DNA of 64,000 nucleotides, taken from Keratinibaculum paraultunense. Lineage in GTDB: Bacteria > Bacillota > Clostridia > Tissierellales > Tepidimicrobiaceae. The first letter of the stretch is position 1; every line of letters starts with the position of its first letter. The position numbers and the translations under genes were made by a program. The DNA is taken from assembly GCF_016767175.1 (NCBI RefSeq), contig NZ_CP068564.1, positions 434,001 to 498,000 on the forward strand, written 5' to 3'. The notes below the pieces were generated by a model. The model searched no databases. It was not told where the DNA came from and saw only the letters and a list, made by a program, of their open reading frames with translations. This document shows positions 1 through 64,000 of this stretch, in pieces.

Positions 1-1251
1 GTAGAAGAAATTAGAAGATTTTCAAAACAAGTAGATTCCAAAGAATCTATAGCACAAGTTGCATCTATTTCAGCTGATGATGAAGAAATAGGTAATTTAA
101 TTGCAGAAGCTATGGAAAAGGTTGGGAACGATGGAGTTATAACTGTAGAAGAATCTAGATCCATTGGTACTACTTTAGAAGTAGTAGAAGGTATGCAATT
201 CGATAGAGGATATGTATCTCCTTATATGGTAACCAATACTGAAAAGATGGAAGCTGAATTAGAGGAACCATATATACTTATTACAGATAAGAAGATTGCT
301 AACATACAAGAAATACTTCCAATATTAGAAAAAATAGTTCAAGAAGGAAGACCACTATTAATTATAGCTGAAGATATAGAAGGAGAAGCTTTAGCTACAT
401 TAGTAGTGAATAAATTAAGAGGAACATTTGACTGTGTTGGAGTTAAGGCTCCAGGATTTGGAGATAGAAGAGCAGAAATGCTACAAGATATTGCAATATT
501 AACAGGCGGTCAAGTAATTTCAGAGGATTTAGGATATGACCTAAAGGATGTAACCATCGATATGTTAGGTAAAGCAAGAAGGGTTAAAGTGGATAAAGAA
601 AATACTGTAATAGTAGATGGTGAAGGAAGTCAATCCGCTATAGAAGATAGAATTAAACAAATAAAAGTTCAAATAGAAGAAACTGATTCTGAATTTGATA
701 AGGAAAAATATCAAGAAAGACTTGCTAAATTATCTGGTGGTGTAGCAGTAATTAAAGTAGGTGCAGCTACAGAAACAGAACTAAAAGAAAGAAAATCAAG
801 GATTGAAGATGCTTTAGCAGCAACAAAAGCTGCTGTCGAAGAAGGAATAGTACCTGGCGGTGGAACTGTTCTTATAGATAGTATATCAGCTGTTTCAAAA
901 TTATTAGATGAAACCGAAGGAGATGAAAGAACCGGAATTTCAATAGTGATTAGAGCATTAGAAGAGCCTGTAAGACAAATTGCAGAAAATGCAGGATTAG
1001 AAGGTTCCATAATAGTTGAAAAAGTTAAAGAATTAGAGAATGGAGTAGGTTTTGATGCATTAAGTGGAGAGTATGTAAATATGATTGATGCAGGAATAGT
1101 TGACCCAACAAAGGTAACTCGTTCAGCATTGCAAAATGCTGCATCTGTAGCATCTATGGTACTTACTACTGAAGCTGCAGTAGTAGATGTAGAAGAAGAT
1201 GAACCAATGGCTGGAATGAATGGTGCAGGTGGCGGAATGCCAATGATGTAG
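1..1251 (+). CDS. groEL: Chaperonin GroEL (Hsp60), 5' end outside window
   Basis: The reading frame is open from base 1, so this is the C-terminal ~416 residues of a ~540-residue GroEL. GroEL forms the tetradecameric cytosolic folding chamber driven by ATP and capped by GroES. The visible part covers the rest of the first intermediate segment, the apical domain ([16 protein letters not shown], then KAPGFGDRR) and the second equatorial half ([24 protein letters not shown]). It ends with the typical Gly/Met tail (GGGMPMM). No defect is visible. A strong terminator follows after 6 bases, so this is the last gene of a probable groES-groEL operon lying to the left. Confidence 0.97.
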
Positions 1252-1258
1252 TTATAAA

Positions 1259-1289
1259 AAACCTCTGAGCTTCCTCAGAGGTTTTTTTA
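1259..1289 (+). terminator. Rho-independent terminator of groEL
   Basis: An 8-bp stem CCTCTGAG/CTCAGAGG with a short loop is followed by a run of seven T. It lies directly behind the groEL stop codon. Confidence 0.9.
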
Positions 1290-1387
1290 TAATAATTTTT
1301 CAAATTCTTTTATAAAGTATATCTTTATTTATCATTACTTTATAATATAAATTCTATATAAATTATTATTTTGTAATGATTTTATTA

Positions 1388-2143
1388 TTAAAGTTTATAT
1401 TTTATTAGACCGAGGACTAATAAATGTAAAGGATAAAAAATATAGAAAAGCCATTTAGAATTTTTGTTGCCTCCAGGTTTTCCATTATATTGTTTAAGCA
1501 AAGGTACAGCTAAAAGGATTCCAATATTAAATATTTGCTCATACCAATAATTATAGTTATTGAGAAGCATTAATAATGGAGACATTATTATAGGAATTGA
1601 AATAGTAATAAAACTTGACATTTGATTATTAAAGTCATTATGATTTATACCAAAAAATAATATCCATAATACTGTTATAAAACTCCAATCTCCTGGTATG
1701 GCAATAATACAAATTAAAATTATTAGAAGAATTTTTAATTTTTTATTTATCCTTTCACTATTCCATATTATTAATGAAATTAAACCAAGTAAAAGTGTGT
1801 ATATAACACTTGTTTGAATTTTAAATTTAAATCCATTAGAAAAGGAAATAGGTAATTGTCCATTCATAAAATAATAGTATGGGATGTGTGAAATTATGGC
1901 AAATATACCTAATCTTAAGGCATATTTTTTTACACTACGGGTATAATAAAATCCCTCTGATATAAAATAAGACATAATCGGAGCTGTAATGCGACCTATT
2001 ATATGCATTATTTGTCCTAAAATAGTTCCTGTTGGGACAAATGCCCAAGCTATATGATCAATTAACATTGCAATAATAGCTATAATTTTAAGAGTATATG
2101 CGGACATACTAAATCCATTAGTTTTGTTTATTGTATTTCCCAT
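1388..2143 (-). CDS. TraX-like integral membrane protein
   Basis: A 251-residue polytopic membrane protein of the TraX family (PF05857). The family is named after the F-plasmid pilin acetylase TraX, but chromosomal Firmicute members have no firmly established substrate. The N-terminus carries the typical block SAYTLKIIAIIAMLIDHIAW, with conserved residues IDH, then GRITAPIMSYFISEG and many hydrophobic helices, ending in FYPLHLLVLGLI. I chose the start at base 2143 because AAGAGGTG lies just upstream on the minus strand. A longer frame to 2269 would run through the perfect palindrome and has no ribosome site. The gene lies downstream of ald on the same strand but is separated by that palindrome, so it is probably transcribed alone. 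The family call is good, the function unknown. Confidence 0.8.
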   Translation of the reverse strand: MGNTINKTNGFSMSAYTLKIIAIIAMLIDHIAWAFVPTGTILGQIMHIIGRITAPIMSYFISEGFYYTRSVKKYALRLGIFAIISHIPYYYFMNGQLPISFSNGFKFKIQTSVIYTLLLGLISLIIWNSERINKKLKILLIILICIIAIPGDWSFITVLWILFFGINHNDFNNQMSSFITISIPIIMSPLLMLLNNYNYWYEQIFNIGILLAVPLLKQYNGKPGGNKNSKWLFYIFYPLHLLVLGLIKYKL

Positions 2144-2222
2144 GAGACACCTCTTTAATATAAAATTAATAAATTTTAATAATAGCATAATTACAATATA
2201 ATTTTTAAAATTCATATATAAG

Positions 2223-2260
2223 AATAATAAGTACAGACTTGCAAGTCTGTACTTATTATT
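2223..2260. terminator. Perfect 38-bp palindrome between ald and the traX-like gene
   Basis: Nineteen bases on each side pair perfectly around the centre TTGCAA, with the arms reading AATAATAAGTACAGACTTG. It lies 30 bases downstream of the ald stop. An AT-rich outer stem followed by A/T tracts makes a terminator for ald likely. Because it is loop-less as DNA, an operator for a dimeric regulator is an alternative. Confidence 0.6.
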
Positions 2261-2289
2261 ATGATACAAATTTATATAATTTATAAAGC

Positions 2290-3411
2290 TTATATACCAA
2301 GTACTTCTTCTACTGGCGTATAAGGCATATCAAATGCGTCTGCTACTGATTTGTAAACGATTTTCCCGTCTATTACATTAGCACCTTTTCTTAATGGTTT
2401 ATCATCAATTAATGCTTGCTTCCATCCTTTGTTAGCTATTCTAAGTGCATATTGTAAAGTAACATTTGTTAAAGCTAATGTAGAAGTTCTTGGAACTGCT
2501 CCAGGAATATTAGCAACGGCATAATGGATTACACCATGTTTAACAAATATGGGATCAGCGTGAGTTGTTGGATGATCAATAGTTTCTACGCAGCCGCCTT
2601 GATCAATTGCTACGTCAACTATTACACTTCCTGGTTCCATTTGTTTAACCATTTCTTCTGTAACTAGTTTTGGTGCTTTAGCTCCTGGAATTAGAACTGA
2701 TCCAACTACTAAGTCCGCTGTTTTAACAGCTTGTGTTAGATTATAGTTATTGGAATAGAGGGTTTCTAATCTTCCCATAAATACTTCACCTAAGTAGCGA
2801 AGTCTGTCCACATTTATGTCAAGTACTGTAACTCTAGCACCAAGACCGATTGCTCTTCTAATAGCACCAGTTCCTACAGTGCCAGCACCCACAATGACAA
2901 CATGAGCTGGAGGAACTCCTGGAACACCGTCTATTAATAATCCTTTACCACCTCTGGTTTTTTCTAAGTATATAGATCCTTGTTGAATAGCCATACGACC
3001 AGCGACTTCACTCATTGGAGTGAGAAGTGGAAGTGATCCATCTGGATTTTGCACTGTTTCATAAGCAATAGCGATAGCTCCAGATTCAACTAAAGCTTTT
3101 GTTAATTCTTCCTCTGCGGCTAAGTGTAGATAAGTAAATATAACAAGATCTTTTCTGAAATATTTATATTCTGATTTTAGTGGTTCTTTAACTTTCAATA
3201 TCATATCTGCTTGTTCCCATACTTTTGCAGCTTCTGGTACAATTTCAGCTCCTTGAGCTGCATATTCTTCATCAGTAAAGCCTACTTCTATTCCTGCATT
3301 AGTTTCTACTAAAACTTTGTGACCAGCTCTAACAAATGCATCTACACCAGCAGGAGTAAGTGCAACTCTACTTTCTTGTTCCTTTATTTCTTTTGGGACT
3401 CCAATAATCAT
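2290..3411 (-). CDS. ald: Alanine dehydrogenase
   Basis: A 373-residue NAD-dependent alanine dehydrogenase, interconverting L-alanine and pyruvate plus ammonium. The start is typical ([20 protein letters not shown]), with pyruvate/catalytic region residues KVKEP and YLHLA, the conserved [16 protein letters not shown] segment and the Rossmann glycine motif [14 protein letters not shown]. It ends with [12 protein letters not shown]. Length is normal for the family (~370). AAGGAGGG precedes the ATG. It is monocistronic on the minus strand. In an amino-acid fermenter it can catabolise alanine or act as a sink for pyruvate and ammonium; the sequence does not decide the direction. Confidence 0.97.
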
Positions 3412-3636
3412 TTTTTATAACCCTCCTTGAATTTTGTATTTATTTTGTCAAATTATATTTTATCATATTTTTAAAAAAATTGCATGTTTTTAATATTAAG
3501 AGTTTTTTTATTTTGCATTTATTGGCTTCCTATAACTATTATAATGCATATATGAGGGTAGTTCAAAAATTTTATGTTGAATAGACTAATAAATTAATGG
3601 TATAATAAATGTAGTTTATACATAGGGGTGATAGGA

Positions 3637-3900
3637 TTGGGTGAGGGTATATCTAATGAGCAATTATTTGAATTTATGACTAAGATGTATGGAGAAATGC
3701 AAGAGATGAGAGAGAATATGGCAACAAAGCAGGATATAGTTAGACTTGAAAATAAAATGGATATAAATCATAAGGCATTATATGATGGATATAAGCTAAC
3801 TTATGAAAAATTAACTATGCTTGAAGAAAAGGTTAATGAAATTGATAAAAAAGTTGAAAAACAAGATGTTGAGATAAAGGTAATTAAAGGGGCAAAATAA
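3637..3900 (+). CDS. Small coiled-coil protein of unknown function
   Basis: A predicted ~87-residue, highly charged protein without recognisable catalytic motif. The central part (ATKQDIVRLENKMD) and the C-terminal part (KLTMLEEKVNEIDKKVEKQ) have heptad-like hydrophobic spacing typical of a parallel coiled coil. Similar small proteins are common in clostridial genomes and are usually called hypothetical. I prefer the TTG start at 3637 because GGGGTGAT lies just upstream; a GTG at 3628 in the same frame would overlap that ribosome site. The stop codon abuts a 30-bp repeat found again at 8654. Confidence 0.6.
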   Translation: MGEGISNEQLFEFMTKMYGEMQEMRENMATKQDIVRLENKMDINHKALYDGYKLTYEKLTMLEEKVNEIDKKVEKQDVEIKVIKGAK

Positions 3901-3930
3901 TGGGACAGAGGGTCAGACCTTCTGTCTCAT
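3901..3930 (+). repeat. 30-bp hairpin repeat, copy 1
   Basis: The sequence begins TGGGACAGAGGGTCAGACCT and recurs at 8654-8683 with one mismatch. The ends GGGACAGA and TCTGTCTC can pair imperfectly (TCTGTCCC in copy 2 pairs perfectly). Both copies lie directly downstream of a gene. This is a REP-like dispersed element or a terminator-like hairpin. Confidence 0.6.
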
Positions 3931-4046
3931 AATATAATTATTGAAATATCATAACTAAAGTAATTAAGTATTTAGATATACCAGCATATACTATCCTAAA
4001 ATTATGGAGTTTTTTACATTTAAATTTATTGATAAGGATGATTAAG

Positions 4047-5399
4047 GTGGTAAATATCAGAAATATTCTTAATCTTTATAATTATTTTGATAGCATTATC
4101 ATAACTGATGATGAGGGAATAATACAATATTATGCAAATATGAGGACGGATATATTTGATTTAAAAAGAAATGATATTATTGGAAGTTCTATTTTAGACA
4201 TTCATCCATATTTAACTGAAGAAACTAGTAGTATAATGAGAGTTTTAAAAGATGGAAAGCCTATATATGATCAAGTAGAATATCTTACTACAAAACATGG
4301 GCAAGAGATGACAAATTTATATAGTACTCTTCCTATAATTGATAATGGAAAGATAATAGGAGCTATAGATTTAGCAAGATGTATAGAAGAAAATGAGCGA
4401 CAAAATATTGTATTGGCAGCTAATAATAATGAGGAAAATATTGGTCTTTATAATATTGATGATATTATTACTAAATCAGAATCGATGAAAGAGGTTAAAT
4501 CTAAAATAATAAAGGTTGCAAACACTGATTCTCCTGTACTTATTTATGGAGAAACAGGTACAGGAAAAGAGTTGGTTGCACAAGCTTTACATACTTATAG
4601 TTATAGAAATAAAAGTAGATTTATAGCTCAAAATTGTGCGGCTATTCCCCATAATATGTTGGAGAGTATATTATTTGGAAGCGTTAAAGGAAGCTATACT
4701 GGAGCAGAGAATAGAAAAGGATTATTTGAAGTTGCAAATGGAGGGACTTTGTTTTTAGATGAAGTAAATTCTATGGATTTAAATATGCAATCCAAATTAT
4801 TAAGAGCTATTGAAAATAAAAATATAATTAGAATTGGTGGAACAGAACCAATTCCTGTAGATGTAAGAATAATTGCGACATTAAACGAACCACCTTTAGA
4901 GTGTATTGAAAACAACAAACTTAGAGAAGATCTATTTTTTAGACTAACTGTGGTACAAATAGATGTACCACCATTAAGGGAAAGAGTTCCAGATATACTA
5001 TATTTAACTGAATATTTTATTTCCATGTATAATCAAAAAATGAATAAAAATGTTGAAGGTATAACTGATGAAGTTAGAAATATATTTTTAAATTATAATT
5101 GGCCTGGTAATGTAAGAGAATTGAAAAATGTAATAGAAGGAGCATTTAATATAATTGGTTCAAGGTATATAAAATTGAAAGATTTGCCCCCTTATTTAGT
5201 AGAATCGGTACAAAAGTATATGATTGAGTTTGAAATTGAAGAGGAGAATGTTTCTCTTTATGAAAAGGTAGAAAGATATGAAAAACAATTATTAATAGAA
5301 ACTTTAAATTCAACAACCACATTTGCAGAAGCTGCTGACAAATTAAAAATTTCCAAACAGTCATTAGATTATAAACTAAAAAAATATAATTTAAAATGA
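4047..5399 (+). CDS. Sigma-54 dependent transcriptional activator (PAS-AAA+-Fis)
   Basis: An enhancer-binding protein of ~450 residues. The N-terminal PAS-like sensor (about residues 10-110) holds FDSIIITDDEGIIQYYAN. The AAA+ domain shows Walker A (GETGTGKE), the sigma-54 contact loop as GSYTGA (the family GAFTGA), Walker B (GGTLFLDEVNSM) and the arginine-containing LREDLFFRL and NWPGNVREL blocks. The C-terminus is a Fis-type helix-turn-helix (AADKLKISKQSLDYKLKK). The organisation resembles RocR-like activators that sense a catabolic substrate. The start is uncertain: GTG 4047 has AAGGAT at a good distance, while ATG 4038 and TTG 4029 are in frame upstream. The likely target is the -24/-12 promoter 144 bases downstream, in front of the antiporter-amidohydrolase pair. 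Confidence 0.9.
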   Translation: MVNIRNILNLYNYFDSIIITDDEGIIQYYANMRTDIFDLKRNDIIGSSILDIHPYLTEETSSIMRVLKDGKPIYDQVEYLTTKHGQEMTNLYSTLPIIDNGKIIGAIDLARCIEENERQNIVLAANNNEENIGLYNIDDIITKSESMKEVKSKIIKVANTDSPVLIYGETGTGKELVAQALHTYSYRNKSRFIAQNCAAIPHNMLESILFGSVKGSYTGAENRKGLFEVANGGTLFLDEVNSMDLNMQSKLLRAIENKNIIRIGGTEPIPVDVRIIATLNEPPLECIENNKLREDLFFRLTVVQIDVPPLRERVPDILYLTEYFISMYNQKMNKNVEGITDEVRNIFLNYNWPGNVRELKNVIEGAFNIIGSRYIKLKDLPPYLVESVQKYMIEFEIEEENVSLYEKVERYEKQLLIETLNSTTTFAEAADKLKISKQSLDYKLKKYNLK

Positions 5400-5409
5400 T
5401 GAAAGAACT

Positions 5410-5457
5410 AAAAAGACAAAATATTTTGACTTAAGTCAAAATATTTTGTCTTTTTTT
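5410..5457 (+). terminator. Terminator after the sigma-54 activator
   Basis: A 22-bp perfect inverted repeat centred on TTAA (arms ending ATTTTGACTT and AAGTCAAAAT) is followed by a T-run. It separates the regulator from its presumed target operon. The palindromic core TTGACTTAAGTCAA could additionally serve as an upstream activator site, but this is only a possibility. Confidence 0.8.
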
Positions 5458-5542
5458 ATTAAATAAAATAGCTATTAGTCAAATTTTTTTATTTAATATT
5501 ATTTTCACATTTTCAAAGCCCTAAGAATGCACGTCTTATTTC

Positions 5543-5558
5543 TGGTATGATAATTGCA
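5543..5558 (+). promoter_or_regulatory. Sigma-54 (-24/-12) promoter
   Basis: The site reads TGGTATGATAATTGCA. It matches the sigma-54 consensus (TGGCAC-N5-TTGC) with the invariant GG and GC at the correct 10-base interval. It lies 49 bases before the antiporter start and just downstream of a sigma-54 activator gene, which strongly supports it. Confidence 0.85.
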
Positions 5559-5606
5559 ATAATTTATATGTAAAGACTATTTAAACTTAAGAGGAGGTAA
5601 AATATT

Positions 5607-7148
5607 ATGTCAAACTATGGTATTTTAAGTTTATTACCACCTATAATAGCTATATTACTTGCTCTTAAAACTAAACAAACATTGTTATCTTTATTCGTAG
5701 GAGTATGGGTAGGAGCAACTATAATTAATGGCTATAATCCTTTGGTGGGGCTTACAAAAGTAGTTTCTGATTATATGATTCCTTCAATAGGAGATTCGTA
5801 TAATGCTGGGCTACTAGTTTTGGTTACTTTAGCAGGAGGATTTGTTTATATGTTACAAAAAACAGGTGCGGCAGAAGCTTTTGCTAAAGTGGTTACAAAG
5901 AAAATAAATACTGCTAGAAAAGCACAAATAGCAACTTGGTTTTCTGCATTTTTATTTTCTTATACAGAACCATGTTTAATATTGGGTACTATCATGAGAC
6001 CTGTTACAGATGCTATAAGAGTTTCAAGAGCTAAATTAGCATATATACTAGATTCAATGGGATGTAATCTGGCATCCTTTTCTCCTATAAGTAGTTATGG
6101 ACCTTTTATAACTAGTTTAATAGCAACTCAACTAGCTGCAGCTTCTATATCAGCTAATGAATGGGGAGTATATATAAGGATGTTTCCCTTCAATTTATAT
6201 GGAATTTTTGCTATGCTAACTGTTTTGATAGTTGCAATTGCTGGATTGGATTTTGGACCTATGTATAGGGAAGAAAAGCGAGCAAGGGAAACTGGTAAGT
6301 TATTGCCAGATGATGCAGAACCAATTATTTCTGAAAAAAAGGTGAGTTTTCCAAAAGATTATAATTTAACTATTAAAAACTTTGTTATTCCTATGTTATC
6401 ATTATTTATATGTATATTTGCAACCATATTTTGGACTGGTGATATTGTAACTAATGGATTTAGAGGAGCATTTATAAATGGTGATATAACTTTGGCAATT
6501 TGTATGGGATTTATGGGTGGAGGAATTGGAGCTGCATTGACTGGAGTATTTACTGGATTATTTAATTTTACAGAAGCTTTTAATGGATTTATTAATGGGA
6601 TGGAAGAATTAATTATGGTTCCATTTATATTGATTTTAGCTTGGTCTATGGGCGGAATTACCGCAGATATGGGAGTAGGTAATTATTTAACAGAGATAGT
6701 TCAAAATTATCTTGTTGGAGGGCTGGTTCCTGCATTGATATTTTTATTTGGAGCATTGATTTCATTTGCTACTGGAAGTTCTTGGGGTGTTTGGGCTATT
6801 ATGATGCCGATAGCTGTACCAATGGCAATAGCATTTGATATTCCCATACCCTATATAGTTGGAGCAGTTATAGGAGGAGGTCTATTTGGAGATCAATGTT
6901 CACCAATTTCTGATACAACAATTATGTCTTCCACTGGAGCAGCTTGTGATCATATACTTCATGTTTCAACGCAATTAGTATATGGAATTGTTGTAGGAAT
7001 ATCTGCATTTATTGGTTTCCTGTTTGGAGGGCTAACTGGTAAATATTATTTAAGTATTGCAGTTACTGCAGTTGTTTTAATAATACTATTAATAGTGTTA
7101 AATAAATTATCCAAAAGAAAACAGAATGATTCAACGTCATTAGCATAA
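5607..7148 (+). CDS. NhaC-family antiporter / transporter
   Basis: A 513-residue membrane protein of the NhaC Na+/H+ antiporter superfamily, with 10-12 hydrophobic helices. It begins with LLPPIIAILLALKTKQTLLSL and includes the family signatures SYTEPCLILGTIMRPVTDA, FATGSSWGVWAIMMPIAVP and GGGLFGDQCSPISDTTIMSS. These are typical of NhaC paralogues, several of which exchange organic anions or amino-acid derivatives instead of Na+/H+. AGAGGAGG precedes the ATG. It is the first gene behind the sigma-54 promoter and 20 bases upstream of an amidohydrolase. That arrangement suggests it imports the hydrolase's substrate or exports its product; the substrate itself cannot be read from sequence. Confidence 0.88.
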   Translation: MSNYGILSLLPPIIAILLALKTKQTLLSLFVGVWVGATIINGYNPLVGLTKVVSDYMIPSIGDSYNAGLLVLVTLAGGFVYMLQKTGAAEAFAKVVTKKINTARKAQIATWFSAFLFSYTEPCLILGTIMRPVTDAIRVSRAKLAYILDSMGCNLASFSPISSYGPFITSLIATQLAAASISANEWGVYIRMFPFNLYGIFAMLTVLIVAIAGLDFGPMYREEKRARETGKLLPDDAEPIISEKKVSFPKDYNLTIKNFVIPMLSLFICIFATIFWTGDIVTNGFRGAFINGDITLAICMGFMGGGIGAALTGVFTGLFNFTEAFNGFINGMEELIMVPFILILAWSMGGITADMGVGNYLTEIVQNYLVGGLVPALIFLFGALISFATGSSWGVWAIMMPIAVPMAIAFDIPIPYIVGAVIGGGLFGDQCSPISDTTIMSSTGAACDHILHVSTQLVYGIVVGISAFIGFLFGGLTGKYYLSIAVTAVVLIILLIVLNKLSKRKQNDSTSLA

Positions 7149-7168
7149 TAAGAAAGGATGATATATCA

Positions 7169-8593
7169 ATGAAAAAAGTGGACATGATAGTAAAAGCACC
7201 TCATTTTTATACTATGGGAGGAGAAGGTGTTGGTTATAGGTCAAATGTTGCTATGGTTGTTGATGGTGGCAAAATAATAGCAATGGAAGATATGGATGTT
7301 ATCGATAAAGAGTATGTGGGAGAAGAATTATTAGAACTAAATCATCATGCTGTTTTCCCTGGTTTTATAGATGGACATATGCATACTGGATTAGCTATTA
7401 TGAGAGGTTTAGCTCAAGATACTAATAATTGGATGATGTATGGATTACAGCCTTTTGATAATGTGGTGAAAAAAGAGGAGAAATTAGCAGGAAGTAAATT
7501 AGCTATAATTGAGGCAATTAAAGCTGGAACTACTACTTTTGGTGATTATGAAATTGATATGGATCCAGTTTGTGAATTTATGTATAATGTAGGGGTTAGA
7601 GGTAATATTGCATCCACTATAAGGGAAGCAAAAAGAAGAGTTTATGAACCTGGAGAATTGTATGAATTTGACAAAAATTTAGGAGAAAAATCATTTAAAC
7701 AAAATTTAGAACTATATGACAAATGGCACAATAGAGGAAATGGTAGAATTAAAATACTTATGGGACCCCAAGGAGCTGATTTTCTAAGTAAAGAGCTTTT
7801 ATTAGAAGTTCAAAAAGCAGCTAAAGAAAGAAATACAAAGATTCACATGCATGTACAACAAGGAGATAGAGAAACTTATCAAATAGTTAATCGATATAAT
7901 AAAAGACCTATTGAATGGTTATCAGAAATAGGTTATCTAGATGAAACTTTAATTGCAGTTCATTTGACAGATGCCAATGATGAAGAAACTAAAGTAGTTG
8001 CCAATAGCGGTGCTTCCATGATAGTATGTCCTGGTTCTATAGGTATTATTGATGGGATAGTTCCCCCTTCAGTTGTTTTTCAAAGAACAGGTGGAAATGT
8101 AGCTTTAGGCTCAGATCAAGCACCTGGGAACAATTGTCATAATGTTATAAATGAGATGAAATTGGTTGCACTTTTTAATAAGATAAAGTATAAGAATCCA
8201 GAAATTATGCCAGCTTGGCGTGTGCTTAGAATGGCTACAATAGAAGGAGCAAAAGCTGTTGGATTAGGAGACTTAGTTGGTTCATTGGAAGTTGGCAAAA
8301 GAGCAGATTTTATAGCTATAGATTTGAAAAAGCCAACTATGTTGCCTGTATATACAAAACCTATGAGAAATATTATTCCCAACCTAGTTTATAGTGCAAG
8401 AGGGGATGAAGTAGTGCTATCAGTTGTTGATGGTAAAGTAATATATAAGGATGGAGTAATTTTAGGAATAGACGAAGAAGAATGTTTAAAAGAAGTTCAA
8501 CTATATCCTGATAGTATAGGCAAGAGAGCCTCTAAGGAGTTTTTTGAAATAAATGGAACAAATGCAAAATTTATGAAACAAAATAAACTATAA
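7169..8593 (+). CDS. Amidohydrolase of the MTA/SAH deaminase-chlorohydrolase (SsnA/MtaD/TrzN-like) family
   Basis: A 474-residue metal-dependent hydrolase with a small beta-sandwich at both ends around a TIM barrel. Metal ligands are visible: GFIDGHMHTG (the HxH pair), KIHMHVQQGD, AVHLTD and the aspartate in ALGSDQAPGNN. The family deaminates or dechlorinates purine, pyrimidine and triazine-like rings (5'-methylthioadenosine, S-adenosylhomocysteine, guanine, atrazine products). The adjacent transporter and sigma-54 control point to catabolism of an imported N-heterocycle. MTA deamination is a second possibility, given the phosphorylase/aldolase pair at 13.2-14.6 kb. Substrate assignment is inference only. 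Confidence 0.85.
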   Translation: MKKVDMIVKAPHFYTMGGEGVGYRSNVAMVVDGGKIIAMEDMDVIDKEYVGEELLELNHHAVFPGFIDGHMHTGLAIMRGLAQDTNNWMMYGLQPFDNVVKKEEKLAGSKLAIIEAIKAGTTTFGDYEIDMDPVCEFMYNVGVRGNIASTIREAKRRVYEPGELYEFDKNLGEKSFKQNLELYDKWHNRGNGRIKILMGPQGADFLSKELLLEVQKAAKERNTKIHMHVQQGDRETYQIVNRYNKRPIEWLSEIGYLDETLIAVHLTDANDEETKVVANSGASMIVCPGSIGIIDGIVPPSVVFQRTGGNVALGSDQAPGNNCHNVINEMKLVALFNKIKYKNPEIMPAWRVLRMATIEGAKAVGLGDLVGSLEVGKRADFIAIDLKKPTMLPVYTKPMRNIIPNLVYSARGDEVVLSVVDGKVIYKDGVILGIDEEECLKEVQLYPDSIGKRASKEFFEINGTNAKFMKQNKL

Positions 8594-8653
8594 GTTTTGT
8601 ATCAAGTCTCAATAATACATTTAACTATTATAATGCTTGTGGAGGTATTTGTG

Positions 8654-8683
8654 TGGGACAGAGGGTCAGACCTTCTGTCCCAT
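8654..8683 (+). repeat. 30-bp hairpin repeat, copy 2
   Basis: Same element as at 3901-3930, differing at one base that makes the terminal stem perfect (GGGACAGA / TCTGTCCC). It lies in the gap between the amidohydrolase and the alpha/beta hydrolase. Confidence 0.6.
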
Positions 8684-8751
8684 TAAAGACAAAGTTAAAA
8701 AATATGATATAGTGTTATAATTAAACTATGCGTGGAAAAGGAGTTAGAAAA

Positions 8752-9525
8752 ATGACTAACTATTTAAAATCAAACTATATACTTGAAAAACATATATACA
8801 TAGGAAATATTCCAGCTATACTTTTTAGATCTAAAGAAAACAAAGAGTTAATTCCAACAATAATATTTTATCATGGATGGAGTTCAGATAAAGAAACTCA
8901 GAGAATGAGAGGTTTTATATTATCATCTGTAGGGTATCAGGTGATTATTCCTGATGCTATTTATCATGGAGAAAGAAATGCACTTGATAACTATGATCTG
9001 GAGGATGCAGCAGAATATTTTTGGGATACTATATTTACAAATATTGAGGAATCAAGCATTATAATGGATGAATTAGTATCCAAATATGACGCAGATCCAA
9101 ATAGGATTGGAGTTATGGGAAATTCCATGGGAGGTTTTACAGCAGCAGGAGTATTTGCCCATAATCCTGATATAAAAGCATTAGTAGTACTTAATGGCTC
9201 CTGTGCGTGGGAAATTTCTAATAAAATATTTAAAAAATCATTTGAGATAAAAACAACTGAAGAGCAGAAACCAGTTGAAGAAAAAATAATAAAAATGGAT
9301 CCTATAAATAATTTAGAATCTTTAGTAAATAGACCTATACTTTTATTGCATGGGGATAGCGATACAGTAGTATCTGTTGAAGGTCAAACAGTATTTTATA
9401 ATAAGATAAGGTCTATGTATGAAGATAAGGAAAAGATAAAGTTTATTCAATACCCAGACCTAAATCATTTTGTTACTACTAATATGATGGAGGAAAGTGT
9501 AGCTTGGTTTTATAAATATCTGTAA
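8752..9525 (+). CDS. Alpha/beta hydrolase (dienelactone hydrolase / prolyl-oligopeptidase-like)
   Basis: A serine hydrolase of ~257 residues with the alpha/beta fold. The oxyanion region is FYHGWSSDKE, the nucleophile elbow GNSMGG, the acid HGDSDTVV and the histidine DLNHFVTT, so the triad is complete. It resembles the cytosolic YtfL/YitV-type esterases of Firmicutes, whose natural substrates are poorly known. AAAAGGAG before ATG 8752 decides the start; an upstream ATG at 8728 would contain this ribosome site. It is monocistronic, followed by an imperfect inverted repeat and a terminator. Confidence 0.85.
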   Translation: MTNYLKSNYILEKHIYIGNIPAILFRSKENKELIPTIIFYHGWSSDKETQRMRGFILSSVGYQVIIPDAIYHGERNALDNYDLEDAAEYFWDTIFTNIEESSIIMDELVSKYDADPNRIGVMGNSMGGFTAAGVFAHNPDIKALVVLNGSCAWEISNKIFKKSFEIKTTEEQKPVEEKIIKMDPINNLESLVNRPILLLHGDSDTVVSVEGQTVFYNKIRSMYEDKEKIKFIQYPDLNHFVTTNMMEESVAWFYKYL

Positions 9526-9659
9526 GTGTATGTATGATATGATAATAGGACTTGTTCCCAAGAAAGTTATTAATGGAGATAAAACATGTTAATAGAGTTA
9601 AGTTTATAGGAAATAATATACTATAATTCACTAGTTGAATTATAACTGAAATAAGGATT

Positions 9660-9692
9660 ATTCTGAGGTATTAATATCTCAGAATATTTTTT
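9660..9692 (+). terminator. Rho-independent terminator
   Basis: Stem ATTCTGAG/CTCAGAAT with a 10-base loop, followed by a T-rich run. It ends the transcript of the upstream hydrolase and separates it from guaB. Confidence 0.75.
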
Positions 9693-9702
9693 AATAAACT
9701 CC

Positions 9703-9731
9703 TTGACAGTTATAAGATTCTCTGCTAATTT
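9703..9731 (+). promoter_or_regulatory. guaB: Candidate sigma-A promoter for guaBA
   Basis: TTGACA, 17 bases, then TAATTT. The -35 is perfect, the -10 weak. It lies about 110 bases before the guaB start. Confidence 0.5.
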
Positions 9732-9817
9732 TAAAAGAAACATTATTCAGCGTAAATATTATGCATTCACATTTTTTAGAGTAAGTAATTTCTTCAATTG
9801 TGGTATACTAATAATAA

Positions 9818-11290
<1,473 letters not shown>

Positions 11291-11306
11291 TGGAGGAGGT
11301 TTTATA

Positions 11307-12821
11307 TTGATATTAATTTTAGATTTAGGTAGTAAATGTTCAAGATTTTTAGGTAGGAGTATAAGAAAGTCTAAAGTTTACTGTGAAATAGTTCCATACA
11401 GTTATTCTATAGAAAAAATTAAAGGCAAAAATCCTGAAGGAATAATAATTTCTGGTGGGAAACCAAATGAGATGATATCTATAGAAAAATTTGATAAACA
11501 AATATTTGATTTAGGAGTTCCCATATTAGCTATTGGATATGGAGCAGATATTATGGTAGAAATTTATGGTGGAAGTTCAGTAAAGCCTAAAGAATTTAGC
11601 TATAACTTTGAAAATGTAGATGTAGTTACAGAAAGTTTACTGTTTGATGGATTAGGGGAAAATGTATCCTTATGGTTAAATAAGCAATATGCGTTTAAAA
11701 CTATTCCAAATGGATTTAATCCTATAGCTAAATATGAAGATAAAGTAATAGCCATAGAGAATAAAGAAAACAAAAGGTATGGAGTGATGTTCCACCCAGA
11801 AATAAAAAATTCAATAGAAGGTAAAAATATAATTGATAATTTTCTATTTAAAATATGTAACTGTGATAAAAAATGGACTATGGAACAGTTTATTGAATAT
11901 AGTATAGAAGAAATTAGAATGCAAGTAGGAGATAAAAAAGCCTTATGTGCATTATCAGGTGGAGTTGATTCTTCAGTAGCTGCCGTATTAGTCCACAAAG
12001 CCATTGGAGATAATTTGGTATGTGTGTTTGTAGATCATGGACTTTTAAGGAAAAATGAAAGAGAGCAAGTGGAAAAGGTATTTAAAGATCATTTCAAGAT
12101 GAACCTAATTGTTGTAGATGCAAAAGAAAGATTTTTAAATAAATTAAAGGGAGTAACAGATCCAGAACAAAAGAGAAAGATAATTGGTGAGGAGTTCATA
12201 AGGGTATTTGAGGAAGAACAGAAAAAACTTACTAATATTCATTTTTTAGTGCAAGGAACCATATATCCAGATGTAATAGAATCTGGTATAGATGGGAAAG
12301 TAGCAGTAAAAAGTCATCACAATGTAGGTGGACTTCCTGAGGATATAGATTTTGAATTAATAGAACCTTTAAGGCAGTTATTTAAAGACGAAGTTCGTGA
12401 AGTGGGAAGATTACTTGGAATTAGTGAAGATATTGTAAATAGGCAACCTTTCCCAGGACCTGGTTTAGGAGTTAGAGTTTTAGGAGAGATTACAGAAGAA
12501 AAATTAGAAATTGTAAGAGAAGCAGATTATATATTTAGAGATGAGATTAAAAAAGCAGGTTTACAAGATAAAATATGGCAATATTTTGCAGCTCTTCCTG
12601 ACGTTAAATCTGTAGGAGTAACTGATGGCAAAAGAACCTATAACTATACTATAGCTTTAAGAGCAGTAAATTCCATAGATGGCATGACTGCAGAATGGGC
12701 TAAAATACCATTGGAAGTATTGGAGAAAATTTCAAATAGGATAGTAAATGAAGTAGAACATGTAAATAGAGTAGTATATGATATAACAAACAAGCCTCCA
12801 GCAACTATTGAATGGGAGTAA
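11307..12821 (+). CDS. guaA: GMP synthase with degenerate glutaminase domain (Cys to Gly)
   Basis: A 504-residue GMP synthase, converting XMP to GMP with ATP and an amino donor. The ATP-pyrophosphatase part is intact: P-loop LSGGVDSS, then KSHHNVGGLPE, RQPFPGPGLG and the C-terminal KPPATIEWE. The N-terminal class I glutaminase domain is present but altered. Where the family has GICYGMQ with the nucleophilic Cys, this protein has AIGYGAD (Gly77). His163 and Glu165 (MFHPE) remain. Other family blocks are eroded, for example ISGGKPNE for SGGPNSVY. It should therefore not hydrolyse glutamine and is predicted to use free ammonia. TTG start with GGAGGAGG. Cotranscribed with guaB. Confidence 0.96.
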   Translation: MILILDLGSKCSRFLGRSIRKSKVYCEIVPYSYSIEKIKGKNPEGIIISGGKPNEMISIEKFDKQIFDLGVPILAIGYGADIMVEIYGGSSVKPKEFSYNFENVDVVTESLLFDGLGENVSLWLNKQYAFKTIPNGFNPIAKYEDKVIAIENKENKRYGVMFHPEIKNSIEGKNIIDNFLFKICNCDKKWTMEQFIEYSIEEIRMQVGDKKALCALSGGVDSSVAAVLVHKAIGDNLVCVFVDHGLLRKNEREQVEKVFKDHFKMNLIVVDAKERFLNKLKGVTDPEQKRKIIGEEFIRVFEEEQKKLTNIHFLVQGTIYPDVIESGIDGKVAVKSHHNVGGLPEDIDFELIEPLRQLFKDEVREVGRLLGISEDIVNRQPFPGPGLGVRVLGEITEEKLEIVREADYIFRDEIKKAGLQDKIWQYFAALPDVKSVGVTDGKRTYNYTIALRAVNSIDGMTAEWAKIPLEVLEKISNRIVNEVEHVNRVVYDITNKPPATIEWE

Positions 12822-13178
12822 TTAAAAATAAAGAGAAAAACTTGTTAAACCAATGTTTGTAGAGATTGAAAAGACTTAACTGGAACGAAATTGGATAAAA
12901 AGTTTTTAAGAATAACTTAATAGATAATACCAATTAGTTTACAAATAGAAACACCATAGAAATTTGAATAAGAATCTATGGTGTTTTTTAATGTAATTAT
13001 TTATTTTCCAAATCTGGGCTGGGTTTTACGCTGAAGAGATAAACTGAAATATTTTTATGTTTATAATTAAGTTTTAAATAGAGTTTCAAGCGTATAGATA
13101 ATAAGATATAATGTAAATAACTAACTAATTATATGATGTAATTATAAATATATAAAAATTAAGGAGGTGGCAGTTATA
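12822..13178. other. Intergenic region between guaA and the aldolase gene
   Basis: No gene seen. It contains a terminator (12949-12989) and, near the aldolase, a TATAAT at about 13105 that could be a -10 box without a convincing -35. Confidence 0.5.
12949..12989 (+). terminator. Terminator of guaBA
   Basis: A 12-bp stem AAACACCATAGA/TCTATGGTGTTT is followed by a T-run. Confidence 0.85.
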
Positions 13179-13826
13179 TTGTTACTACAAAAAGAGAGAG
13201 AAGAGATTGTTCAGTATGGGAAAAAATTAGTTACTAGCAATCTTACTAAAGGGACAGGAGGAAATTTAAGTATTTATAATCGTAAAGAGGGGCTTATGGC
13301 TATTAGTCCTTCAGGTATAGATTATTTTAAGATTAAACCAGAAGATGTGGTAGTTCTTGATCTAGAAGGGAAAAAAATAGAAGGAGATAAAAAGCCTTCC
13401 AGTGAATATGAAATGCACAGAATATTTTATGCTAATAGAGTCGATATAAATGCTATTATACATACTCATACTATGTATGCTACTACTATTGCATGTTTGA
13501 ACTGGGATTTGCCTCCAGTACACTATATGGTGGCTTTAGCTGGGTTAAATGTAAGGTGTGCTAAATATGCAACCTTTGGAACTAAAGAATTAGCAGAAAA
13601 TGCTTTTGAAGCCATGAAGGATAGAAAAGCAGTGTTACTTGCTAATCACGGATTATTGGCAGGGGATAAGGATTTAGCCAATGCCTTTAATATAACAGAA
13701 GAAATTGAATATTGTGCAGAACTTTATTATAGGACTAAGTGTATAGGGGAGCCAGTTATTCTATCAGAAGATGAGATGAGAATAATGTTAGAAAAATTTA
13801 AGACTTATGGACAGGTTAAAAAGTAA
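13179..13826 (+). CDS. Class II aldolase (L-fuculose-phosphate aldolase / Ald2-like)
   Basis: A ~215-residue zinc-dependent class II aldolase/adducin-family enzyme. Visible features are GTGGNLS near the N-terminus, AISPSGIDY, the SSEYEMH segment, the zinc histidines in HTHTMYAT and ANHGLLAGD with the downstream helix. Members cleave phosphorylated deoxy-sugars such as fuculose-1-P, or in the DHAP shunt methylthio- or deoxyribulose-1-phosphate, to dihydroxyacetone phosphate and an aldehyde. The next gene is a methylthioadenosine-type phosphorylase 14 bases downstream, which favours the Ald2-like salvage role. TTG 13179 is chosen because AAGGAGGTGG (13161-13170) is ideally spaced; a GTG at 13167 lies inside that site. 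Confidence 0.85.
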   Translation: MLLQKEREEIVQYGKKLVTSNLTKGTGGNLSIYNRKEGLMAISPSGIDYFKIKPEDVVVLDLEGKKIEGDKKPSSEYEMHRIFYANRVDINAIIHTHTMYATTIACLNWDLPPVHYMVALAGLNVRCAKYATFGTKELAENAFEAMKDRKAVLLANHGLLAGDKDLANAFNITEEIEYCAELYYRTKCIGEPVILSEDEMRIMLEKFKTYGQVKK

Positions 13827-13840
13827 TAGGAGGTATAAAT

Positions 13841-14605
13841 ATGGAGAAGGCAATAATTGGAGGTACAGGAGTATATGATGCTGGAGATGGATATAGCAAG
13901 AAGGTAAAAACCAAATATGGAGAAGTAGAATTGGATATTTTAAATATAGATGGAGAAGAAATAATTTTTTTACCAAGACATGGAAAAGGTCATTCAGTGC
14001 CTCCTCATTTGATAAATTATAGGGCGAATATGATGGCTTTAAGAGAAATAGGAGTAAAGTATATTTATTCTACAGCAGCAGTAGGTTCATGTAATGATAA
14101 ATATGAACCAGGGGATGTAGTAGTTATAAAGGATTTTTTGGATTTTACTAAATCTAGACCTGTAACTTTCTTTGAAGGAGGAGATGAATCAGTAAAACAT
14201 GTGGATATGAGTGATCCTTATTGCAGAAATTTAAGAGAAAAATTTTATGCTACTGCAAAAGAGCAAGGATTAAGTATAAAAGGGGATGCAGTATATGTGT
14301 GTACAGAAGGACCAAGATTTGAAACTGCTCAGGAAATAAATATGTTTAAAAAAATGGGCGGAGATGTAGTAGGAATGACTAGTGTACCAGAAGTGGTATT
14401 GGCTAAGGAATTGGGAATGTGTTATGCAACTGTTGGAATAATTTCCAATTGGTGTACAGGGGTAAAAGAAGAGATTACATTACATGATATACAAGGTACA
14501 ATAGAAAAAAACAAGGAAAAGATAACAGATATTTTTATAAAAATTTTTCAGCAAGAACTACATCAGTCTAATTGTAATTGTAATAATGCTATAATAGAAT
14601 TATAA
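13841..14605 (+). CDS. MTA/MTI-type purine nucleoside phosphorylase
   Basis: A 254-residue phosphorylase of the MTAP/PNP family (nucleoside phosphorylase type 2). It phosphorolyses methylthio-purine nucleosides or related nucleosides. Start MEKAIIGGTGVY, phosphate-site block PRHGKGHSVPPHLINYRAN, EGPRFETAQEI and GMTSVPEVVLAKE are characteristic. The base-recognition segment reads GIISNWCTG, with Asn where adenine-specific MTAP enzymes carry Asp (ATDYDCW in the human enzyme). That favours 6-oxopurines, so 5'-methylthioinosine or inosine/guanosine are likely substrates. AGGAGGTATAAAT precedes the ATG. It probably forms an operon with the aldolase and the PLP lyase. A Cys/Asn-rich tail (NCNCNN) at the C-terminus is unusual. 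Confidence 0.88.
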   Translation: MEKAIIGGTGVYDAGDGYSKKVKTKYGEVELDILNIDGEEIIFLPRHGKGHSVPPHLINYRANMMALREIGVKYIYSTAAVGSCNDKYEPGDVVVIKDFLDFTKSRPVTFFEGGDESVKHVDMSDPYCRNLREKFYATAKEQGLSIKGDAVYVCTEGPRFETAQEINMFKKMGGDVVGMTSVPEVVLAKELGMCYATVGIISNWCTGVKEEITLHDIQGTIEKNKEKITDIFIKIFQQELHQSNCNCNNAIIEL

Positions 14606-14625
14606 ATTTTATTAAGGAGGATTTT

Positions 14626-15810
14626 ATGGATAAAGACTATTATTTTGATACTAAAACTATACATGCTGGAAGTACAGGAAAAAATCCAAACAATGCACTA
14701 AATCCACCTATATTTCAAACATCCACTTTTGTATTTGATGATATAGAACATGTAGAGGAAGTTATGAGTTTTCAATCTAATGATTATGTGTATACTAGAG
14801 GCAATAATCCTACATTAAGATTATTTGAAAATAGAATGGCAGAATTAGAAAAAGGGAAAGGAGCTGTGGCTTTTGCTTCGGGTATGGCAGCCATTAGTTC
14901 AGTATTGTTTAGCCTTTTAAAGCCAAAGGAGAGTGTGATAGCCCATAGGACATTGTACGGTTCAAGCTATAATGTGATAACCAAGATATTACCAGAATAT
15001 AATATAGATTACAAGATGATAGATTTAACAGATATTAATAAATTAAAATCCAACATAGATGAGAATACAAAAGTAATATATTTTGAAACTCCATCCAATC
15101 CAGATCTTTCCATAATAGATATTAAAAAAGTAGTAGAAGTGGCAAAAGCAAAGGATATCAAGGTGGTAGTAGATAATACCTTTGCTACTCCATATTTTCA
15201 GAACCCTCTTGTATTAGGAGCAGATGTGGTAGTTCATAGTGCAACCAAATATATATGTGGTCATGGAGATGTAGTAGGTGGAGTAGCAATTGCTAAGGAT
15301 ATGGACTATATACATTATTTAAAATTTGATTATATGTGTGAATTTGGAGGTGTAATGAGTCCTTTTGATGCATGGCTATTGCTAAGGGGCTTAAAGACTT
15401 TAGGGATTAGAATGAGACAACACGAAAAAAATGCCATGGAAATAGCAAAATTTTTAAAAACTCATCCTAAAATTAGAAATGTAAAATATCCAGGACTTGA
15501 GAATTTTAATGGACATGATATAGCTAAAAGACAGATGAATGGATTTGGAGCTATGATTAGTTTTGAGTTAAATGGTAGCTTTGAAGATACAAAGGAATTT
15601 GTTGAGTCTTTAGAACTAATCCAATTAGCTGTAAGTTTAGGAGACTGTGAAACATTGATAGAATTACCTGTAGCTATGACCCATAGAGGATATCCACGAG
15701 ATAAATTGGAGGAATTTGGACTTACAGAAAGTATGGTAAGGCTTTCTGTAGGGTTAGAAGATTACAGAGATATAATAGAGGATTTAAATAAAGCTTTATC
15801 AGCAATATAA
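14626..15810 (+). CDS. Gamma-family PLP enzyme, probably methionine gamma-lyase
   Basis: A 394-residue member of the Cys/Met-metabolism PLP family. It starts with YFDTKTIHAGS and shows IFQTSTFVF, YTRGNNPT (substrate/PLP phosphate contact), AFASGMAAIS, the PLP aspartate in VVDNTFATP and the Schiff-base lysine in HSATKYICGHGD. KYxxGHGD is the form common in methionine gamma-lyases; cystathionine gamma-synthases usually have GHSD. The cysteine of classical methionine gamma-lyases after LYG is Ser here (TLYGSS), so cystathionine lyase/synthase or homocysteine lyase activity cannot be excluded. It follows the phosphorylase by 20 bases with AAGGAGGA. Methylthio salvage feeds methionine/methanethiol metabolism, which fits the context. 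Confidence 0.85.
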   Translation: MDKDYYFDTKTIHAGSTGKNPNNALNPPIFQTSTFVFDDIEHVEEVMSFQSNDYVYTRGNNPTLRLFENRMAELEKGKGAVAFASGMAAISSVLFSLLKPKESVIAHRTLYGSSYNVITKILPEYNIDYKMIDLTDINKLKSNIDENTKVIYFETPSNPDLSIIDIKKVVEVAKAKDIKVVVDNTFATPYFQNPLVLGADVVVHSATKYICGHGDVVGGVAIAKDMDYIHYLKFDYMCEFGGVMSPFDAWLLLRGLKTLGIRMRQHEKNAMEIAKFLKTHPKIRNVKYPGLENFNGHDIAKRQMNGFGAMISFELNGSFEDTKEFVESLELIQLAVSLGDCETLIELPVAMTHRGYPRDKLEEFGLTESMVRLSVGLEDYRDIIEDLNKALSAI

Positions 15811-15858
15811 TTGACAGTATTTTGTTATTTTGATATCATTAATTTAGTTAAATATTGT

Positions 15859-16009
15859 CCTTATGGTGCATTATATGCTTAAAAGGGAAATTTGGTGAAA
15901 GTCCAATGCGGTCCCGCCACTGTAACGATGAGTAGACTATAAAATGCCACTGAATATTTTGGGAAGGCATAGTCTATGATGAGTCGGAGCCAGGAGACCT
16001 ACCATAAGG
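15859..16009 (+). ncRNA. Cobalamin riboswitch aptamer
   Basis: The closing stem CCTTATGGT/ACCATAAGG encloses the conserved elements of the B12 riboswitch: AAAAGGGAAATTTGGTGAAA, the core GTCCCGCCACTGTAA and the B12 box AGCCAGGAGACCTACC. A loop-forming hairpin (TCCCACGGAGGATGGGA) and a terminator follow. Binding of an adenosyl- or other cobamide is expected to shut off the downstream uptake operon. Confidence 0.95.
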
Positions 16010-16069
16010 TTCTACTTACTTATCCCACGGAGGATGGGAAGGTGTAAATTTTTAATATTAAAAACGCTG

Positions 16070-16111
16070 ACATCTTTCCTTCTATTTTATAAGTGGGGGA
16101 GATGTTTTTTT
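16070..16111 (+). terminator. Riboswitch-controlled terminator
   Basis: Stem ACATCTTTCC with a partner GGGGGAGATGT (some G-U pairs), followed by seven T. It lies between the B12 aptamer and the first structural gene and is the likely expression platform. Confidence 0.8.
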
Positions 16112-16141
16112 ATATTAAATTAATTAAAGGAGGAGGATATT

Positions 16142-18316
16142 GTGAAAAAATTTAACAGTAATTTAAAAAGATTAATATCATCATTAATGATATTGATGAT
16201 GATATTAACACTAATACCTTTAAATGTATTTGCAGATAAGGAAACTAAAGGTATTGATGTTTGGATTAGGATTGAAGGACATGATAAGAGTTTAGTAGAG
16301 TTTAAAAAATTAAATGTAGAAGCTTACGATATAAGCTATGTAGATGGATTAGAAAATTTTAAATCTGAAAAACCATTACTTATTCATGCAATAGTTAAGG
16401 CATTGGAAGAAGCTAATATAGATGTAAAAGATCCAAAAGTATTTTCTGCAGCAGGTGGTTTTATAAGTGGAATAGGTGATTACAGGAGTGAAAAAGGAGG
16501 ATGGATGTATAAAATAAATGGAGAATTTTCATCCTCTGGAGTTACAGAATATGAACTAAAAGAAAACGATGTTATAGACATGTTCTATGTATTGGATTGG
16601 ACAAACTATTATTCTGGGAAACTTGAAGCTACATCAGAAATAGCAAATGTGGGAGAAGAAGTAATTTTGAAATTTACGGCAAAAAAAGAAGAATATGGTG
16701 TAGAACATGATTATAAACCAGTTAAAGATGGAGTTATAAAAGTTAAAGGTGAAAATGAAGAAAAAGAATATGTAACTGATGATAAGGGACAAGTTAAAAT
16801 TGTTTTTGATAAGCCTGGCAAATATAAGATATTGGCTGACAAACAATTGAAAGAAGGTAATATAGTTCGTCCAAGACCTTTAGTAATTGAAGTAAAAGAG
16901 AGAACAAAAATAGATAAATCAATAGACGATGCTATAAATTGGTTATTAAAAAATGATGAAGTTGATGAATGGACAATTATGGATTTGGCTCGTGCCAATA
17001 AAGAAATTCCTAAAATTTATTTGGATGAATTTAAAAAAGAGATTGAAGATAATAAGGGTAAATTTGATAGCATAACGGATTATGCTAAATATTCAATTGT
17101 GGCATCTTCATTAGGATTAGATGCAATAGATTTATTTGGATATAATCTTATAGAAAAAATATATAATCATGAAGATATTTTTGCCAAAGGATATAATGGA
17201 GGAATATTTGCTTTATTGGCATTAGATTCTAAGAATTATAAAATACCAGAAGATGCAAAATGGACTAGAGATAATATAATAAAAGGTTTATTACAAGGGC
17301 AAAAGAAAGATGGAGGATTTGCTTGGGCAGAAAATTGGGATAGTGATGTTGATTTAACTGCTATGGCTTTACAAGCATTATCCAATTATAAAGATAGAGA
17401 AGATGTAAAGACTTGTATAAAAAAAGGGTTAGATTTCTTATCGAAAAAACAACAAAAAGATGGAGGATATGTAAGTGAATTTACTGGAGATTCTAGCGAA
17501 TCTGTAGCACAAGTTATATTAGCATTAACTAGTTTAGATATAGATCCTCTTAATGATAAAAGATTTATAAAAGATGCTAATTTATTAGAAAAACTATTAT
17601 CTTTTCAAACAAAAGATGGAGGATTTGAACATAATATAGGGAATGGACCATCAGCAATTTCTACTGAACAAGCTTTAAGAGGACTTATTGGATATCAAAG
17701 ATTTACAAATGGAAAAAGTAAGTTTTACGATATGAGAGATGCAAAATTAGTAGAATTTCCAGCAGAAACAAAAGTTAGTTTTGATGATATAGATAAAGCT
17801 TCTAATTGGGCTAAGGAATATATCATAAAAGCTAAAGAGTTAAAATTAATGGAAGGAAAAGGAAATAATAAATTTGATCCAAAGGCTGATATGACAAGAG
17901 CTGAATTTGCTACTTTATTGGTTAATTTATTAAAACTAGAAGATTCCGATATCAATGATAAAGAAAATATATTTATAGATGTTAAACCAGGTGTTTGGTA
18001 CTATGATTCAGTTATGAAAGCCTATAAAGAGGGAATAATTAAAGGAAAAGGAAATAATAAATTTGAACCAGATAGTCCTATTACTAGAGAACAAATGGCA
18101 GTAATGTTAGATAGAGCTTTAAAATTAGAAACTAAAGTAGAAAAGCAGAATATAAAAGATATAGATAAAGTTTCTGATTGGGCAGTTGATTCAGTAAATC
18201 TTGTAGTTCAATTAGGCATAATGGAGGGAGTAGGAGGTAATATATTTAATCCTAAAGGAAAAGTAACTAGAGAAATGGCAGCTGCTATTATAGTAAGGAT
18301 TTACGAATTGGACTAA
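16142..18316 (+). CDS. S-layer anchored transcobalamin-like surface protein (DUF4430, alpha-toroid, three SLH)
   Basis: A 724-residue exported protein. The signal peptide ends around NVFA-DK (residue ~32). A DUF4430 domain follows (about 38-145; GGWMYKING), the fold found as the C-terminal domain of transcobalamin/intrinsic factor. Next is an Ig-like segment (150-250). Then comes an alpha/alpha-toroid of prenyltransferase/transcobalamin type (about 255-515) with the repeats QKKDGGFAW, QQKDGGYVS and QTKDGGFEH. Three SLH repeats (about 545-724; MTRAEFA, ITREQMA, VTREMAA) tether it to the cell wall. Both halves of the animal B12 carriers are thus present in reversed order. The B12 riboswitch upstream and ECF genes downstream support cobamide capture at the surface. 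GTG start with AAAGGAGGAGG. Confidence 0.88.
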   Translation: MKKFNSNLKRLISSLMILMMILTLIPLNVFADKETKGIDVWIRIEGHDKSLVEFKKLNVEAYDISYVDGLENFKSEKPLLIHAIVKALEEANIDVKDPKVFSAAGGFISGIGDYRSEKGGWMYKINGEFSSSGVTEYELKENDVIDMFYVLDWTNYYSGKLEATSEIANVGEEVILKFTAKKEEYGVEHDYKPVKDGVIKVKGENEEKEYVTDDKGQVKIVFDKPGKYKILADKQLKEGNIVRPRPLVIEVKERTKIDKSIDDAINWLLKNDEVDEWTIMDLARANKEIPKIYLDEFKKEIEDNKGKFDSITDYAKYSIVASSLGLDAIDLFGYNLIEKIYNHEDIFAKGYNGGIFALLALDSKNYKIPEDAKWTRDNIIKGLLQGQKKDGGFAWAENWDSDVDLTAMALQALSNYKDREDVKTCIKKGLDFLSKKQQKDGGYVSEFTGDSSESVAQVILALTSLDIDPLNDKRFIKDANLLEKLLSFQTKDGGFEHNIGNGPSAISTEQALRGLIGYQRFTNGKSKFYDMRDAKLVEFPAETKVSFDDIDKASNWAKEYIIKAKELKLMEGKGNNKFDPKADMTRAEFATLLVNLLKLEDSDINDKENIFIDVKPGVWYYDSVMKAYKEGIIKGKGNNKFEPDSPITREQMAVMLDRALKLETKVEKQNIKDIDKVSDWAVDSVNLVVQLGIMEGVGGNIFNPKGKVTREMAAAIIVRIYELD

Positions 18317-18343
18317 GGTTTTTTAAGGGAGGAGCATAAATAA

Positions 18344-19036
18344 TTGAAAAACAGAAAAATATTTGTTTTAATTTCATTAATCCTCATTTTAAGTTTAATA
18401 TTTGTAGGATGCAGTAAAAAATCAAATACAGAAAAAAATAATAAAATAGAATTAAAAGAAAGCACTAAGAACGTAGAAGTGGAGGATGAAGAGAAAGAAG
18501 AAAATACAATAGAAGTAGAAAATGAAGAATCTTCTGCTACTGAGGATAAAGAATCACCTAAATCTACTACAAAAGAGGAATCTAGTAAACCAAGTACAAC
18601 AAACACAACAGAAGTTAAAAAAGAAAAAGAGGCAACTAGTAAAACTGAGAAAGATAGCACATCTACCCCTGTTGTAAACAAAAAACCTACTGTTACAATA
18701 ACTATAGTTGGTCCAGAAGATGTAGGAACTATATTGGGTTTAACTGAGGTGGAATTAAATGATGGGGACACGGTATTTGATGTATTAAAGAGAGTAGTAA
18801 AAGATAAAGGAATTCAAATGGAATATAAAGGTAGGAAATCTAGTGTATACATTCGAGGAATACACAATATATATGAATTCGATAGAGGACCTGAATCTGG
18901 ATGGGTATATAGAGTAAATGGTAAAGTTCCTCAAGTTAGTTGTGGTGCATATAAATTAAAAGATGGGGATAAAATAGAGTGGTTATATACAACAAATTTA
19001 GGGAAAGAATTTGGTGCTCCAGGAGGAGGAAAATAA
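18344..19036 (+). CDS. DUF4430 lipoprotein, probable cobamide-binding relay
   Basis: A 230-residue lipoprotein. A short signal peptide ends with the lipobox-like LIFVGC (Cys ~21; Phe at -3 is slightly atypical). A ~90-residue Glu/Lys/Ser/Thr-rich linker then acts as a flexible tether. The C-terminal ~115 residues form a DUF4430 domain (VTITIVGPED, GDTVFDVLKRVVKDKG, GPESGWVYRVNGKVP, LKDGDKIEWLY). It resembles the first domain of the upstream SLH protein. It likely takes the ligand from the wall-bound protein to the ECF permease. TTG start with GGGAGGAG. The stop codon overlaps the next start (TAATG). Confidence 0.85.
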   Translation: MKNRKIFVLISLILILSLIFVGCSKKSNTEKNNKIELKESTKNVEVEDEEKEENTIEVENEESSATEDKESPKSTTKEESSKPSTTNTTEVKKEKEATSKTEKDSTSTPVVNKKPTVTITIVGPEDVGTILGLTEVELNDGDTVFDVLKRVVKDKGIQMEYKGRKSSVYIRGIHNIYEFDRGPESGWVYRVNGKVPQVSCGAYKLKDGDKIEWLYTTNLGKEFGAPGGGK

Positions 19037-19911
19037 TGGGCTATGGATTTTCCTCTATCCATCCCCTCCCTTCATTTTTATATTATATTGGTGCTATAAT
19101 TTTTACTATGACTTTCTATCATCCTGTCTTTTTACTTTCAGGTCTTTTTATTTTAATTATTATAAATCTTATTCAAGATAAAGGGAAAAAATTAAAATCT
19201 TATAGTAAATTTTATTTATTCATGGGATTGATTATAGTAATATTAAACCCAATAATTTCAAGCAGGGGTGAAACTGTGCTTTTTTATGTATTTGATAAGG
19301 TAATTACACTGGAATCTTTTTTATATGGTATTTGTACTATGCTTTCTTTGATAAGTATAATGATACTTTTTTTATCCTATAACATTATAATTACTGATGA
19401 TAAATTTATGTATTTATTTTCAGGTATACTTCCAAATACTAGTTTTCTAATAATGATGACTATGCGATTTGTTCCATTGTTTAAAAGCAGAGCAGAGGAA
19501 ATAGCTATTGTTCAAAAATTAAAGGGTGGAGAATATTATAAAAATAGTTTTAAAGAAAAAATAAAAGAAGGTATGCAGATATTAAGTATACTTGTTACTT
19601 GGTCTTTAGAAGATTCTATACAAACAGCAAGATCAATGAGATCTAGAGGATATGGAATAGTTAAAGATAGATCTTTTTATTTTAATTATAAGATGAGTGC
19701 ATTAGACATAATAGTTCTTATAGCTATTATAATACTAATATTTATATTGCTTATTTCTTGGAATATGAATTTGTTTAGTTATCAAATATATCCAAAAGTA
19801 CAGTCTATTAAATTTGACTTTAAAACTACATTATTTTTTATTTTATACTCATTATATATGGGTATTCCTATAATCATAGAAGGGATTGACAAGATGAAAT
19901 GGCACAAATAG
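19036..19911 (+). CDS. ECF transporter T component (EcfT/CbiQ-like)
   Basis: A 291-residue membrane protein with about six hydrophobic helices, homologous to the energy-coupling transmembrane subunit of ECF importers (CbiQ/EcfT). Hallmarks are the cytoplasmic coupling motifs with Ala-Arg-Gly: the final one reads SIQTARSMRSRGYG and an upstream region MRFVPLFKSRAEEIAIVQKLKGG. Start ATG 19036 has AGGAGGAGG and overlaps the lipoprotein stop. It overlaps the ATPase gene by 13 bases, so all components are translationally coupled. Confidence 0.9.
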   Translation: MGYGFSSIHPLPSFLYYIGAIIFTMTFYHPVFLLSGLFILIIINLIQDKGKKLKSYSKFYLFMGLIIVILNPIISSRGETVLFYVFDKVITLESFLYGICTMLSLISIMILFLSYNIIITDDKFMYLFSGILPNTSFLIMMTMRFVPLFKSRAEEIAIVQKLKGGEYYKNSFKEKIKEGMQILSILVTWSLEDSIQTARSMRSRGYGIVKDRSFYFNYKMSALDIIVLIAIIILIFILLISWNMNLFSYQIYPKVQSIKFDFKTTLFFILYSLYMGIPIIIEGIDKMKWHK

Positions 19912-21551
19912 AATTGATAGAATACTCTTTTAAATACCCAAGAGAAGATAAAAGTGCTTTAGATAATATAAATTTATCCATAGATGAAGGAGAATTTGTT
20001 TTAATCTGTGGTCCTTCAGGTTGTGGAAAAACTACACTACTGCAGCAACTAAAAAAAGAGATAATACCAGAAGGGAAAATAACAGGTAGAGCTCTTTATG
20101 AAGGTGTTCCTATAAAGGATTTAGATGATTTTATAGCTGCTTCAAATATAGGAATGGTGTTTCAAGAGCCAGAATCTCAAATAGTTACTGATAGAGTAAT
20201 AAATGAATTAGCTTTTTCTATGGAAAATTTAGGATTTCCATTAGAAAAAATGGGTAGAAGAATGGGAGAAATGGTACATTTTTTTGGGATAGAGGATAAA
20301 TTATATGAAAAAATTCATAACTTATCAGGGGGACAAAAGCAAGTTTTAAATCTTGCGTCAGTATTGCTTTTACAACCAAAGGTTCTATTATTAGACGAGC
20401 CTACTTCTCAATTAGATCCAGTATCCTCAAAGGAATTTATTCAAATGGTTCAAAATTTAAATAGGGATTTTTCAATAACAGTAATTATTACTGAACATAG
20501 ATTGGAGGAATTATTTCATATAGTAGATAGAGTAGTTATGCTGGATGAAGGACAAATAAAATATGATGGGAAACCTAAAGATGTAGCAAAAGAGATATAT
20601 GATAATAATGATGAAATATTTTTCAATTATCTCCCATCTATTTCTAAATTATATTTTAAATTAGATAAAGAAAAGGATAATGTTCCTCTTACCATAAGAG
20701 ATGCAAAAAAATGGATAAAAAATATTTCCATAGATAAAGAAATGCAAGAGAAACAAAAAATAGAAGATAAGAAAAATATTAAAAATACTATTATTAATAT
20801 TAAAAATATATCTTTTAGGTATGAAAGAGGAAAACCTTTGGTACTTGATAAATTAAGCTTAGAGATAAATCAAGGTGAATTTTTATCTATTTTAGGAGGG
20901 AATGGTTCAGGGAAATCTACATTATTGAAGGTAGTTGCAGGAGCATATAAACCTCAATATGGGAAAATATATGTAAATGGTAAAAAACTTCATAATATAG
21001 ATGAAGATAAAAGATTTAGATATATAGGTTATTTAGATCAAAATCCAATGCTTTATTTTTTACATGATAGGGTACAGGATGAAATATATGATAGAGCAGA
21101 AAAAATTAATGCAGCGGAAAAAGATGTTCAATATATTATAGATTTATTTGAATTAAATAACATACTGCATAGGCATCCTTACGATATAAGTGGGGGAGAG
21201 AAACAAAAAGTTGCATTAGCTATTGTATTGTTAGCTAAGCCTAAAATATTATTGTTAGATGAGCCTACTAAAGGGATAGATCCAATTTCTAAAAGAAATA
21301 TTGGAAATCTTTTAATAAATTTAAAAAAATCGGGAATTACCTTGGTAGTGGCTACTCATGATATAGAATTTGCAGCTAGATTTTCAGATCGCTGTGCTTT
21401 ATTATTTGATAAGGATATAAGAGCGGTTGAAGAACCTAACACTTTCTTTAGCCAAAATTATTTTTATACTACTTCTATAAATAGAATAATAAGAGATAAA
21501 ATACCTAATGCAATTATTTGGGAGGATGTGGTTAACCATGTATATATCTAG
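19899..21551 (+). CDS. ECF transporter ATPase, two fused ABC domains
   Basis: A 550-residue protein with two complete ABC ATPase domains in one chain, equivalent to EcfA1-EcfA2. Domain 1: Walker A GPSGCGKTT, signature NLSGGQKQ, Walker B VLLLDEPTSQLD. Domain 2 (from about residue 300): GGNGSGKST, DISGGEKQK, ILLLDEPTKGID. Both H-loops are visible (ITEHRLEE; VATHDIEF). The lysine-rich linker connects them. Fused A subunits with their own T and S genes indicate a dedicated (group I-like) importer, not the shared module. Confidence 0.94.
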   Translation: MAQIELIEYSFKYPREDKSALDNINLSIDEGEFVLICGPSGCGKTTLLQQLKKEIIPEGKITGRALYEGVPIKDLDDFIAASNIGMVFQEPESQIVTDRVINELAFSMENLGFPLEKMGRRMGEMVHFFGIEDKLYEKIHNLSGGQKQVLNLASVLLLQPKVLLLDEPTSQLDPVSSKEFIQMVQNLNRDFSITVIITEHRLEELFHIVDRVVMLDEGQIKYDGKPKDVAKEIYDNNDEIFFNYLPSISKLYFKLDKEKDNVPLTIRDAKKWIKNISIDKEMQEKQKIEDKKNIKNTIINIKNISFRYERGKPLVLDKLSLEINQGEFLSILGGNGSGKSTLLKVVAGAYKPQYGKIYVNGKKLHNIDEDKRFRYIGYLDQNPMLYFLHDRVQDEIYDRAEKINAAEKDVQYIIDLFELNNILHRHPYDISGGEKQKVALAIVLLAKPKILLLDEPTKGIDPISKRNIGNLLINLKKSGITLVVATHDIEFAARFSDRCALLFDKDIRAVEEPNTFFSQNYFYTTSINRIIRDKIPNAIIWEDVVNHVYI

Positions 21552-22224
21552 AAAATATGCAGGGTTGACCATAATAGTGTTTATTATATTATTAATAATA
21601 TCAACTTTTTGGGCAGATAAGCATTATCTTACTATTAGTTTTATAATGCTATTAGTTATTATGGCTCCTTTTTTTATAGGATTTGAAAGGAAAAAATTAA
21701 AAGCAGAAGAAATGGTGATTATAGCCATGTTGTCTGCTATAGCTGCTATAGGTAGAGTCCCGTTTGCAGCCATACCATCAGTTCAACCAACTTCTTTTGT
21801 CATTATCATGTCTGCTTTTACTTTTGGTGGAGATGTAGGTTTTATGGTAGGAAGTATTGCAGCTTTAGTATCCAATATGATTTTAGGGCAAGGACCTTGG
21901 ACTCCTTGGCAAATGTTTTCTTGGGGTATGATGGGATTTACTGCAGGAATACTAAGAAATACCAAATTTATGAATACTAAAATTGGAAGGTGTATGTTTG
22001 GAGCTATATGGGGATTTTTATTTGGTTGGATAATGAACTTATGGGGAGTACTGTATTTAGATTCCAGTTCACTTACTTGGAAGGTATATTTAGCTTCTTG
22101 TATAGCTAGTTTCAAATTTGACTTAAATCACGCTGTATCAAATGTAGTGTTTCTATCTTTATTTAGCACTAGATGGATAAAGATACTAGATAGGATAAAA
22201 ATTAAATATGGACTTATGAAGTAA
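21538..22224 (+). CDS. ECF transporter S component, predicted cobamide-specific
   Basis: A 229-residue hydrophobic protein with about six helices. Typical S-component features are the N-terminal cytosolic start of the substrate-binding module (KAEEMVIIAMLSAIAAIGR) with alanine spacing for docking on the T subunit, and GPWTPWQMFSWGMMGFTAG. It resembles the CblT/CbrT-type S components predicted or shown for cobalamin compounds. The riboswitch upstream of the operon supports this. I set the start at ATG 21538 because GGGAGGATG lies just before it; the frame overlaps the ATPase gene by 14 bases. The specificity is inference from context and family resemblance. Confidence 0.85.
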   Translation: MYISRKYAGLTIIVFIILLIISTFWADKHYLTISFIMLLVIMAPFFIGFERKKLKAEEMVIIAMLSAIAAIGRVPFAAIPSVQPTSFVIIMSAFTFGGDVGFMVGSIAALVSNMILGQGPWTPWQMFSWGMMGFTAGILRNTKFMNTKIGRCMFGAIWGFLFGWIMNLWGVLYLDSSSLTWKVYLASCIASFKFDLNHAVSNVVFLSLFSTRWIKILDRIKIKYGLMK

Positions 22225-22243
22225 ATTTCATAAAAAATATTCC

Positions 22244-22272
22244 TTGACAATTTTAAACCTCATTGATACTAT
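22244..22272 (+). promoter_or_regulatory. Sigma-A promoter of the purine operon
   Basis: TTGACA, exactly 17 bases, then TACTAT, 23 bases before the guanine aptamer. This is one of the best promoter matches in the window. Confidence 0.75.
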
Positions 22273-22295
22273 AAAATTAGAAAATCGAATAATTA

Positions 22296-22364
22296 GCTCA
22301 TATAATTCTCATAATATGGATGAGAAGTTTCTACAAAATGACCGTAAATCATTTGGCTATGAGC
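22296..22364 (+). ncRNA. Guanine (purine) riboswitch aptamer
   Basis: P1 is GCTCAT/ATGAGC, P2 TTCTCAT/ATGAGAA, P3 AAATGA/TCATTT. Core joining sequences are TATAA, GTTTCTAC and GGCTATGAG. The specificity base in the J3/1 segment (GCTATG) is C, as in guanine aptamers, not T as in adenine aptamers. It is directly followed by a second aptamer. Confidence 0.93.
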
Positions 22365-22368
22365 GAAA

Positions 22369-22467
22369 GTGTACCTAGGGTTCCGGAGATTATAATCTTG
22401 TCTGGTCCGAGCGGTACAGGTATTGTTGTTATTTAAGTACAATATTACACCGAAGGGATAAAAGCCC
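22369..22467 (+). ncRNA. PRPP riboswitch aptamer (ykkC subtype 2b)
   Basis: ykkC-class consensus elements are visible: CTAGGGTTCCGG, GTCTGGTCCGAG, ACACCGAAGGGATAAAAGCCC in pieces, closed by GTGTA/TACAC. The tandem arrangement behind a guanine aptamer in front of purine genes is the known hallmark of PRPP-sensing ykkC variants; guanidine-I or ppGpp specificity is less likely here. Confidence 0.85.
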
Positions 22468-22513
22468 AGTCGGGTAGGTTTCGCTTGACCTACCTGACTG
22501 GGTTAATTTTTTT
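22465..22513 (+). terminator. Terminator controlled by the tandem riboswitch
   Basis: A 15-bp stem CCCAGTCGGGTAGGT with ACCTACCTGACTGGG (one G-U), followed by a T-run. Its 5' arm shares the CCC of the PRPP aptamer core, so PRPP binding should sequester it and favour read-through, while guanine should favour termination. Confidence 0.88.
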
Positions 22514-22530
22514 AAGGGAGGGGAACCGCT

Positions 22531-25500
22531 TTGGACTATAAAAGAATATTTATAGAAAAAAGAGAAGAGTTTAATATAGAAGCAAAATTATTATATAAGG
22601 ATGCAAAGGAATATTTAAAGATTGAAAATTTAAAGAATGTTAGAGTAATCAATGTATATGACCTTATTCAAGTATCCAAAGAGGATTGTGACTTAATAGT
22701 TAAAAATATACTTAAAGATGGAGATTTGGATTATGTATATGAGGAAACTTTCCCCATGGATAAAGAAGCAAAATATTTTAGAGTAGAATATCTTCCTAGT
22801 CAATATAATCAAAGGGAAGATGCTTTAGCTCAATCCATAAGAATATTGTTGGGGAAAGATATAAAGGTAAAGCATTCATTGCTGTTAGTGTTTGAAGAGA
22901 TTAATGAGGTAGAATTGAACAAGATAAAGGATTATTATATAAATTCCGTTGAAATGAGAGAAATAAGTTTAGATTATTTTAGTTGTAGGGAAGAAGAAAA
23001 TATTGTAGATGAAGTTGAGATTGTAGATGGTTTTATAAATATGACAGAGGAGGAAATTGCTCAAATTAAGTCAAGGTATGAATTGGGAATGGATATGGAA
23101 GATATGCTATTCTGTCAAAAATACTTTAAAGAAGAAGACAGAGATCCTACTATTACAGAGTTAAAAGTAGTAGATACATATTGGTCAGATCATTGTAGAC
23201 ATACTACTTTTATGACAGAAATAGTGGATATACAATTTGATGAAAACAAGTATAAACCTTTGATAGAAGAAGCTTTTAAAGAGTATTTAAATTCAAGGGA
23301 GTTTGTATATAAAAACAATGAAAAACCTATATGTTTAATGGATTTAGCAACTATAAACAAGAAAGAAATTAAAAAGAAGGGTATGCTAAATGATTTGGAA
23401 GAATCAGAAGAAATAAATGCAGCTAGTATAGAAATAGATGTGGATGTAGATGGAAAGATGGAAAAATGGCTTTTAATGTTTAAAAATGAAACTCATAATC
23501 ATCCAACAGAAATAGAGCCTTTCGGCGGGGCATCTACTTGTTTAGGAGGATGTATTAGAGATCCACTATCTGGCAGAGCTTATGTATATCAAGCTATGAG
23601 AATTACTGGTGCAGCTGATCCTAGAGAAAGTTTTGAAAATACATTACCAGGGAAACTTCCTCAAAGAAAGATTACCCAAAAAGCTATGGAAGGTTATAGT
23701 TCCTATGGAAATCAAATAGGAGTACCTGCTGGATTTGTTAGGGAAATATATCATGAAGGATATGTGGCTAAAAGAATGGAAGTAGGTGCAGTAGTTGCTG
23801 CTGCTCCTAGAGAAAATGTAATAAGAAAATCCCCTGAACCAGGAGATATAATCCTACTGGTAGGCGGTAGAACTGGAAAAGATGGATTAGGTGGCGCTGT
23901 AGGTTCTTCTAAAGGTCATACAGAAGAATCCTTAGAAACTGGCGGTGCAGAAGTTCAAAAGGGAAATCCTCCTTTAGAAAGAAAAATACTCCGTTTGTTC
24001 AGAAATGAAAAGGTAAGTAAAATGATTAAAAAGTGTAATGATTTCGGTGCTGGAGGAGTTTCTGTAGCTATAGGAGAATTAGCTGATGGGCTTTTTATAG
24101 ATTTAGATAAAGTACCCCTTAAGTATCCAGGATTGGATGGAACTGAAATAGCTTTATCTGAGTCTCAAGAAAGAATGGCAGTAGTTATAGATAATAAGGA
24201 ATTAGATGAATTTATGAAGTTTGCTAAAAAAGAGGATTTGGAAGCAACAGTTGTAGCTGAAGTTACAGATGAAGATAGATTGATTATGAATTGGAAAGGC
24301 AATACCATAGTAAATATTTCTAGGAAATTTTTAGATACCAATGGTATAAGGAAAAAAACACAAGTGTTGGTAGAAGGTCCAGATGATAAAAATTATTTGC
24401 AAACACAACCAAACCATGTGCAAGGAGATAACATAAAAGAAAAATGGATAAAAAACATGCTTCACTTAAATACTGCTAGTCAAAAAGGATTAGTAGAAAA
24501 ATTTGATCATTCTGTAGGAAAAGGAACAGTTTTAATGCCTTTAGGTGGAAAATACAAACTAACCCCTACAGAGGGTATGGTTGCTAAAATACCAGTGCTT
24601 CATGGTGACACTAACACTTGTTCATTGATGAGTTATGGATATGAACCTAATTTATCAAAATGGAGTCCTTTCCATGGAGGAATGTATGCAGTGATAGAAT
24701 CTTTAGCGAAAATAACTGCAATGGGGGGAGATTATAGAAAGGTTAGACTAACCTTCCAAGAATATTTTGAAAGATTAGAGAAAGATGATAAAAAGTGGGG
24801 AAAACCTTTTGCTGCACTACTGGGAGCATTTGTAGTTCAGAAAAATTTAAATATTCCAAGTATTGGTGGTAAGGATAGTATGTCTGGAAGTTTTGAAGAC
24901 ATAGATGTACCCCCTACATTAATAAGTTTTGCAGTAACCTATGATAAGATTGAAAATATTATATCTCCTGAGTTTAAGAAAGTAGGTAGTAATATAATAC
25001 TGATTCCACTAAAAATAGATGAATATGGCATGGTGGATTTTGAACAATTGAATATAAACTATATTAGGATAAAGGAATTGATAGATGAAGGTAATATAAT
25101 TTCTGCATCTTCCATAAAATTTGGTGGTATTAGTAGAAGTATATCAGAGATGTGTTTTGGAAATAAAATTGGATTTAAATTTGTTTCAAATATAGATGAA
25201 GAAAAGTTGTTTTTACCTATGTATGGTTCCATTATAGTTGAAATGGAAAAAGGAAAAGAGAATTTATTAAAGGGCATAGATTATAAATTATTAGGTGAAA
25301 CCATAGAGAGAGAACATATTGAAATATTAGATGAAAAAATAGATTTGGATTATCTTGTAAAGGAATGGACTAAACCTTTAATAGATGTATTCCCTATAGA
25401 AGATGGTAATTATGATTCAAAAGAAATTAAATATACCGATGTCTTAAATAAACGTTCAAATATTAAGATAGCTAAACCTAGAGTATTTATACCAATATTT

Positions 25501-26217
25501 ACAGGAACTCATGGGGAATATGATATGGAAAAATCATTTAAAAAAGCAGGAGGTAAAGTTGATTCCTTTGTGTTTAGAACTATTACACAGGAGGATATAG
25601 ATTTTTCTTATAGGGAAATGGCTAAAAAAATTAGAGAATGTCAAATATTAGCAATACCCGATGGTGCAGTTTTAGGCAATGAACCAGACGGTGGGGGAAA
25701 GTTAGTAGCTAATATATTGAAAAATCCTTATATAGAGGAAGCAGTAATGGATTTAATAGAGAACAGAGACGGATTGATTTTAGGAATAGGAAGTGGATTT
25801 AAAGCTTTAATAAAAGCTGGATTATTACCTAATGAAGGGGTAAATATTACTTATAATAATTTAGGATATCATATATCCACTATGGTAAATGTAAAAGTTG
25901 TATCCAATTTATCTCCTTGGTTTAGCAATAGGAAAATAGGAGAGGAAATAATTCTTCCATTATCCACTAAAGAAGGCAAAGTAGTTGGAACAAAAGAAGC
26001 CATAAGTAGATTGATAGAAAATGGGCAAGTTGCCACTCAATATGTAGATTATAATCCTACAGGTTCTGTAGAAGGTATAGAAGCTATAACCAGCTTTGAT
26101 GGTAGGATACTAGGAAGAATGGCCAATTCTGATAGAACAGGGATGGGATTATATAAAAATATAGAAGAAAATAAAGAAGATATGATATTTAAAGCTGGAA
26201 TTGATTATTTTGCTTAA
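22531..26217 (+). CDS. purL: Large phosphoribosylformylglycinamidine synthase with inactive glutaminase domain
   Basis: A 1228-residue long-type PurL, making FGAM from FGAR, ATP and an amino donor. The synthetase core is normal: DTYWSDHCRHTTF, FKNETHNHPTEIEPFGGA, GGAVGSSKGH and the second half with GGKDSMSG. The C-terminal class I glutaminase domain (from about residue 985) is degenerate. The nucleophile block, GICNGFQ in relatives, is GIGSGFK (Gly1087). The His/Glu block, GHSER in relatives, is ANSDR (Asn1199, Asp1201). PGGFSGGDEPDG has become PDGAVLGNEPDG. The whole triad is lost, while the frame and length are kept, so the domain is probably structural and ammonia is the donor. TTG start with GGGAGGGG. 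First gene of the purine operon. Confidence 0.97.
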   Translation: MDYKRIFIEKREEFNIEAKLLYKDAKEYLKIENLKNVRVINVYDLIQVSKEDCDLIVKNILKDGDLDYVYEETFPMDKEAKYFRVEYLPSQYNQREDALAQSIRILLGKDIKVKHSLLLVFEEINEVELNKIKDYYINSVEMREISLDYFSCREEENIVDEVEIVDGFINMTEEEIAQIKSRYELGMDMEDMLFCQKYFKEEDRDPTITELKVVDTYWSDHCRHTTFMTEIVDIQFDENKYKPLIEEAFKEYLNSREFVYKNNEKPICLMDLATINKKEIKKKGMLNDLEESEEINAASIEIDVDVDGKMEKWLLMFKNETHNHPTEIEPFGGASTCLGGCIRDPLSGRAYVYQAMRITGAADPRESFENTLPGKLPQRKITQKAMEGYSSYGNQIGVPAGFVREIYHEGYVAKRMEVGAVVAAAPRENVIRKSPEPGDIILLVGGRTGKDGLGGAVGSSKGHTEESLETGGAEVQKGNPPLERKILRLFRNEKVSKMIKKCNDFGAGGVSVAIGELADGLFIDLDKVPLKYPGLDGTEIALSESQERMAVVIDNKELDEFMKFAKKEDLEATVVAEVTDEDRLIMNWKGNTIVNISRKFLDTNGIRKKTQVLVEGPDDKNYLQTQPNHVQGDNIKEKWIKNMLHLNTASQKGLVEKFDHSVGKGTVLMPLGGKYKLTPTEGMVAKIPVLHGDTNTCSLMSYGYEPNLSKWSPFHGGMYAVIESLAKITAMGGDYRKVRLTFQEYFERLEKDDKKWGKPFAALLGAFVVQKNLNIPSIGGKDSMSGSFEDIDVPPTLISFAVTYDKIENIISPEFKKVGSNIILIPLKIDEYGMVDFEQLNINYIRIKELIDEGNIISASSIKFGGISRSISEMCFGNKIGFKFVSNIDEEKLFLPMYGSIIVEMEKGKENLLKGIDYKLLGETIEREHIEILDEKIDLDYLVKEWTKPLIDVFPIEDGNYDSKEIKYTDVLNKRSNIKIAKPRVFIPIFTGTHGEYDMEKSFKKAGGKVDSFVFRTITQEDIDFSYREMAKKIRECQILAIPDGAVLGNEPDGGGKLVANILKNPYIEEAVMDLIENRDGLILGIGSGFKALIKAGLLPNEGVNITYNNLGYHISTMVNVKVVSNLSPWFSNRKIGEEIILPLSTKEGKVVGTKEAISRLIENGQVATQYVDYNPTGSVEGIEAITSFDGRILGRMANSDRTGMGLYKNIEENKEDMIFKAGIDYFA

Positions 26218-26249
26218 AATAAAGAGAAGTTTAAGGAGAGTGTTTTTAA

Positions 26250-26729
26250 ATGAAAGTTGCAGTTGTGATGGGAAGTATATCTGATAAAGAAATAGCGGAT
26301 AAATCTGTTGGTATACTTAAAGAATTTGGTGTAGAAGTAGAAATGAGGGTTATTTCAGCTCATAGAACTCCTTTTGAAGCTCTAGAATTTGCTAAAAATG
26401 CAGAAGAAGAAGGTATAGAGGTCATAATTGCTATTGCAGGGAAGGCAGCTCATTTAGCTGGTGTTATAGCTGGCGTAACTCCTCTTCCAGTTATTGGGCT
26501 TCCTGTAAAATCATCAACTATGGATGGTATGGATTCTTTGTTATCTACAGTTCAAATGCCCAAAGGGGTGCCAGTAGCTACTGTGGCAATAAATGGGGGA
26601 GAAAATGCAGGATTATTAGCCGTGCAAATATTGTCAGTAAAATATCCTGAGTTAAGAGATAAGTTTAAAGAATATAAGATAGAACTGGGCAAACAAGTGA
26701 AAGAAATGGATGCTGAGGTAAAAAAATAG
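26250..26729 (+). CDS. purE: N5-carboxyaminoimidazole ribonucleotide mutase
   Basis: A 159-residue PurE. It shows VVMGSISDKEIADK, the catalytic SAHRTPFEALEFA and GVIAGVTPLPVIGLPV with PKGVPVATVAING. Class I enzymes isomerise N5-CAIR made by PurK; class II enzymes carboxylate AIR directly. No purK lies in this operon, so class or PurK partner cannot be settled here. AAGGAGAG precedes the ATG. 32 bases behind purL. Confidence 0.95.
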   Translation: MKVAVVMGSISDKEIADKSVGILKEFGVEVEMRVISAHRTPFEALEFAKNAEEEGIEVIIAIAGKAAHLAGVIAGVTPLPVIGLPVKSSTMDGMDSLLSTVQMPKGVPVATVAINGGENAGLLAVQILSVKYPELRDKFKEYKIELGKQVKEMDAEVKK

Positions 26730-26748
26730 ATTGAAAGGATGACTACTT

Positions 26749-28083
26749 TTGTCAGGAGTTATTGGAATATATAGTAAGGAAAATAAGGATATATCCGAAA
26801 TAATGTATTATGGATTATATGCATTGCAACATAGAGGAGAAGATAGTGCTGGAATTGCAATAAATAATAATGGATATATAGATTATCATAAGGATTTAGG
26901 ATTGGTTCAAGAAGTGTTTGGTAAAGATGAAATAAATAGATTGAGGGGTAATATAGGAGTAGGACATATTCGTCAATCTACTGTTGGAGGAAATACTATA
27001 GCTAATGCTGAACCATTAGTTGTAGGATATAAAAAAGGTGCATTGGCTTTAGCATGTGATGGTTCTTTGATAAATTTTAATGAATTAAGGGATAAAATGG
27101 AAGATTTAGGAATTATATTTCAAACTTCCACAGACACGGAGATTATTGCTAATTTAATTGCTAAATACCATAAGGATGATATTGAACAAGCTATAATAAA
27201 TGCAGTAAGAGATGTAAAAGGTGCCTATGCGTTGGTGGCAATGACCAACGATAGATTGATTGGTATAAGGGATCCTTATGGAATGAAACCTTTATGTATT
27301 GGGAAGTTAGGGGAAAAGTATGTACTAGCTTCAGAAACCTGTGCATTAGATACAATTGGTGCTAAGTTTGTTAGAGATGTAAAACCAGGTGAAATGGTAG
27401 AAATAGTAAATGGAAAACTAAAATCAATAATGACTAAAGAGCCTGAGGATAAAAAGATATGTTTATTTGAGATAATCTATTTTGCTCGTCCAGACAGTAA
27501 GTTAGACGGAAGAAGTATATATCTTATACGACGGGAAGCAGGGAGAAATCTTGCTAGAGAGTGCCCTCAAGATGGAGATATAGTAATATCTGCTCCAGAT
27601 TCAGGAACAGTTGCAGCAATAGGGTACGCAGAAGAATCAGGTATACCTTATGATGAAGGTTTAATAAAAAACAGATATGTGGGAAGAACTTTTATACAAC
27701 CAAGTCAAGAATTAAGAGAACAAGGAGTTAGAATAAAGTTAAATGTACTAAAGGAAAATGTGGAAGGTAGACGGGTGATATTGGTAGATGATTCCATAGT
27801 TAGAGGTACTACCATGAAAAGAACTGTGGCTATGTTAAAAGAAGCAGGAGCTAAAGAAGTACATGTAAGAATATCTGCTCCTCCAGTTATTCATAGTTGT
27901 AATTTAGGCATTAATACAGCTAGAGGGGATAATTTGATAGCAAGAGGAAAAACTGTAGAAGAAATAAGAGAAGCAATAGGTGCTGATTCATTATGTTTTT
28001 TATCATTACAAGGGCTTATAGAAGCAGCAGGAGGAGAGGATATATATTGCACTGGTTGTTTTGAGGGTGAATATCCTTTTTAA
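26749..28083 (+). CDS. purF: Amidophosphoribosyltransferase with Cys1 replaced by Ser
   Basis: A 444-residue PurF, forming phosphoribosylamine from PRPP, the first step of purine synthesis. The N-terminal Ntn-glutaminase domain normally starts at a catalytic Cys (CGVFGI). Here the only possible start gives Met-Ser-Gly-Val (TTG then TCA), because an in-frame TGA lies 9 bases upstream. A second glutaminase residue is also changed: the oxyanion HNG is CDG (Asp104). The Tyr of the HxRYST block is Gln. The phosphoribosyltransferase part is intact (VDDSIVRGTT), as are the four Fe-S cysteines (KICLFE, HSCNLG, CTGC). It should act with ammonia. Upstream ribosome site GAAAGGATGA. Confidence 0.96.
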   Translation: MSGVIGIYSKENKDISEIMYYGLYALQHRGEDSAGIAINNNGYIDYHKDLGLVQEVFGKDEINRLRGNIGVGHIRQSTVGGNTIANAEPLVVGYKKGALALACDGSLINFNELRDKMEDLGIIFQTSTDTEIIANLIAKYHKDDIEQAIINAVRDVKGAYALVAMTNDRLIGIRDPYGMKPLCIGKLGEKYVLASETCALDTIGAKFVRDVKPGEMVEIVNGKLKSIMTKEPEDKKICLFEIIYFARPDSKLDGRSIYLIRREAGRNLARECPQDGDIVISAPDSGTVAAIGYAEESGIPYDEGLIKNRYVGRTFIQPSQELREQGVRIKLNVLKENVEGRRVILVDDSIVRGTTMKRTVAMLKEAGAKEVHVRISAPPVIHSCNLGINTARGDNLIARGKTVEEIREAIGADSLCFLSLQGLIEAAGGEDIYCTGCFEGEYPF

Positions 28084-28109
28084 TTTTTTAGAAAGAAAGG
28101 AGAAATATT

Positions 28110-29138
28110 ATGACTATTAGTTATAAGGATGCAGGAGTAGATAAAGAAGCTGGTTATAAACAAGTAGCACTTATAAAGGATATAGTAAAAAAGACTCATT
28201 CTAAAGATGTACTGACAGGTATAGGTGGCTTTGCAGGATTATTTCAATTGGATATAGATTCTTATAAGGAACCAGTATTAGTTTCTGGAACTGATGGAGT
28301 AGGAACTAAATTGAAGATAGCATTTATGATGGATAAGCATGACACTATAGGTGAAGATTGTGTAGCCATGTGTGTAAATGATATATTGTGTCAAGGTGCT
28401 AGCCCCTTATTTTTTTTAGATTATATTGGGACAGGGAAGTTAATTCCTGAAAAAATGGCAGAGATTGTAAAGGGAGTTGCTAATGGATGTATTAAAGGAG
28501 AATGTGCATTAATTGGAGGAGAAACGGCAGAAATGCCTGGATTATATGAGGAAGAGGAATACGATTTAGCAGGATTTTGTGTAGGAATAGTGGATAAGAA
28601 AAATATAATTGATGGTTCCAATATTATGGAAGGAGATGTTTTAATAGGTATTCCTTCTTCTGGAGTTCATAGCAATGGTTATTCCCTAGTAAGAAAGATT
28701 GTATTTGAGAAGCAAAATATGAATGTAGACAAATATATACCAGAATTAGAAACTACTATTGGAGAGGAACTATTAAAGCCTACTAGGATATATACAAAGG
28801 TAATCAAACCTTTAGTAGAAAAATTTAACATAAAGGGAATAGCTCACATAACTGGTGGTGGGTTTTATGAAAACATACCAAGAATTCTTCCTAAGGGACT
28901 GACAGCTCATGTTTATACTGACAAAATAAATATCCCAAAGATTTTCAAACTATTACAGGAGTGGGGAAACATCAATACAGAGGAGATGTATTCTACATTT
29001 AATATGGGGATTGGAATGGTTTTAGCAGTTTCTAAAGATGAGGGAGAAGAGATAGTTGAGCATTTAAGAGATAATGGAGAGAAAGCTATTTTATTAGGTG
29101 AAATTAAAAAAGGGCAGGAGAAGGTAGTACTATGGTAA
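28110..29138 (+). CDS. purM: Phosphoribosylaminoimidazole synthetase (AIR synthetase)
   Basis: A 342-residue PurM, closing FGAM to AIR with ATP. Family blocks are VSGTDGVGTKLKIAF, DCVAMCVNDILCQGA, FFLDYIGTGKL, GGETAEMPG and HITGGGFYENIPRILP. Normal length and complete. AGAAAGGAGAA before the ATG. Overlaps purN by 7 bases (translational coupling). Confidence 0.97.
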   Translation: MTISYKDAGVDKEAGYKQVALIKDIVKKTHSKDVLTGIGGFAGLFQLDIDSYKEPVLVSGTDGVGTKLKIAFMMDKHDTIGEDCVAMCVNDILCQGASPLFFLDYIGTGKLIPEKMAEIVKGVANGCIKGECALIGGETAEMPGLYEEEEYDLAGFCVGIVDKKNIIDGSNIMEGDVLIGIPSSGVHSNGYSLVRKIVFEKQNMNVDKYIPELETTIGEELLKPTRIYTKVIKPLVEKFNIKGIAHITGGGFYENIPRILPKGLTAHVYTDKINIPKIFKLLQEWGNINTEEMYSTFNMGIGMVLAVSKDEGEEIVEHLRDNGEKAILLGEIKKGQEKVVLW

Positions 29139-29752
29139 ACATAGGAATTTTGATTTCTGGAAGTGGTACAAATCTTCAAGCTATTATAGATAATATCAAT
29201 GAAGGAAACATTGATGGAGAAATAAAACTAGTTATATCCAATAAAAAGGATGCTTATGGATTAGTAAGGGCAGAAGAAGCAGGTATAGAAACTTTATATT
29301 TAGATAGAAAAGAATTTTCAACTGACGAAGAATATAATAAAAAGATTATGGAAGAGTTTACCAAGCGAGATGTGGAATTAGTAGTACTTGCAGGCTATTT
29401 AAGGATATTATCTAAAGAATTTGTACAAAAGTATAAAAATAGGATAATAAATATACATCCTTCATTAATTCCTAGTTTTTGTGGGGAAGGTTGCTATGGA
29501 GAGCGAGTTCATAAAATGGTGTTAGATTATGGAGCAAAGATTACAGGAGCAACTGTTCACTTTGTAGATGAGGGTACTGATACAGGTCCTATTATTTTGC
29601 AAAAAGCAGTAAAAGTAGAAGATGACGATACAGTAGAAAGTTTAAAAGAAAAGGTACTTAAAATAGAGCATGAATTGTTGCCAGAAGCTATAAAGCTTTA
29701 TTGTCAGGGAAGATTATCTGTAGAAGGGCGAAAAGTAAAAATTATTGATTAG
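29132..29752 (+). CDS. purN: Phosphoribosylglycinamide formyltransferase
   Basis: A 206-residue PurN, transferring formyl from 10-formyl-THF to GAR. Seen are [13 protein letters not shown], the catalytic [27 protein letters not shown] with the catalytic Asp. Active site complete. The formyl donor is presumably made by Fhs (37.2 kb). Starts inside the purM end (GGAGAAGG ribosome site). Confidence 0.96.
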
Positions 29753-29762
29753 GAGTGATAAT

Positions 29763-31295
29763 GTGAAGAGGGCATTGATAAGTGTCTACAATAAAGAAGG
29801 GATTGTTTCATTTGCAAAGGAATTAAGTAGATTAGGATGGGAGATAATTTCCACAGGGGGTACGTATAAGGTATTAAATGAAAATGGAATAAATGTAATA
29901 GACATATCAGAAGTGACTAAATTTCCTGAAATACTAGATGGTAGAGTAAAAACTCTTCATCCTAATATTCATGGAGGAATTTTATATAAACGGGACAATA
30001 TAGAACATGTAGATAAATTAAAGGAATTAAATATAGGTTCTATAGATATGGTAGTAAATAATTTATATCCGTTTGAAGAGACTGTAAAAAAGGAAGGGGT
30101 AAGTCATAAAGAGATAATAGAAAACATAGATATAGGTGGTCCTTCCATGATAAGGGCAGCAGCTAAAAATTATGAATATGTAACAGTGATAGTAGATCCT
30201 AATGACTATGAACGGGTATTAGATGAAATTCAACAAAATGGAGAAACTAGTTTAGAAACTAGAAGATATTTAGCTATGAAGGTTTTTCAACAGACAGCTT
30301 ATTATGATTCTTTAATAGCAAACTATTTTAATAAAATGGAATCAGTAGAGTTTCCAGATATATTAACTTTAGCTTTTAAAGATAAACAAAATTTGCGCTA
30401 TGGAGAAAATCCTCATCAAAAAGCAGCTTTTTATAAAGAAATAGATAAATTAGAAGGAACTGTTGCAGGGGCGATCAAACTTCATGGAAAGGAATTGTCT
30501 TTTAACAATATTAATGATAGTAATGGAGCTTTGGAAATACTAAAAGAATTTGATGAACCTACAGTAGTAGCAGTGAAACATGCTAATCCCTGTGGTATAG
30601 GTAGTGGTGAAAACCTATTAGAAGCTTATAAAAAAGCTTATGAGTGTGATACAATATCTATATTTGGTGGGATATTAGCAGCAAATAGGAAGATCGATGA
30701 AGAAGTAGCAAAGTTAATAAATGAAATATTCATAGAAGTAGTTATGGCTCCATCCTATACAAAGAAAGCATTGGCTATTTTAACTTCTAAGAAGAATATA
30801 AGAGTTCTTGAAGTTCCTGAAATAGAGAAAAAAGATTATAATTCTTATGATGTAAAAAAGGTTTTAGGCGGAATACTATTGCAAGAAAGAGATACAAAAT
30901 TACTGGGAGAAGAACTTAAAGTAGTAACCAACAGAAAACCAACAGATAAAGAAATGGAAGATTTGTTGTTTGGATGGAAAGCGGTAAAAGGAGTTAAATC
31001 CAATGGGGTACTTTTAGTAAAAGATAAAGCTACTATAGGTATAGGTTTAGGAGAAGTAAATCGAATATGGGCTGTAGAAAATGCTATTGAAAGGGCAGGC
31101 GATAAGGCTAAATGTGCGGTATTAGCTTCTGATGGATTTTTCCCATTTAAGGATTCAGTTGAGGCTTTAGCAAAAGCAGGAGTTACTGCTATAATTCAAC
31201 CAGGAGGTTCTATAAGAGATGAGGAATCTATAGAAGAAGCAAATAAGCACGATATAGCAATGGTGTTTACAGGCATAAGACATTTTAAACATTAA
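29763..31295 (+). CDS. purH: AICAR transformylase / IMP cyclohydrolase
   Basis: A ~510-residue bifunctional PurH completing IMP. The cyclohydrolase N-domain has [14 protein letters not shown] and the typical [14 protein letters not shown] block. The transformylase domain shows [15 protein letters not shown], the catalytic KHANPCGIG and FGGILAANR. The C-terminus PGGSIRDEE...GIRHFKH is typical. I prefer the GTG at 29763 with AGGAGTGATA; a TTG at 29745 overlaps the purN stop region. Confidence 0.97.
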
Positions 31296-31319
31296 TATTA
31301 AAGAAAAAGAGGTGATATA

Positions 31320-32576
31320 ATGAAAGTATTGGTCATAGGTGGTGGTGGTAGGGAACATGCTTTATGTTGGAAAATATCACAAAGCAAAAGGGTATCAAAA
31401 ATTTTTTGTGCTCCTGGAAATGGAGGTACAGATGAAATAGCAGAAAATGTGGACATAGGTGCTAATGAAATAGATAAATTAGTGGATTTTGCTTTAAAAG
31501 AATCTATAGATTTAACTGTAGTGGGTCCTGAGGAGCCTTTGGTAAAAGGCATAGTAGATAAGTTTAAAGCTAAGGGACTTCGTATATTTGGACCAAATGG
31601 TAAAGCTGCTCAACTAGAAGGAAGCAAGGTTTTTTCTAAACAGTTCATGGAAAAATATGGTATACATACAGCTAAGTACAAAGTTTATGATAATGTAGAT
31701 AAAGCTATAGAAGGGTTGGATGAGTTTGATTATCCTGTTGTGATTAAAGCTGATGGACTATGCTTTGGAAAGGGTGTAATTATATGTAATACTAAAAATG
31801 AAGGAATAGAAGCTTTAAAGCATATTATGGTGGATAAGGCATTTGGCTCCCAAGGGAATACTATAGTATTAGAAGAATATTTAAAAGGCATTGAAGCTTC
31901 TTTATTATGTTTTGTTTCTGGAGGCAAATTATTTCCTATGGAATCAGCTAAGGATTATAAACGAATATTTGATGGGGATAAGGGGCCTAATACAGGAGGA
32001 GTAGGTTGTTTTTCTCCTAATCCTTTAATGAAGGATAAGGATTTACAAAGGGTTATAAGAAGAGAAATACTATTACATATAGAAAGGGGTTTGGAACAAG
32101 AACAAATTGATTATACTGGGATTCTTTACATAGGTTTGATGTTAACTAACGCAGGTCCTAAAATATTGGAATTTAACTGTAGGTTTGGAGATCCAGAAAC
32201 GGAAGTGCTACTTCCACGACTTGAAACGGATATAATAAATATTTTTCAAAAAACAATAGATGGTAATCTAAGGGAAGAAGATTTAGTATGGACTAAAAAA
32301 CCATGTATCACTGTAGTAGCTACATCAAAGGGATATCCAGGAAAATATGAAACAGGAAAAGAGATAAAAGGATTAGAGGATATAGATGAAGATATAATAT
32401 TATTTCATAATGGAACCAAAAGAGTAGGAGATAAGTTATATACCGATGGTGGTAGAGTTATTTCAGTAACAGCATTAGGCGATACTTTAGAAGAAGCTAA
32501 AAACAAGGTTTATGATAATATAAGAAAGATTAATTTTGAGGGAATTTATTATAGAGAGGATATTGGTGAAATATAA
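31320..32576 (+). CDS. purD: Phosphoribosylamine-glycine ligase
   Basis: A 418-residue PurD of the ATP-grasp superfamily, making GAR. The N-terminal VIGGGGREHAL, TVVGPEEPLV, GKGVIICN and FNCRFGDPETE blocks are intact. GAGGTGATATA before the ATG. Last gene of the purine operon; purC and purB, needed for the pathway, are not in this window. Confidence 0.97.
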   Translation: MKVLVIGGGGREHALCWKISQSKRVSKIFCAPGNGGTDEIAENVDIGANEIDKLVDFALKESIDLTVVGPEEPLVKGIVDKFKAKGLRIFGPNGKAAQLEGSKVFSKQFMEKYGIHTAKYKVYDNVDKAIEGLDEFDYPVVIKADGLCFGKGVIICNTKNEGIEALKHIMVDKAFGSQGNTIVLEEYLKGIEASLLCFVSGGKLFPMESAKDYKRIFDGDKGPNTGGVGCFSPNPLMKDKDLQRVIRREILLHIERGLEQEQIDYTGILYIGLMLTNAGPKILEFNCRFGDPETEVLLPRLETDIINIFQKTIDGNLREEDLVWTKKPCITVVATSKGYPGKYETGKEIKGLEDIDEDIILFHNGTKRVGDKLYTDGGRVISVTALGDTLEEAKNKVYDNIRKINFEGIYYREDIGEI

Positions 32577-32670
32577 AAAAAATCTATAGTCCTCCTTTGT
32601 TTATAGAAAAATTTTATGGGTAAATTATAATTAGCTCAATAAAAAATGAATAAACAAAGGAGGAATGAAG

Positions 32671-33261
32671 ATGTTAGTTGGAAAACAAACACCTAATTTT
32701 AAAGCAAAAGCTTATCATAAAGGTAAAATAGTAGATGTTAATTTAGAAGATTATAGAGGTAAATGGGTAGTATTATGTTTTTATCCTGGAGATTTTACTT
32801 TTGTCTGACCTACAGAATTAACTCAAATAGCCGTTGGCTATGATACATTACAATCTTTAAATGTTGAAGTATTATCTGTATCAGTAGATAGTGTATATTC
32901 ACACAAAGTATGGGATGAAACAGAATTATCTAAAATGGTAGATGGAGGAATACCTTATCCAATGGTATCTGATCCAGGTGGAAAGATTGGAAAATTATTT
33001 GATGTATATGATGAGGAAGAAGGAGTAAATGTTAGGGGTAGATTTATAATAGATCCAGATGGTATAATACAAGCTGCTGAAATACTAACACCACCTGTAG
33101 GAAGAAACCCAGAAGAACTATTAAGACAAATAAAAGCATATCAACATCATCAAAAAACAGGAGAAGTAATACCTTCTGGTTGGCATGAGGGAGATTCCAC
33201 ATTGAAACCATCACCTCAATTAGCTGGGAAGGTATGGGAAGTATGGAAACCAAAAAAATAA
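32671..33261 (+). CDS. Selenocysteine-containing peroxiredoxin (PrxU-type)
   Basis: A peroxiredoxin of 196 codons read through an in-frame TGA at codon 46 (32806-32808). The surrounding protein is intact: GDFTFV[11 protein letters not shown], where AhpC/Prx enzymes have the peroxidatic Cys (FVCPTEL). The C-terminal part continues in frame with [14 protein letters not shown] and GRFIIDPDG. The usual C-terminal resolving Cys (GEVCPAGW) is absent (GEVIPSGW), so it may act as a 1-Cys type or use a partner; Cys36 is the only remaining cysteine. AAAGGAGG before ATG. A hairpin 18 bases after the TGA matches a bacterial SECIS. A plain nonsense mutation is unlikely because the codon is exactly the catalytic one. 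It detoxifies peroxides, probably with thioredoxin. Confidence 0.9.
32827..32841 (+). promoter_or_regulatory. Bacterial SECIS-like hairpin
   Basis: A 6-bp stem ATAGCC/GGCTAT with the GTT loop lies 18 bases after the TGA codon, within the coding region. Distance and the G-T in the apical loop fit bacterial SECIS elements recognised by SelB. Confidence 0.7.
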
Positions 33262-33286
33262 GGGACACATGTCCCTTATTTTTTTA
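33254..33286 (+). terminator. Terminator of the peroxiredoxin gene
   Basis: The palindromic stem AATAAGGGACA/TGTCCCTTATT is followed by a T-run, overlapping the stop codon. Confidence 0.9.
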
Positions 33287-33307
33287 GTTAAATTTAAAAT
33301 TGCCTTT

Positions 33308-33320
33308 ACTTGACACTATC
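33308..33320 (+). repeat. Possible relic of an ISLre2 right end
   Basis: ACTTGACACTATC is identical to the last 13 bases of both ISLre2 copies in this window (46515-46527, 62412-62424). It lies just before the deletion-fused two-component remnant. TTGACA here could instead be a -35 box for that gene. Confidence 0.35.
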
Positions 33321-33406
33321 TCAGCTTGTGGAATTATTTAAATAAAATATAGCGTATGATATAATATAAATTATCCACTAGGGAGAAATTAAAAGAAGGT
33401 GAGACT

Positions 33407-33753
33407 GTGGAGAAAATATTGATTATTGAAGATGATGCGGATATAAGAAATATTTTAAAAATCTATCTTGAAGGAGAATCTTATGAGGTTTGGGAAGCGG
33501 AAAATGGTGCTGAAGCTATGAAACAATTGGCTAAACAGCCTGATCTTGTTATTTTAGATTTAATGCTTCCAGTCAAGAGCTTGAATTAATATTTCAAAAA
33601 TTTTATCGTAGGGATAAAGCAAGGGGTCAATCATCAGGTTCAGGATTGGGACTTGCAATTGCAAAAGAGATTGTTGAAAAACATGATGGGAAATTATATG
33701 CAGAAAGTGTAAATGGTCATACTACATTTATTATCAATTTGCCTAAATCTTAA
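33407..33753 (+). pseudogene. Remnant of a two-component system (response regulator head joined to kinase tail)
   Basis: The first 60 codons are a normal receiver domain start (ILIIEDDADIRNILKIYLE with the acidic pair, then the phospho-Asp in VILDLMLPV). The frame then stops at 33589. From 33577, in another frame, comes the ATP-binding end of a histidine kinase: FYRRDKARGQ, SGLGLAIAKEIV and a normal C-terminus FIINLPKS ending at 33753. An internal deletion of about 1.5-2 kb joined the two genes and removed the output domain, membrane sensor and dimerisation region. The remnant precedes an ABC exporter that the system presumably controlled, as in bacitracin/lantibiotic-resistance loci. Confidence 0.85.
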
Positions 33754-33857
33754 TAAAATCTTTATAAATTCTATATAAAGTATAAATAAACCTTTGTCAA
33801 ATCATTGATATATTGATGATATGATAAAGGTTTATTTATTTTTAAGGAGGGTTCAAT

Positions 33858-34724
33858 GTGGAATTAAGGATTGATAAAGTAACAAAACAATTTAAAGATT
33901 TAAAGGCTGTAAATAATGTTGACTTAAATTTCACTCAAGGTATATGGGGGCTTTTAGGACCTAATGGTGCTGGAAAAACAACATTGATGAGAATGATGGT
34001 AGGTAATTTAAAGCCTAGTAAAGGAGAAATCTATTTTGATGGTCATACAATTTCCAGTTTAGGTGATAAGTATTTGGATAGGATAGGGTATTTGCCTCAG
34101 CATTTTGGGTATGACAAGAATCAAAGTGTAGAAGATTTTCTACATTATATAGGATGTTTAAAGGGGATTGACAAAGTTACAAGGCATAAACGTATTGTGG
34201 ATTTGCTGGAGCAATTTAATCTATCAGATGTAAAGCACAAAAAAATAGATAAACTCTCTGGTGGGATGAAAAGAAGAGTAGGTATTTGCCAGGCTATGCT
34301 CAATAATCCAGATATACTTATTGTTGATGAGCCAACAGCAGGACTAGATATTGAAGAAAGAAGAAGGTTTCGTCAGTATTTAGCAACAATAAGTAAAGAA
34401 AAAATTGTCATTCTTTCAACTCATATTGTGTCAGATGTTGAATTTATTGCAAACTATCTAATACTTATGGAAAGTGGGGAAATTATTGAAACAGGAGAAA
34501 GCAATACCTTAATCAATTCTATTGATGGCATGGTTTTTGAATCAGTTGTAAAAGATGAAGAAATGAATATTTTAGAACAGAAGTATCGTATTGTTAATTT
34601 TCACAATGAAGGAGATGGCAATGTAAGAATTCGATATATTGCAAATTCACCACTAAAAAATTCTAAACTTGTGAAACCTAATTTAAATGATTTCTATCTT
34701 TCAAAGATAAAGGGGGTGAAATAA
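33858..34724 (+). CDS. ABC transporter ATP-binding protein (ABC-2 exporter)
   Basis: A 288-residue ATPase. Walker A GPNGAGKTT, Q-loop LPQHFGY, signature KLSGGMKRRV, Walker B ILIVDEPTAGLD and H-loop LSTHIVSDV are all present. Related to BcrA/CcmA-like subunits of drug or peptide exporters. GTG start with AAGGAGGG; the following permease gene overlaps the stop by one base. Promoter not obvious. Confidence 0.92.
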   Translation: MELRIDKVTKQFKDLKAVNNVDLNFTQGIWGLLGPNGAGKTTLMRMMVGNLKPSKGEIYFDGHTISSLGDKYLDRIGYLPQHFGYDKNQSVEDFLHYIGCLKGIDKVTRHKRIVDLLEQFNLSDVKHKKIDKLSGGMKRRVGICQAMLNNPDILIVDEPTAGLDIEERRRFRQYLATISKEKIVILSTHIVSDVEFIANYLILMESGEIIETGESNTLINSIDGMVFESVVKDEEMNILEQKYRIVNFHNEGDGNVRIRYIANSPLKNSKLVKPNLNDFYLSKIKGVK

Positions 34725-35947
34725 TGGATATATTTGTTTCTGAATTGAAACGTCAAATGAGAGCAAAGAGGTTCATATTATACATTTTAATTGCTATTAT
34801 TCTTGGAGGATTATGGGCGTGGTTCATTATAGGTGGGCGAACAGAAGGGTTTATGATGACTGGATGCTACAAAGAGCTTAAAGGAATGGAGGCTATAGAA
34901 ACTGCTGCAAAGGATAGAAATATATATGCAGGGGAAATGACTGTAGATAATTTTCAAAGAAGTTGTGAAGTATTTTTAGACTCAATAAAAGAAAAAGATG
35001 GTGAAAGCGATATTATAATGAATGATGAACTGTTGAAATTAGCAGTTTACGCTGATACTTTAATTATGCAAGATTATCGATTAAAAAAGATGTTTGGAGA
35101 TGACAATCTTGATTCATGGTTTCCTAGAGACTTTGGTTCTCATTTTTATGAAAATGAAGAATTATATTATCAAAAATTAATTGATATAAATACAAAAAAT
35201 CAGGCAGAAAAAGAGTTAGCTTTGAAAATGTGGAATGAAATAGAAAAGCCATATACATACTATGGTGGGTTTGAAGTATGGAGGGATGGCATTGAACATA
35301 TTCAGTTATTTGGTTTTGTTTTATTAATAATGGTGGGGTTTTTTTCAAGTGGAATTATTGCAAAAGATAAGGAATGTGGCTTAGATGAGATAATATCTAC
35401 AACAAGTGGAGGAAGAAGAAAGCTATTATTTGCAAAATTGTTTATTCCAATAATTATGGGATTGTTAATATATACTGTGGGAATGGGGACATATATTGGG
35501 ATTTTGAAATACTATCTTCCAGCCAATGCTCTTAAAACATCAATCCAAGTATGTGGTGGAGCAACTATACTACCTTATAGCTTGGGTGATTTAATTGGCA
35601 AGATGACTCTATTTGGGACAATTGGAGTAGTTACAATTGCTGCATTTACTACTTTTATTTCATCCAAATCAAATAAGACTCAGGTAGTAATGAGCATTGC
35701 CGTGTTGATGATTATTAGTGGATTTTTATTGTGTTTGAAAGGAGTTTCAGATAATTCTTCAATAATGAAAACAATTAGTTGCATTCTTCCAGGTAGTGTG
35801 GCATTCGCAGGGCTTTGGTTTGGTATGGTACAAATAGTTTCTATCTTTGGGAAGGCAATGCTATTTTTTAATTTTCATTTATTTGTTAGCGTATTAGTAT
35901 TTTTCATAAGTTTAATGATAACTTCATGGAATTATGTTAGGAGGTAG
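34724..35947 (+). CDS. ABC-2 type permease subunit
   Basis: A 407-residue membrane protein: an N-terminal helix (about 15-37), a long extracytoplasmic loop (about 40-185) and then about five helices in the C-terminal half. The cytoplasmic-loop pattern SSGIIAKDKECGLDEIISTTSGGRR is the ABC-2 permease motif contacting the ATPase. Substrate unknown. Next permease gene overlaps its end region, with ribosome site AGGAGGT inside the last codons. Confidence 0.82.
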   Translation: MDIFVSELKRQMRAKRFILYILIAIILGGLWAWFIIGGRTEGFMMTGCYKELKGMEAIETAAKDRNIYAGEMTVDNFQRSCEVFLDSIKEKDGESDIIMNDELLKLAVYADTLIMQDYRLKKMFGDDNLDSWFPRDFGSHFYENEELYYQKLIDINTKNQAEKELALKMWNEIEKPYTYYGGFEVWRDGIEHIQLFGFVLLIMVGFFSSGIIAKDKECGLDEIISTTSGGRRKLLFAKLFIPIIMGLLIYTVGMGTYIGILKYYLPANALKTSIQVCGGATILPYSLGDLIGKMTLFGTIGVVTIAAFTTFISSKSNKTQVVMSIAVLMIISGFLLCLKGVSDNSSIMKTISCILPGSVAFAGLWFGMVQIVSIFGKAMLFFNFHLFVSVLVFFISLMITSWNYVRR

Positions 35948-35951
35948 AAAG

Positions 35952-37066
35952 ATGCTACTTTTAGAAATGAAACGCCGTTTATGTACAAAATATGTATTGT
36001 TTTCTTTATTGGGTATTATAATTATAACTATAGGTTTAAATTTAATTATAGTAAGTGACCAAAAAGATATTAGCCTTAGCCTACAAGAAGAAGCTATATA
36101 TGAGGGTGATATTAAAGAAGAAAATCTTCTTCTAGCGTTAAAGAAGGTTCGGGATGAAAAGTCAGAAGATTTTCGTTATAAATCACAGGTGCTTATTATT
36201 AGTGGGCTTGTTAATAATTATCCTGGAGTTTTATATACAGAAGATAGAATTGAAGATTATCCTGATGAGTATGCAGCGGAGTTTTATCAATGCTGGAGAA
36301 ATAAATTTGAGTTTTTAATAGAAAACAAGCTTCCAATAGAGGAACAGAAAACTGCATTAGACAAACTCAATGAAGTAAAGACTCCCTTTGTTCGATATCC
36401 TGGATACTATCTTTATTATACTGCTCTTGACAATATACAGGTGATTTTTATAATCATTTTATTTTTAGTTACTTTTTTTGCCTCAGGAACCTATTCAGAA
36501 AGCTTTGAGGATGGAAGTATGGAAATTATAAAAACTACAAAAGCTTATAAAAAGAATATGCTGATTAGGATTCTACCAGTTATACTTTATGGAATTTTGC
36601 TGACACTAATTGCCACCTTTGTAACAATAGGGATGACAAGTTCTGTCATAGGATTTAAAGCATTGAAGAGTAGTTTCAAGATGATTAGTTTATTTTCTTT
36701 TCTTTTGGAAACTTCTCTATAGGGCAAGGTATTATGATTATGGTATTGGCGGAGATTATTGGGATACTTGCTTTGGCAACTTTGATGGGATATGTTTCTT
36801 TCAAAACAAAGAAAACAACTGTAGCTATTGGTATGGGAGTTAGCTTGAGTGTATTTTATATGATAGGGAGTAAATTTGTTTCACTTCCGGCTGTAAAATA
36901 TTTATTAAATGCAATTCCTATGGCGAGTTCAGATGTATTGCAAAGCATGACTGGTTTCTCTATTAGCCTTGGGAATTGGGAACCATATTCAATAATGTTG
37001 GAAAATTCAATTGTATTTATAGTATTCACCATAGCATTAGTTTTTGATATTAAATTTAAAGCATGA
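35952..37066 (+). pseudogene. Second ABC-2 permease, frameshifted
   Basis: A permease partner of the previous gene. It begins at ATG 35952 with the same layout: N-terminal helix, extracytoplasmic domain, then FFASGTYSESFEDGSMEIIKTTKAYKK. The frame ends at 36722, but the neighbouring frame continues the membrane part (GNFSIGQGIMIMVLAEIIG) to 37066. Joining both near 36700, in a T-rich stretch, restores ~370 residues, close to the partner's 407. Either a real frameshift mutation or a sequencing error; the loss of the two-component regulator upstream makes decay plausible. Confidence 0.75.
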
Positions 37067-37199
37067 CATAACTTCATTTAAAATGACAAACTATTTTTAA
37101 AAATCTTATTTATTTTATATAATATATAATGCTATTTAATGATATAATTAGAATGTAGTTAACTCTAAAATAAATATTAGATGAGAAGGAGGAATAATT

Positions 37200-38870
37200 T
37201 TGAAGACAGATGTTCAAATTGCTCAGGAAGCAAAGATGTTACCTATCACTGAAGTAGCAAAAAAGCTAGAGTTAAAAGAAGACGATTTAATACAATATGG
37301 TAAATATAAAGCGAAGATTAAACTAGATGTGCTTAAAAAATTACAAGATAAAAAAGAAGGTAAATTAGTTTTAGTAACAGCAATAAATCCAACTCCTGCT
37401 GGGGAAGGTAAAACAACTATTAATATAGGTCTTTCTATGGGTCTAAATAAAATAGGTAAAACTGCCATAACAACCCTTAGAGAACCATCCCTTGGACCAA
37501 GTTTTGGTATAAAAGGTGGAGCTGCAGGCGGTGGATATTCACAGGTAGTGCCAATGGAGGATATAAATCTTCACTTTACTGGAGATTTTCATGCAATAAC
37601 TACTGCACACAATTTAATAGCTGCTTTATTAGATAATCACATGCATCAAGGTAATGAATTAAATATAGATCCTAGAAGAGTTGTGTGGAAAAGGGTACTA
37701 GATATGAATGATAGAGCATTGAGGAACATTGTAATTGGGCTTGGTGGAAGAACAAATGGTGTGCCAAGAGAAGATGGATTTGATATAACTGCCGCTTCAG
37801 AAATAATGGCAATTTTTTGTTTATCAAAGGATTTAGAGGACTTTAAAAAAAGAATTGGTGAGATTGTGGTAGCTTATAGATACGATGGTAGTCCTGTATA
37901 TGCTAAAGATTTAAATGCAGAAGGTGCGGTTGCGGTACTTATGAAGGATGCAATTCAACCAAATCTTGTGCAAACATTGGAAAATACTCCTGCATTAATT
38001 CATGGTGGACCTTTTGCTAATATTGCTCATGGTTGTAACTCTTTATTAGCAACAAAAATAGCTTTAAAACTAGCAGATTATACTGTAACAGAGGCAGGAT
38101 TTGGTGCAGATTTAGGAGCAGAAAAATTTTTTGATATTAAATGTAGATTTGGCAACTTGAAACCAGATGCAGCAGTAATAGTAGCTACAGTAAGAGCATT
38201 AAAGTATAATGGAGGAGTTAGTAAAGATAAATTAGGAGATGAAAATTTAGAAGCATTAAAAGAAGGATTTGCAAATTTAGAAAAACATATAGAAAATATA
38301 AATAAATTTGGAGTTCCTGCTGTGGTAGCTATTAATAAATTCCCAACAGATACTGAAAAAGAATTAAATTATGTTCTTGAAAGATGTAAAGAATTAGGCG
38401 TAGAAGCAGTATTATCAGAAGTTTGGGCAAAAGGTGGAGAAGGGGGTATTGAATTAGCTGAAGCTGTAGTAAAGGTATGTGAAACTAAAGAGTCTAATTT
38501 TGTTCCATTATATGATGTAGAAGATTCTATAAAAGATAAAATTGAAAAAATAGCTAAGGAAATTTATGGTGCAGATGCAGTAGATTACACTAAAGCTTGT
38601 GAAAAGCAAATAGCTAATATTGAAAAATTAGGATTTGATAAGATGCCAATATGTATGGCAAAAACTCAATATTCTTTAACAGATGATCCAACGATATTAG
38701 GTAGACCAAAAGGATTTAGAATTACTGTAAGAGATATAAAGGTATCTAAAGGAGCTGGGTTCTTAGTTGCATTAACTGGCAATATAATGACTATGCCAGG
38801 TCTTCCAAAAGTTCCTGCTGCGAATAATATAGATATATTAGAGAATGGAGAGATAGTAGGTTTATTTTAG
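37200..38870 (+). CDS. fhs: Formate-tetrahydrofolate ligase
   Basis: A 556-residue Fhs, making 10-formyl-THF from formate, THF and ATP; a key enzyme of the Wood-Ljungdahl methyl branch, of purinolytic and glycine fermenters, and the formyl donor for PurN/PurH. P-loop [10 protein letters not shown], then [33 protein letters not shown] split as usual, [10 protein letters not shown] and the C-terminal [21 protein letters not shown] start with AGAAGGAGGA. Monocistronic. Confidence 0.98.
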
Positions 38871-38878
38871 AACAAGAG

Positions 38879-38911
38879 AAGTCTGGTAGGTTAATTCCTC
38901 CAGACTTTTTA
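38879..38911 (+). terminator. Terminator of fhs
   Basis: Stem AAGTCTGG/CCAGACTT followed by a T-run. Confidence 0.85.
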
Positions 38912-38953
38912 TAAAATTTATGCTTGACGTTAAATTATGTAGGAGGGATTTTA

Positions 38954-39271
38954 GTGGCAGAATATGAATCTAAATTGAAAAGTGAACAAATAGATGATTT
39001 TTTTGAAGCCGTATTACAGTTAGAAACCATAGAGGAATGTTATCGCTTTTTTGAGGATATATGCACTATAAAGGAAATTCAATCTATAGCACAAAGGTTG
39101 GAAGTTGCTAAATTACTAACGTTAAATAAGACATATAATGAAATAGAAGAGGAAACAGGGGCTAGTACTGCTACCATAAGTAGAATCAATAGAGCATTAA
39201 ATTATGGAGCAGGTGGATATAAAATTATATTAGAAAAACTAGGATATATAGAAGAAAACAATGAGAAATAA
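38954..39271 (+). CDS. YerC/YecD-type TrpR-like regulator
   Basis: A ~105-residue protein of the TrpR/YerC family, with the helix-turn-helix KTYNEIEEETGASTATISR and a typical EECYRFFEDICTIKEIQSIAQRLE core. YerC proteins are common in Firmicutes and their regulon is not firmly known. GTG 38954 is chosen for AGGAGGG just upstream; no closer start exists. Alone, followed by a hairpin terminator. Confidence 0.85.
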   Translation: MAEYESKLKSEQIDDFFEAVLQLETIEECYRFFEDICTIKEIQSIAQRLEVAKLLTLNKTYNEIEEETGASTATISRINRALNYGAGGYKIILEKLGYIEENNEK

Positions 39272-39357
39272 CTGAAGAGTATAGGTATATACAATTATTT
39301 AATTTGTATAGGAGATTATGTAAGGATTATAAAAGAATTTTATATATGTTATTAAAT

Positions 39358-39391
39358 AAAATACTAGGTGAAGTTTCATCTAGTATTTTAT
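39358..39391 (+). terminator. Terminator after yerC-like gene
   Basis: Stem AATACTAG/CTAGTATT extended by TGA/TCA, followed by a T-rich run. Confidence 0.75.
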
Positions 39392-39544
39392 TATATGTGA
39401 TTGAATAAATTTTTAAATTAAAAGGGAAAACTAAATTTATTATAATTTAATTGTTTAAATTTTAAAATTAATAAATATTGTTTTTTTGTAAAATATATGC
39501 TAGAATAAATCAAAATTATTAATAGGGAAGGTGGGATTTTAGGA

Positions 39545-40345
39545 TTGAAAGAAAAATTAACATTATATGGGTTTAACAATTTAACAAAAACTCTTAGCTT
39601 TAATATATATGACATTTGCTATGCTAAAAGTGAGAAAGAACAAAAAGGCTATATAGAATATATTGATGAGCAATACAATTCTGAAAGATTAACGAATATT
39701 TTGTGTAATGTAACAGAGATGATTGGTGCCCATATACTTAATATTGCTAAGCAAGACTATGAGCCACAAGGAGCTTCTGTTACTATTCTTATTACTGAAG
39801 AAGCTTTACCTGTTCATTTAATAGATAAATCCTGCAATATTGGAGATATTTTAGCTAAAAGAGATTCTGTTGTAGGGCATTTGGATAAAAGTCATGTGAC
39901 GGTGCACACCTACCCTGAATACCATCCAGATAATGCTATATCAACCTTTAGAGTTGATATAGATGTATCAACCTGTGGTACCATATCTCCCCTTAATGCG
40001 TTAAATTATCTAATAGGGAGTTTTGATTCAGATATTATTACAATTGACTATAGAGTTCGAGGTTTTACTAGGGATGTAAAGGGTAAAAAATATTTTATAG
40101 ATCATGATATTAGTTCAATTCAAGATTATATAGACAAGGATACACTTGAAAAATATGATGCTATAGATGTAAATGTTTATCAATCAAATATATTTCATAC
40201 AAAAATGTTAATTAAAGAAATAGAGCTTCAAGATTATTTGTTTAATAAGGATGTGCACGAATTTTCACCAAAGCAGAGGCTTGAGATTATAAATAGTCTT
40301 AGAAGAGAGATGATTGAAATATTTAGTGGTATGAATATTTATTAG
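39545..40345 (+). CDS. speD: S-adenosylmethionine decarboxylase proenzyme (long bacterial type)
   Basis: A 266-residue SpeD of the E. coli-like class. It cleaves itself at a serine to form a pyruvoyl group; the cleavage site lies in [12 protein letters not shown]. The [20 protein letters not shown] block, with the catalytic cysteine, follows. It supplies the aminopropyl donor for spermidine. TTG start preceded by GGAAGGTGGG. First of four polyamine genes. Confidence 0.93.
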
Positions 40346-40361
40346 TTATGAGGTGTTAATA

Positions 40362-41816
40362 ATGAATAATATTTCACAACAAAGAGCACCTATATTTGAA
40401 GCCCTCAAAAAATATAAAGAAGATAGAATAGTTAGATTTGATGTACCAGGGCATAAAGGGGGAAGGGGCAATAAAGAATTAACGAATTTTTTAGGACAGG
40501 ATTGTCTTTCGGCTGATGTAAACTCTATGAAGCCTCTAGACAATTTAAGTCATCCTACATCAGTTATTAGGGAGGCAGAAAAAATTGCTTCAGAAGCTTT
40601 TGGTGCAAAGAATACTTTTTTCATAGTCAATGGGACTACAGCTGCAGTGCAAGCTATGATAATGTCTACTTGTAAAGCAGGAGATAAAATTATAATGCCT
40701 AGAAATGTACACAGAAGTGCAATTAATGCACTAGTAATATGTGGAGCAATCCCAGTTTATGTAGATCCTGGAGTTGATAAAGAATTAGGTATTTCTTTAG
40801 GAATGCGTTTTTCTGATGTAGAAGAAGCAATTTTAAAAAACAAAGATGCTAAAGCAGTATTGGTTAATAATCCAACCTATTATGGAATATGTTCCAATTT
40901 AAAAAGAATTGTAGAAGTGGCTCATGAAAACAATATGTTGGTATTAGTAGATGAAGCCCATGGAACTCATTTTTATTTTGGGGAAAATATGCCTATATCT
41001 GCAATGAAAGCAGGTGCAGATATGGCTGCAGTTAGTATACACAAAACTGGAGGGTCTTTAACTCAAAGTTCATTTTTATTATGCGGAGAAAATGTAAATT
41101 CTAATTATGTTAGGCAAATAATAAATTTAACGCAAACTACTAGTGCCTCTTATTTATTATTGGTATCCCTTGATTTAGCAAGAAAGAATTTAAGTATTAA
41201 TGGAAAAGAAATATTTAAGAAAACTGTAAATTTAGCTGAATATGCTAGGGAAGAGATAAATAATCTAGGGGGATATAATGCTTTTTCAAAAGAACTTATA
41301 GACGGGGATAGGGTATTTGACTTTGATGAAACTAAACTATCTATAAATACATTGAATATAGGTTTAGCTGGTATAGAAGTATATGATATATTAAGGGATG
41401 AATATGGTATTCAAATAGAATTTGGTGATATAGGTAATATACTTGCCATTATATCTGCTGGAGATAGAATATTAGAGATAGAAAGATTAATATCTGCCTT
41501 GTCTGAAATAAAAAGACTTTATTCAAAAGATAAAGCTGGAATGCTTGAATCTGAATATATAAATCCAGAAGTTGTTTTACCTCCTCAAAAGGCATTTTAT
41601 AGCAATAAAAAACCTATGCCTTTAGATAGCAACAGTATAGGAGAAATTTCTACAGAATTTATTATGGCTTATCCTCCAGGTATCCCAATTTTAGCTCCAG
41701 GAGAGAGGATTACACAAGATGTGTTGGATTATATATATTATGCAAAAGAAAAAGGTTCCTTATTAACAGGAACTCAAGATATGAATATAGAAAATATTTA
41801 TGTGGTGGAGGGATAA
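40362..41816 (+). CDS. speA: PLP-dependent arginine decarboxylase (Orn/Lys/Arg decarboxylase family)
   Basis: A 484-residue decarboxylase of fold type I. It contains FDVPGHKGGRG, the FFIVNGTTAAVQA block, VDEAHGTHFYF and the PLP lysine SIHKTGGSLTQSS, with the C-terminal YPPGIPILAPGE. The family cannot be distinguished between arginine, lysine and ornithine by motif alone. Agmatinase and spermidine synthase in the same operon make arginine the best choice. ATG 40362 with GAGGTG; a TTG nine bases upstream is disregarded. Confidence 0.92.
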   Translation: MNNISQQRAPIFEALKKYKEDRIVRFDVPGHKGGRGNKELTNFLGQDCLSADVNSMKPLDNLSHPTSVIREAEKIASEAFGAKNTFFIVNGTTAAVQAMIMSTCKAGDKIIMPRNVHRSAINALVICGAIPVYVDPGVDKELGISLGMRFSDVEEAILKNKDAKAVLVNNPTYYGICSNLKRIVEVAHENNMLVLVDEAHGTHFYFGENMPISAMKAGADMAAVSIHKTGGSLTQSSFLLCGENVNSNYVRQIINLTQTTSASYLLLVSLDLARKNLSINGKEIFKKTVNLAEYAREEINNLGGYNAFSKELIDGDRVFDFDETKLSINTLNIGLAGIEVYDILRDEYGIQIEFGDIGNILAIISAGDRILEIERLISALSEIKRLYSKDKAGMLESEYINPEVVLPPQKAFYSNKKPMPLDSNSIGEISTEFIMAYPPGIPILAPGERITQDVLDYIYYAKEKGSLLTGTQDMNIENIYVVEG

Positions 41817-41817
41817 A

Positions 41818-42672
41818 ATGGAACTTTGGTATACTGAAGAGCACACAGAGGATGTTCGGTTTTCAATAAAGGTAGATAAAGTATTATATAGTGGTGAAAG
41901 TGAATTTCAAAGGATAGATGTTTTTTATTCAAAGGAATTTGGAAAAATTTTAACATTAGATGGGCTTATGATGTTAACAGAAAAAGATGAATTTATTTAC
42001 CATGATATGATAGTTCATGTACCTATGGCTACAAATCCAAATATAGAAAGGGTATTAGTTATAGGGGGCGGAGATGGAGGTACTGTTCGTGAACTAACTC
42101 GATATCAAACCATTAAAAAAATAGATATGGTTGAAATAGACGAAGAAGTGGTGAAAATTTGTAAAACTTATATTCCACAAACTGCAGGTAAATTAGATGA
42201 TTTAAGGGTACAAATATTCTTTGAAGATGGATTGAAGTTTGTACGTAAGCAAAAAGATGAATATGATTTAATAATAGTAGACTCTACAGATCCTTTTGGT
42301 CCAGGTGAAGGTTTGTTTACTAAGGAATTTTATGGGAATTGTTACAAAGCATTAAAGGAAAATGGTATTCTAGTGAATCAACATGAAAGCCCTTATTATT
42401 CTAATTATGCAAATTCAATGATAAGAGCCCATAGAAGAATAAAGGAGTTTTTCCCTATATGTAAAGTATATCAAGCTCATATTCCTACTTATCCATCAGG
42501 TCATTGGCTATTTGGATTTGCATCTAAAACTTTTGATCCTATTGAGGATTTAGAAGAAAATAAGTGGAATAGTTTAGGTTTGAAAACAAAATACTATAAT
42601 ACGGAACTTCATAAAGGTAGTTTTGCTATTCCTAATTATGTTAAGGAGCTGTTGGACAGTGAATATGAATAG
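41818..42672 (+). CDS. speE: Spermidine synthase
   Basis: A 284-residue aminopropyltransferase. ELWYTEEHTEDVRFS at the start, then VIGGGDGGTVREL (donor site), the catalytic Asp in VDSTDPFGPGEG, and AHIPTYPSGHW. Complete. GGAGGGATAAA precedes ATG 41818. Overlaps speB by 8 bases. Confidence 0.97.
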   Translation: MELWYTEEHTEDVRFSIKVDKVLYSGESEFQRIDVFYSKEFGKILTLDGLMMLTEKDEFIYHDMIVHVPMATNPNIERVLVIGGGDGGTVRELTRYQTIKKIDMVEIDEEVVKICKTYIPQTAGKLDDLRVQIFFEDGLKFVRKQKDEYDLIIVDSTDPFGPGEGLFTKEFYGNCYKALKENGILVNQHESPYYSNYANSMIRAHRRIKEFFPICKVYQAHIPTYPSGHWLFGFASKTFDPIEDLEENKWNSLGLKTKYYNTELHKGSFAIPNYVKELLDSEYE

Positions 42673-43522
42673 AAATATTCAAACATTTATTGGTTGTGAT
42701 GATGAATATGAAGAAAGTGAAATAGTTATATTTGGTGCACCTTTTGATGGTACCACATCCTACAGACCAGGAACTAGATTTGCTAGTTCCCATATGAGAA
42801 ATGAAAGTTATGGAATAGAAACCTATAGTCCCTACTTAGATTTGGATTTAACGGATTTTAAAATATTTGATGGAGGAGATTTAGAACTACCTTTTGGAAA
42901 TACTGAAAGAGTAATTGGAATAATTGAAGATTATGTAGCAAAGCTAATAGAAGATAATAAAATTCCATTTATGATAGGAGGAGAACATCTAGTAACATTA
43001 GGAGCAGTAAGGTCTATATCTAAATATTATCCCAAACTTCATATAATCCATTTTGATGCCCATATGGATTTAAGAGATGAATATATAGGAGAAAAGTTAT
43101 CTCATGGAACAGTTATGAGAAGATGCTGGGAAATTGTTGGTGATAATAAAATATTTCAGTTTGGAATAAGAAGTGGAGATAGAACTGAGTTTTATTGGAG
43201 TAAAGGGCATCTTTATACGAATAAATTTAATTTTGAAGGGATTGAAAAATTAGAAGAAGAACTAAAAGATAAACCAATATATCTAACCATAGATTTAGAT
43301 GTATTAGATCCTTCTGAATTTCCAGCTACAGGAACACCAGAAGCAGGTGGGGTTTCATTTAAGGAATTATTATTTGCAATTAATAAGCTTTCTAAATTAA
43401 ATATAGTGGGACTGGATATTGTAGAATTATCACCACCTTATGATTTAAGTGGGATCTCTACAGCTTTAGCTTGTAAATTAGTGCGAGAGTTGTTACTGAT
43501 ATTAAATTTAAATAAAATATAG
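42665..43522 (+). CDS. speB: Agmatinase
   Basis: A 285-residue ureohydrolase converting agmatine to putrescine and urea. The binuclear Mn ligands are visible: GGEHLVT, FDAHMDLRDE and TIDLDVLDPSEFPATGTPE. The start at ATG 42665 lies within the last codons of speE (ribosome site GGAGCTG). With speA, speE and speD it completes arginine to spermidine synthesis via agmatine. Confidence 0.95.
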   Translation: MNRNIQTFIGCDDEYEESEIVIFGAPFDGTTSYRPGTRFASSHMRNESYGIETYSPYLDLDLTDFKIFDGGDLELPFGNTERVIGIIEDYVAKLIEDNKIPFMIGGEHLVTLGAVRSISKYYPKLHIIHFDAHMDLRDEYIGEKLSHGTVMRRCWEIVGDNKIFQFGIRSGDRTEFYWSKGHLYTNKFNFEGIEKLEEELKDKPIYLTIDLDVLDPSEFPATGTPEAGGVSFKELLFAINKLSKLNIVGLDIVELSPPYDLSGISTALACKLVRELLLILNLNKI

Positions 43523-43538
43523 AATTGTAACTATAGTG

Positions 43539-43572
43539 GATGGCAAATTGAAATTTATGCCATCATTTTTTG
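43539..43572 (+). terminator. Terminator of the polyamine operon
   Basis: Stem GATGGCA/TGCCATC, 12-base loop, T-run. Confidence 0.85.
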
Positions 43573-43735
43573 TTATATTAAATAATATTTTTGAAAGCAT
43601 ACACTGTATTTTTAGATTTGGTTTTGGAATTTAGTAATTTTTGTGTTTTTTAAGAGGGTTTTTGGAAATTTTATAGAATCTACTATATACTATATAATAT
43701 AGTATTAAGAAAATATTATGACAAGGGCGGATATT

Positions 43736-43888
43736 ATGTTAGATAATAATACAATATGTAAAATAAAGGAAATGCCTTACAATTACCATAAATTATTTTT
43801 GATAATTGGTCAAAGCAATAGTGGTAAAACTAACTATTTAAAAGAGTTATCCAATAAATTTGGTAGTAATATTATTAATTTAAATTAG
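43736..43888 (+). pseudogene. brxF: BrxF, N-terminal fragment with the P-loop
   Basis: Fifty codons from ATG 43736 with AAGGGCGG upstream. The text KLFLIIGQSNSGKTNYLKEL (Walker A GQSNSGKT) and then GSNIINLN match the start of BrxF, the small P-loop protein of type 3 BREX. It stops at 43888. The continuation LHLGEILSKELLKI lies 3.05 kb downstream (from 46939), so the gene has been split by an insert carrying mcrB and an IS. Confidence 0.75.
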
Positions 43889-43971
43889 TTATTGTGTAAT
43901 ATAGTAAAGACTACGGCTACAAAAATATAATTTTTGTTATTGGTAGTGGAATAAATAATGGAGATGATATT

Positions 43972-44847
43972 GTGTCCTTGAAGGAAATATTTATAGATAT
44001 TATGGACAATTACATTCAAGAAAAGATGAATTTTTCCTGTGGTAAAGAAAGTAGAATTTACAATTTAATTAACTATACAGTTGTAGATTATTTAAATGGA
44101 ATATTTAAAAGAGAAGATATTAAGATAGAAGGGTCCTGTGGACGTGGATATTGGACTTACCATCCTTGGATTGCACTTTTTAATAAAAATATTACCACTA
44201 GTGCTCAGGAAGGGGTTTACATAGTTTATTTATTTTCTAAGGATATGGAAAGAGTATATTTAACTCTTAACCAGGGAAGTACCAGTATAGAAAATAAATA
44301 CAAAGGTAAGCGAAATAAAGCTCAAAGAGTAAAAGAAGAATTAATGTATATAAGGAATCAAATAAGGAGCCAAATAGACTCTAGAGGGTTTTTAACAAAT
44401 AATAATTTGATTATAGGTAACGAAAATTATGAAGTTGGCAGTATTTTTTATAAAATGTATTCTAAAGAAGAATTAAAAAATGATTTAATTAGTGAGGAAG
44501 AGTTAATAGAAGATTTAAAGAATATGTTAATTATTTATGATGAGTATTATAATAAATTTGTAACCACTAAATATAATACAGAAGAAGGAAAACAAATGGA
44601 AAAGTTTAGAGAAAAACTTACAGTTAAAGAACAGTTATCAAATACTTATAAATATATATTATCTAAAGGATATTTCTATACATATGAGGATTTATGTAAC
44701 TTTTATTTATCATTGAAGACAAAGCCTTTTGTTATTCTAGCAGGTATCAGCGGTACTGGTAAGTCAAAACTAATACGTTTATTTGCAGAAGCTTTAAATT
44801 GTTCTGATAGATTTTATACTATTCCTGTTAAGCCAGAGTTAGTGTAA
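43972..44847 (+). pseudogene. mcrB: Truncated McrB-type restriction protein (5-methylcytosine-dependent)
   Basis: The 291 codons contain an MrcB N-terminal recognition-type domain (IEGSCGRGYWTYHPWIALF, ITTSAQEGVYIVYLF, LNQGS) and the beginning of the McrB GTPase/AAA+ domain with Walker A (AGISGTGKSKL) and IPVKPE. The ISLre2 element is inserted directly after this, supplying the stop. Walker B, the GTP-specificity motif and mcrC are missing, and no continuation is found on the far side of the IS. The remaining protein cannot restrict. GTG start with GGAGATG. Confidence 0.82.
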
Positions 44848-46527
44848 AATAATTGTAGGAAAAAACACAAAAAAGAATAGCCCCATATGTTATGATAGAA
44901 GTGTCAAAAACAAAAATCATAATAAAGGAGGCTATTCTTATAAATACAATTATACACGAAATTATAGAAAAAATCACTAGAGATTTCAATAATAATATAG
45001 AGGATTTGATGTTAAATAGCAGGGATATATCAAGATTCATAATAAATACTAAAAAATCATTGGATGAAATAGGAACAATGATAGTAAAAGAAGCCTTAGA
45101 GATGCTAGATGAAATAATAAGAGAATCTAGTAGTAGGAAAAAGGAATATTACATACAAAGAAGAAATGATGAAAAAACTTTAATTACAATATTTGGAGAA
45201 GTAAATTATCTAAGGACATATTACAAAAGTAAAAAAGATGGCAGCTATAGATATCTTTCAGATGAACTAGTAGGAATATATCCATATGAAAGAATGGATC
45301 TTTCATACGAATCGGAATTAATAAAAGAAGCTATAGAAACATCCTATGAGAAATCAGGTAAAAGAGCCTCAAGTAATGTACAAGTAACAAAACAAACAGT
45401 AATGAACACCATAAGAAAGCTAGGAGAAGTAGAAAATGACGAAGCGAAATTGCCAACTAAAAAGAAACAAGTAAAAACAATCTATATAGAAGCAGACGAA
45501 GACCATGTAGCATTGCAAAATGGGAAAAATAAAAAAATAAAATTAATCTATGTCCATGAAGGCAAGAAATACAAATCAAAAGGAAGATATGAATTAATAA
45601 ATAAAAGATACTTTACAGGCGCATTAAAAAATAGTGAAGAATTATGGCTAGAAGTTGCTAATTATCTAGAAGAAGCATATGAAATGGATAAGGTAGAAAA
45701 GATATATATCTCAGGAGATGGAGCAAGCTGGATAAAAGAAGGGCTAAACTGGATTAAAGGAAGTAAACACGTACTAGATTACTTTCATTTATCCAAGTAT
45801 GTAAGAAAAGCAACAGCACATATGCCTCATACAATAGAAGTATTATAGAGCTATATAAATAACCGTAATAAAGACCATGTAAAAGAATTACTAAACTTCA
45901 TAATAGAAGAAACAGAATCACAGACCAAGAAAGAAGCAGTGAAGGACAGTAAAAGATATATATTAAACCATTGGGACTCAATAATGAGGGGTTATGAGGA
46001 AGAATACATAGGTTGTAGTGCAGAAGGTCATATAAGCCATATATTATCCTCTAGATTAAGCTCAAGGCCATTAGGTTGGAGTTTGGTAGGAGCAGATCAA
46101 ATGGCTCGCTTAAGAGTATATAAAGCAAATGGTAGTGATATATACGAATTACTAAGTAAGAAAAAATGAGAAAGGCAAAAGGAAAATAGAATAATAGAGT
46201 TAGAAAAAAAGGTAGTAAAGAAGAAACTAAGAACAGCATCAGCAGAAACCATAGACAATATACCCTATATAAATGATGGAAGAAGAACTTGGCAACGACA
46301 GATACTAAAAGCCATTAGAGGTGCTTAAAAAGAATCAATAGTAGGTAACAAACAAATTTAAATATAGAAAGAGCTATAATGAATAATAAAATAAAATGTT
46401 ATAGCTTAATTTAGTGACCCCAAAAACAAATAGCTTATAAAAAATTGGTGAAACAAGCAACTATGCACTTTTCATAAAATATGGGGAGATTTAAAAAAAA
46501 TTTTTCCTACAGTAACTTGACACTATC
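44838..46527 (+). mobile_element. ISLre2-family insertion sequence, copy 1 (decayed)
   Basis: A 1690-bp element. The terminal inverted repeats are imperfect: both ends, read inward, share TAGTGT and TGTAGGAAAAA. It carries one UPF0236-type transposase, broken by two stops. Compared with copy 2 at 60973-62424, the boundaries are exact because sequence identity ends there. No target-site duplication is seen (flanks CCAGA and AAGAA). Confidence 0.9.
44892..46328 (+). pseudogene. ISLre2 transposase with two nonsense codons
   Basis: UPF0236/ISLre2 transposase of 478 codons. Domain text IYIEADEDHVALQNG, ISGDGASWIKEGLNW and VLDYFHLSKYVRKA (the DDE-type catalytic region) is intact, but TAG at 45846-45848 (TGG in copy 2) and TGA at 46167-46169 (GGA in copy 2) interrupt it. 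The N-terminal 79 codons missing from copy 2 are present here. Confidence 0.88.
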
Positions 46528-46818
46528 AAGAATTATAGTCTCATTGACATATATAGATTATTTATGTAGATTATATTACACAACTTGTTGTAATTTTATG
46601 TTTACAGTCCTATAGGACAATTATAATCATTAACATGAAGGAAGTATCTAAAATTTGTAGAATATTAACATCAGCGATAATTTCATAAGCAAAGCTACTA
46701 TTCCTATATATTTAATAGTAAAATATAGAGACCAGTTAAAAATATCTATATTTTGGTCCCTTATTTTACAATATAAATACACAAAATTAAGATAATTTAT
46801 AAAATTAAAGGTGATCTT
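46528..46818. other. Non-coding stretch between the IS and brxF
   Basis: No gene visible; the missing mcrB part is not here. It ends with a normal ribosome site (AAAGGTGATC) for the next reading frame. Probably scarred by deletion. Confidence 0.4.
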
Positions 46819-47259
46819 ATGGGTTTTATATGTGATTTGTCTGAAGGAAAAAGGCTGATGGAGAGAAATGGTGACCATATAGTTATCAGTTGTCTGCCTT
46901 TAGATACTGTAAAAAGTACATTTAATGAATTTAGCATATTACACCTAGGTGAAATACTTTCTAAAGAGTTATTAAAAATAGATAAAAGCCATAGAAATCT
47001 TGCAGTAGAAACCACCTTAAGGCAAATTTTAGCTAGTAATGATAAAAGGGAACTAATTATTACTGATATTGATATATTATTTAATCCAGCCTATAGATTA
47101 GATGTCATAAAGCTATTTATCCAATTAGCTAGAAACAGGAAAATAATAGTACAATGGCCAGGAGAAATAGATTTTCAATATCTTATTTATTCAACTCCAG
47201 AATATGAAGATTATAGAAGATATTCAATAAAGGACTATGATATAATATGTTTAAGGTGA
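46819..47259 (+). CDS. brxF: BrxF, C-terminal part with a foreign N-terminus
   Basis: A 146-residue reading frame. From about residue 41 it matches the second half of BrxF: LGEILSKELL, LIITDIDILFNPAYRLDVIKLF (Walker B-like region), ARNRKIIVQWPG and the end PEYEDYRRYS. The first 40 residues (MGFICDLSEGKRLMERNGDH...) have no BrxF counterpart and no P-loop; that half lies at 43736-43888. A ribosome site and ATG show it can be translated. Whether it still works without Walker A is doubtful. It is 12 bases upstream of brxC. Confidence 0.75.
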   Translation: MGFICDLSEGKRLMERNGDHIVISCLPLDTVKSTFNEFSILHLGEILSKELLKIDKSHRNLAVETTLRQILASNDKRELIITDIDILFNPAYRLDVIKLFIQLARNRKIIVQWPGEIDFQYLIYSTPEYEDYRRYSIKDYDIICLR

Positions 47260-47271
47260 AGGAGGGGAAAT

Positions 47272-50200
47272 ATGAAATATTCAGAACTTATAAACTTTAA
47301 TCCAATAGAAACAGTTATTGAATTAAAATCAGCAGACGATAATAAAAAGGCTAAAAATTTAGTTGAAACCTATGTTATGTCAGATGGAATGGCAGAAAAG
47401 CTAGACTATGGTTTGATTAGTCAATTGCGACTAGATGAAGTAATAGATAATAAGGGTGTTCTTATAGTTGGTAACTATGGTACTGGTAAGAGCCATTTAA
47501 TGTCTTTAATATCTGCTGTTGCTAACAATAAGGATTTTGTACAGTATATAAAAAATAAGAAGTTTGCTAAATATATAGAGCCAATAGCTGGTAGATTTGA
47601 AATTCTTAGAATAGAAATAGGAGCTGTAGATAACAGCCTAAGAAATATAATTGTCAATGAAATAGAAATGGATTTAGCAAAAAGAGGAATAGATTATAAA
47701 TTCCCAGATAGTTCAACACTAACCAATAATAAACGTGCCTTAGAAGGCATGATGAGTGCCTTTGAGAAGAAGTATCCTGATAAGGGATATTTAGTAGTTA
47801 TAGATGAGCTTCTAGACTATCTAAAGACTAGAAAAGAGTATGAAGTAATGCAAGATTTAGGCTTCTTAAGAGAATTAGGGGAATTTATTAAAACTTCAAG
47901 GTTTAGACTTGTATGTGGGGTCCAAGAGCAATTGTTCGACAATCCATCATTCTCCTTTATATCAGATACCATGAGCAAAATTAAAGATAGATTTGAACAA
48001 GTTATTATAAGAAAAGAGGATACTTCATACGTTGTATCAGAAAGGATATTAAACAAGACTCCTGAACAAAAAGCTAAAATTAGAGAACATTTACTTCAAT
48101 TCTGCCCCCTTTATAAGGAGATGTCAGAGAGAATAGAAGATTATGTAGAGCTTTATCCAATACATCCAGCATATATAGATGTATTCAATAGGGTGCAAAT
48201 TGCTGAAAATAGGCATGTACTTAAAACTATTTCAACAACAATAGGGGATATTTTAGATCAAGAAGTACCAGAAAATGCACCAGGAATTATATCTTTTGAT
48301 TCCTATTGGGCCTTCATAAAGGACAATTATGCTAGAAGATCAGAGCCAGATATTAGGGAGGTAATGGATAAATCCCAAATTTTAGAAGACAAAGTAGCTA
48401 AAACTTTCCCTAAACCTCAGTACAAGAAAATGGCTTTACAAATAATTTATGCCTTAAGTGTTCATAGGCTTACTACAGGAGGAATAGATGTTAGATTAGG
48501 ATTAACAGCTGAAGAGCTTAAGGACAACTTATGCCTATATATTGAAAATATGCCAGAAAAGGATTCGGAGTTTTTATTATCTATTGTAGAAGTAGTTTTA
48601 AGAGATATAATGACCTTGGTAAGTGGTCAATTTATAGAATACAACAAGGATAATGGACAATATTTCCTAGACCTTAAGAAGGATATAGACTACGATGCGA
48701 AAATTGAGGACAAAGCAAACTTTATGGAGGATATTAGCTTAAACAAATACTATTACTCTATAGTACACGATTTACTAGATTGGAATGAAGAAAAAGCTGT
48801 ACCAAATTATGAAATTTATGAATATCAGCTAAACTGGGATAGCCGCAATGTATTCAGAAGAGGTTACCTATTCTTTGGACTGCCTACAGAAAGGTCCACT
48901 GCACAACCTCCAAGAGACTTTTATGTTTATATATTGCCACCCTATGGAAATTTAACTTATGAAGATGAGAAAAAAGACGATGAGGTATTTTTTAAACTAA
49001 AAACAGATGAAGGATTTTATAATAACCTAAAGTTATTTGCTGCAGCTAAGGAGCTCCAAATATTGGCCTCAGATCACAATACTAAAAAGATATATTCAGA
49101 TAAAGCCAGAAAATTTGAGAAAGACCTTAAAAAATGGCTTAATGAAAATAAGAACACTTGTTACGATGTAATCTATAAAGGAGTAAAACAACAGCTTATT
49201 CAGCTAACACATGGAAGGACTAGGGATTCTAACTTTAAGGATACTATAGACATAGCTGCTTCCATTTGCTTGGAAGAACATTTCGACAGACTATATCCAG
49301 AATTTCCAGCCTTTAAGATAAAGATTACAAAGTATAACAATGCTGAAATAATAAACAGAGCTATAAAATATTTTGCAGGCCAGAAGACTAATGATAGTGA
49401 AGCCTTCCTTGAAAGCTTCAATTTAATAAATAATGGAAAAATAGATGTTGAAAATTCCAAATATGCTATGTATCTAGTAAAGAAATTGAGAAAGCTTCCT
49501 AAAAAAGGAGTTTTAAATAGATCAGATATTTTAGAGGCCAAATATGATGAATTACTAGACAAAAAGTTCCGCATAAATAATGAATACTTTATTGTAGTAC
49601 TTCTAGCTTTAGTATATACAGGACATGCAAATCTAGTATTAAAAGATATCACAATTACAGCCTCAAATATGGAGAAATTAATGGAATTGCATAACACAGA
49701 TTTATACCAATTTAAGCACTTAACCAAACCAAAAGAAGCAGCTTTAGAAGAGCTTAAGAGACTATTAGAGATCCTCCAGTTACCAACTGGTATGATTGTT
49801 AATGATAAAGAACTTGAAAAGGGCTTAGACAGAATCCTTTCAAGAAGTCGAGAAATAGCAGAATCAGCTTTATACTCTAAAACCTATATAAATAGTGATC
49901 CTATACTATGGGGAGAACTGCTCATTCCTGAGAACCTAAAAAGAATCTATGAGCCAAAGATAAGCTATGTACTAAATGAGTTTGGAAGCTTTAGAAATAA
50001 ATACAATACAGTAGCAAAGATAAAGAACTTAAATCTCACTATGGAACAATTAGATGATATAGAGGAAGGCATTAAATATATAGGTATTATAAAAGAATAT
50101 GAAAAGTTTAAAAATGAAACAGATCCTATAGTAAATTATATAGTTAATGTAGAGAACTCAGTTATACCAGAAAGTATGATGGAAAAGATAAAACAAGCTA

Positions 50201-51012
50201 AAGAAAAATTCTTTGAAATAAGAGATCAAATAAAAGACTATTTAGATGGAGATAAAGCAAGCAGAGAATTGAAAAATATACTGGTTCCAATTAAAAAAGA
50301 GTATATTGAATATTACTTTGATAAACACATAAAAGCAAGATTAAGCCCCAATGAATCACAAAGAAAAGGCCAGCTTATAAATTCAAAAACTCTTGCTAAT
50401 TTGAAAAAGCTTACAGAAGTAAAAGGAATATTCCAGGAAAACAAGCTAAGAAACTTAGAAAAACAATTATCAGAACTCCAAGTTTGTTATGACTTAACTA
50501 CTGTTGATCTTGAAAGAAACCATATATGTACTAAGTGTAAGTTTACATTGTCAGAAAACAATCCAATAGTTACAGGGAAATTAGATACTATTGAAGAAAA
50601 TTTAGAGAAGCTATTAGAAGAATGGACCAATACCCTACTATCAGCATTAGACGATCCGCTTATAATGGCAAACAAAGCGCTACTTAATAAAGAACAACAG
50701 AGGTTAATAGATGAATTTTTACAAGATAAAAAACTACCAGAGCTTGTAGACACATTCTTTACAACTACTTTCAATACACTATTCGATAGGTTAGATAAGG
50801 TAACTATTGACATATGGGAATTGATGTCAACAATACAAAACCTAGGGCCAAGCACTGTAGAGGATTTGAAAAAGAAACTATCTGACTTTATTGATGATAA
50901 AGTAAGAGGCAAAGATTTGGATAAGGTAAGGATAATTATCACATCTGATTCAGATAAGAAAAAAGATTTTCTAATATTAGAAAGGGACCAAAAAGGAGAG
51001 GTGTATGAATAA
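47272..51012 (+). CDS. brxC: BREX type 3 BrxC, large P-loop ATPase
   Basis: A 1246-residue AAA-type ATPase, the central energy-consuming component of BREX. The N-terminal ATPase shows Walker A GNYGTGKSH (around residue 67) and Walker B LVVIDELLDYL. A long helical C-terminal part has a CxxC near residue 1085 (HICTKCKF). BREX marks self DNA by methylation and blocks phage DNA replication. AAGGAGGGG before the ATG. Overlaps pglX by one base, typical for the operon order brxF-brxC-pglX-brxH-pglZ-brxA. Confidence 0.92.
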   Translation: MKYSELINFNPIETVIELKSADDNKKAKNLVETYVMSDGMAEKLDYGLISQLRLDEVIDNKGVLIVGNYGTGKSHLMSLISAVANNKDFVQYIKNKKFAKYIEPIAGRFEILRIEIGAVDNSLRNIIVNEIEMDLAKRGIDYKFPDSSTLTNNKRALEGMMSAFEKKYPDKGYLVVIDELLDYLKTRKEYEVMQDLGFLRELGEFIKTSRFRLVCGVQEQLFDNPSFSFISDTMSKIKDRFEQVIIRKEDTSYVVSERILNKTPEQKAKIREHLLQFCPLYKEMSERIEDYVELYPIHPAYIDVFNRVQIAENRHVLKTISTTIGDILDQEVPENAPGIISFDSYWAFIKDNYARRSEPDIREVMDKSQILEDKVAKTFPKPQYKKMALQIIYALSVHRLTTGGIDVRLGLTAEELKDNLCLYIENMPEKDSEFLLSIVEVVLRDIMTLVSGQFIEYNKDNGQYFLDLKKDIDYDAKIEDKANFMEDISLNKYYYSIVHDLLDWNEEKAVPNYEIYEYQLNWDSRNVFRRGYLFFGLPTERSTAQPPRDFYVYILPPYGNLTYEDEKKDDEVFFKLKTDEGFYNNLKLFAAAKELQILASDHNTKKIYSDKARKFEKDLKKWLNENKNTCYDVIYKGVKQQLIQLTHGRTRDSNFKDTIDIAASICLEEHFDRLYPEFPAFKIKITKYNNAEIINRAIKYFAGQKTNDSEAFLESFNLINNGKIDVENSKYAMYLVKKLRKLPKKGVLNRSDILEAKYDELLDKKFRINNEYFIVVLLALVYTGHANLVLKDITITASNMEKLMELHNTDLYQFKHLTKPKEAALEELKRLLEILQLPTGMIVNDKELEKGLDRILSRSREIAESALYSKTYINSDPILWGELLIPENLKRIYEPKISYVLNEFGSFRNKYNTVAKIKNLNLTMEQLDDIEEGIKYIGIIKEYEKFKNETDPIVNYIVNVENSVIPESMMEKIKQAKEKFFEIRDQIKDYLDGDKASRELKNILVPIKKEYIEYYFDKHIKARLSPNESQRKGQLINSKTLANLKKLTEVKGIFQENKLRNLEKQLSELQVCYDLTTVDLERNHICTKCKFTLSENNPIVTGKLDTIEENLEKLLEEWTNTLLSALDDPLIMANKALLNKEQQRLIDEFLQDKKLPELVDTFFTTTFNTLFDRLDKVTIDIWELMSTIQNLGPSTVEDLKKKLSDFIDDKVRGKDLDKVRIIITSDSDKKKDFLILERDQKGEVYE

Positions 51013-53555
51013 TGAAACTGACAAAAGAAGATTTAGATAAGGTAAGGAATATAGAAGGATTCCCAATAGGAGAAGATGAAGATATAATTGCTCTATCTGA
51101 TCCACCTTACTACACTGCTTGTCCTAATCCTTTTATAAAAGATTTTATAGAGAAATATGGTAAACCTTATGATGAGGAAACAGATGATTACCATCGGGAA
51201 CCCTTTGCAGCAGATGTAAGTGAAGGAAAAAATGACCCAATATATAATGCTCACAGTTATCACACAAAAGTGCCTCATAAAGCAATCATGAGATACATAC
51301 TTCATTATACAGACCCAGGAGATATAGTATTTGACGGATTTTGTGGTTCAGGGATGACGGGGGTTGCTGCCCAGATGTGCGGCAACCCTGATGCAGATCC
51401 AGAGTTTAAGTTTAAAATAGAAAAGGAAATGCCTTATGTAAAATGGGGAGTAAGAAGGGCTATACTTAATGACTTATCTCCAGCAGCAACATTTATAGCA
51501 TACAACTACAATACTCCAGTAGATGTAGCTGAATTTGAGAAAGAGGCTAAAAGAATACTTGATGAATGTGAAAAAGAATTAGGATGGATGTATGAAACTA
51601 ATCATGTAGATGAGAATGGGAAACAAGTTTATGATATGACAGGACCAGTAAAAGGGAAAATAAATTATACTGTATGGTCGGATGTGTTCATATGTCCACA
51701 CTGTGGTAGTGAAATAGTGTTTTGGGATGCAGCAGTAGATGAAGAGAATAAAAAGGTTAAGGATGTTTTTAGATGTAGTAATTGTGGAATAGAGTTGAAA
51801 AAAACTGATTGTGAAAGGGCTATGGAATTAATTTATGACCATGGATTAAATAAAACTATAAGTATGGCAAAGCAAGTTCCTGTGCTTATTAACTATAGTG
51901 TCGGAAATAAGAGATATGAAAAAAAACCTGACAAAGACGATTTGGATATAATTGAAAAGATTAATAATATGAAGATACCTTGTTGGTATCCTACGGATGA
52001 ATTACCAGATGGATATAATACTGAACAGCCAAAACGTTCTCATGGAATAACTCATGTGCATCATTTTTATACTAAAAGAAACCTGTTTATTTTAAGCTAT
52101 TTATACAATAAATGTAATACCACTACTATCAGATTTATGATAACTGCTTGTTTAGTCATGGGAACAAAAATGTCTAGGTATGGAAGCAGAACTGGTAATG
52201 TGTCAGGAACACTATATGTTCCATCATTAATTAAGGATTTAAATATGCTAGAATATATTAAAAGAAAGTTATACGGTCCAAAAGGAATAGTTAAACCTTT
52301 AGGTAAAATTAGTAGTTTTAAATATGACTATGCTTTATTGCAAACAAGCTCTTTAAATGATATACAAACAATTCAAAATAACTCTATAGATTACATTTTT
52401 ACTGATCCGCCTTTTGGTTATAACTTAAATTACTCGGAATTAAATTTCATATGGGAAGCTTGGCTAAAAGTAAAAACTAACAATAAACCAGAAGCCATTA
52501 TTAACAAAGTTCAAAACAAAGGATTAGTAGAATATCAAGAATTAATGACTAAATGCTTTGAAGAATATTATCGAGTGTTAAAACCAAATAGATGGATTAC
52601 TGTAGAATTTCATAATTCCAAGAATTCTGTATGGAATGCAATTCAGGAATCGTTATTAAGAGCAGGATTTATTATTGCAGATGTAAGAACATTAGATAAG
52701 AAACAAGGAAGCTTTAAACAAGTTACAACAACTTCAGCTGTTAAACAAGATTTAGTAATATCAGCATACAAACCAAAGGAAAGTTTCAAAAAGAGATTTC
52801 TTGAAAAAGCAGGAACTGAAGATACAGTTTGGGAGTTTGTAAGAGAACACTTAGAGAAACTGCCAGTGGTAGTCTATAAAAACGGCATGATAGAAAAGAT
52901 TCAGGAAAGAGAACCATACCTATTATTCGATAGAATGGTAGCCTACCATATAATGAATGGATTATCAGTCCCTATAGATGCATCAGATTTTTACAAAGGT
53001 TTGGATGAGAGGTTTATAAAAAGGGATGGAATGTATTTCTTACATGACCAAGTTAATGAATACGATAATGCAAGGATAAAGGCAGATTTGGAGCCTATTC
53101 AATTTTCTATGTTTGTAAACGATGAAAAATCTGCCATAGCATGGCTGTATCATCAACTAGAAACTCCTCAAACTTACAGCGAACTACAACCTAAGTTTAT
53201 GAAAGAAGCTAAGATAGCTAGATATGAGAAGATGCCAGAGTTAAGTGAATTACTGGAAGAAAATTTTCTACAAGATGAAGAGGGAAGATGGTATATACCA
53301 GACCCATCAAAGACAGGAGACCTTATAAAACTAAGGGAAAAGAGATTGTTGAAAGAATTTGAAGAATATTTAAAAGGTAAAGGAAAACTTAAAAAGTTTA
53401 GGACAGAAGCAATTAGAGTTGGATTTGCAAAGCTTTGGAAAGAAAAAGATTATGAGAGTATAGTCAAGATTGGGAATAGATTACCGGAAAACGTAATACA
53501 AGAAGATGATAAGCTTCTTATGTATTATGATATAGCTCTTAGCAGAATGGAGTGA
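51012..53555 (+). CDS. pglX: BREX type 3 DNA methyltransferase PglX
   Basis: An 847-residue adenine-type DNA methyltransferase. The early catalytic DPPY (LSDPPYYTACPNPF), SAM-binding DGFCGSGMTG, a zinc ribbon CPHCGSE...CSNCG and a second DPPF block (FTDPPFGYNLNYSEL) are visible. In type 3 BREX this enzyme methylates the host recognition site so that the system ignores self DNA. ATG overlaps the brxC stop (TAATG). Complete. Confidence 0.92.
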   Translation: MKLTKEDLDKVRNIEGFPIGEDEDIIALSDPPYYTACPNPFIKDFIEKYGKPYDEETDDYHREPFAADVSEGKNDPIYNAHSYHTKVPHKAIMRYILHYTDPGDIVFDGFCGSGMTGVAAQMCGNPDADPEFKFKIEKEMPYVKWGVRRAILNDLSPAATFIAYNYNTPVDVAEFEKEAKRILDECEKELGWMYETNHVDENGKQVYDMTGPVKGKINYTVWSDVFICPHCGSEIVFWDAAVDEENKKVKDVFRCSNCGIELKKTDCERAMELIYDHGLNKTISMAKQVPVLINYSVGNKRYEKKPDKDDLDIIEKINNMKIPCWYPTDELPDGYNTEQPKRSHGITHVHHFYTKRNLFILSYLYNKCNTTTIRFMITACLVMGTKMSRYGSRTGNVSGTLYVPSLIKDLNMLEYIKRKLYGPKGIVKPLGKISSFKYDYALLQTSSLNDIQTIQNNSIDYIFTDPPFGYNLNYSELNFIWEAWLKVKTNNKPEAIINKVQNKGLVEYQELMTKCFEEYYRVLKPNRWITVEFHNSKNSVWNAIQESLLRAGFIIADVRTLDKKQGSFKQVTTTSAVKQDLVISAYKPKESFKKRFLEKAGTEDTVWEFVREHLEKLPVVVYKNGMIEKIQEREPYLLFDRMVAYHIMNGLSVPIDASDFYKGLDERFIKRDGMYFLHDQVNEYDNARIKADLEPIQFSMFVNDEKSAIAWLYHQLETPQTYSELQPKFMKEAKIARYEKMPELSELLEENFLQDEEGRWYIPDPSKTGDLIKLREKRLLKEFEEYLKGKGKLKKFRTEAIRVGFAKLWKEKDYESIVKIGNRLPENVIQEDDKLLMYYDIALSRME

Positions 53556-53556
53556 T

Positions 53557-56223
53557 ATGATGTTTTCCGTAGGAGATTATGCTTATGATCTAGTTAGAAA
53601 TGAGAGAGTGCAAATAATAGAGAAGAATGAAATGTGGGGATTTGTAACATATAAAGTTTATAATCCACTTAGCAAAGAAATCTATAATCTCAACTCAGAA
53701 CAAATTGGAAAAGATAGCTCTTCATATTATGATGAGAATTACGTAAGGTATATGGCAATCCTTGGGAAGATTAAGGATATAACTTCCCAAGGAATTCTGT
53801 CATCTTTTAGTAAGGATATTATTCCTCTCCCCCATCAACTACATGTACTTAATCGGGTTTTATCAAGCAATAATATAAGGTATATTTTAGCTGATGAAGT
53901 TGGTTTAGGTAAAACAATAGAAGCTGGGATGATCATAAAAGAATTGAAGGCTAGGGGTCTTGTAAAGAGAATTTTGGTAGTTTGTCCAAAAGGCTTAGTT
54001 ACCCAATGGGAAAGAGAAATGTATGAGAAGTTTGGAGAGAAATTCCATGTTATACTGCCTTCCGAACACGATACTATTAAGAAATTAATTGGCAGTGATG
54101 ATATATATGGACAATTTAATCAAGTTATAAGTCCTATGGACTCGATTAAGCCAATAGAAGCTAGAGCTGGATGGAGTAAAGATAGAGTAGAGGAATACAA
54201 TGAAGAAAGGATTTTTGCTATAGTAAATGCTGGCTGGGATTTAGTTATAATAGATGAAGCCCATAGGGTAGCTGGTAGCACTAGCGAAGTATCAAGGTAT
54301 AAATTAGGTAAGCTGCTTGCGAAATCTTCTCCATATTTATTATTGCTAACTGCTACTCCCCATTCAGGCAAAACAGAACCATTTTTAAGGCTCATTAGAT
54401 TATTAGATGAAAAAGCTTTCCCAAATTACAAAGCAATAGTAAAAGAACAAGTAGCACCTTATATTATAAGAAACGAGAAGCGAGAGGTTATAGACAATGA
54501 AGGTAATAGGTTATTTAAAGACAGGCATACGAAGATAGTTGAAATCCATTGGGATGAAAGACACTCTATGCAGAAGAAACTATATGAAATGGTAACTGAT
54601 TATGTACGAAATGGGTATAATAAAGCATTTAAAGAGAAGAAGTATCATATAGGTTTTTTAATGGTTCTAATGCAAAGATTAGTAACTAGCAGTACAGCTG
54701 CAATTATGGATAGTGTAGAGAAAAGAATAGAAATATTAAAATCTAGACATGCAAAAGTAAGTTCATTATCTTTAGATGATTTAATAGAAGCTGATTTAGA
54801 GGAGAAACTAGAAGAAGGATTAGAAGTCGTGTCAACGGATATAGAAAAAGAAATAGAAGAGCTTATAGATATTCTAAATATGGCCAAACAAGCAAGCTAC
54901 CAATATCAGGATGCAAAAATAGAAGTGCTTTTAAATTTGTTAGATGATATTAATTATGAAAAACCTTCATCAAAAGTGATAATTTTTACTGAATTTGTTG
55001 CTACACAAAAATATTTGGAAGAAATTTTGAAAGGTAGAGGATATGGCGTTGCTTTGATAAATGGCAGTATGGATATTGAAACTAGAAATATTCAATTAAA
55101 TGAATTCAAGAATCAAGCGGACATTTTAATATCTACAGATGCAGGTGGAGAGGGTTTAAATTTGCAGTTTGCTAACATAGTAATAAATTATGATTTGCCT
55201 TGGAACCCTATGAAAATAGAGCAAAGAATAGGAAGAGTGGACCGTATAGGACAATCACAAGATGTATACATATATAATTTTATAATTGCTGAAACCATTG
55301 AAAATAGAGTTAGATCGGTATTAGAGGACAAGCTATCAGTAATATTATCTGAAACAGGAATAGATAAATTAGCAGATGTATTAGATAGCGAAATGGCAGA
55401 TATTGATTTTACAGAAGTTTATGTAAGCTCTTTAAGAGATCCAGCTAGTATTGAACATAATATTTCAAAGATAGAAGAAGATTTAAAAAAGGAGATTGCT
55501 AAAGCTAGAAAATATAGAGAATTATTAAAAGAAGACAAAGTTCTTGAAGCAAATTCTGATTATAATAAATCTATTGAACTAAATAAGTTGTTATTTAAAA
55601 TGTGTAATTTTTATAGTTTATGGAAAGAAGGTAAATTTTTTGTAGGAGAAAATATAGATATAAATGATGAAGAAATATCTAGACACCTTAACCAAGAAAA
55701 CTGTTGGTCAAGATCACAAAAAATTCCTTCAGTATATATTAAAGACTTTCCTAATGAAAAAGGATATTTTTCCTTATGGGAACTATCAATAAACGATGAT
55801 TTATACCATAATAGGAGAGTAATACCTATATTCATAAATGATAATATGATTTATAGACCATTTGCAGGAGAAAGAATTTGGGATGAGTTTATTAGAGATG
55901 ATGCAATAATTGAGGTTACGGATAATATTAATCTTGATGAAAATATTTTTAATAGAATAATGGAGTTATCCCAAAACTTTGCGTATGATATTTTTTTAGG
56001 ATTAAAAGAAAACTATGAAAAAAAGCAAGAAGAGGACTATAGAAAATATTCTTATGCATTAGAACTTAGGATTGATGCTGCTAAGAGAATAGGTATAGAA
56101 AATATAAGAAGATCTAGATTAAGAGAATTGGAAAAGGAAAAAGAAGAGATTAAACGGATATTTGAGAAGAATAAAATCATCTGTCCAGTTTTTAAGCCAA
56201 TTTTCATATTGAGATTGGAGTGA
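53557..56223 (+). CDS. brxHII: BREX type 3 helicase BrxHII (SNF2/DEAD-like)
   Basis: An 888-residue superfamily-2 helicase. Motif I DEVGLGKTIEAGMI, motif II IIDEAHRV, motif III LLTATPHSGK, and the C-terminal motifs STDAGGEGLNLQ (V) and QRIGRVDRIGQ (VI) are intact. Coiled-coil C-terminus (KRIGIENIRRSRLRELEKEKEE in pieces). In the type 3 operon brxHII follows pglX. Its start is one base behind the pglX stop. Confidence 0.9.
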   Translation: MMFSVGDYAYDLVRNERVQIIEKNEMWGFVTYKVYNPLSKEIYNLNSEQIGKDSSSYYDENYVRYMAILGKIKDITSQGILSSFSKDIIPLPHQLHVLNRVLSSNNIRYILADEVGLGKTIEAGMIIKELKARGLVKRILVVCPKGLVTQWEREMYEKFGEKFHVILPSEHDTIKKLIGSDDIYGQFNQVISPMDSIKPIEARAGWSKDRVEEYNEERIFAIVNAGWDLVIIDEAHRVAGSTSEVSRYKLGKLLAKSSPYLLLLTATPHSGKTEPFLRLIRLLDEKAFPNYKAIVKEQVAPYIIRNEKREVIDNEGNRLFKDRHTKIVEIHWDERHSMQKKLYEMVTDYVRNGYNKAFKEKKYHIGFLMVLMQRLVTSSTAAIMDSVEKRIEILKSRHAKVSSLSLDDLIEADLEEKLEEGLEVVSTDIEKEIEELIDILNMAKQASYQYQDAKIEVLLNLLDDINYEKPSSKVIIFTEFVATQKYLEEILKGRGYGVALINGSMDIETRNIQLNEFKNQADILISTDAGGEGLNLQFANIVINYDLPWNPMKIEQRIGRVDRIGQSQDVYIYNFIIAETIENRVRSVLEDKLSVILSETGIDKLADVLDSEMADIDFTEVYVSSLRDPASIEHNISKIEEDLKKEIAKARKYRELLKEDKVLEANSDYNKSIELNKLLFKMCNFYSLWKEGKFFVGENIDINDEEISRHLNQENCWSRSQKIPSVYIKDFPNEKGYFSLWELSINDDLYHNRRVIPIFINDNMIYRPFAGERIWDEFIRDDAIIEVTDNINLDENIFNRIMELSQNFAYDIFLGLKENYEKKQEEDYRKYSYALELRIDAAKRIGIENIRRSRLRELEKEKEEIKRIFEKNKIICPVFKPIFILRLE

Positions 56224-56227
56224 AGCT

Positions 56228-57697
56228 ATGTTTTTAGATTATTTAATTAATCTATGTGGGTTGGGAATATATGATAGGGTTATTCTATTTGATTTTCAGA
56301 ATATTATTGGTGATGACTATTTGGAATTAATCAGTAAGAAATTTGATTATAAATTGATTTTTTACGATGATATAGAAAAATTTAGGTATATCTTTGAGAC
56401 TGAAATAAAAAAAAGTAAAGGTAAGTATCTTGTCATACTTAGATCTGATTTATATCTTCCTTATGATATAAGATGTAGTTTTTATTGTAAAAATGTAAGC
56501 TATAGAGAGCTTTTTCCTAAATTGAATTTTTATTCATTAGAAAATTCAACGATATTTGATTTAGATTTATTATATATAGCCCACGAAAACTTGTATAATA
56601 GGCTAGATTCGGAAGATGAAACTAGGAAGTTTTTGGTTCAAGATATGTTTAGGAGAGAAAATGTTGAAGAGTATAAAGATTATGTAACCTCTCAGATAGA
56701 AAATCTATTGAAAGAAGACAATTATTCACATTGGCTTAGGATTGCTTTACTTTATTCAAAACTCCAGTATATTAAGTATAAAACCAGTGATATAGATATA
56801 GATGAGAAGCTTGTACAAAAAATACAAGGTAAGTTTCAAGAATTTATTTTAAACAATTATTCTACATTATCAGCATATTCAGCCTATGATGGACCTGTCC
56901 TTATAAATAGGACTTTGGATTATATATTTAGCAACTCCAATGATAAGTTTGCTTTGATAGTTATGGATGGAATGTCCATATTAGATTGGCTGATAATTTC
57001 TGAAGGGCTAAAAGGGATTTCATATAAATATAGCTCAACTTATGCTTTAATTCCAACTATTACTCCCATATCTAGACAAAGTCTTTTATCTGGAAAGCTT
57101 CCTGTAGAACTAGAAAAACCATTTGGTTTAGTAAATGAAGAAAAGTTATTTATTGAAAAATGCAAAGAATATGGCTATAAAGAAGAAGAGACAAAATATA
57201 ATAGGGGATATGATTTTGATATTGGTTATATGGACAAATGTATATGTGTTATTATAAATGAAATAGATGATTTGGTTCATAGCCAAAAACAAGGCAATTT
57301 AGGTATGTATAATGATGTGAGATTGCTATCACATAGTGGAAAGTTACATGAACTGATCATTAAGCTGTATAAAAAAGGCTTTGATGTATACATTGCATCT
57401 GACCATGGACATATAGAAACTGAGACTGTAGGCAACCCTAGAGGGATTGGTATTGAGATGGAAACAAGATCTAAAAGAACTTTGATATTGAAAGATTATG
57501 CAGCTTATGGCAAAATAATTGAGGAATTCAACTTGATAGAGTATCCACCATACTATTTGCCCAGAGATTATAAGTATTTGCTCTGTGAATACCAAAAATC
57601 CTTTGGAAACAAAGGAAATGTTATATTATCTCATGGTGGCATTAGTATTGAAGAGGTTATAGTACCATTTATTAAAATAGAAGGAGTAGATGTATGA
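56228..57697 (+). CDS. pglZ: BREX phosphatase-like protein PglZ
   Basis: A 489-residue member of the alkaline-phosphatase superfamily. Metal-site elements are seen in LIVMDGMSILDW, the TPISRQSLLSG block and the SDHGHIE segment near the C-terminus. PglZ is the defining BREX protein together with BrxC. Shorter than the ~850-residue PglZ of type 1, as expected for type 3. Overlaps brxA by 4 bases (ATGA). Confidence 0.9.
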   Translation: MFLDYLINLCGLGIYDRVILFDFQNIIGDDYLELISKKFDYKLIFYDDIEKFRYIFETEIKKSKGKYLVILRSDLYLPYDIRCSFYCKNVSYRELFPKLNFYSLENSTIFDLDLLYIAHENLYNRLDSEDETRKFLVQDMFRRENVEEYKDYVTSQIENLLKEDNYSHWLRIALLYSKLQYIKYKTSDIDIDEKLVQKIQGKFQEFILNNYSTLSAYSAYDGPVLINRTLDYIFSNSNDKFALIVMDGMSILDWLIISEGLKGISYKYSSTYALIPTITPISRQSLLSGKLPVELEKPFGLVNEEKLFIEKCKEYGYKEEETKYNRGYDFDIGYMDKCICVIINEIDDLVHSQKQGNLGMYNDVRLLSHSGKLHELIIKLYKKGFDVYIASDHGHIETETVGNPRGIGIEMETRSKRTLILKDYAAYGKIIEEFNLIEYPPYYLPRDYKYLLCEYQKSFGNKGNVILSHGGISIEEVIVPFIKIEGVDV

Positions 57698-58404
57698 GTA
57701 AGATAATAGGAATGTCAAGAAACATAAATTTAGATTGGCTAAATAAAGTTGCTGAATTGTATATGGAAGGAAAAAGTGAAGAAGAGATTAATGACGACCT
57801 AAATGAATATTTATCTCTTGAAATAAAAAGCCCCACTAATGCCAGAAAAACACGGAATATATTGGTGAATATATGGGTTAAAGATAATGAATATACAGAA
57901 AAGGCTAAAGAGCTGGCAGTGAAGCTAATTAAAAGTGGGGAAAAAGAAAATATTTTATTAGCCCATTGGTGTTTAATGCTTCTCACGTATCCAGTCTTTG
58001 CAGATATTTGCAGTGTTATAGGCAAGATGGATAGAAAAATGTTTGATATAACTACTAAAGATGTTAAAAACAATATGTTTGACCTATGGGGTGAAAGAAG
58101 CACCCTATTCCATTCTATAGATAAAATTATTAAAACATTAAAAGATATAGGAGTTCTCCATTGTTTGCCTAAGCATAAGTATGATATTAATAGATATAGT
58201 ATTGAAAGTAGGGAAGGGATTATCCTTATTACTTATGCATTGATCTGCATAAAAGACAAGCTATATTTGTCGCTAGAAGAAATAAACAACAGTCCAGAGT
58301 TTTTTCCTTTTAAATACAGTGCATCCATAGATGTACTTGAAGAGAGCAATATGTTTTCAATTGATAAATTTGGTGGCAAATTAGTAGTTAGCAATAAAAA
58401 CTAA
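57694..58404 (+). CDS. brxA: BREX protein BrxA (DUF1819)
   Basis: A 236-residue DUF1819 protein. It is the small DNA-binding-type BrxA, recognisable by GMSRNINLDWLNKVAELYMEG and the NARKTRNILVNIWVKD block. The C-terminal part has a winged-helix-like fold by length. Last gene of the BREX operon, translationally coupled to pglZ. Confidence 0.87.
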   Translation: MSKIIGMSRNINLDWLNKVAELYMEGKSEEEINDDLNEYLSLEIKSPTNARKTRNILVNIWVKDNEYTEKAKELAVKLIKSGEKENILLAHWCLMLLTYPVFADICSVIGKMDRKMFDITTKDVKNNMFDLWGERSTLFHSIDKIIKTLKDIGVLHCLPKHKYDINRYSIESREGIILITYALICIKDKLYLSLEEINNSPEFFPFKYSASIDVLEESNMFSIDKFGGKLVVSNKN

Positions 58405-58459
58405 TGATAAGCTAACTAATTTTGTCAACTTACATACTAGTACCTTAAGGAGGATTTAT

Positions 58460-59134
58460 ATGGCCATATTTGATAAGGAAGCAAAAATGTATGATGACTG
58501 GTATAAAACTAAATTGGGGAATTTTGTTGATGAAGTGGAGACTAAATGTATATTGGACCTGTTTAAGGTAGAAAAAGGCATGAAGGTTTTGGATGTAGGC
58601 TGTGGTACAGGTAATTTTAGCATAAAGCTAGCTAAGATGGGCTGTGAAGTAGTAGGCATAGATGTATCCAAGGAGATGCTTAAAGTTGCAGAAGAGAAGG
58701 CTAAGAAGGAAGGCCTGAATATAAAATTCTACAATATGGATGTATACAATATGGAATTTGAGGCTGATTACTTTGATGGAATAGTTTCAGTTACAGCTTT
58801 TGAATTTCTAAAGGATCCAGAAAAGGCTATAGAAGAAATGTTTAGGGTGCTCAAGCCTAATGGCTATTTATTAATAGGCACTATCAATAAAGACAGTGCC
58901 TGGGGAGAAATGTATTTATCTAAAGAGTTCCAGGAAAATTCTGTGTTCAAGTATGCAAATTTTAAAACTGTAGAAGATATGAAAAGCTATAAAAAGGACC
59001 ATTTAGTAGACATTAAGGAATGCCTATTCATTCCTCCTACTATAGAGGAAGAATATATCTCCATGGAAAAAGAAAGGGAATTGTCTAAAGAAGGGAAAAG
59101 GGGAGGATTTATATGTGCCCTGTGGAAAAAATAG
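58460..59134 (+). CDS. SAM-dependent methyltransferase (class I)
   Basis: A 224-residue Rossmann methyltransferase: motif I VLDVGCGTGNFS, motif II VVGIDVSKEMLK, and FRVLKPNGYLLIGTIN. The target cannot be read. It stands 55 bases behind brxA with its own ribosome site (AAGGAGGATT). It overlaps the next gene by 22 bases. Confidence 0.85.
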   Translation: MAIFDKEAKMYDDWYKTKLGNFVDEVETKCILDLFKVEKGMKVLDVGCGTGNFSIKLAKMGCEVVGIDVSKEMLKVAEEKAKKEGLNIKFYNMDVYNMEFEADYFDGIVSVTAFEFLKDPEKAIEEMFRVLKPNGYLLIGTINKDSAWGEMYLSKEFQENSVFKYANFKTVEDMKSYKKDHLVDIKECLFIPPTIEEEYISMEKERELSKEGKRGGFICALWKK

Positions 59135-59373
59135 CTTCTTGTGAAATAGCCTTCGTACCTATTGGTACTGAAGACTATATTCCCCATATAGACAAAGTTT
59201 TAGAAATAATCAAATCTTATAATTTAGAATACCAAGTGGGAATAATGTCTACTACCATAAGAGGGGACAAGGATAAGATACACAAGCTCATATTAGATAT
59301 TTATAATACTATGGATGGAGAATGTAAATTTACTATGGATATAAAACTTTCTAATTTATGTGGCTGTGTGTAG
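59113..59373 (+). CDS. MTH1187/YqgV-type thiamine-binding protein (DUF77)
   Basis: An 86-residue member of the DUF77/MTH1187 family with CEIAFVPIGTEDYIPHIDKVL and YQVGIMSTTIRGDKDKI. Relatives bind thiamine-like ligands, though the physiological role is unresolved. Starts at ATG 59113 with GGGGAGGATTT, inside the methyltransferase gene. C-terminus LSNLCGCV. Confidence 0.8.
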   Translation: MCPVEKIASCEIAFVPIGTEDYIPHIDKVLEIIKSYNLEYQVGIMSTTIRGDKDKIHKLILDIYNTMDGECKFTMDIKLSNLCGCV

Positions 59374-59468
59374 AAATAGGATAAGCATGGTATAATATAC
59401 TTGCTATAGATTACTGGAAGTTATGGGCCAGTATGTAGTAGACTACAAAACAACATAGGAGGCGTAAA

Positions 59469-60641
59469 ATGAAAAATTTCCATTATTCCATACCTACAGA
59501 AATATTTTTTGGAAAAGGCCAAATTAAGGTATTGGCAGATGAGATTAAAAAGTACGGCACAAGGGTCCTTCTAACTTATGGTGGAGGAAGTATTAAGAGG
59601 ATAGGACTTTATCAGGAAGTAGTAGATATACTAAAGGATAACCATATCCCCTTCTGGGAACTATCAGGCATAGAACCTAACCCTAGAATAGATAGTGTAA
59701 GGGAAGGAATCAAAATAGTTAGGGAAAATAACATAGATTTTATACTGGCTGTTGGAGGAGGAAGCACCATTGACTGCTCCAAGGCAATAGCTGCTGGCTA
59801 TTACTATGATGGAGATCCCTGGGACTTGCTGATTAAAAAAGCAAAGGTTGTAAATGCACTACCTTTAGGAACAATACTTACAATTGCAGCTACAGGTTCT
59901 GAAATGGATAGAGGAGCTGTTATTTCCAACTTAGAAACTAAACAGAAGCTATCCTTTGACCACATATCCATGGCTCCTAAGTTTTCCATACTAGACCCAA
60001 CTTATACATTTACCGTTCCTAAGGTACAAACAGCTGCTGGAATTGCTGATATAATGAGCCACACTTTCGAAAACTATTTTACACTGAACGATGGAGCCTA
60101 CCTACAAGATAGATTTGCAGAAGCCATACTAAAGACTTGTATCAAATACGGCAAAATAGCCTTTGAAGAGCCAGAAAACTATGAGGCAAGGGCTAATATC
60201 ATGTGGGCTTCCAGCTGGGCCATAAATGGCTTACTTTCCTATGGAAAAGATTCACAATGGAGTGTCCACCCTATAGAACACGAACTATCTGCCTTTTATG
60301 ATATTACCCATGGTATAGGTTTAGCCATATTAACTCCAGCCTGGATGGAATATGTGCTAGATGATGAGAGGGTAGATAAGTTTGTAGAATACGGAGTAAA
60401 TGTATGGGATATTGATAGGAATATGGATAAATACGAAATTGCAAAGCTAGCTATTCAAAAAACAAGAGAGTTCTTTAAATCCCTAGAGATCCCAATGTCC
60501 TTGAGGGAAGTAGGAATTAAAGAAGAAGACCTAGAAAAGATGGCTAAGGCTGCTATAGATAATAATGATGGTAAAAAAATAGGGAACTTCAAGCCTTTAG
60601 ATTATGAAGATGTGCTAAACATATACAAAAAAGCTTATTAA
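59469..60641 (+). CDS. Iron-containing alcohol dehydrogenase (butanol dehydrogenase-like)
   Basis: A 390-residue group III alcohol dehydrogenase, YugJ/BdhA/YqhD-like. NAD(P) site GGGSTIDCSKAIAAG, AATGSEMDRGAVI, metal ligands MSHTFENYF and HPIEHELSAFYDITHG. It reduces aldehydes, possibly butyraldehyde, with NAD(P)H. AGGAGGCG before the ATG. Codon use is slightly richer in G/C than its neighbours (a visual impression). Ends in a strong terminator. Confidence 0.93.
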   Translation: MKNFHYSIPTEIFFGKGQIKVLADEIKKYGTRVLLTYGGGSIKRIGLYQEVVDILKDNHIPFWELSGIEPNPRIDSVREGIKIVRENNIDFILAVGGGSTIDCSKAIAAGYYYDGDPWDLLIKKAKVVNALPLGTILTIAATGSEMDRGAVISNLETKQKLSFDHISMAPKFSILDPTYTFTVPKVQTAAGIADIMSHTFENYFTLNDGAYLQDRFAEAILKTCIKYGKIAFEEPENYEARANIMWASSWAINGLLSYGKDSQWSVHPIEHELSAFYDITHGIGLAILTPAWMEYVLDDERVDKFVEYGVNVWDIDRNMDKYEIAKLAIQKTREFFKSLEIPMSLREVGIKEEDLEKMAKAAIDNNDGKKIGNFKPLDYEDVLNIYKKAY

Positions 60642-60655
60642 AGTTTTTAGATTAT

Positions 60656-60690
60656 CAAAGCCGCAGGAGTATTGCGGCTTTGATTTTTGT
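60656..60690 (+). terminator. Terminator of the alcohol dehydrogenase gene
   Basis: Stem CAAAGCCGCA/TGCGGCTTTG, followed by ATTTTTG. Confidence 0.9.
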
Positions 60691-60972
60691 TGAAGAACAA
60701 TATGTCAGAATTTACTGCGAAAGTATATGCTAGATTCTATGAACCAAAGAACAAACACTCTACCATATCTTTAAAACCTTTAAGAGCATAAAAAGTGATA
60801 AAAGATAGAACTTATGTAAGCAGAGATATCTAGACATAGTTATATCTATCGACCCTCAATAGTGCAAAACCCCCTGGGGGTCGATGGAAAGTTGCTTATA
60901 TTTAGAGAAGGAGATGATTTCAATGATTAGACCCAAAATTTTTTCTTAAAGCGTATAAATAAAATTGCCCAT
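60691..60972. other. Scarred intergenic region with an inverted repeat
   Basis: Fragmented short frames but no convincing gene. ATCGACCC (60848-60855) and GGGTCGAT (60878-60885) form an 8-bp inverted repeat with an internal CCCCCTGGGGG. Downstream are GAGAAGGAG and an ATG with only a few codons. No CRISPR repeat was found. Confidence 0.4.
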
Positions 60973-62424
60973 GTTAGTGTAAAATAATTGTAGGAAAAAA
61001 CACAAAAAAGAATAGCCCCATATGTTATGATAGAAGTGTCAAAAACAAAAATCATAATAAAGGAGGCTATTCTTATAAATACAATTATACACGAAATTAT
61101 AGAAAAAATCACTAGAGATTTCAATAATAATATAGAGGATTTGATGTTAAATAGCAGGGATATATCAAGATTCATAATAAATACTAAAAAATCATTGGAT
61201 GAAATAGGAACAATGATAGTAAAAGAAGCTATAGAAACATCCTATGAGAAATCAGGTAAAAGAGCCTCAAGTAATGTACAAGTAACAAAACAAACAGTAA
61301 TGAACACCATAAGAAAGCTAGGAGAAGTAGAAAATGACGAAGCGAAATTGCCAACTAAAAAGAAACAAGTAAAAACAATCTATATAGAAGCAGACGAAGA
61401 CCATGTAGCATTGCAAAATGGGAAAAATAAAAAAATAAAATTAATCTATGTCCATGAAGGCAAGAAATACAAATCAAAAGGAAGATATGAATTAATAAAT
61501 AAAAGATACTTTACAGGCGCATTAAAAAATAGTGAAGAATTATGGCTAGAAGTTGCTAATTATCTAGAAGAAGCATATGAAATGGATAAGGTAGAAAAGA
61601 TATATATCTCAGGAGATGGAGCAAGCTGGATAAAAGAAGGACTAAACTGGATTAAAGGAAGTAAACACGTACTAGATTACTTTCATTTATCCAAGTATGT
61701 AAGAAAAGCAACAGCACATATGCCTCATACAATAGAAGTATTATGGAGCTATATAAATAACCGTAATAAAGACCATGTAAAAGAATTACTAAACTTCATA
61801 ATAGAAGAAACAGAATCACAGACCAAGAAAGAAGCAGTGAAGGACAGTAAAAGATATATATTAAACCATTGGGACTCAATAATGAGGGGTTATGAGGAAG
61901 AATACATAGGTTGTAGTGCAGAAGGTCATATAAGCCATATATTATCCTCTAGATTAAGCTCAAGGCCATTAGGTTGGAGTTTGGTAGGAGCAGATCAAAT
62001 GGCTCGCTTAAGAGTATATAAAGCAAATGGTGGTGATATATACGAATTACTAAGTAAGAAAAAAGGAGAAAGGCAAAAGGAAAATAGAAAAATAGAGCTA
62101 GAAAAAAAGGTAGTAAAGAAGAAACTAAGAACAGCATCAGCAGAAACCATAGACAATATACCCTATATAAATGATGGAAGAAGAACTTGGCAACGACAGA
62201 TACTAAAAGCCATTAGAGGTGCTTAAAAAGAATCAATAGTAGGCAACAAACAAATTTAAATATAGAAAGAGCTATAATGAATAATAAAATAAAATGTTAT
62301 AGCTTAATTTAGTGACCCCAAAAACAAATAGCTTATAAAAAATTGGTGAAACAAGCAACTATGCACTTTTCATAAAATATGGGGAGATTTAAAAAAATTT
62401 TTCCTACAGTAACTTGACACTATC
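60973..62424 (+). mobile_element. ISLre2-family insertion sequence, copy 2 (internal deletion)
   Basis: A 1452-bp sibling of copy 1, same orientation, same ends. It differs by few substitutions and a 237-bp internal deletion that lies between two copies of TAAAAGAAGC present in copy 1 (45085, 45322). No target-site duplication seen. Confidence 0.9.
61027..62226 (+). CDS. ISLre2 transposase, in-frame deletion of 79 codons
   Basis: A 399-codon transposase frame. It is open to the normal end, unlike copy 1, because W and G stand at the two stop positions. Lacks residues ~72-150 of the full-length form, including FGEVNYLRTYY. The catalytic part (EADEDHVALQNG, SGDGASW) is retained. Activity is doubtful. 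ATG 61027 is a formal start; AAAGGAGG further downstream may mark another, non-canonical start. Confidence 0.8.
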   Translation: MIEVSKTKIIIKEAILINTIIHEIIEKITRDFNNNIEDLMLNSRDISRFIINTKKSLDEIGTMIVKEAIETSYEKSGKRASSNVQVTKQTVMNTIRKLGEVENDEAKLPTKKKQVKTIYIEADEDHVALQNGKNKKIKLIYVHEGKKYKSKGRYELINKRYFTGALKNSEELWLEVANYLEEAYEMDKVEKIYISGDGASWIKEGLNWIKGSKHVLDYFHLSKYVRKATAHMPHTIEVLWSYINNRNKDHVKELLNFIIEETESQTKKEAVKDSKRYILNHWDSIMRGYEEEYIGCSAEGHISHILSSRLSSRPLGWSLVGADQMARLRVYKANGGDIYELLSKKKGERQKENRKIELEKKVVKKKLRTASAETIDNIPYINDGRRTWQRQILKAIRGA

Positions 62425-62441
62425 TTATTTACTCTAAATTA

Positions 62442-62470
62442 TTGAAGTTTCAATAAAAATTTGATAAAAT
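62442..62470 (+). promoter_or_regulatory. Candidate promoter for the ABC-F gene
   Basis: TTGAAG, 17 bases, TAAAAT, about 257 bases upstream of the ABC-F start, leaving a long leader. Confidence 0.45.
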
Positions 62471-62560
62471 ATTGGTAAGTAAGTAAGAAAGGATGGAAAT
62501 ATATAATAATGAGAATGTAAGCCTTCACTATTTAGAACATTTTAATCTAAGTCTTAAACT

Positions 62561-62585
62561 GCCTATTTTAATAGGCTTTATTGTT
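62561..62585 (+). promoter_or_regulatory. Attenuator-like hairpin in the ABC-F leader
   Basis: GCCTATTTTAATAGGC, followed by TTTATTGTT. A four-codon leader frame ATG-AGA-ATG-TAA (62509-62520) precedes it. Leaders of resistance ABC-F genes often use drug-stalled translation to avoid such terminators; here this is a suggestion only. Confidence 0.4.
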
Positions 62586-62726
62586 GTTGAAAGATGTTCG
62601 GAAGGCGATTAAATTTATCATTTATTATATATTTCTATAAACATTAGTATAACTTTGCCAATGTATAATTTCTATATTTTATTATAAATGATAATTAATC
62701 CCTTCCTATATAAGGAGGGTTTTTTT

Positions 62727-64000
62727 ATGCTTGTTTTAGATATTAGTAAGCTGAAAAAATATTATGGAGACAGGTTGATTCTAGATATTAAGGATTTAAA
62801 AATATATAGGGAAGATAAGGTAGGAATAGTTGGTTTAAATGGCAGTGGGAAAACCACTTTGTTAAACTTGATTTCCAAAGAGGTATTGCCAGATGAAGGA
62901 TTTATAAGAACTTTTGGGAATATATCCTATATCAAACAGTTGGAATATGGAAATGCAGAAATAGCCCACGGAAAGTATATATCAGAATTTGGATTGAAAG
63001 GTAAAAAGAGATCCTATATGAGTGGGGGAGAATTGACCAGACTAAAAATAGCTGAAGCTTTTTCCAAAGATTGCAGCCTGCTTCTTGCAGATGAGCCTAC
63101 ATCTAATCTGGATTTAGATGGAATTAATATGCTGCTAGAAAAGTTATTAAATTTCGATAATGCCTTGTTAATAGTTTCCCATGACAGGGATTTACTAGAT
63201 AGGGTATGTAATAAGATTTTGGAAATTGAAGATGGTCATGTAAAATTATATGATGGGAATTACTCTGACTACAAAGAACAGAAGGAGCTGGAAAGAAAAA
63301 CTAAGGAATTAGAATATGAAAAGTATATTAAGGAGAAAAGGAGATTAGAAAGGGCAATCATTGAAACCAAAAACAAGTCTAGAAGTATTAAGAAAACACC
63401 AAGACGGATGGGAATTTCAGAAGCTAGACTTCATAAAATGGGAAATCAGAGCGCAAAGAGGAGCTTAGAGAAAAAAGCAAAGGCTATACAAAGCAGGTTA
63501 GAAAAGTTAGAGGTGAAGGAGAAGGTAAAGGATATAGAAAAAGTAAGGGTAGATATATTGGGAGACGAAATTCACACAAAGATCCTTATAGAAGGTCAAG
63601 ATATAAATAAATCCTTTGGTAAGAGAACATTATTTAAGAAGGGGAATTTTCAAATTTATAATGGCAGTAAAACTGCTCTTATAGGGGATAACGGTAGTGG
63701 AAAAACTACTTTACTAAACATGATAATGAATGAGGAAAAGGGTATTAAAATATCCCGTAAAGCAAAAATAGGATATTTTAGTCAGGATTTAAGCATATTA
63801 GATGAGAATAAATCTATAATAGAAAACATAATGGAAACGAGTATTTATGATGAGACCACCATAAGGATTATGCTAGCCAGATTATTATTTAAGAGGGAAG
63901 ATGTGTACAAGAAGGTAAAGGTATTAAGCGGTGGGGAAAGGGTTAAGGTTTCACTAGCGAAAATATTAAGCTCTGATTTTAATATGCTGATATTAGATGA
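62727..64000 (+). CDS. ABC-F ATPase, probable ribosome protection protein (3' end outside window)
   Basis: A soluble protein with twin ABC domains and no membrane part, 424+ codons visible. Domain 1: GLNGSGKTT, YMSGGELTR, LLADEPTSNLD. The charged linker between domains (about residues 190-270) contains the long helices that reach the ribosomal peptidyl-transferase centre. Domain 2: GDNGSGKTT, VLSGGERVK, then the window ends in the Walker B (MLILD). The lineage resembles Vga/Lsa/Msr-like antibiotic resistance ABC-F proteins. TAAGGAGGG before ATG 62727. The long leader with a possible attenuator supports drug-inducible expression. Confidence 0.85.
   Translation, partial: MLVLDISKLKKYYGDRLILDIKDLKIYREDKVGIVGLNGSGKTTLLNLISKEVLPDEGFIRTFGNISYIKQLEYGNAEIAHGKYISEFGLKGKKRSYMSGGELTRLKIAEAFSKDCSLLLADEPTSNLDLDGINMLLEKLLNFDNALLIVSHDRDLLDRVCNKILEIEDGHVKLYDGNYSDYKEQKELERKTKELEYEKYIKEKRRLERAIIETKNKSRSIKKTPRRMGISEARLHKMGNQSAKRSLEKKAKAIQSRLEKLEVKEKVKDIEKVRVDILGDEIHTKILIEGQDINKSFGKRTLFKKGNFQIYNGSKTALIGDNGSGKTTLLNMIMNEEKGIKISRKAKIGYFSQDLSILDENKSIIENIMETSIYDETTIRIMLARLLFKREDVYKKVKVLSGGERVKVSLAKILSSDFNMLILD

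What the first reader, a model, noticed from the sequence alone, without database searches (positions are those of the whole stretch)
15859..22224. B12-riboswitch operon encoding a bacterial transcobalamin-like capture chain
Riboswitch, SLH-anchored protein with DUF4430 plus alpha-toroid (both domains of animal B12 carriers), DUF4430 lipoprotein and a dedicated ECF T/A-A/S set form one overlapping operon. It suggests hand-over of cobamides from the cell wall to a lipoprotein to an ECF S component.
Basis: partly seen in the sequence, partly recalled or inferred. Interest (0 to 1): 0.85.

Follow-up and report, generated by a model that had tools for sequence, protein, structure and literature searches.

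The report
Riboswitch-controlled bacterial vitamin B12 uptake operon
A vitamin-B12-sensing RNA switch controls five genes that look like a machine for catching B12-type vitamins at the cell wall, with domains also found in our own B12 carrier proteins, and pumping them into the cell; similar gene sets occur in many other Bacillota and were largely predicted in 2007.

Summary
A full cobalamin riboswitch (15847-16020) with a terminator (16069-16106) precedes five tightly packed genes: an exported protein with DUF4430, alpha-toroid and SLH domains; a DUF4430 lipoprotein; EcfT; a fused EcfA-EcfA'; and an S component. The substrate is well supported: the S component's best match among solved proteins is CbrT, a proven cobalamin/cobinamide importer (6FNP, E 4.6e-13; family profile 5.8e-22). 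In related genomes, 62 of 99 DUF4430 loci have a cobalamin riboswitch 5' on the same strand, against 0 of 40 hand-picked control stretches. Starting from the S component, 54 of 80 loci have one upstream and 73 of 80 have DUF4430. Corrinoid uptake is therefore likely (about 0.9). The wall-to-lipoprotein-to-S hand-over is plausible but not shown. It is not a new kind: Burroughs et al. 2007 predicted bacterial toroid+SLBB (DUF4430) proteins, often with a second SLBB protein and CbiO/CbiQ, for B12 scavenging. Added here: the riboswitch link, the CbrT kinship, the conserved gene order, and a host that also encodes corrin synthesis and a BtuFCD-type importer, so simple auxotrophy does not explain the operon.

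The parts
15811..15839 (+). candidate sigma-70 promoter TTGACA-17-TATCAT just before the aptamer
   Evidence: 11 of 12 consensus positions; such sites are no commoner than chance in the region (40 found, 43.3 expected), so only its position suggests it
15847..16020 (+). cobalamin riboswitch aptamer (RF00174)
   Evidence: 106.7 bits, model 1-189/189
16036..16045 (+). candidate antiterminator arm, 10 contiguous pairs (G-U allowed) possible with 16070-16079; its 5' end also lies in a small hairpin 16023-16039
   Evidence: pairing read by eye from the sequence; small hairpin in the fold
16069..16106 (+). intrinsic terminator hairpin followed by a U-run: expression platform
   Evidence: fold of 16021-16120, z -3.27; the simple consensus scan did not list it
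16142..18316 (+). P1: signal peptide (by eye), DUF4430 (aa 87-148), a beta-strand region (Ig-like is my guess), alpha-toroid (about aa 254-525), three SLH repeats (about aa 547-720); wall-anchored candidate B12 captor
   Evidence: Pfam; SLH matches the SLH domain of S-layer protein Sap; toroid model pLDDT mostly above 95, DUF4430 part poorly modelled
18344..19036 (+). P2: lipoprotein, charged low-complexity linker of about 100 aa, DUF4430 (aa 141-216)
   Evidence: Pfam 1.5e-21; lipobox FVGC and linker read from the translation
19036..19911 (+). EcfT / CbiQ-like transmembrane component; ORF listed from GTG 18979, ATG 19036 overlaps the P2 stop
   Evidence: PF02361 5.4e-7, no NCBIfam match at E 0.001; sequence
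19899..21551 (+). fused EcfA-EcfA' ATPase, two ABC domains
   Evidence: PF00005 two stretches; TIGR04520 358.7 bits, two stretches
21508..22224 (+). CbrT-like S component (alternative ATG 21538), predicted cobamide/cobinamide binder
   Evidence: 6FNP ECF-CbrT E 4.6e-13 alone, 5.8e-22 as family profile; model pLDDT 92.4

Best explanation
It is a cobalamin-repressed import operon for cobamides and probably also cobinamide. When adenosylcobalamin is scarce, the aptamer is empty, an antiterminator forms and the five genes are transcribed; when it is plentiful, the terminator forms. P1 is exported and held in the wall by SLH repeats, where its DUF4430 and toroid domains are proposed to catch corrinoids. 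P2, a lipid-anchored DUF4430 domain on a long flexible tether, is proposed to carry the ligand to the membrane. The CbrT-like S component binds it and, with EcfT and the fused EcfAA', imports it by ATP hydrolysis. Shown by computation: riboswitch, terminator, gene content, S-component kinship, conserved linkage. Inferred from relatives: the S substrate and the direction of regulation. Inferred only: ligand binding by P1 and P2, and their order in a relay.
For: Riboswitch 106.7 bits; terminator z -3.27. S matches CbrT, shown to import Cbl and Cbi, with hemin not competing (PMC5997447 passages). At E<1e-3, 62 of 99 scanned DUF4430 loci have a riboswitch 5' on the same strand; 2 more have one elsewhere and 35 none. 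0 of 40 hand-picked control stretches of the same genomes have one at E<1e-3. Starting from S: 73 of 80 loci have DUF4430, 64 of 80 a toroid, 56 of 80 an upstream same-strand riboswitch at E<=0.1, 54 of them at E<1e-3 (my count). A DUF4430-T-A-S order in 62 of 100 and 60 of 80 loci. At genome level, 107 of 121 DUF4430-positive genomes have a cobalamin riboswitch against 120 of 172 negative (not corrected for kinship).
Against: The host encodes de novo corrin genes, nucleotide-loop genes and a riboswitch-led BtuFCD-type importer, so need is not obvious. The toroid fold is shared with many enzymes. 35 of 99 DUF4430 loci have no riboswitch at E<1e-3; in 10 of these the DUF4430 gene begins under 1 kb from the end of the stretch, so they were poorly testable, but the other 25 were testable in part or whole. 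14 of 80 S-first loci have DUF4430 and no riboswitch. Foldseek places S among S components of several substrates and 6FNP is not among the 50 rows shown. The DUF4430 part of P1 was not modelled with confidence. No binding data.
Confidence: 0.8

Rival explanations
1. The operon imports corrinoids, but P1 and P2 are not a relay: they act independently (P1 as wall-bound store or scavenger, P2 as a lid or assembly factor for S), and S alone suffices, as for CbrT in Lactobacillus. (Not exclusive with the precursor rival below.)
For: Solitary CbrT binds B12, and purified ECF-CbrT in liposomes transports it without an extracellular partner (PMC5997447 passages). Some S-first loci have T, A and S with no DUF4430 found though about 1.8-4.3 kb upstream of T is present: L206, L236 (with a riboswitch directly before T) and L249.
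Against: A DUF4430 gene (any size) directly before T is kept in 68 of 100 and 65 of 80 loci, so P2-type proteins seem tied to transport.
Confidence: 0.35
2. The substrate is heme or another tetrapyrrole rather than a corrinoid.
For: ECF heme importers are reported in Staphylococcus lugdunensis and, as cited there, in streptococci and L. sakei (PMC7299338 passages); that DUF4430 occurs in the L. sakei operon is only my recollection.
Against: Cobalamin riboswitch upstream; S related to CbrT, whose transport hemin does not compete for; riboswitch linkage across the class.
Confidence: 0.04
3. The target is mainly a precursor or remodelling substrate (cobinamide, other cobamides), complementing BtuFCD.
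For: The host has CobU, CobT, CobS and a separate riboswitch-led BtuFCD-type importer; CbrT takes cobinamide.
Against: Nothing in the sequence separates Cbl from Cbi; CbrT takes both.
Confidence: 0.3
4. P1 is a surface terpene cyclase-like enzyme unrelated to B12 that shares the operon by chance.
For: Squalene-hopene cyclases are its best fold match (Z 22.4) and best sequence match for the toroid.
Against: The class II cyclase motif DXDD (recalled) is not kept: 0 of 57 rows, 45 of them toroid rows, have D at its fourth position. SLH anchor, DUF4430 fusion and conserved linkage to the importer.
Confidence: 0.03

Closest known systems
Transcobalamin-like clade of the SLBB superfamily (Burroughs, Balaji, Iyer and Aravind 2007, PMC1796856; passages seen)
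   Different: Its main text has 0 occurrences of 'riboswitch', 'SLH', 'S-layer' and 'S component', and it says such hosts usually lack key B12 synthesis enzymes; this host has many of them
ECF-CbrT (Santos et al. 2018, PMC5997447, passages seen; PDB 6FNP)
   Same: S component is a sequence relative (E 4.6e-13); ECF architecture
   Different: CbrT of L. delbrueckii uses a shared ECF module, and no extracellular partner appears in the passages seen; here T and fused AA' are dedicated and two DUF4430 proteins are encoded
Animal transcobalamin, intrinsic factor and haptocorrin
   Same: An alpha-toroid and a DUF4430-type beta-grasp domain in one protein; toroid Z 18.6-19.2
   Different: Reverse domain order, wall anchor, no PF01122 match for the window protein
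BtuFCD
   Same: Riboswitch-led B12 importer; a BtuFCD-type set is also present in this genome
   Different: Unrelated transporter fold with a soluble Peripla_BP_2 binding protein
Isd heme relay of Gram-positive bacteria (partly from PMC7299338 passages, otherwise recalled)
   Same: Wall-anchored captors, lipoprotein, membrane importer: an analogy for the proposed relay
   Different: Different domains (NEAT) and ligand

Membership tests
Cobalamin riboswitch (RF00174) | Matches the curated covariance model over its full length above the gathering score | tested here: met
   106.7 bits against 31.5, positions 1-189
Cobalamin riboswitch (RF00174) | Binds adenosylcobalamin and lowers expression | not testable with these tools
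   Terminator and candidate antiterminator seen; no ligand test
SLBB transcobalamin-like clade / DUF4430 (PF14478) | Domain match above the Pfam cut-off in both proteins | tested here: met
   P1 42.3 and P2 77 bits against 23.8
SLBB transcobalamin-like clade / DUF4430 (PF14478) | Operon with CbiO/CbiQ-type genes and a second SLBB protein | tested here: met
   clade description
SLBB transcobalamin-like clade / DUF4430 (PF14478) | Beta-hairpin insert after the helix that contacts B12 | tested here: inconclusive
   The DUF4430 part of the P1 model has low confidence; P2 was not folded
CbrT cobalamin S components | Closer in sequence to CbrT than to other solved S components | tested here: met
   6FNP 4.6e-13 against 4hzu 0.39; profile 5.8e-22 against RibU (3p5n) 0.0022
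CbrT cobalamin S components | Structure closest to CbrT | tested here: inconclusive
   Foldseek lists several S components, best E 0.0097, 6FNP not among the 50 rows shown
CbrT cobalamin S components | Binds and transports cobalamin and cobinamide | not testable with these tools
   No assay
Animal B12 carriers (PF01122) | Match to the eukaryotic cobalamin-binding profile | tested here: not met
   Window P1 fragment no match at E<=0.1; 1 of 57 A3 members at 0.0084
Animal B12 carriers (PF01122) | Toroid followed by the beta-grasp domain in that order | tested here: not met
   Order reversed in P1: DUF4430 aa 87-148, toroid after aa 250; the B12 sandwich itself is not testable
Class II terpene cyclases | DXDD acid motif (recalled) | tested here: not met
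   Window has DVDL; 0 of 57 rows have D at the fourth position
SLH wall-anchored proteins | Three SLH repeats | tested here: met
   PF00395, three stretches, 6.8e-40

The most novel reading that the evidence does not exclude
A widespread class of ECF importers that, unlike the characterised ones, is fed by a two-step extracellular relay of transcobalamin-like proteins (wall captor, tethered lipoprotein, S component), kept even in B12 prototrophs, and preserving the bacterial source of the animal B12 carriers.
Probability: 0.45. Interest if true: 0.75.

Novelty: new member of a known kind. Interest (0 to 1): 0.52.

Why it matters
To my knowledge B12 uptake by Gram-positive bacteria is poorly known beyond BtuFCD and CbrT. 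A riboswitch-linked, CbrT-like system with wall and lipoprotein B12-binding candidates makes the 2007 SLBB prediction directly testable. If the relay is real it would give the first ECF importers known to me with dedicated extracellular binding proteins, and bacterial relatives for asking how animals acquired intrinsic factor and transcobalamin.

Tried and rejected
Toroid as proof of B12 binding: rejected, because the fold is shared with cyclases, sugar epimerases and glycosidases, and complement proteins head the Foldseek list. Terpene cyclase reading: rejected on the lost DXDD motif. Heme reading: kept only as a weak rival. A regular-expression riboswitch search found 16 of 100 loci and missed cases that the covariance models find, so a model was built instead. 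A first riboswitch alignment used wrong strands and was discarded. Foldseek with the S model did not single out CbrT. Auxotrophy as the reason for the operon: not supported for this host. Ten paper searches listed no paper that I could see tying DUF4430 to a B12 riboswitch or an ECF S component; for most papers only listings were seen, passages for eight (PMC4350170, PMC3766115, PMC1796856, PMC5997447, PMC7299338, PMC2667541, PMC10368641, PMC8386196). Rodionov 2009 and Verplaetse 2020 were not held, so such a statement there cannot be excluded.

Caveats on counts. The 100 DUF4430 loci (L065-L164) are the clusters listed with best E up to about 1e-14, minus one that I overlooked (G224:C1), plus three weaker second clusters in genomes already taken (L072, L075, L077). 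All three extras are linked; without them the count is 59 of 96. Weaker listed and unlisted matches were not fetched, so the set is biased to strong matches, and some genomes give more than one locus. L164 was not in the scan, hence n = 99 (it was scanned, no hit). 'Linked' allows an overlap of 250 bases and 200, because open frames were taken from stop to stop. One of the 62 linked loci (L139) has its riboswitch in the model's training set. The 40 control stretches were picked by hand, not drawn at random, from 39 of the same genomes. The 80 S-first loci are the best 80 of 591 relatives; several are cut at contig ends, and at least three (L184, L210, L229) lie on contigs of the same length as D-first loci (L113, L151, L114), so the two surveys overlap a little. 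One search scored at most 8 riboswitch candidates per genome; the 121 and 227 genomes are at E<=0.001 (119 and 223 over the family cut-offs) and include the window's own.
Full report
WHAT IS THERE. The window (position 434001-498000 of a single-contig 2.31 Mb genome) holds a complete cobalamin riboswitch at 15847-16020 (+), 106.7 bits. A hairpin with a U-run at 16069-16106 follows; the stretch 16021-16120 folds at -27.2 kcal/mol, z -3.27 against shuffles. Read by eye, 16036-16045 can pair over ten positions with the 5' arm of that terminator, which is the layout of a transcription-attenuating OFF switch; no ligand test was possible. A TTGACA-17-TATCAT site sits at 15811-15839, though such sites are as common as chance in the region.

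GENES. P1 (16142-18316) has a signal peptide (by eye), DUF4430, a beta-strand region, an alpha-toroid and three SLH repeats. P2 (18344-19036) is a lipoprotein by its lipobox, with a charged linker of about 100 residues and a DUF4430 domain. T starts at ATG 19036, overlapping the P2 stop by one base; A begins 13 bases inside T; S begins inside A. A is a fused pair of ABC domains. The next gene group has its own purine-type riboswitch at 22278, so the operon probably ends at S; but the scan found no terminator between S and that riboswitch, so read-through is possible.

SUBSTRATE. The S component alone hits 6FNP, ECF-CbrT, at E 4.6e-13; the next solved S component is at 0.39. A 49-member family profile hits it at 5.8e-22 against 0.0022 for RibU. 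ECF-CbrT imports cobalamin and cobinamide, and hemin does not compete (PMC5997447, passages seen). A Foldseek comparison of a confident S model (pLDDT 92.4) gave generic S-component matches and did not show 6FNP among its 50 rows, so the case rests on sequence.

LINKAGE SURVEY. In 293 genomes of the same class (the window's own included), 121 have DUF4430 and 227 a cobalamin riboswitch: 107 of 121 DUF4430-positive against 120 of 172 negative genomes (Fisher p 1.9e-4, not corrected for kinship). I fetched 100 DUF4430 loci and scanned 99 with a covariance model built from 31 riboswitches, the window's included. At E<1e-3, 62 of 99 have a riboswitch 5' on the same strand, 2 have one elsewhere and 35 none; the nearest DUF4430 lies within 500 bases in 46 of the 62. 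Leaving out three second loci that I had added by choice, it is 59 of 96. At the looser E<=1 the linked count is 66. Forty hand-picked 18-kb control stretches from the same genomes gave 0 at E<1e-3 (one hit at E 0.68). Ten of the 35 negatives have the DUF4430 gene beginning under 1 kb from the end of the stretch. In four genomes (G013, G044, G205, G222) a DUF4430 gene with T-A-S lacks a riboswitch while a large DUF4430 gene at a second fetched locus has one (L076/L077, L074/L075, L129/L130, L071/L072).

S-FIRST SURVEY. A scan of named genomes with the S family kept the best 80 of 591 relatives, many of them Bacilli by their titles (Paenibacillus, Bacillus, Lentilactobacillus), with some Clostridia. 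Of 80 loci, 73 have DUF4430, 64 a toroid, 60 a riboswitch at E<=0.1, 56 of these upstream on the same strand, and 54 at E<1e-3 (my count). 14 of 80 have DUF4430 without a riboswitch, including lactobacilli; one has an upstream riboswitch without DUF4430; 6 have neither. A DUF4430 gene lies directly before T in 68 of 100 and 65 of 80 loci, and DUF4430-T-A-S order holds in 62 of 100 and 60 of 80. The window is thus one member of a widespread operon type.

FOLD OF P1. The toroid was modelled with high confidence, the DUF4430 part was not. Best fold match is squalene-hopene cyclase (Z 22.4, 3.0 A, 251 residues); intrinsic factor (Z 19.2, 3.3 A, 238), haptocorrin (18.9, 3.2 A, 245) and transcobalamin (18.6, 3.5 A, 243) also match, but so do sugar epimerases. 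The fold therefore does not prove B12 binding. The fourth position of the cyclase acid motif is not D in any of 57 rows.

HOST METABOLISM. The genome has CbiD and, in the same cluster, proteins whose best NCBIfam matches are CbiH, CbiL, CbiC, CobB/CbiA, CobD, CbiB, CobQ, CbiO and CbiQ (10 of the stretch's 20 listed ORFs were scanned, and the CbiC and CobD matches lie below NCBI's cut-offs though at E under 1e-70), next to a riboswitch-led CbiM (identified by eye). It has CobT, CobU and CobS, a riboswitch-led binding protein with FecCD and ATPase partners that I read as BtuFCD (the families also serve iron carriers, so this rests on the riboswitch), eight B12-binding-domain matches, seven over the cut-off, and OraE. 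It is probably a B12 maker that also scavenges, unlike the usual hosts described in 2007.

WHAT IS KNOWN. Burroughs et al. 2007 (PMC1796856, passages seen) proposed that bacterial SLBB proteins fused to toroids, often with a second SLBB protein and CbiO/CbiQ genes, scavenge B12 or precursors, and that animals acquired the combination from Gram-positive bacteria. DUF4430 is named in 6 held papers (listing; a passage of one seen); no search listing tied it to ECF S components or riboswitches, but two key papers were not held.

VERDICT. Corrinoid import is likely (about 0.9). The two-step extracellular relay is an attractive inference, not a result. I file it as a new member of a known, predicted kind for which I found no experimental test.

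Noticed in passing
window 22278-22504: A purine riboswitch and a ykkC-type (called Guanidine-I by Rfam) aptamer stand in tandem, with a strong terminator-like hairpin, before a PurL-like gene; probably the known guanine-PRPP tandem (recalled, not tested).
   Followed up: no
L257 1634-3863 (own genome C1 94633-96862): A cobalamin riboswitch precedes a YitT/DUF2179 membrane protein followed by a CobW-type GTPase: a possible B12- or cobalt-related role for a YitT protein.
   Followed up: partly
L255 9376-11016: CobQ (cobyric acid synthase) may be split over two adjacent reading frames in the cbi cluster; only the ORF 9376-10215, which matches the N-terminal half of the profile, was scanned.
   Followed up: no
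L065-L164 and L175-L254: In 33 of 100 and 8 of 80 loci the two ATPases and the S component lie in one open frame, an A-A-S polypeptide, for example L071, L094, L119.
   Followed up: partly
L245: A 5.4-kb contig titled Nitrososphaerota archaeon carries DUF4430-T-(A-A-S); possibly mis-binned Bacillota DNA.
   Followed up: no
L212, L213, L220: In these lactobacilli the toroid and DUF4430 genes lie after S instead of before T, with no cobalamin riboswitch found: a different arrangement worth testing for substrate.
   Followed up: no
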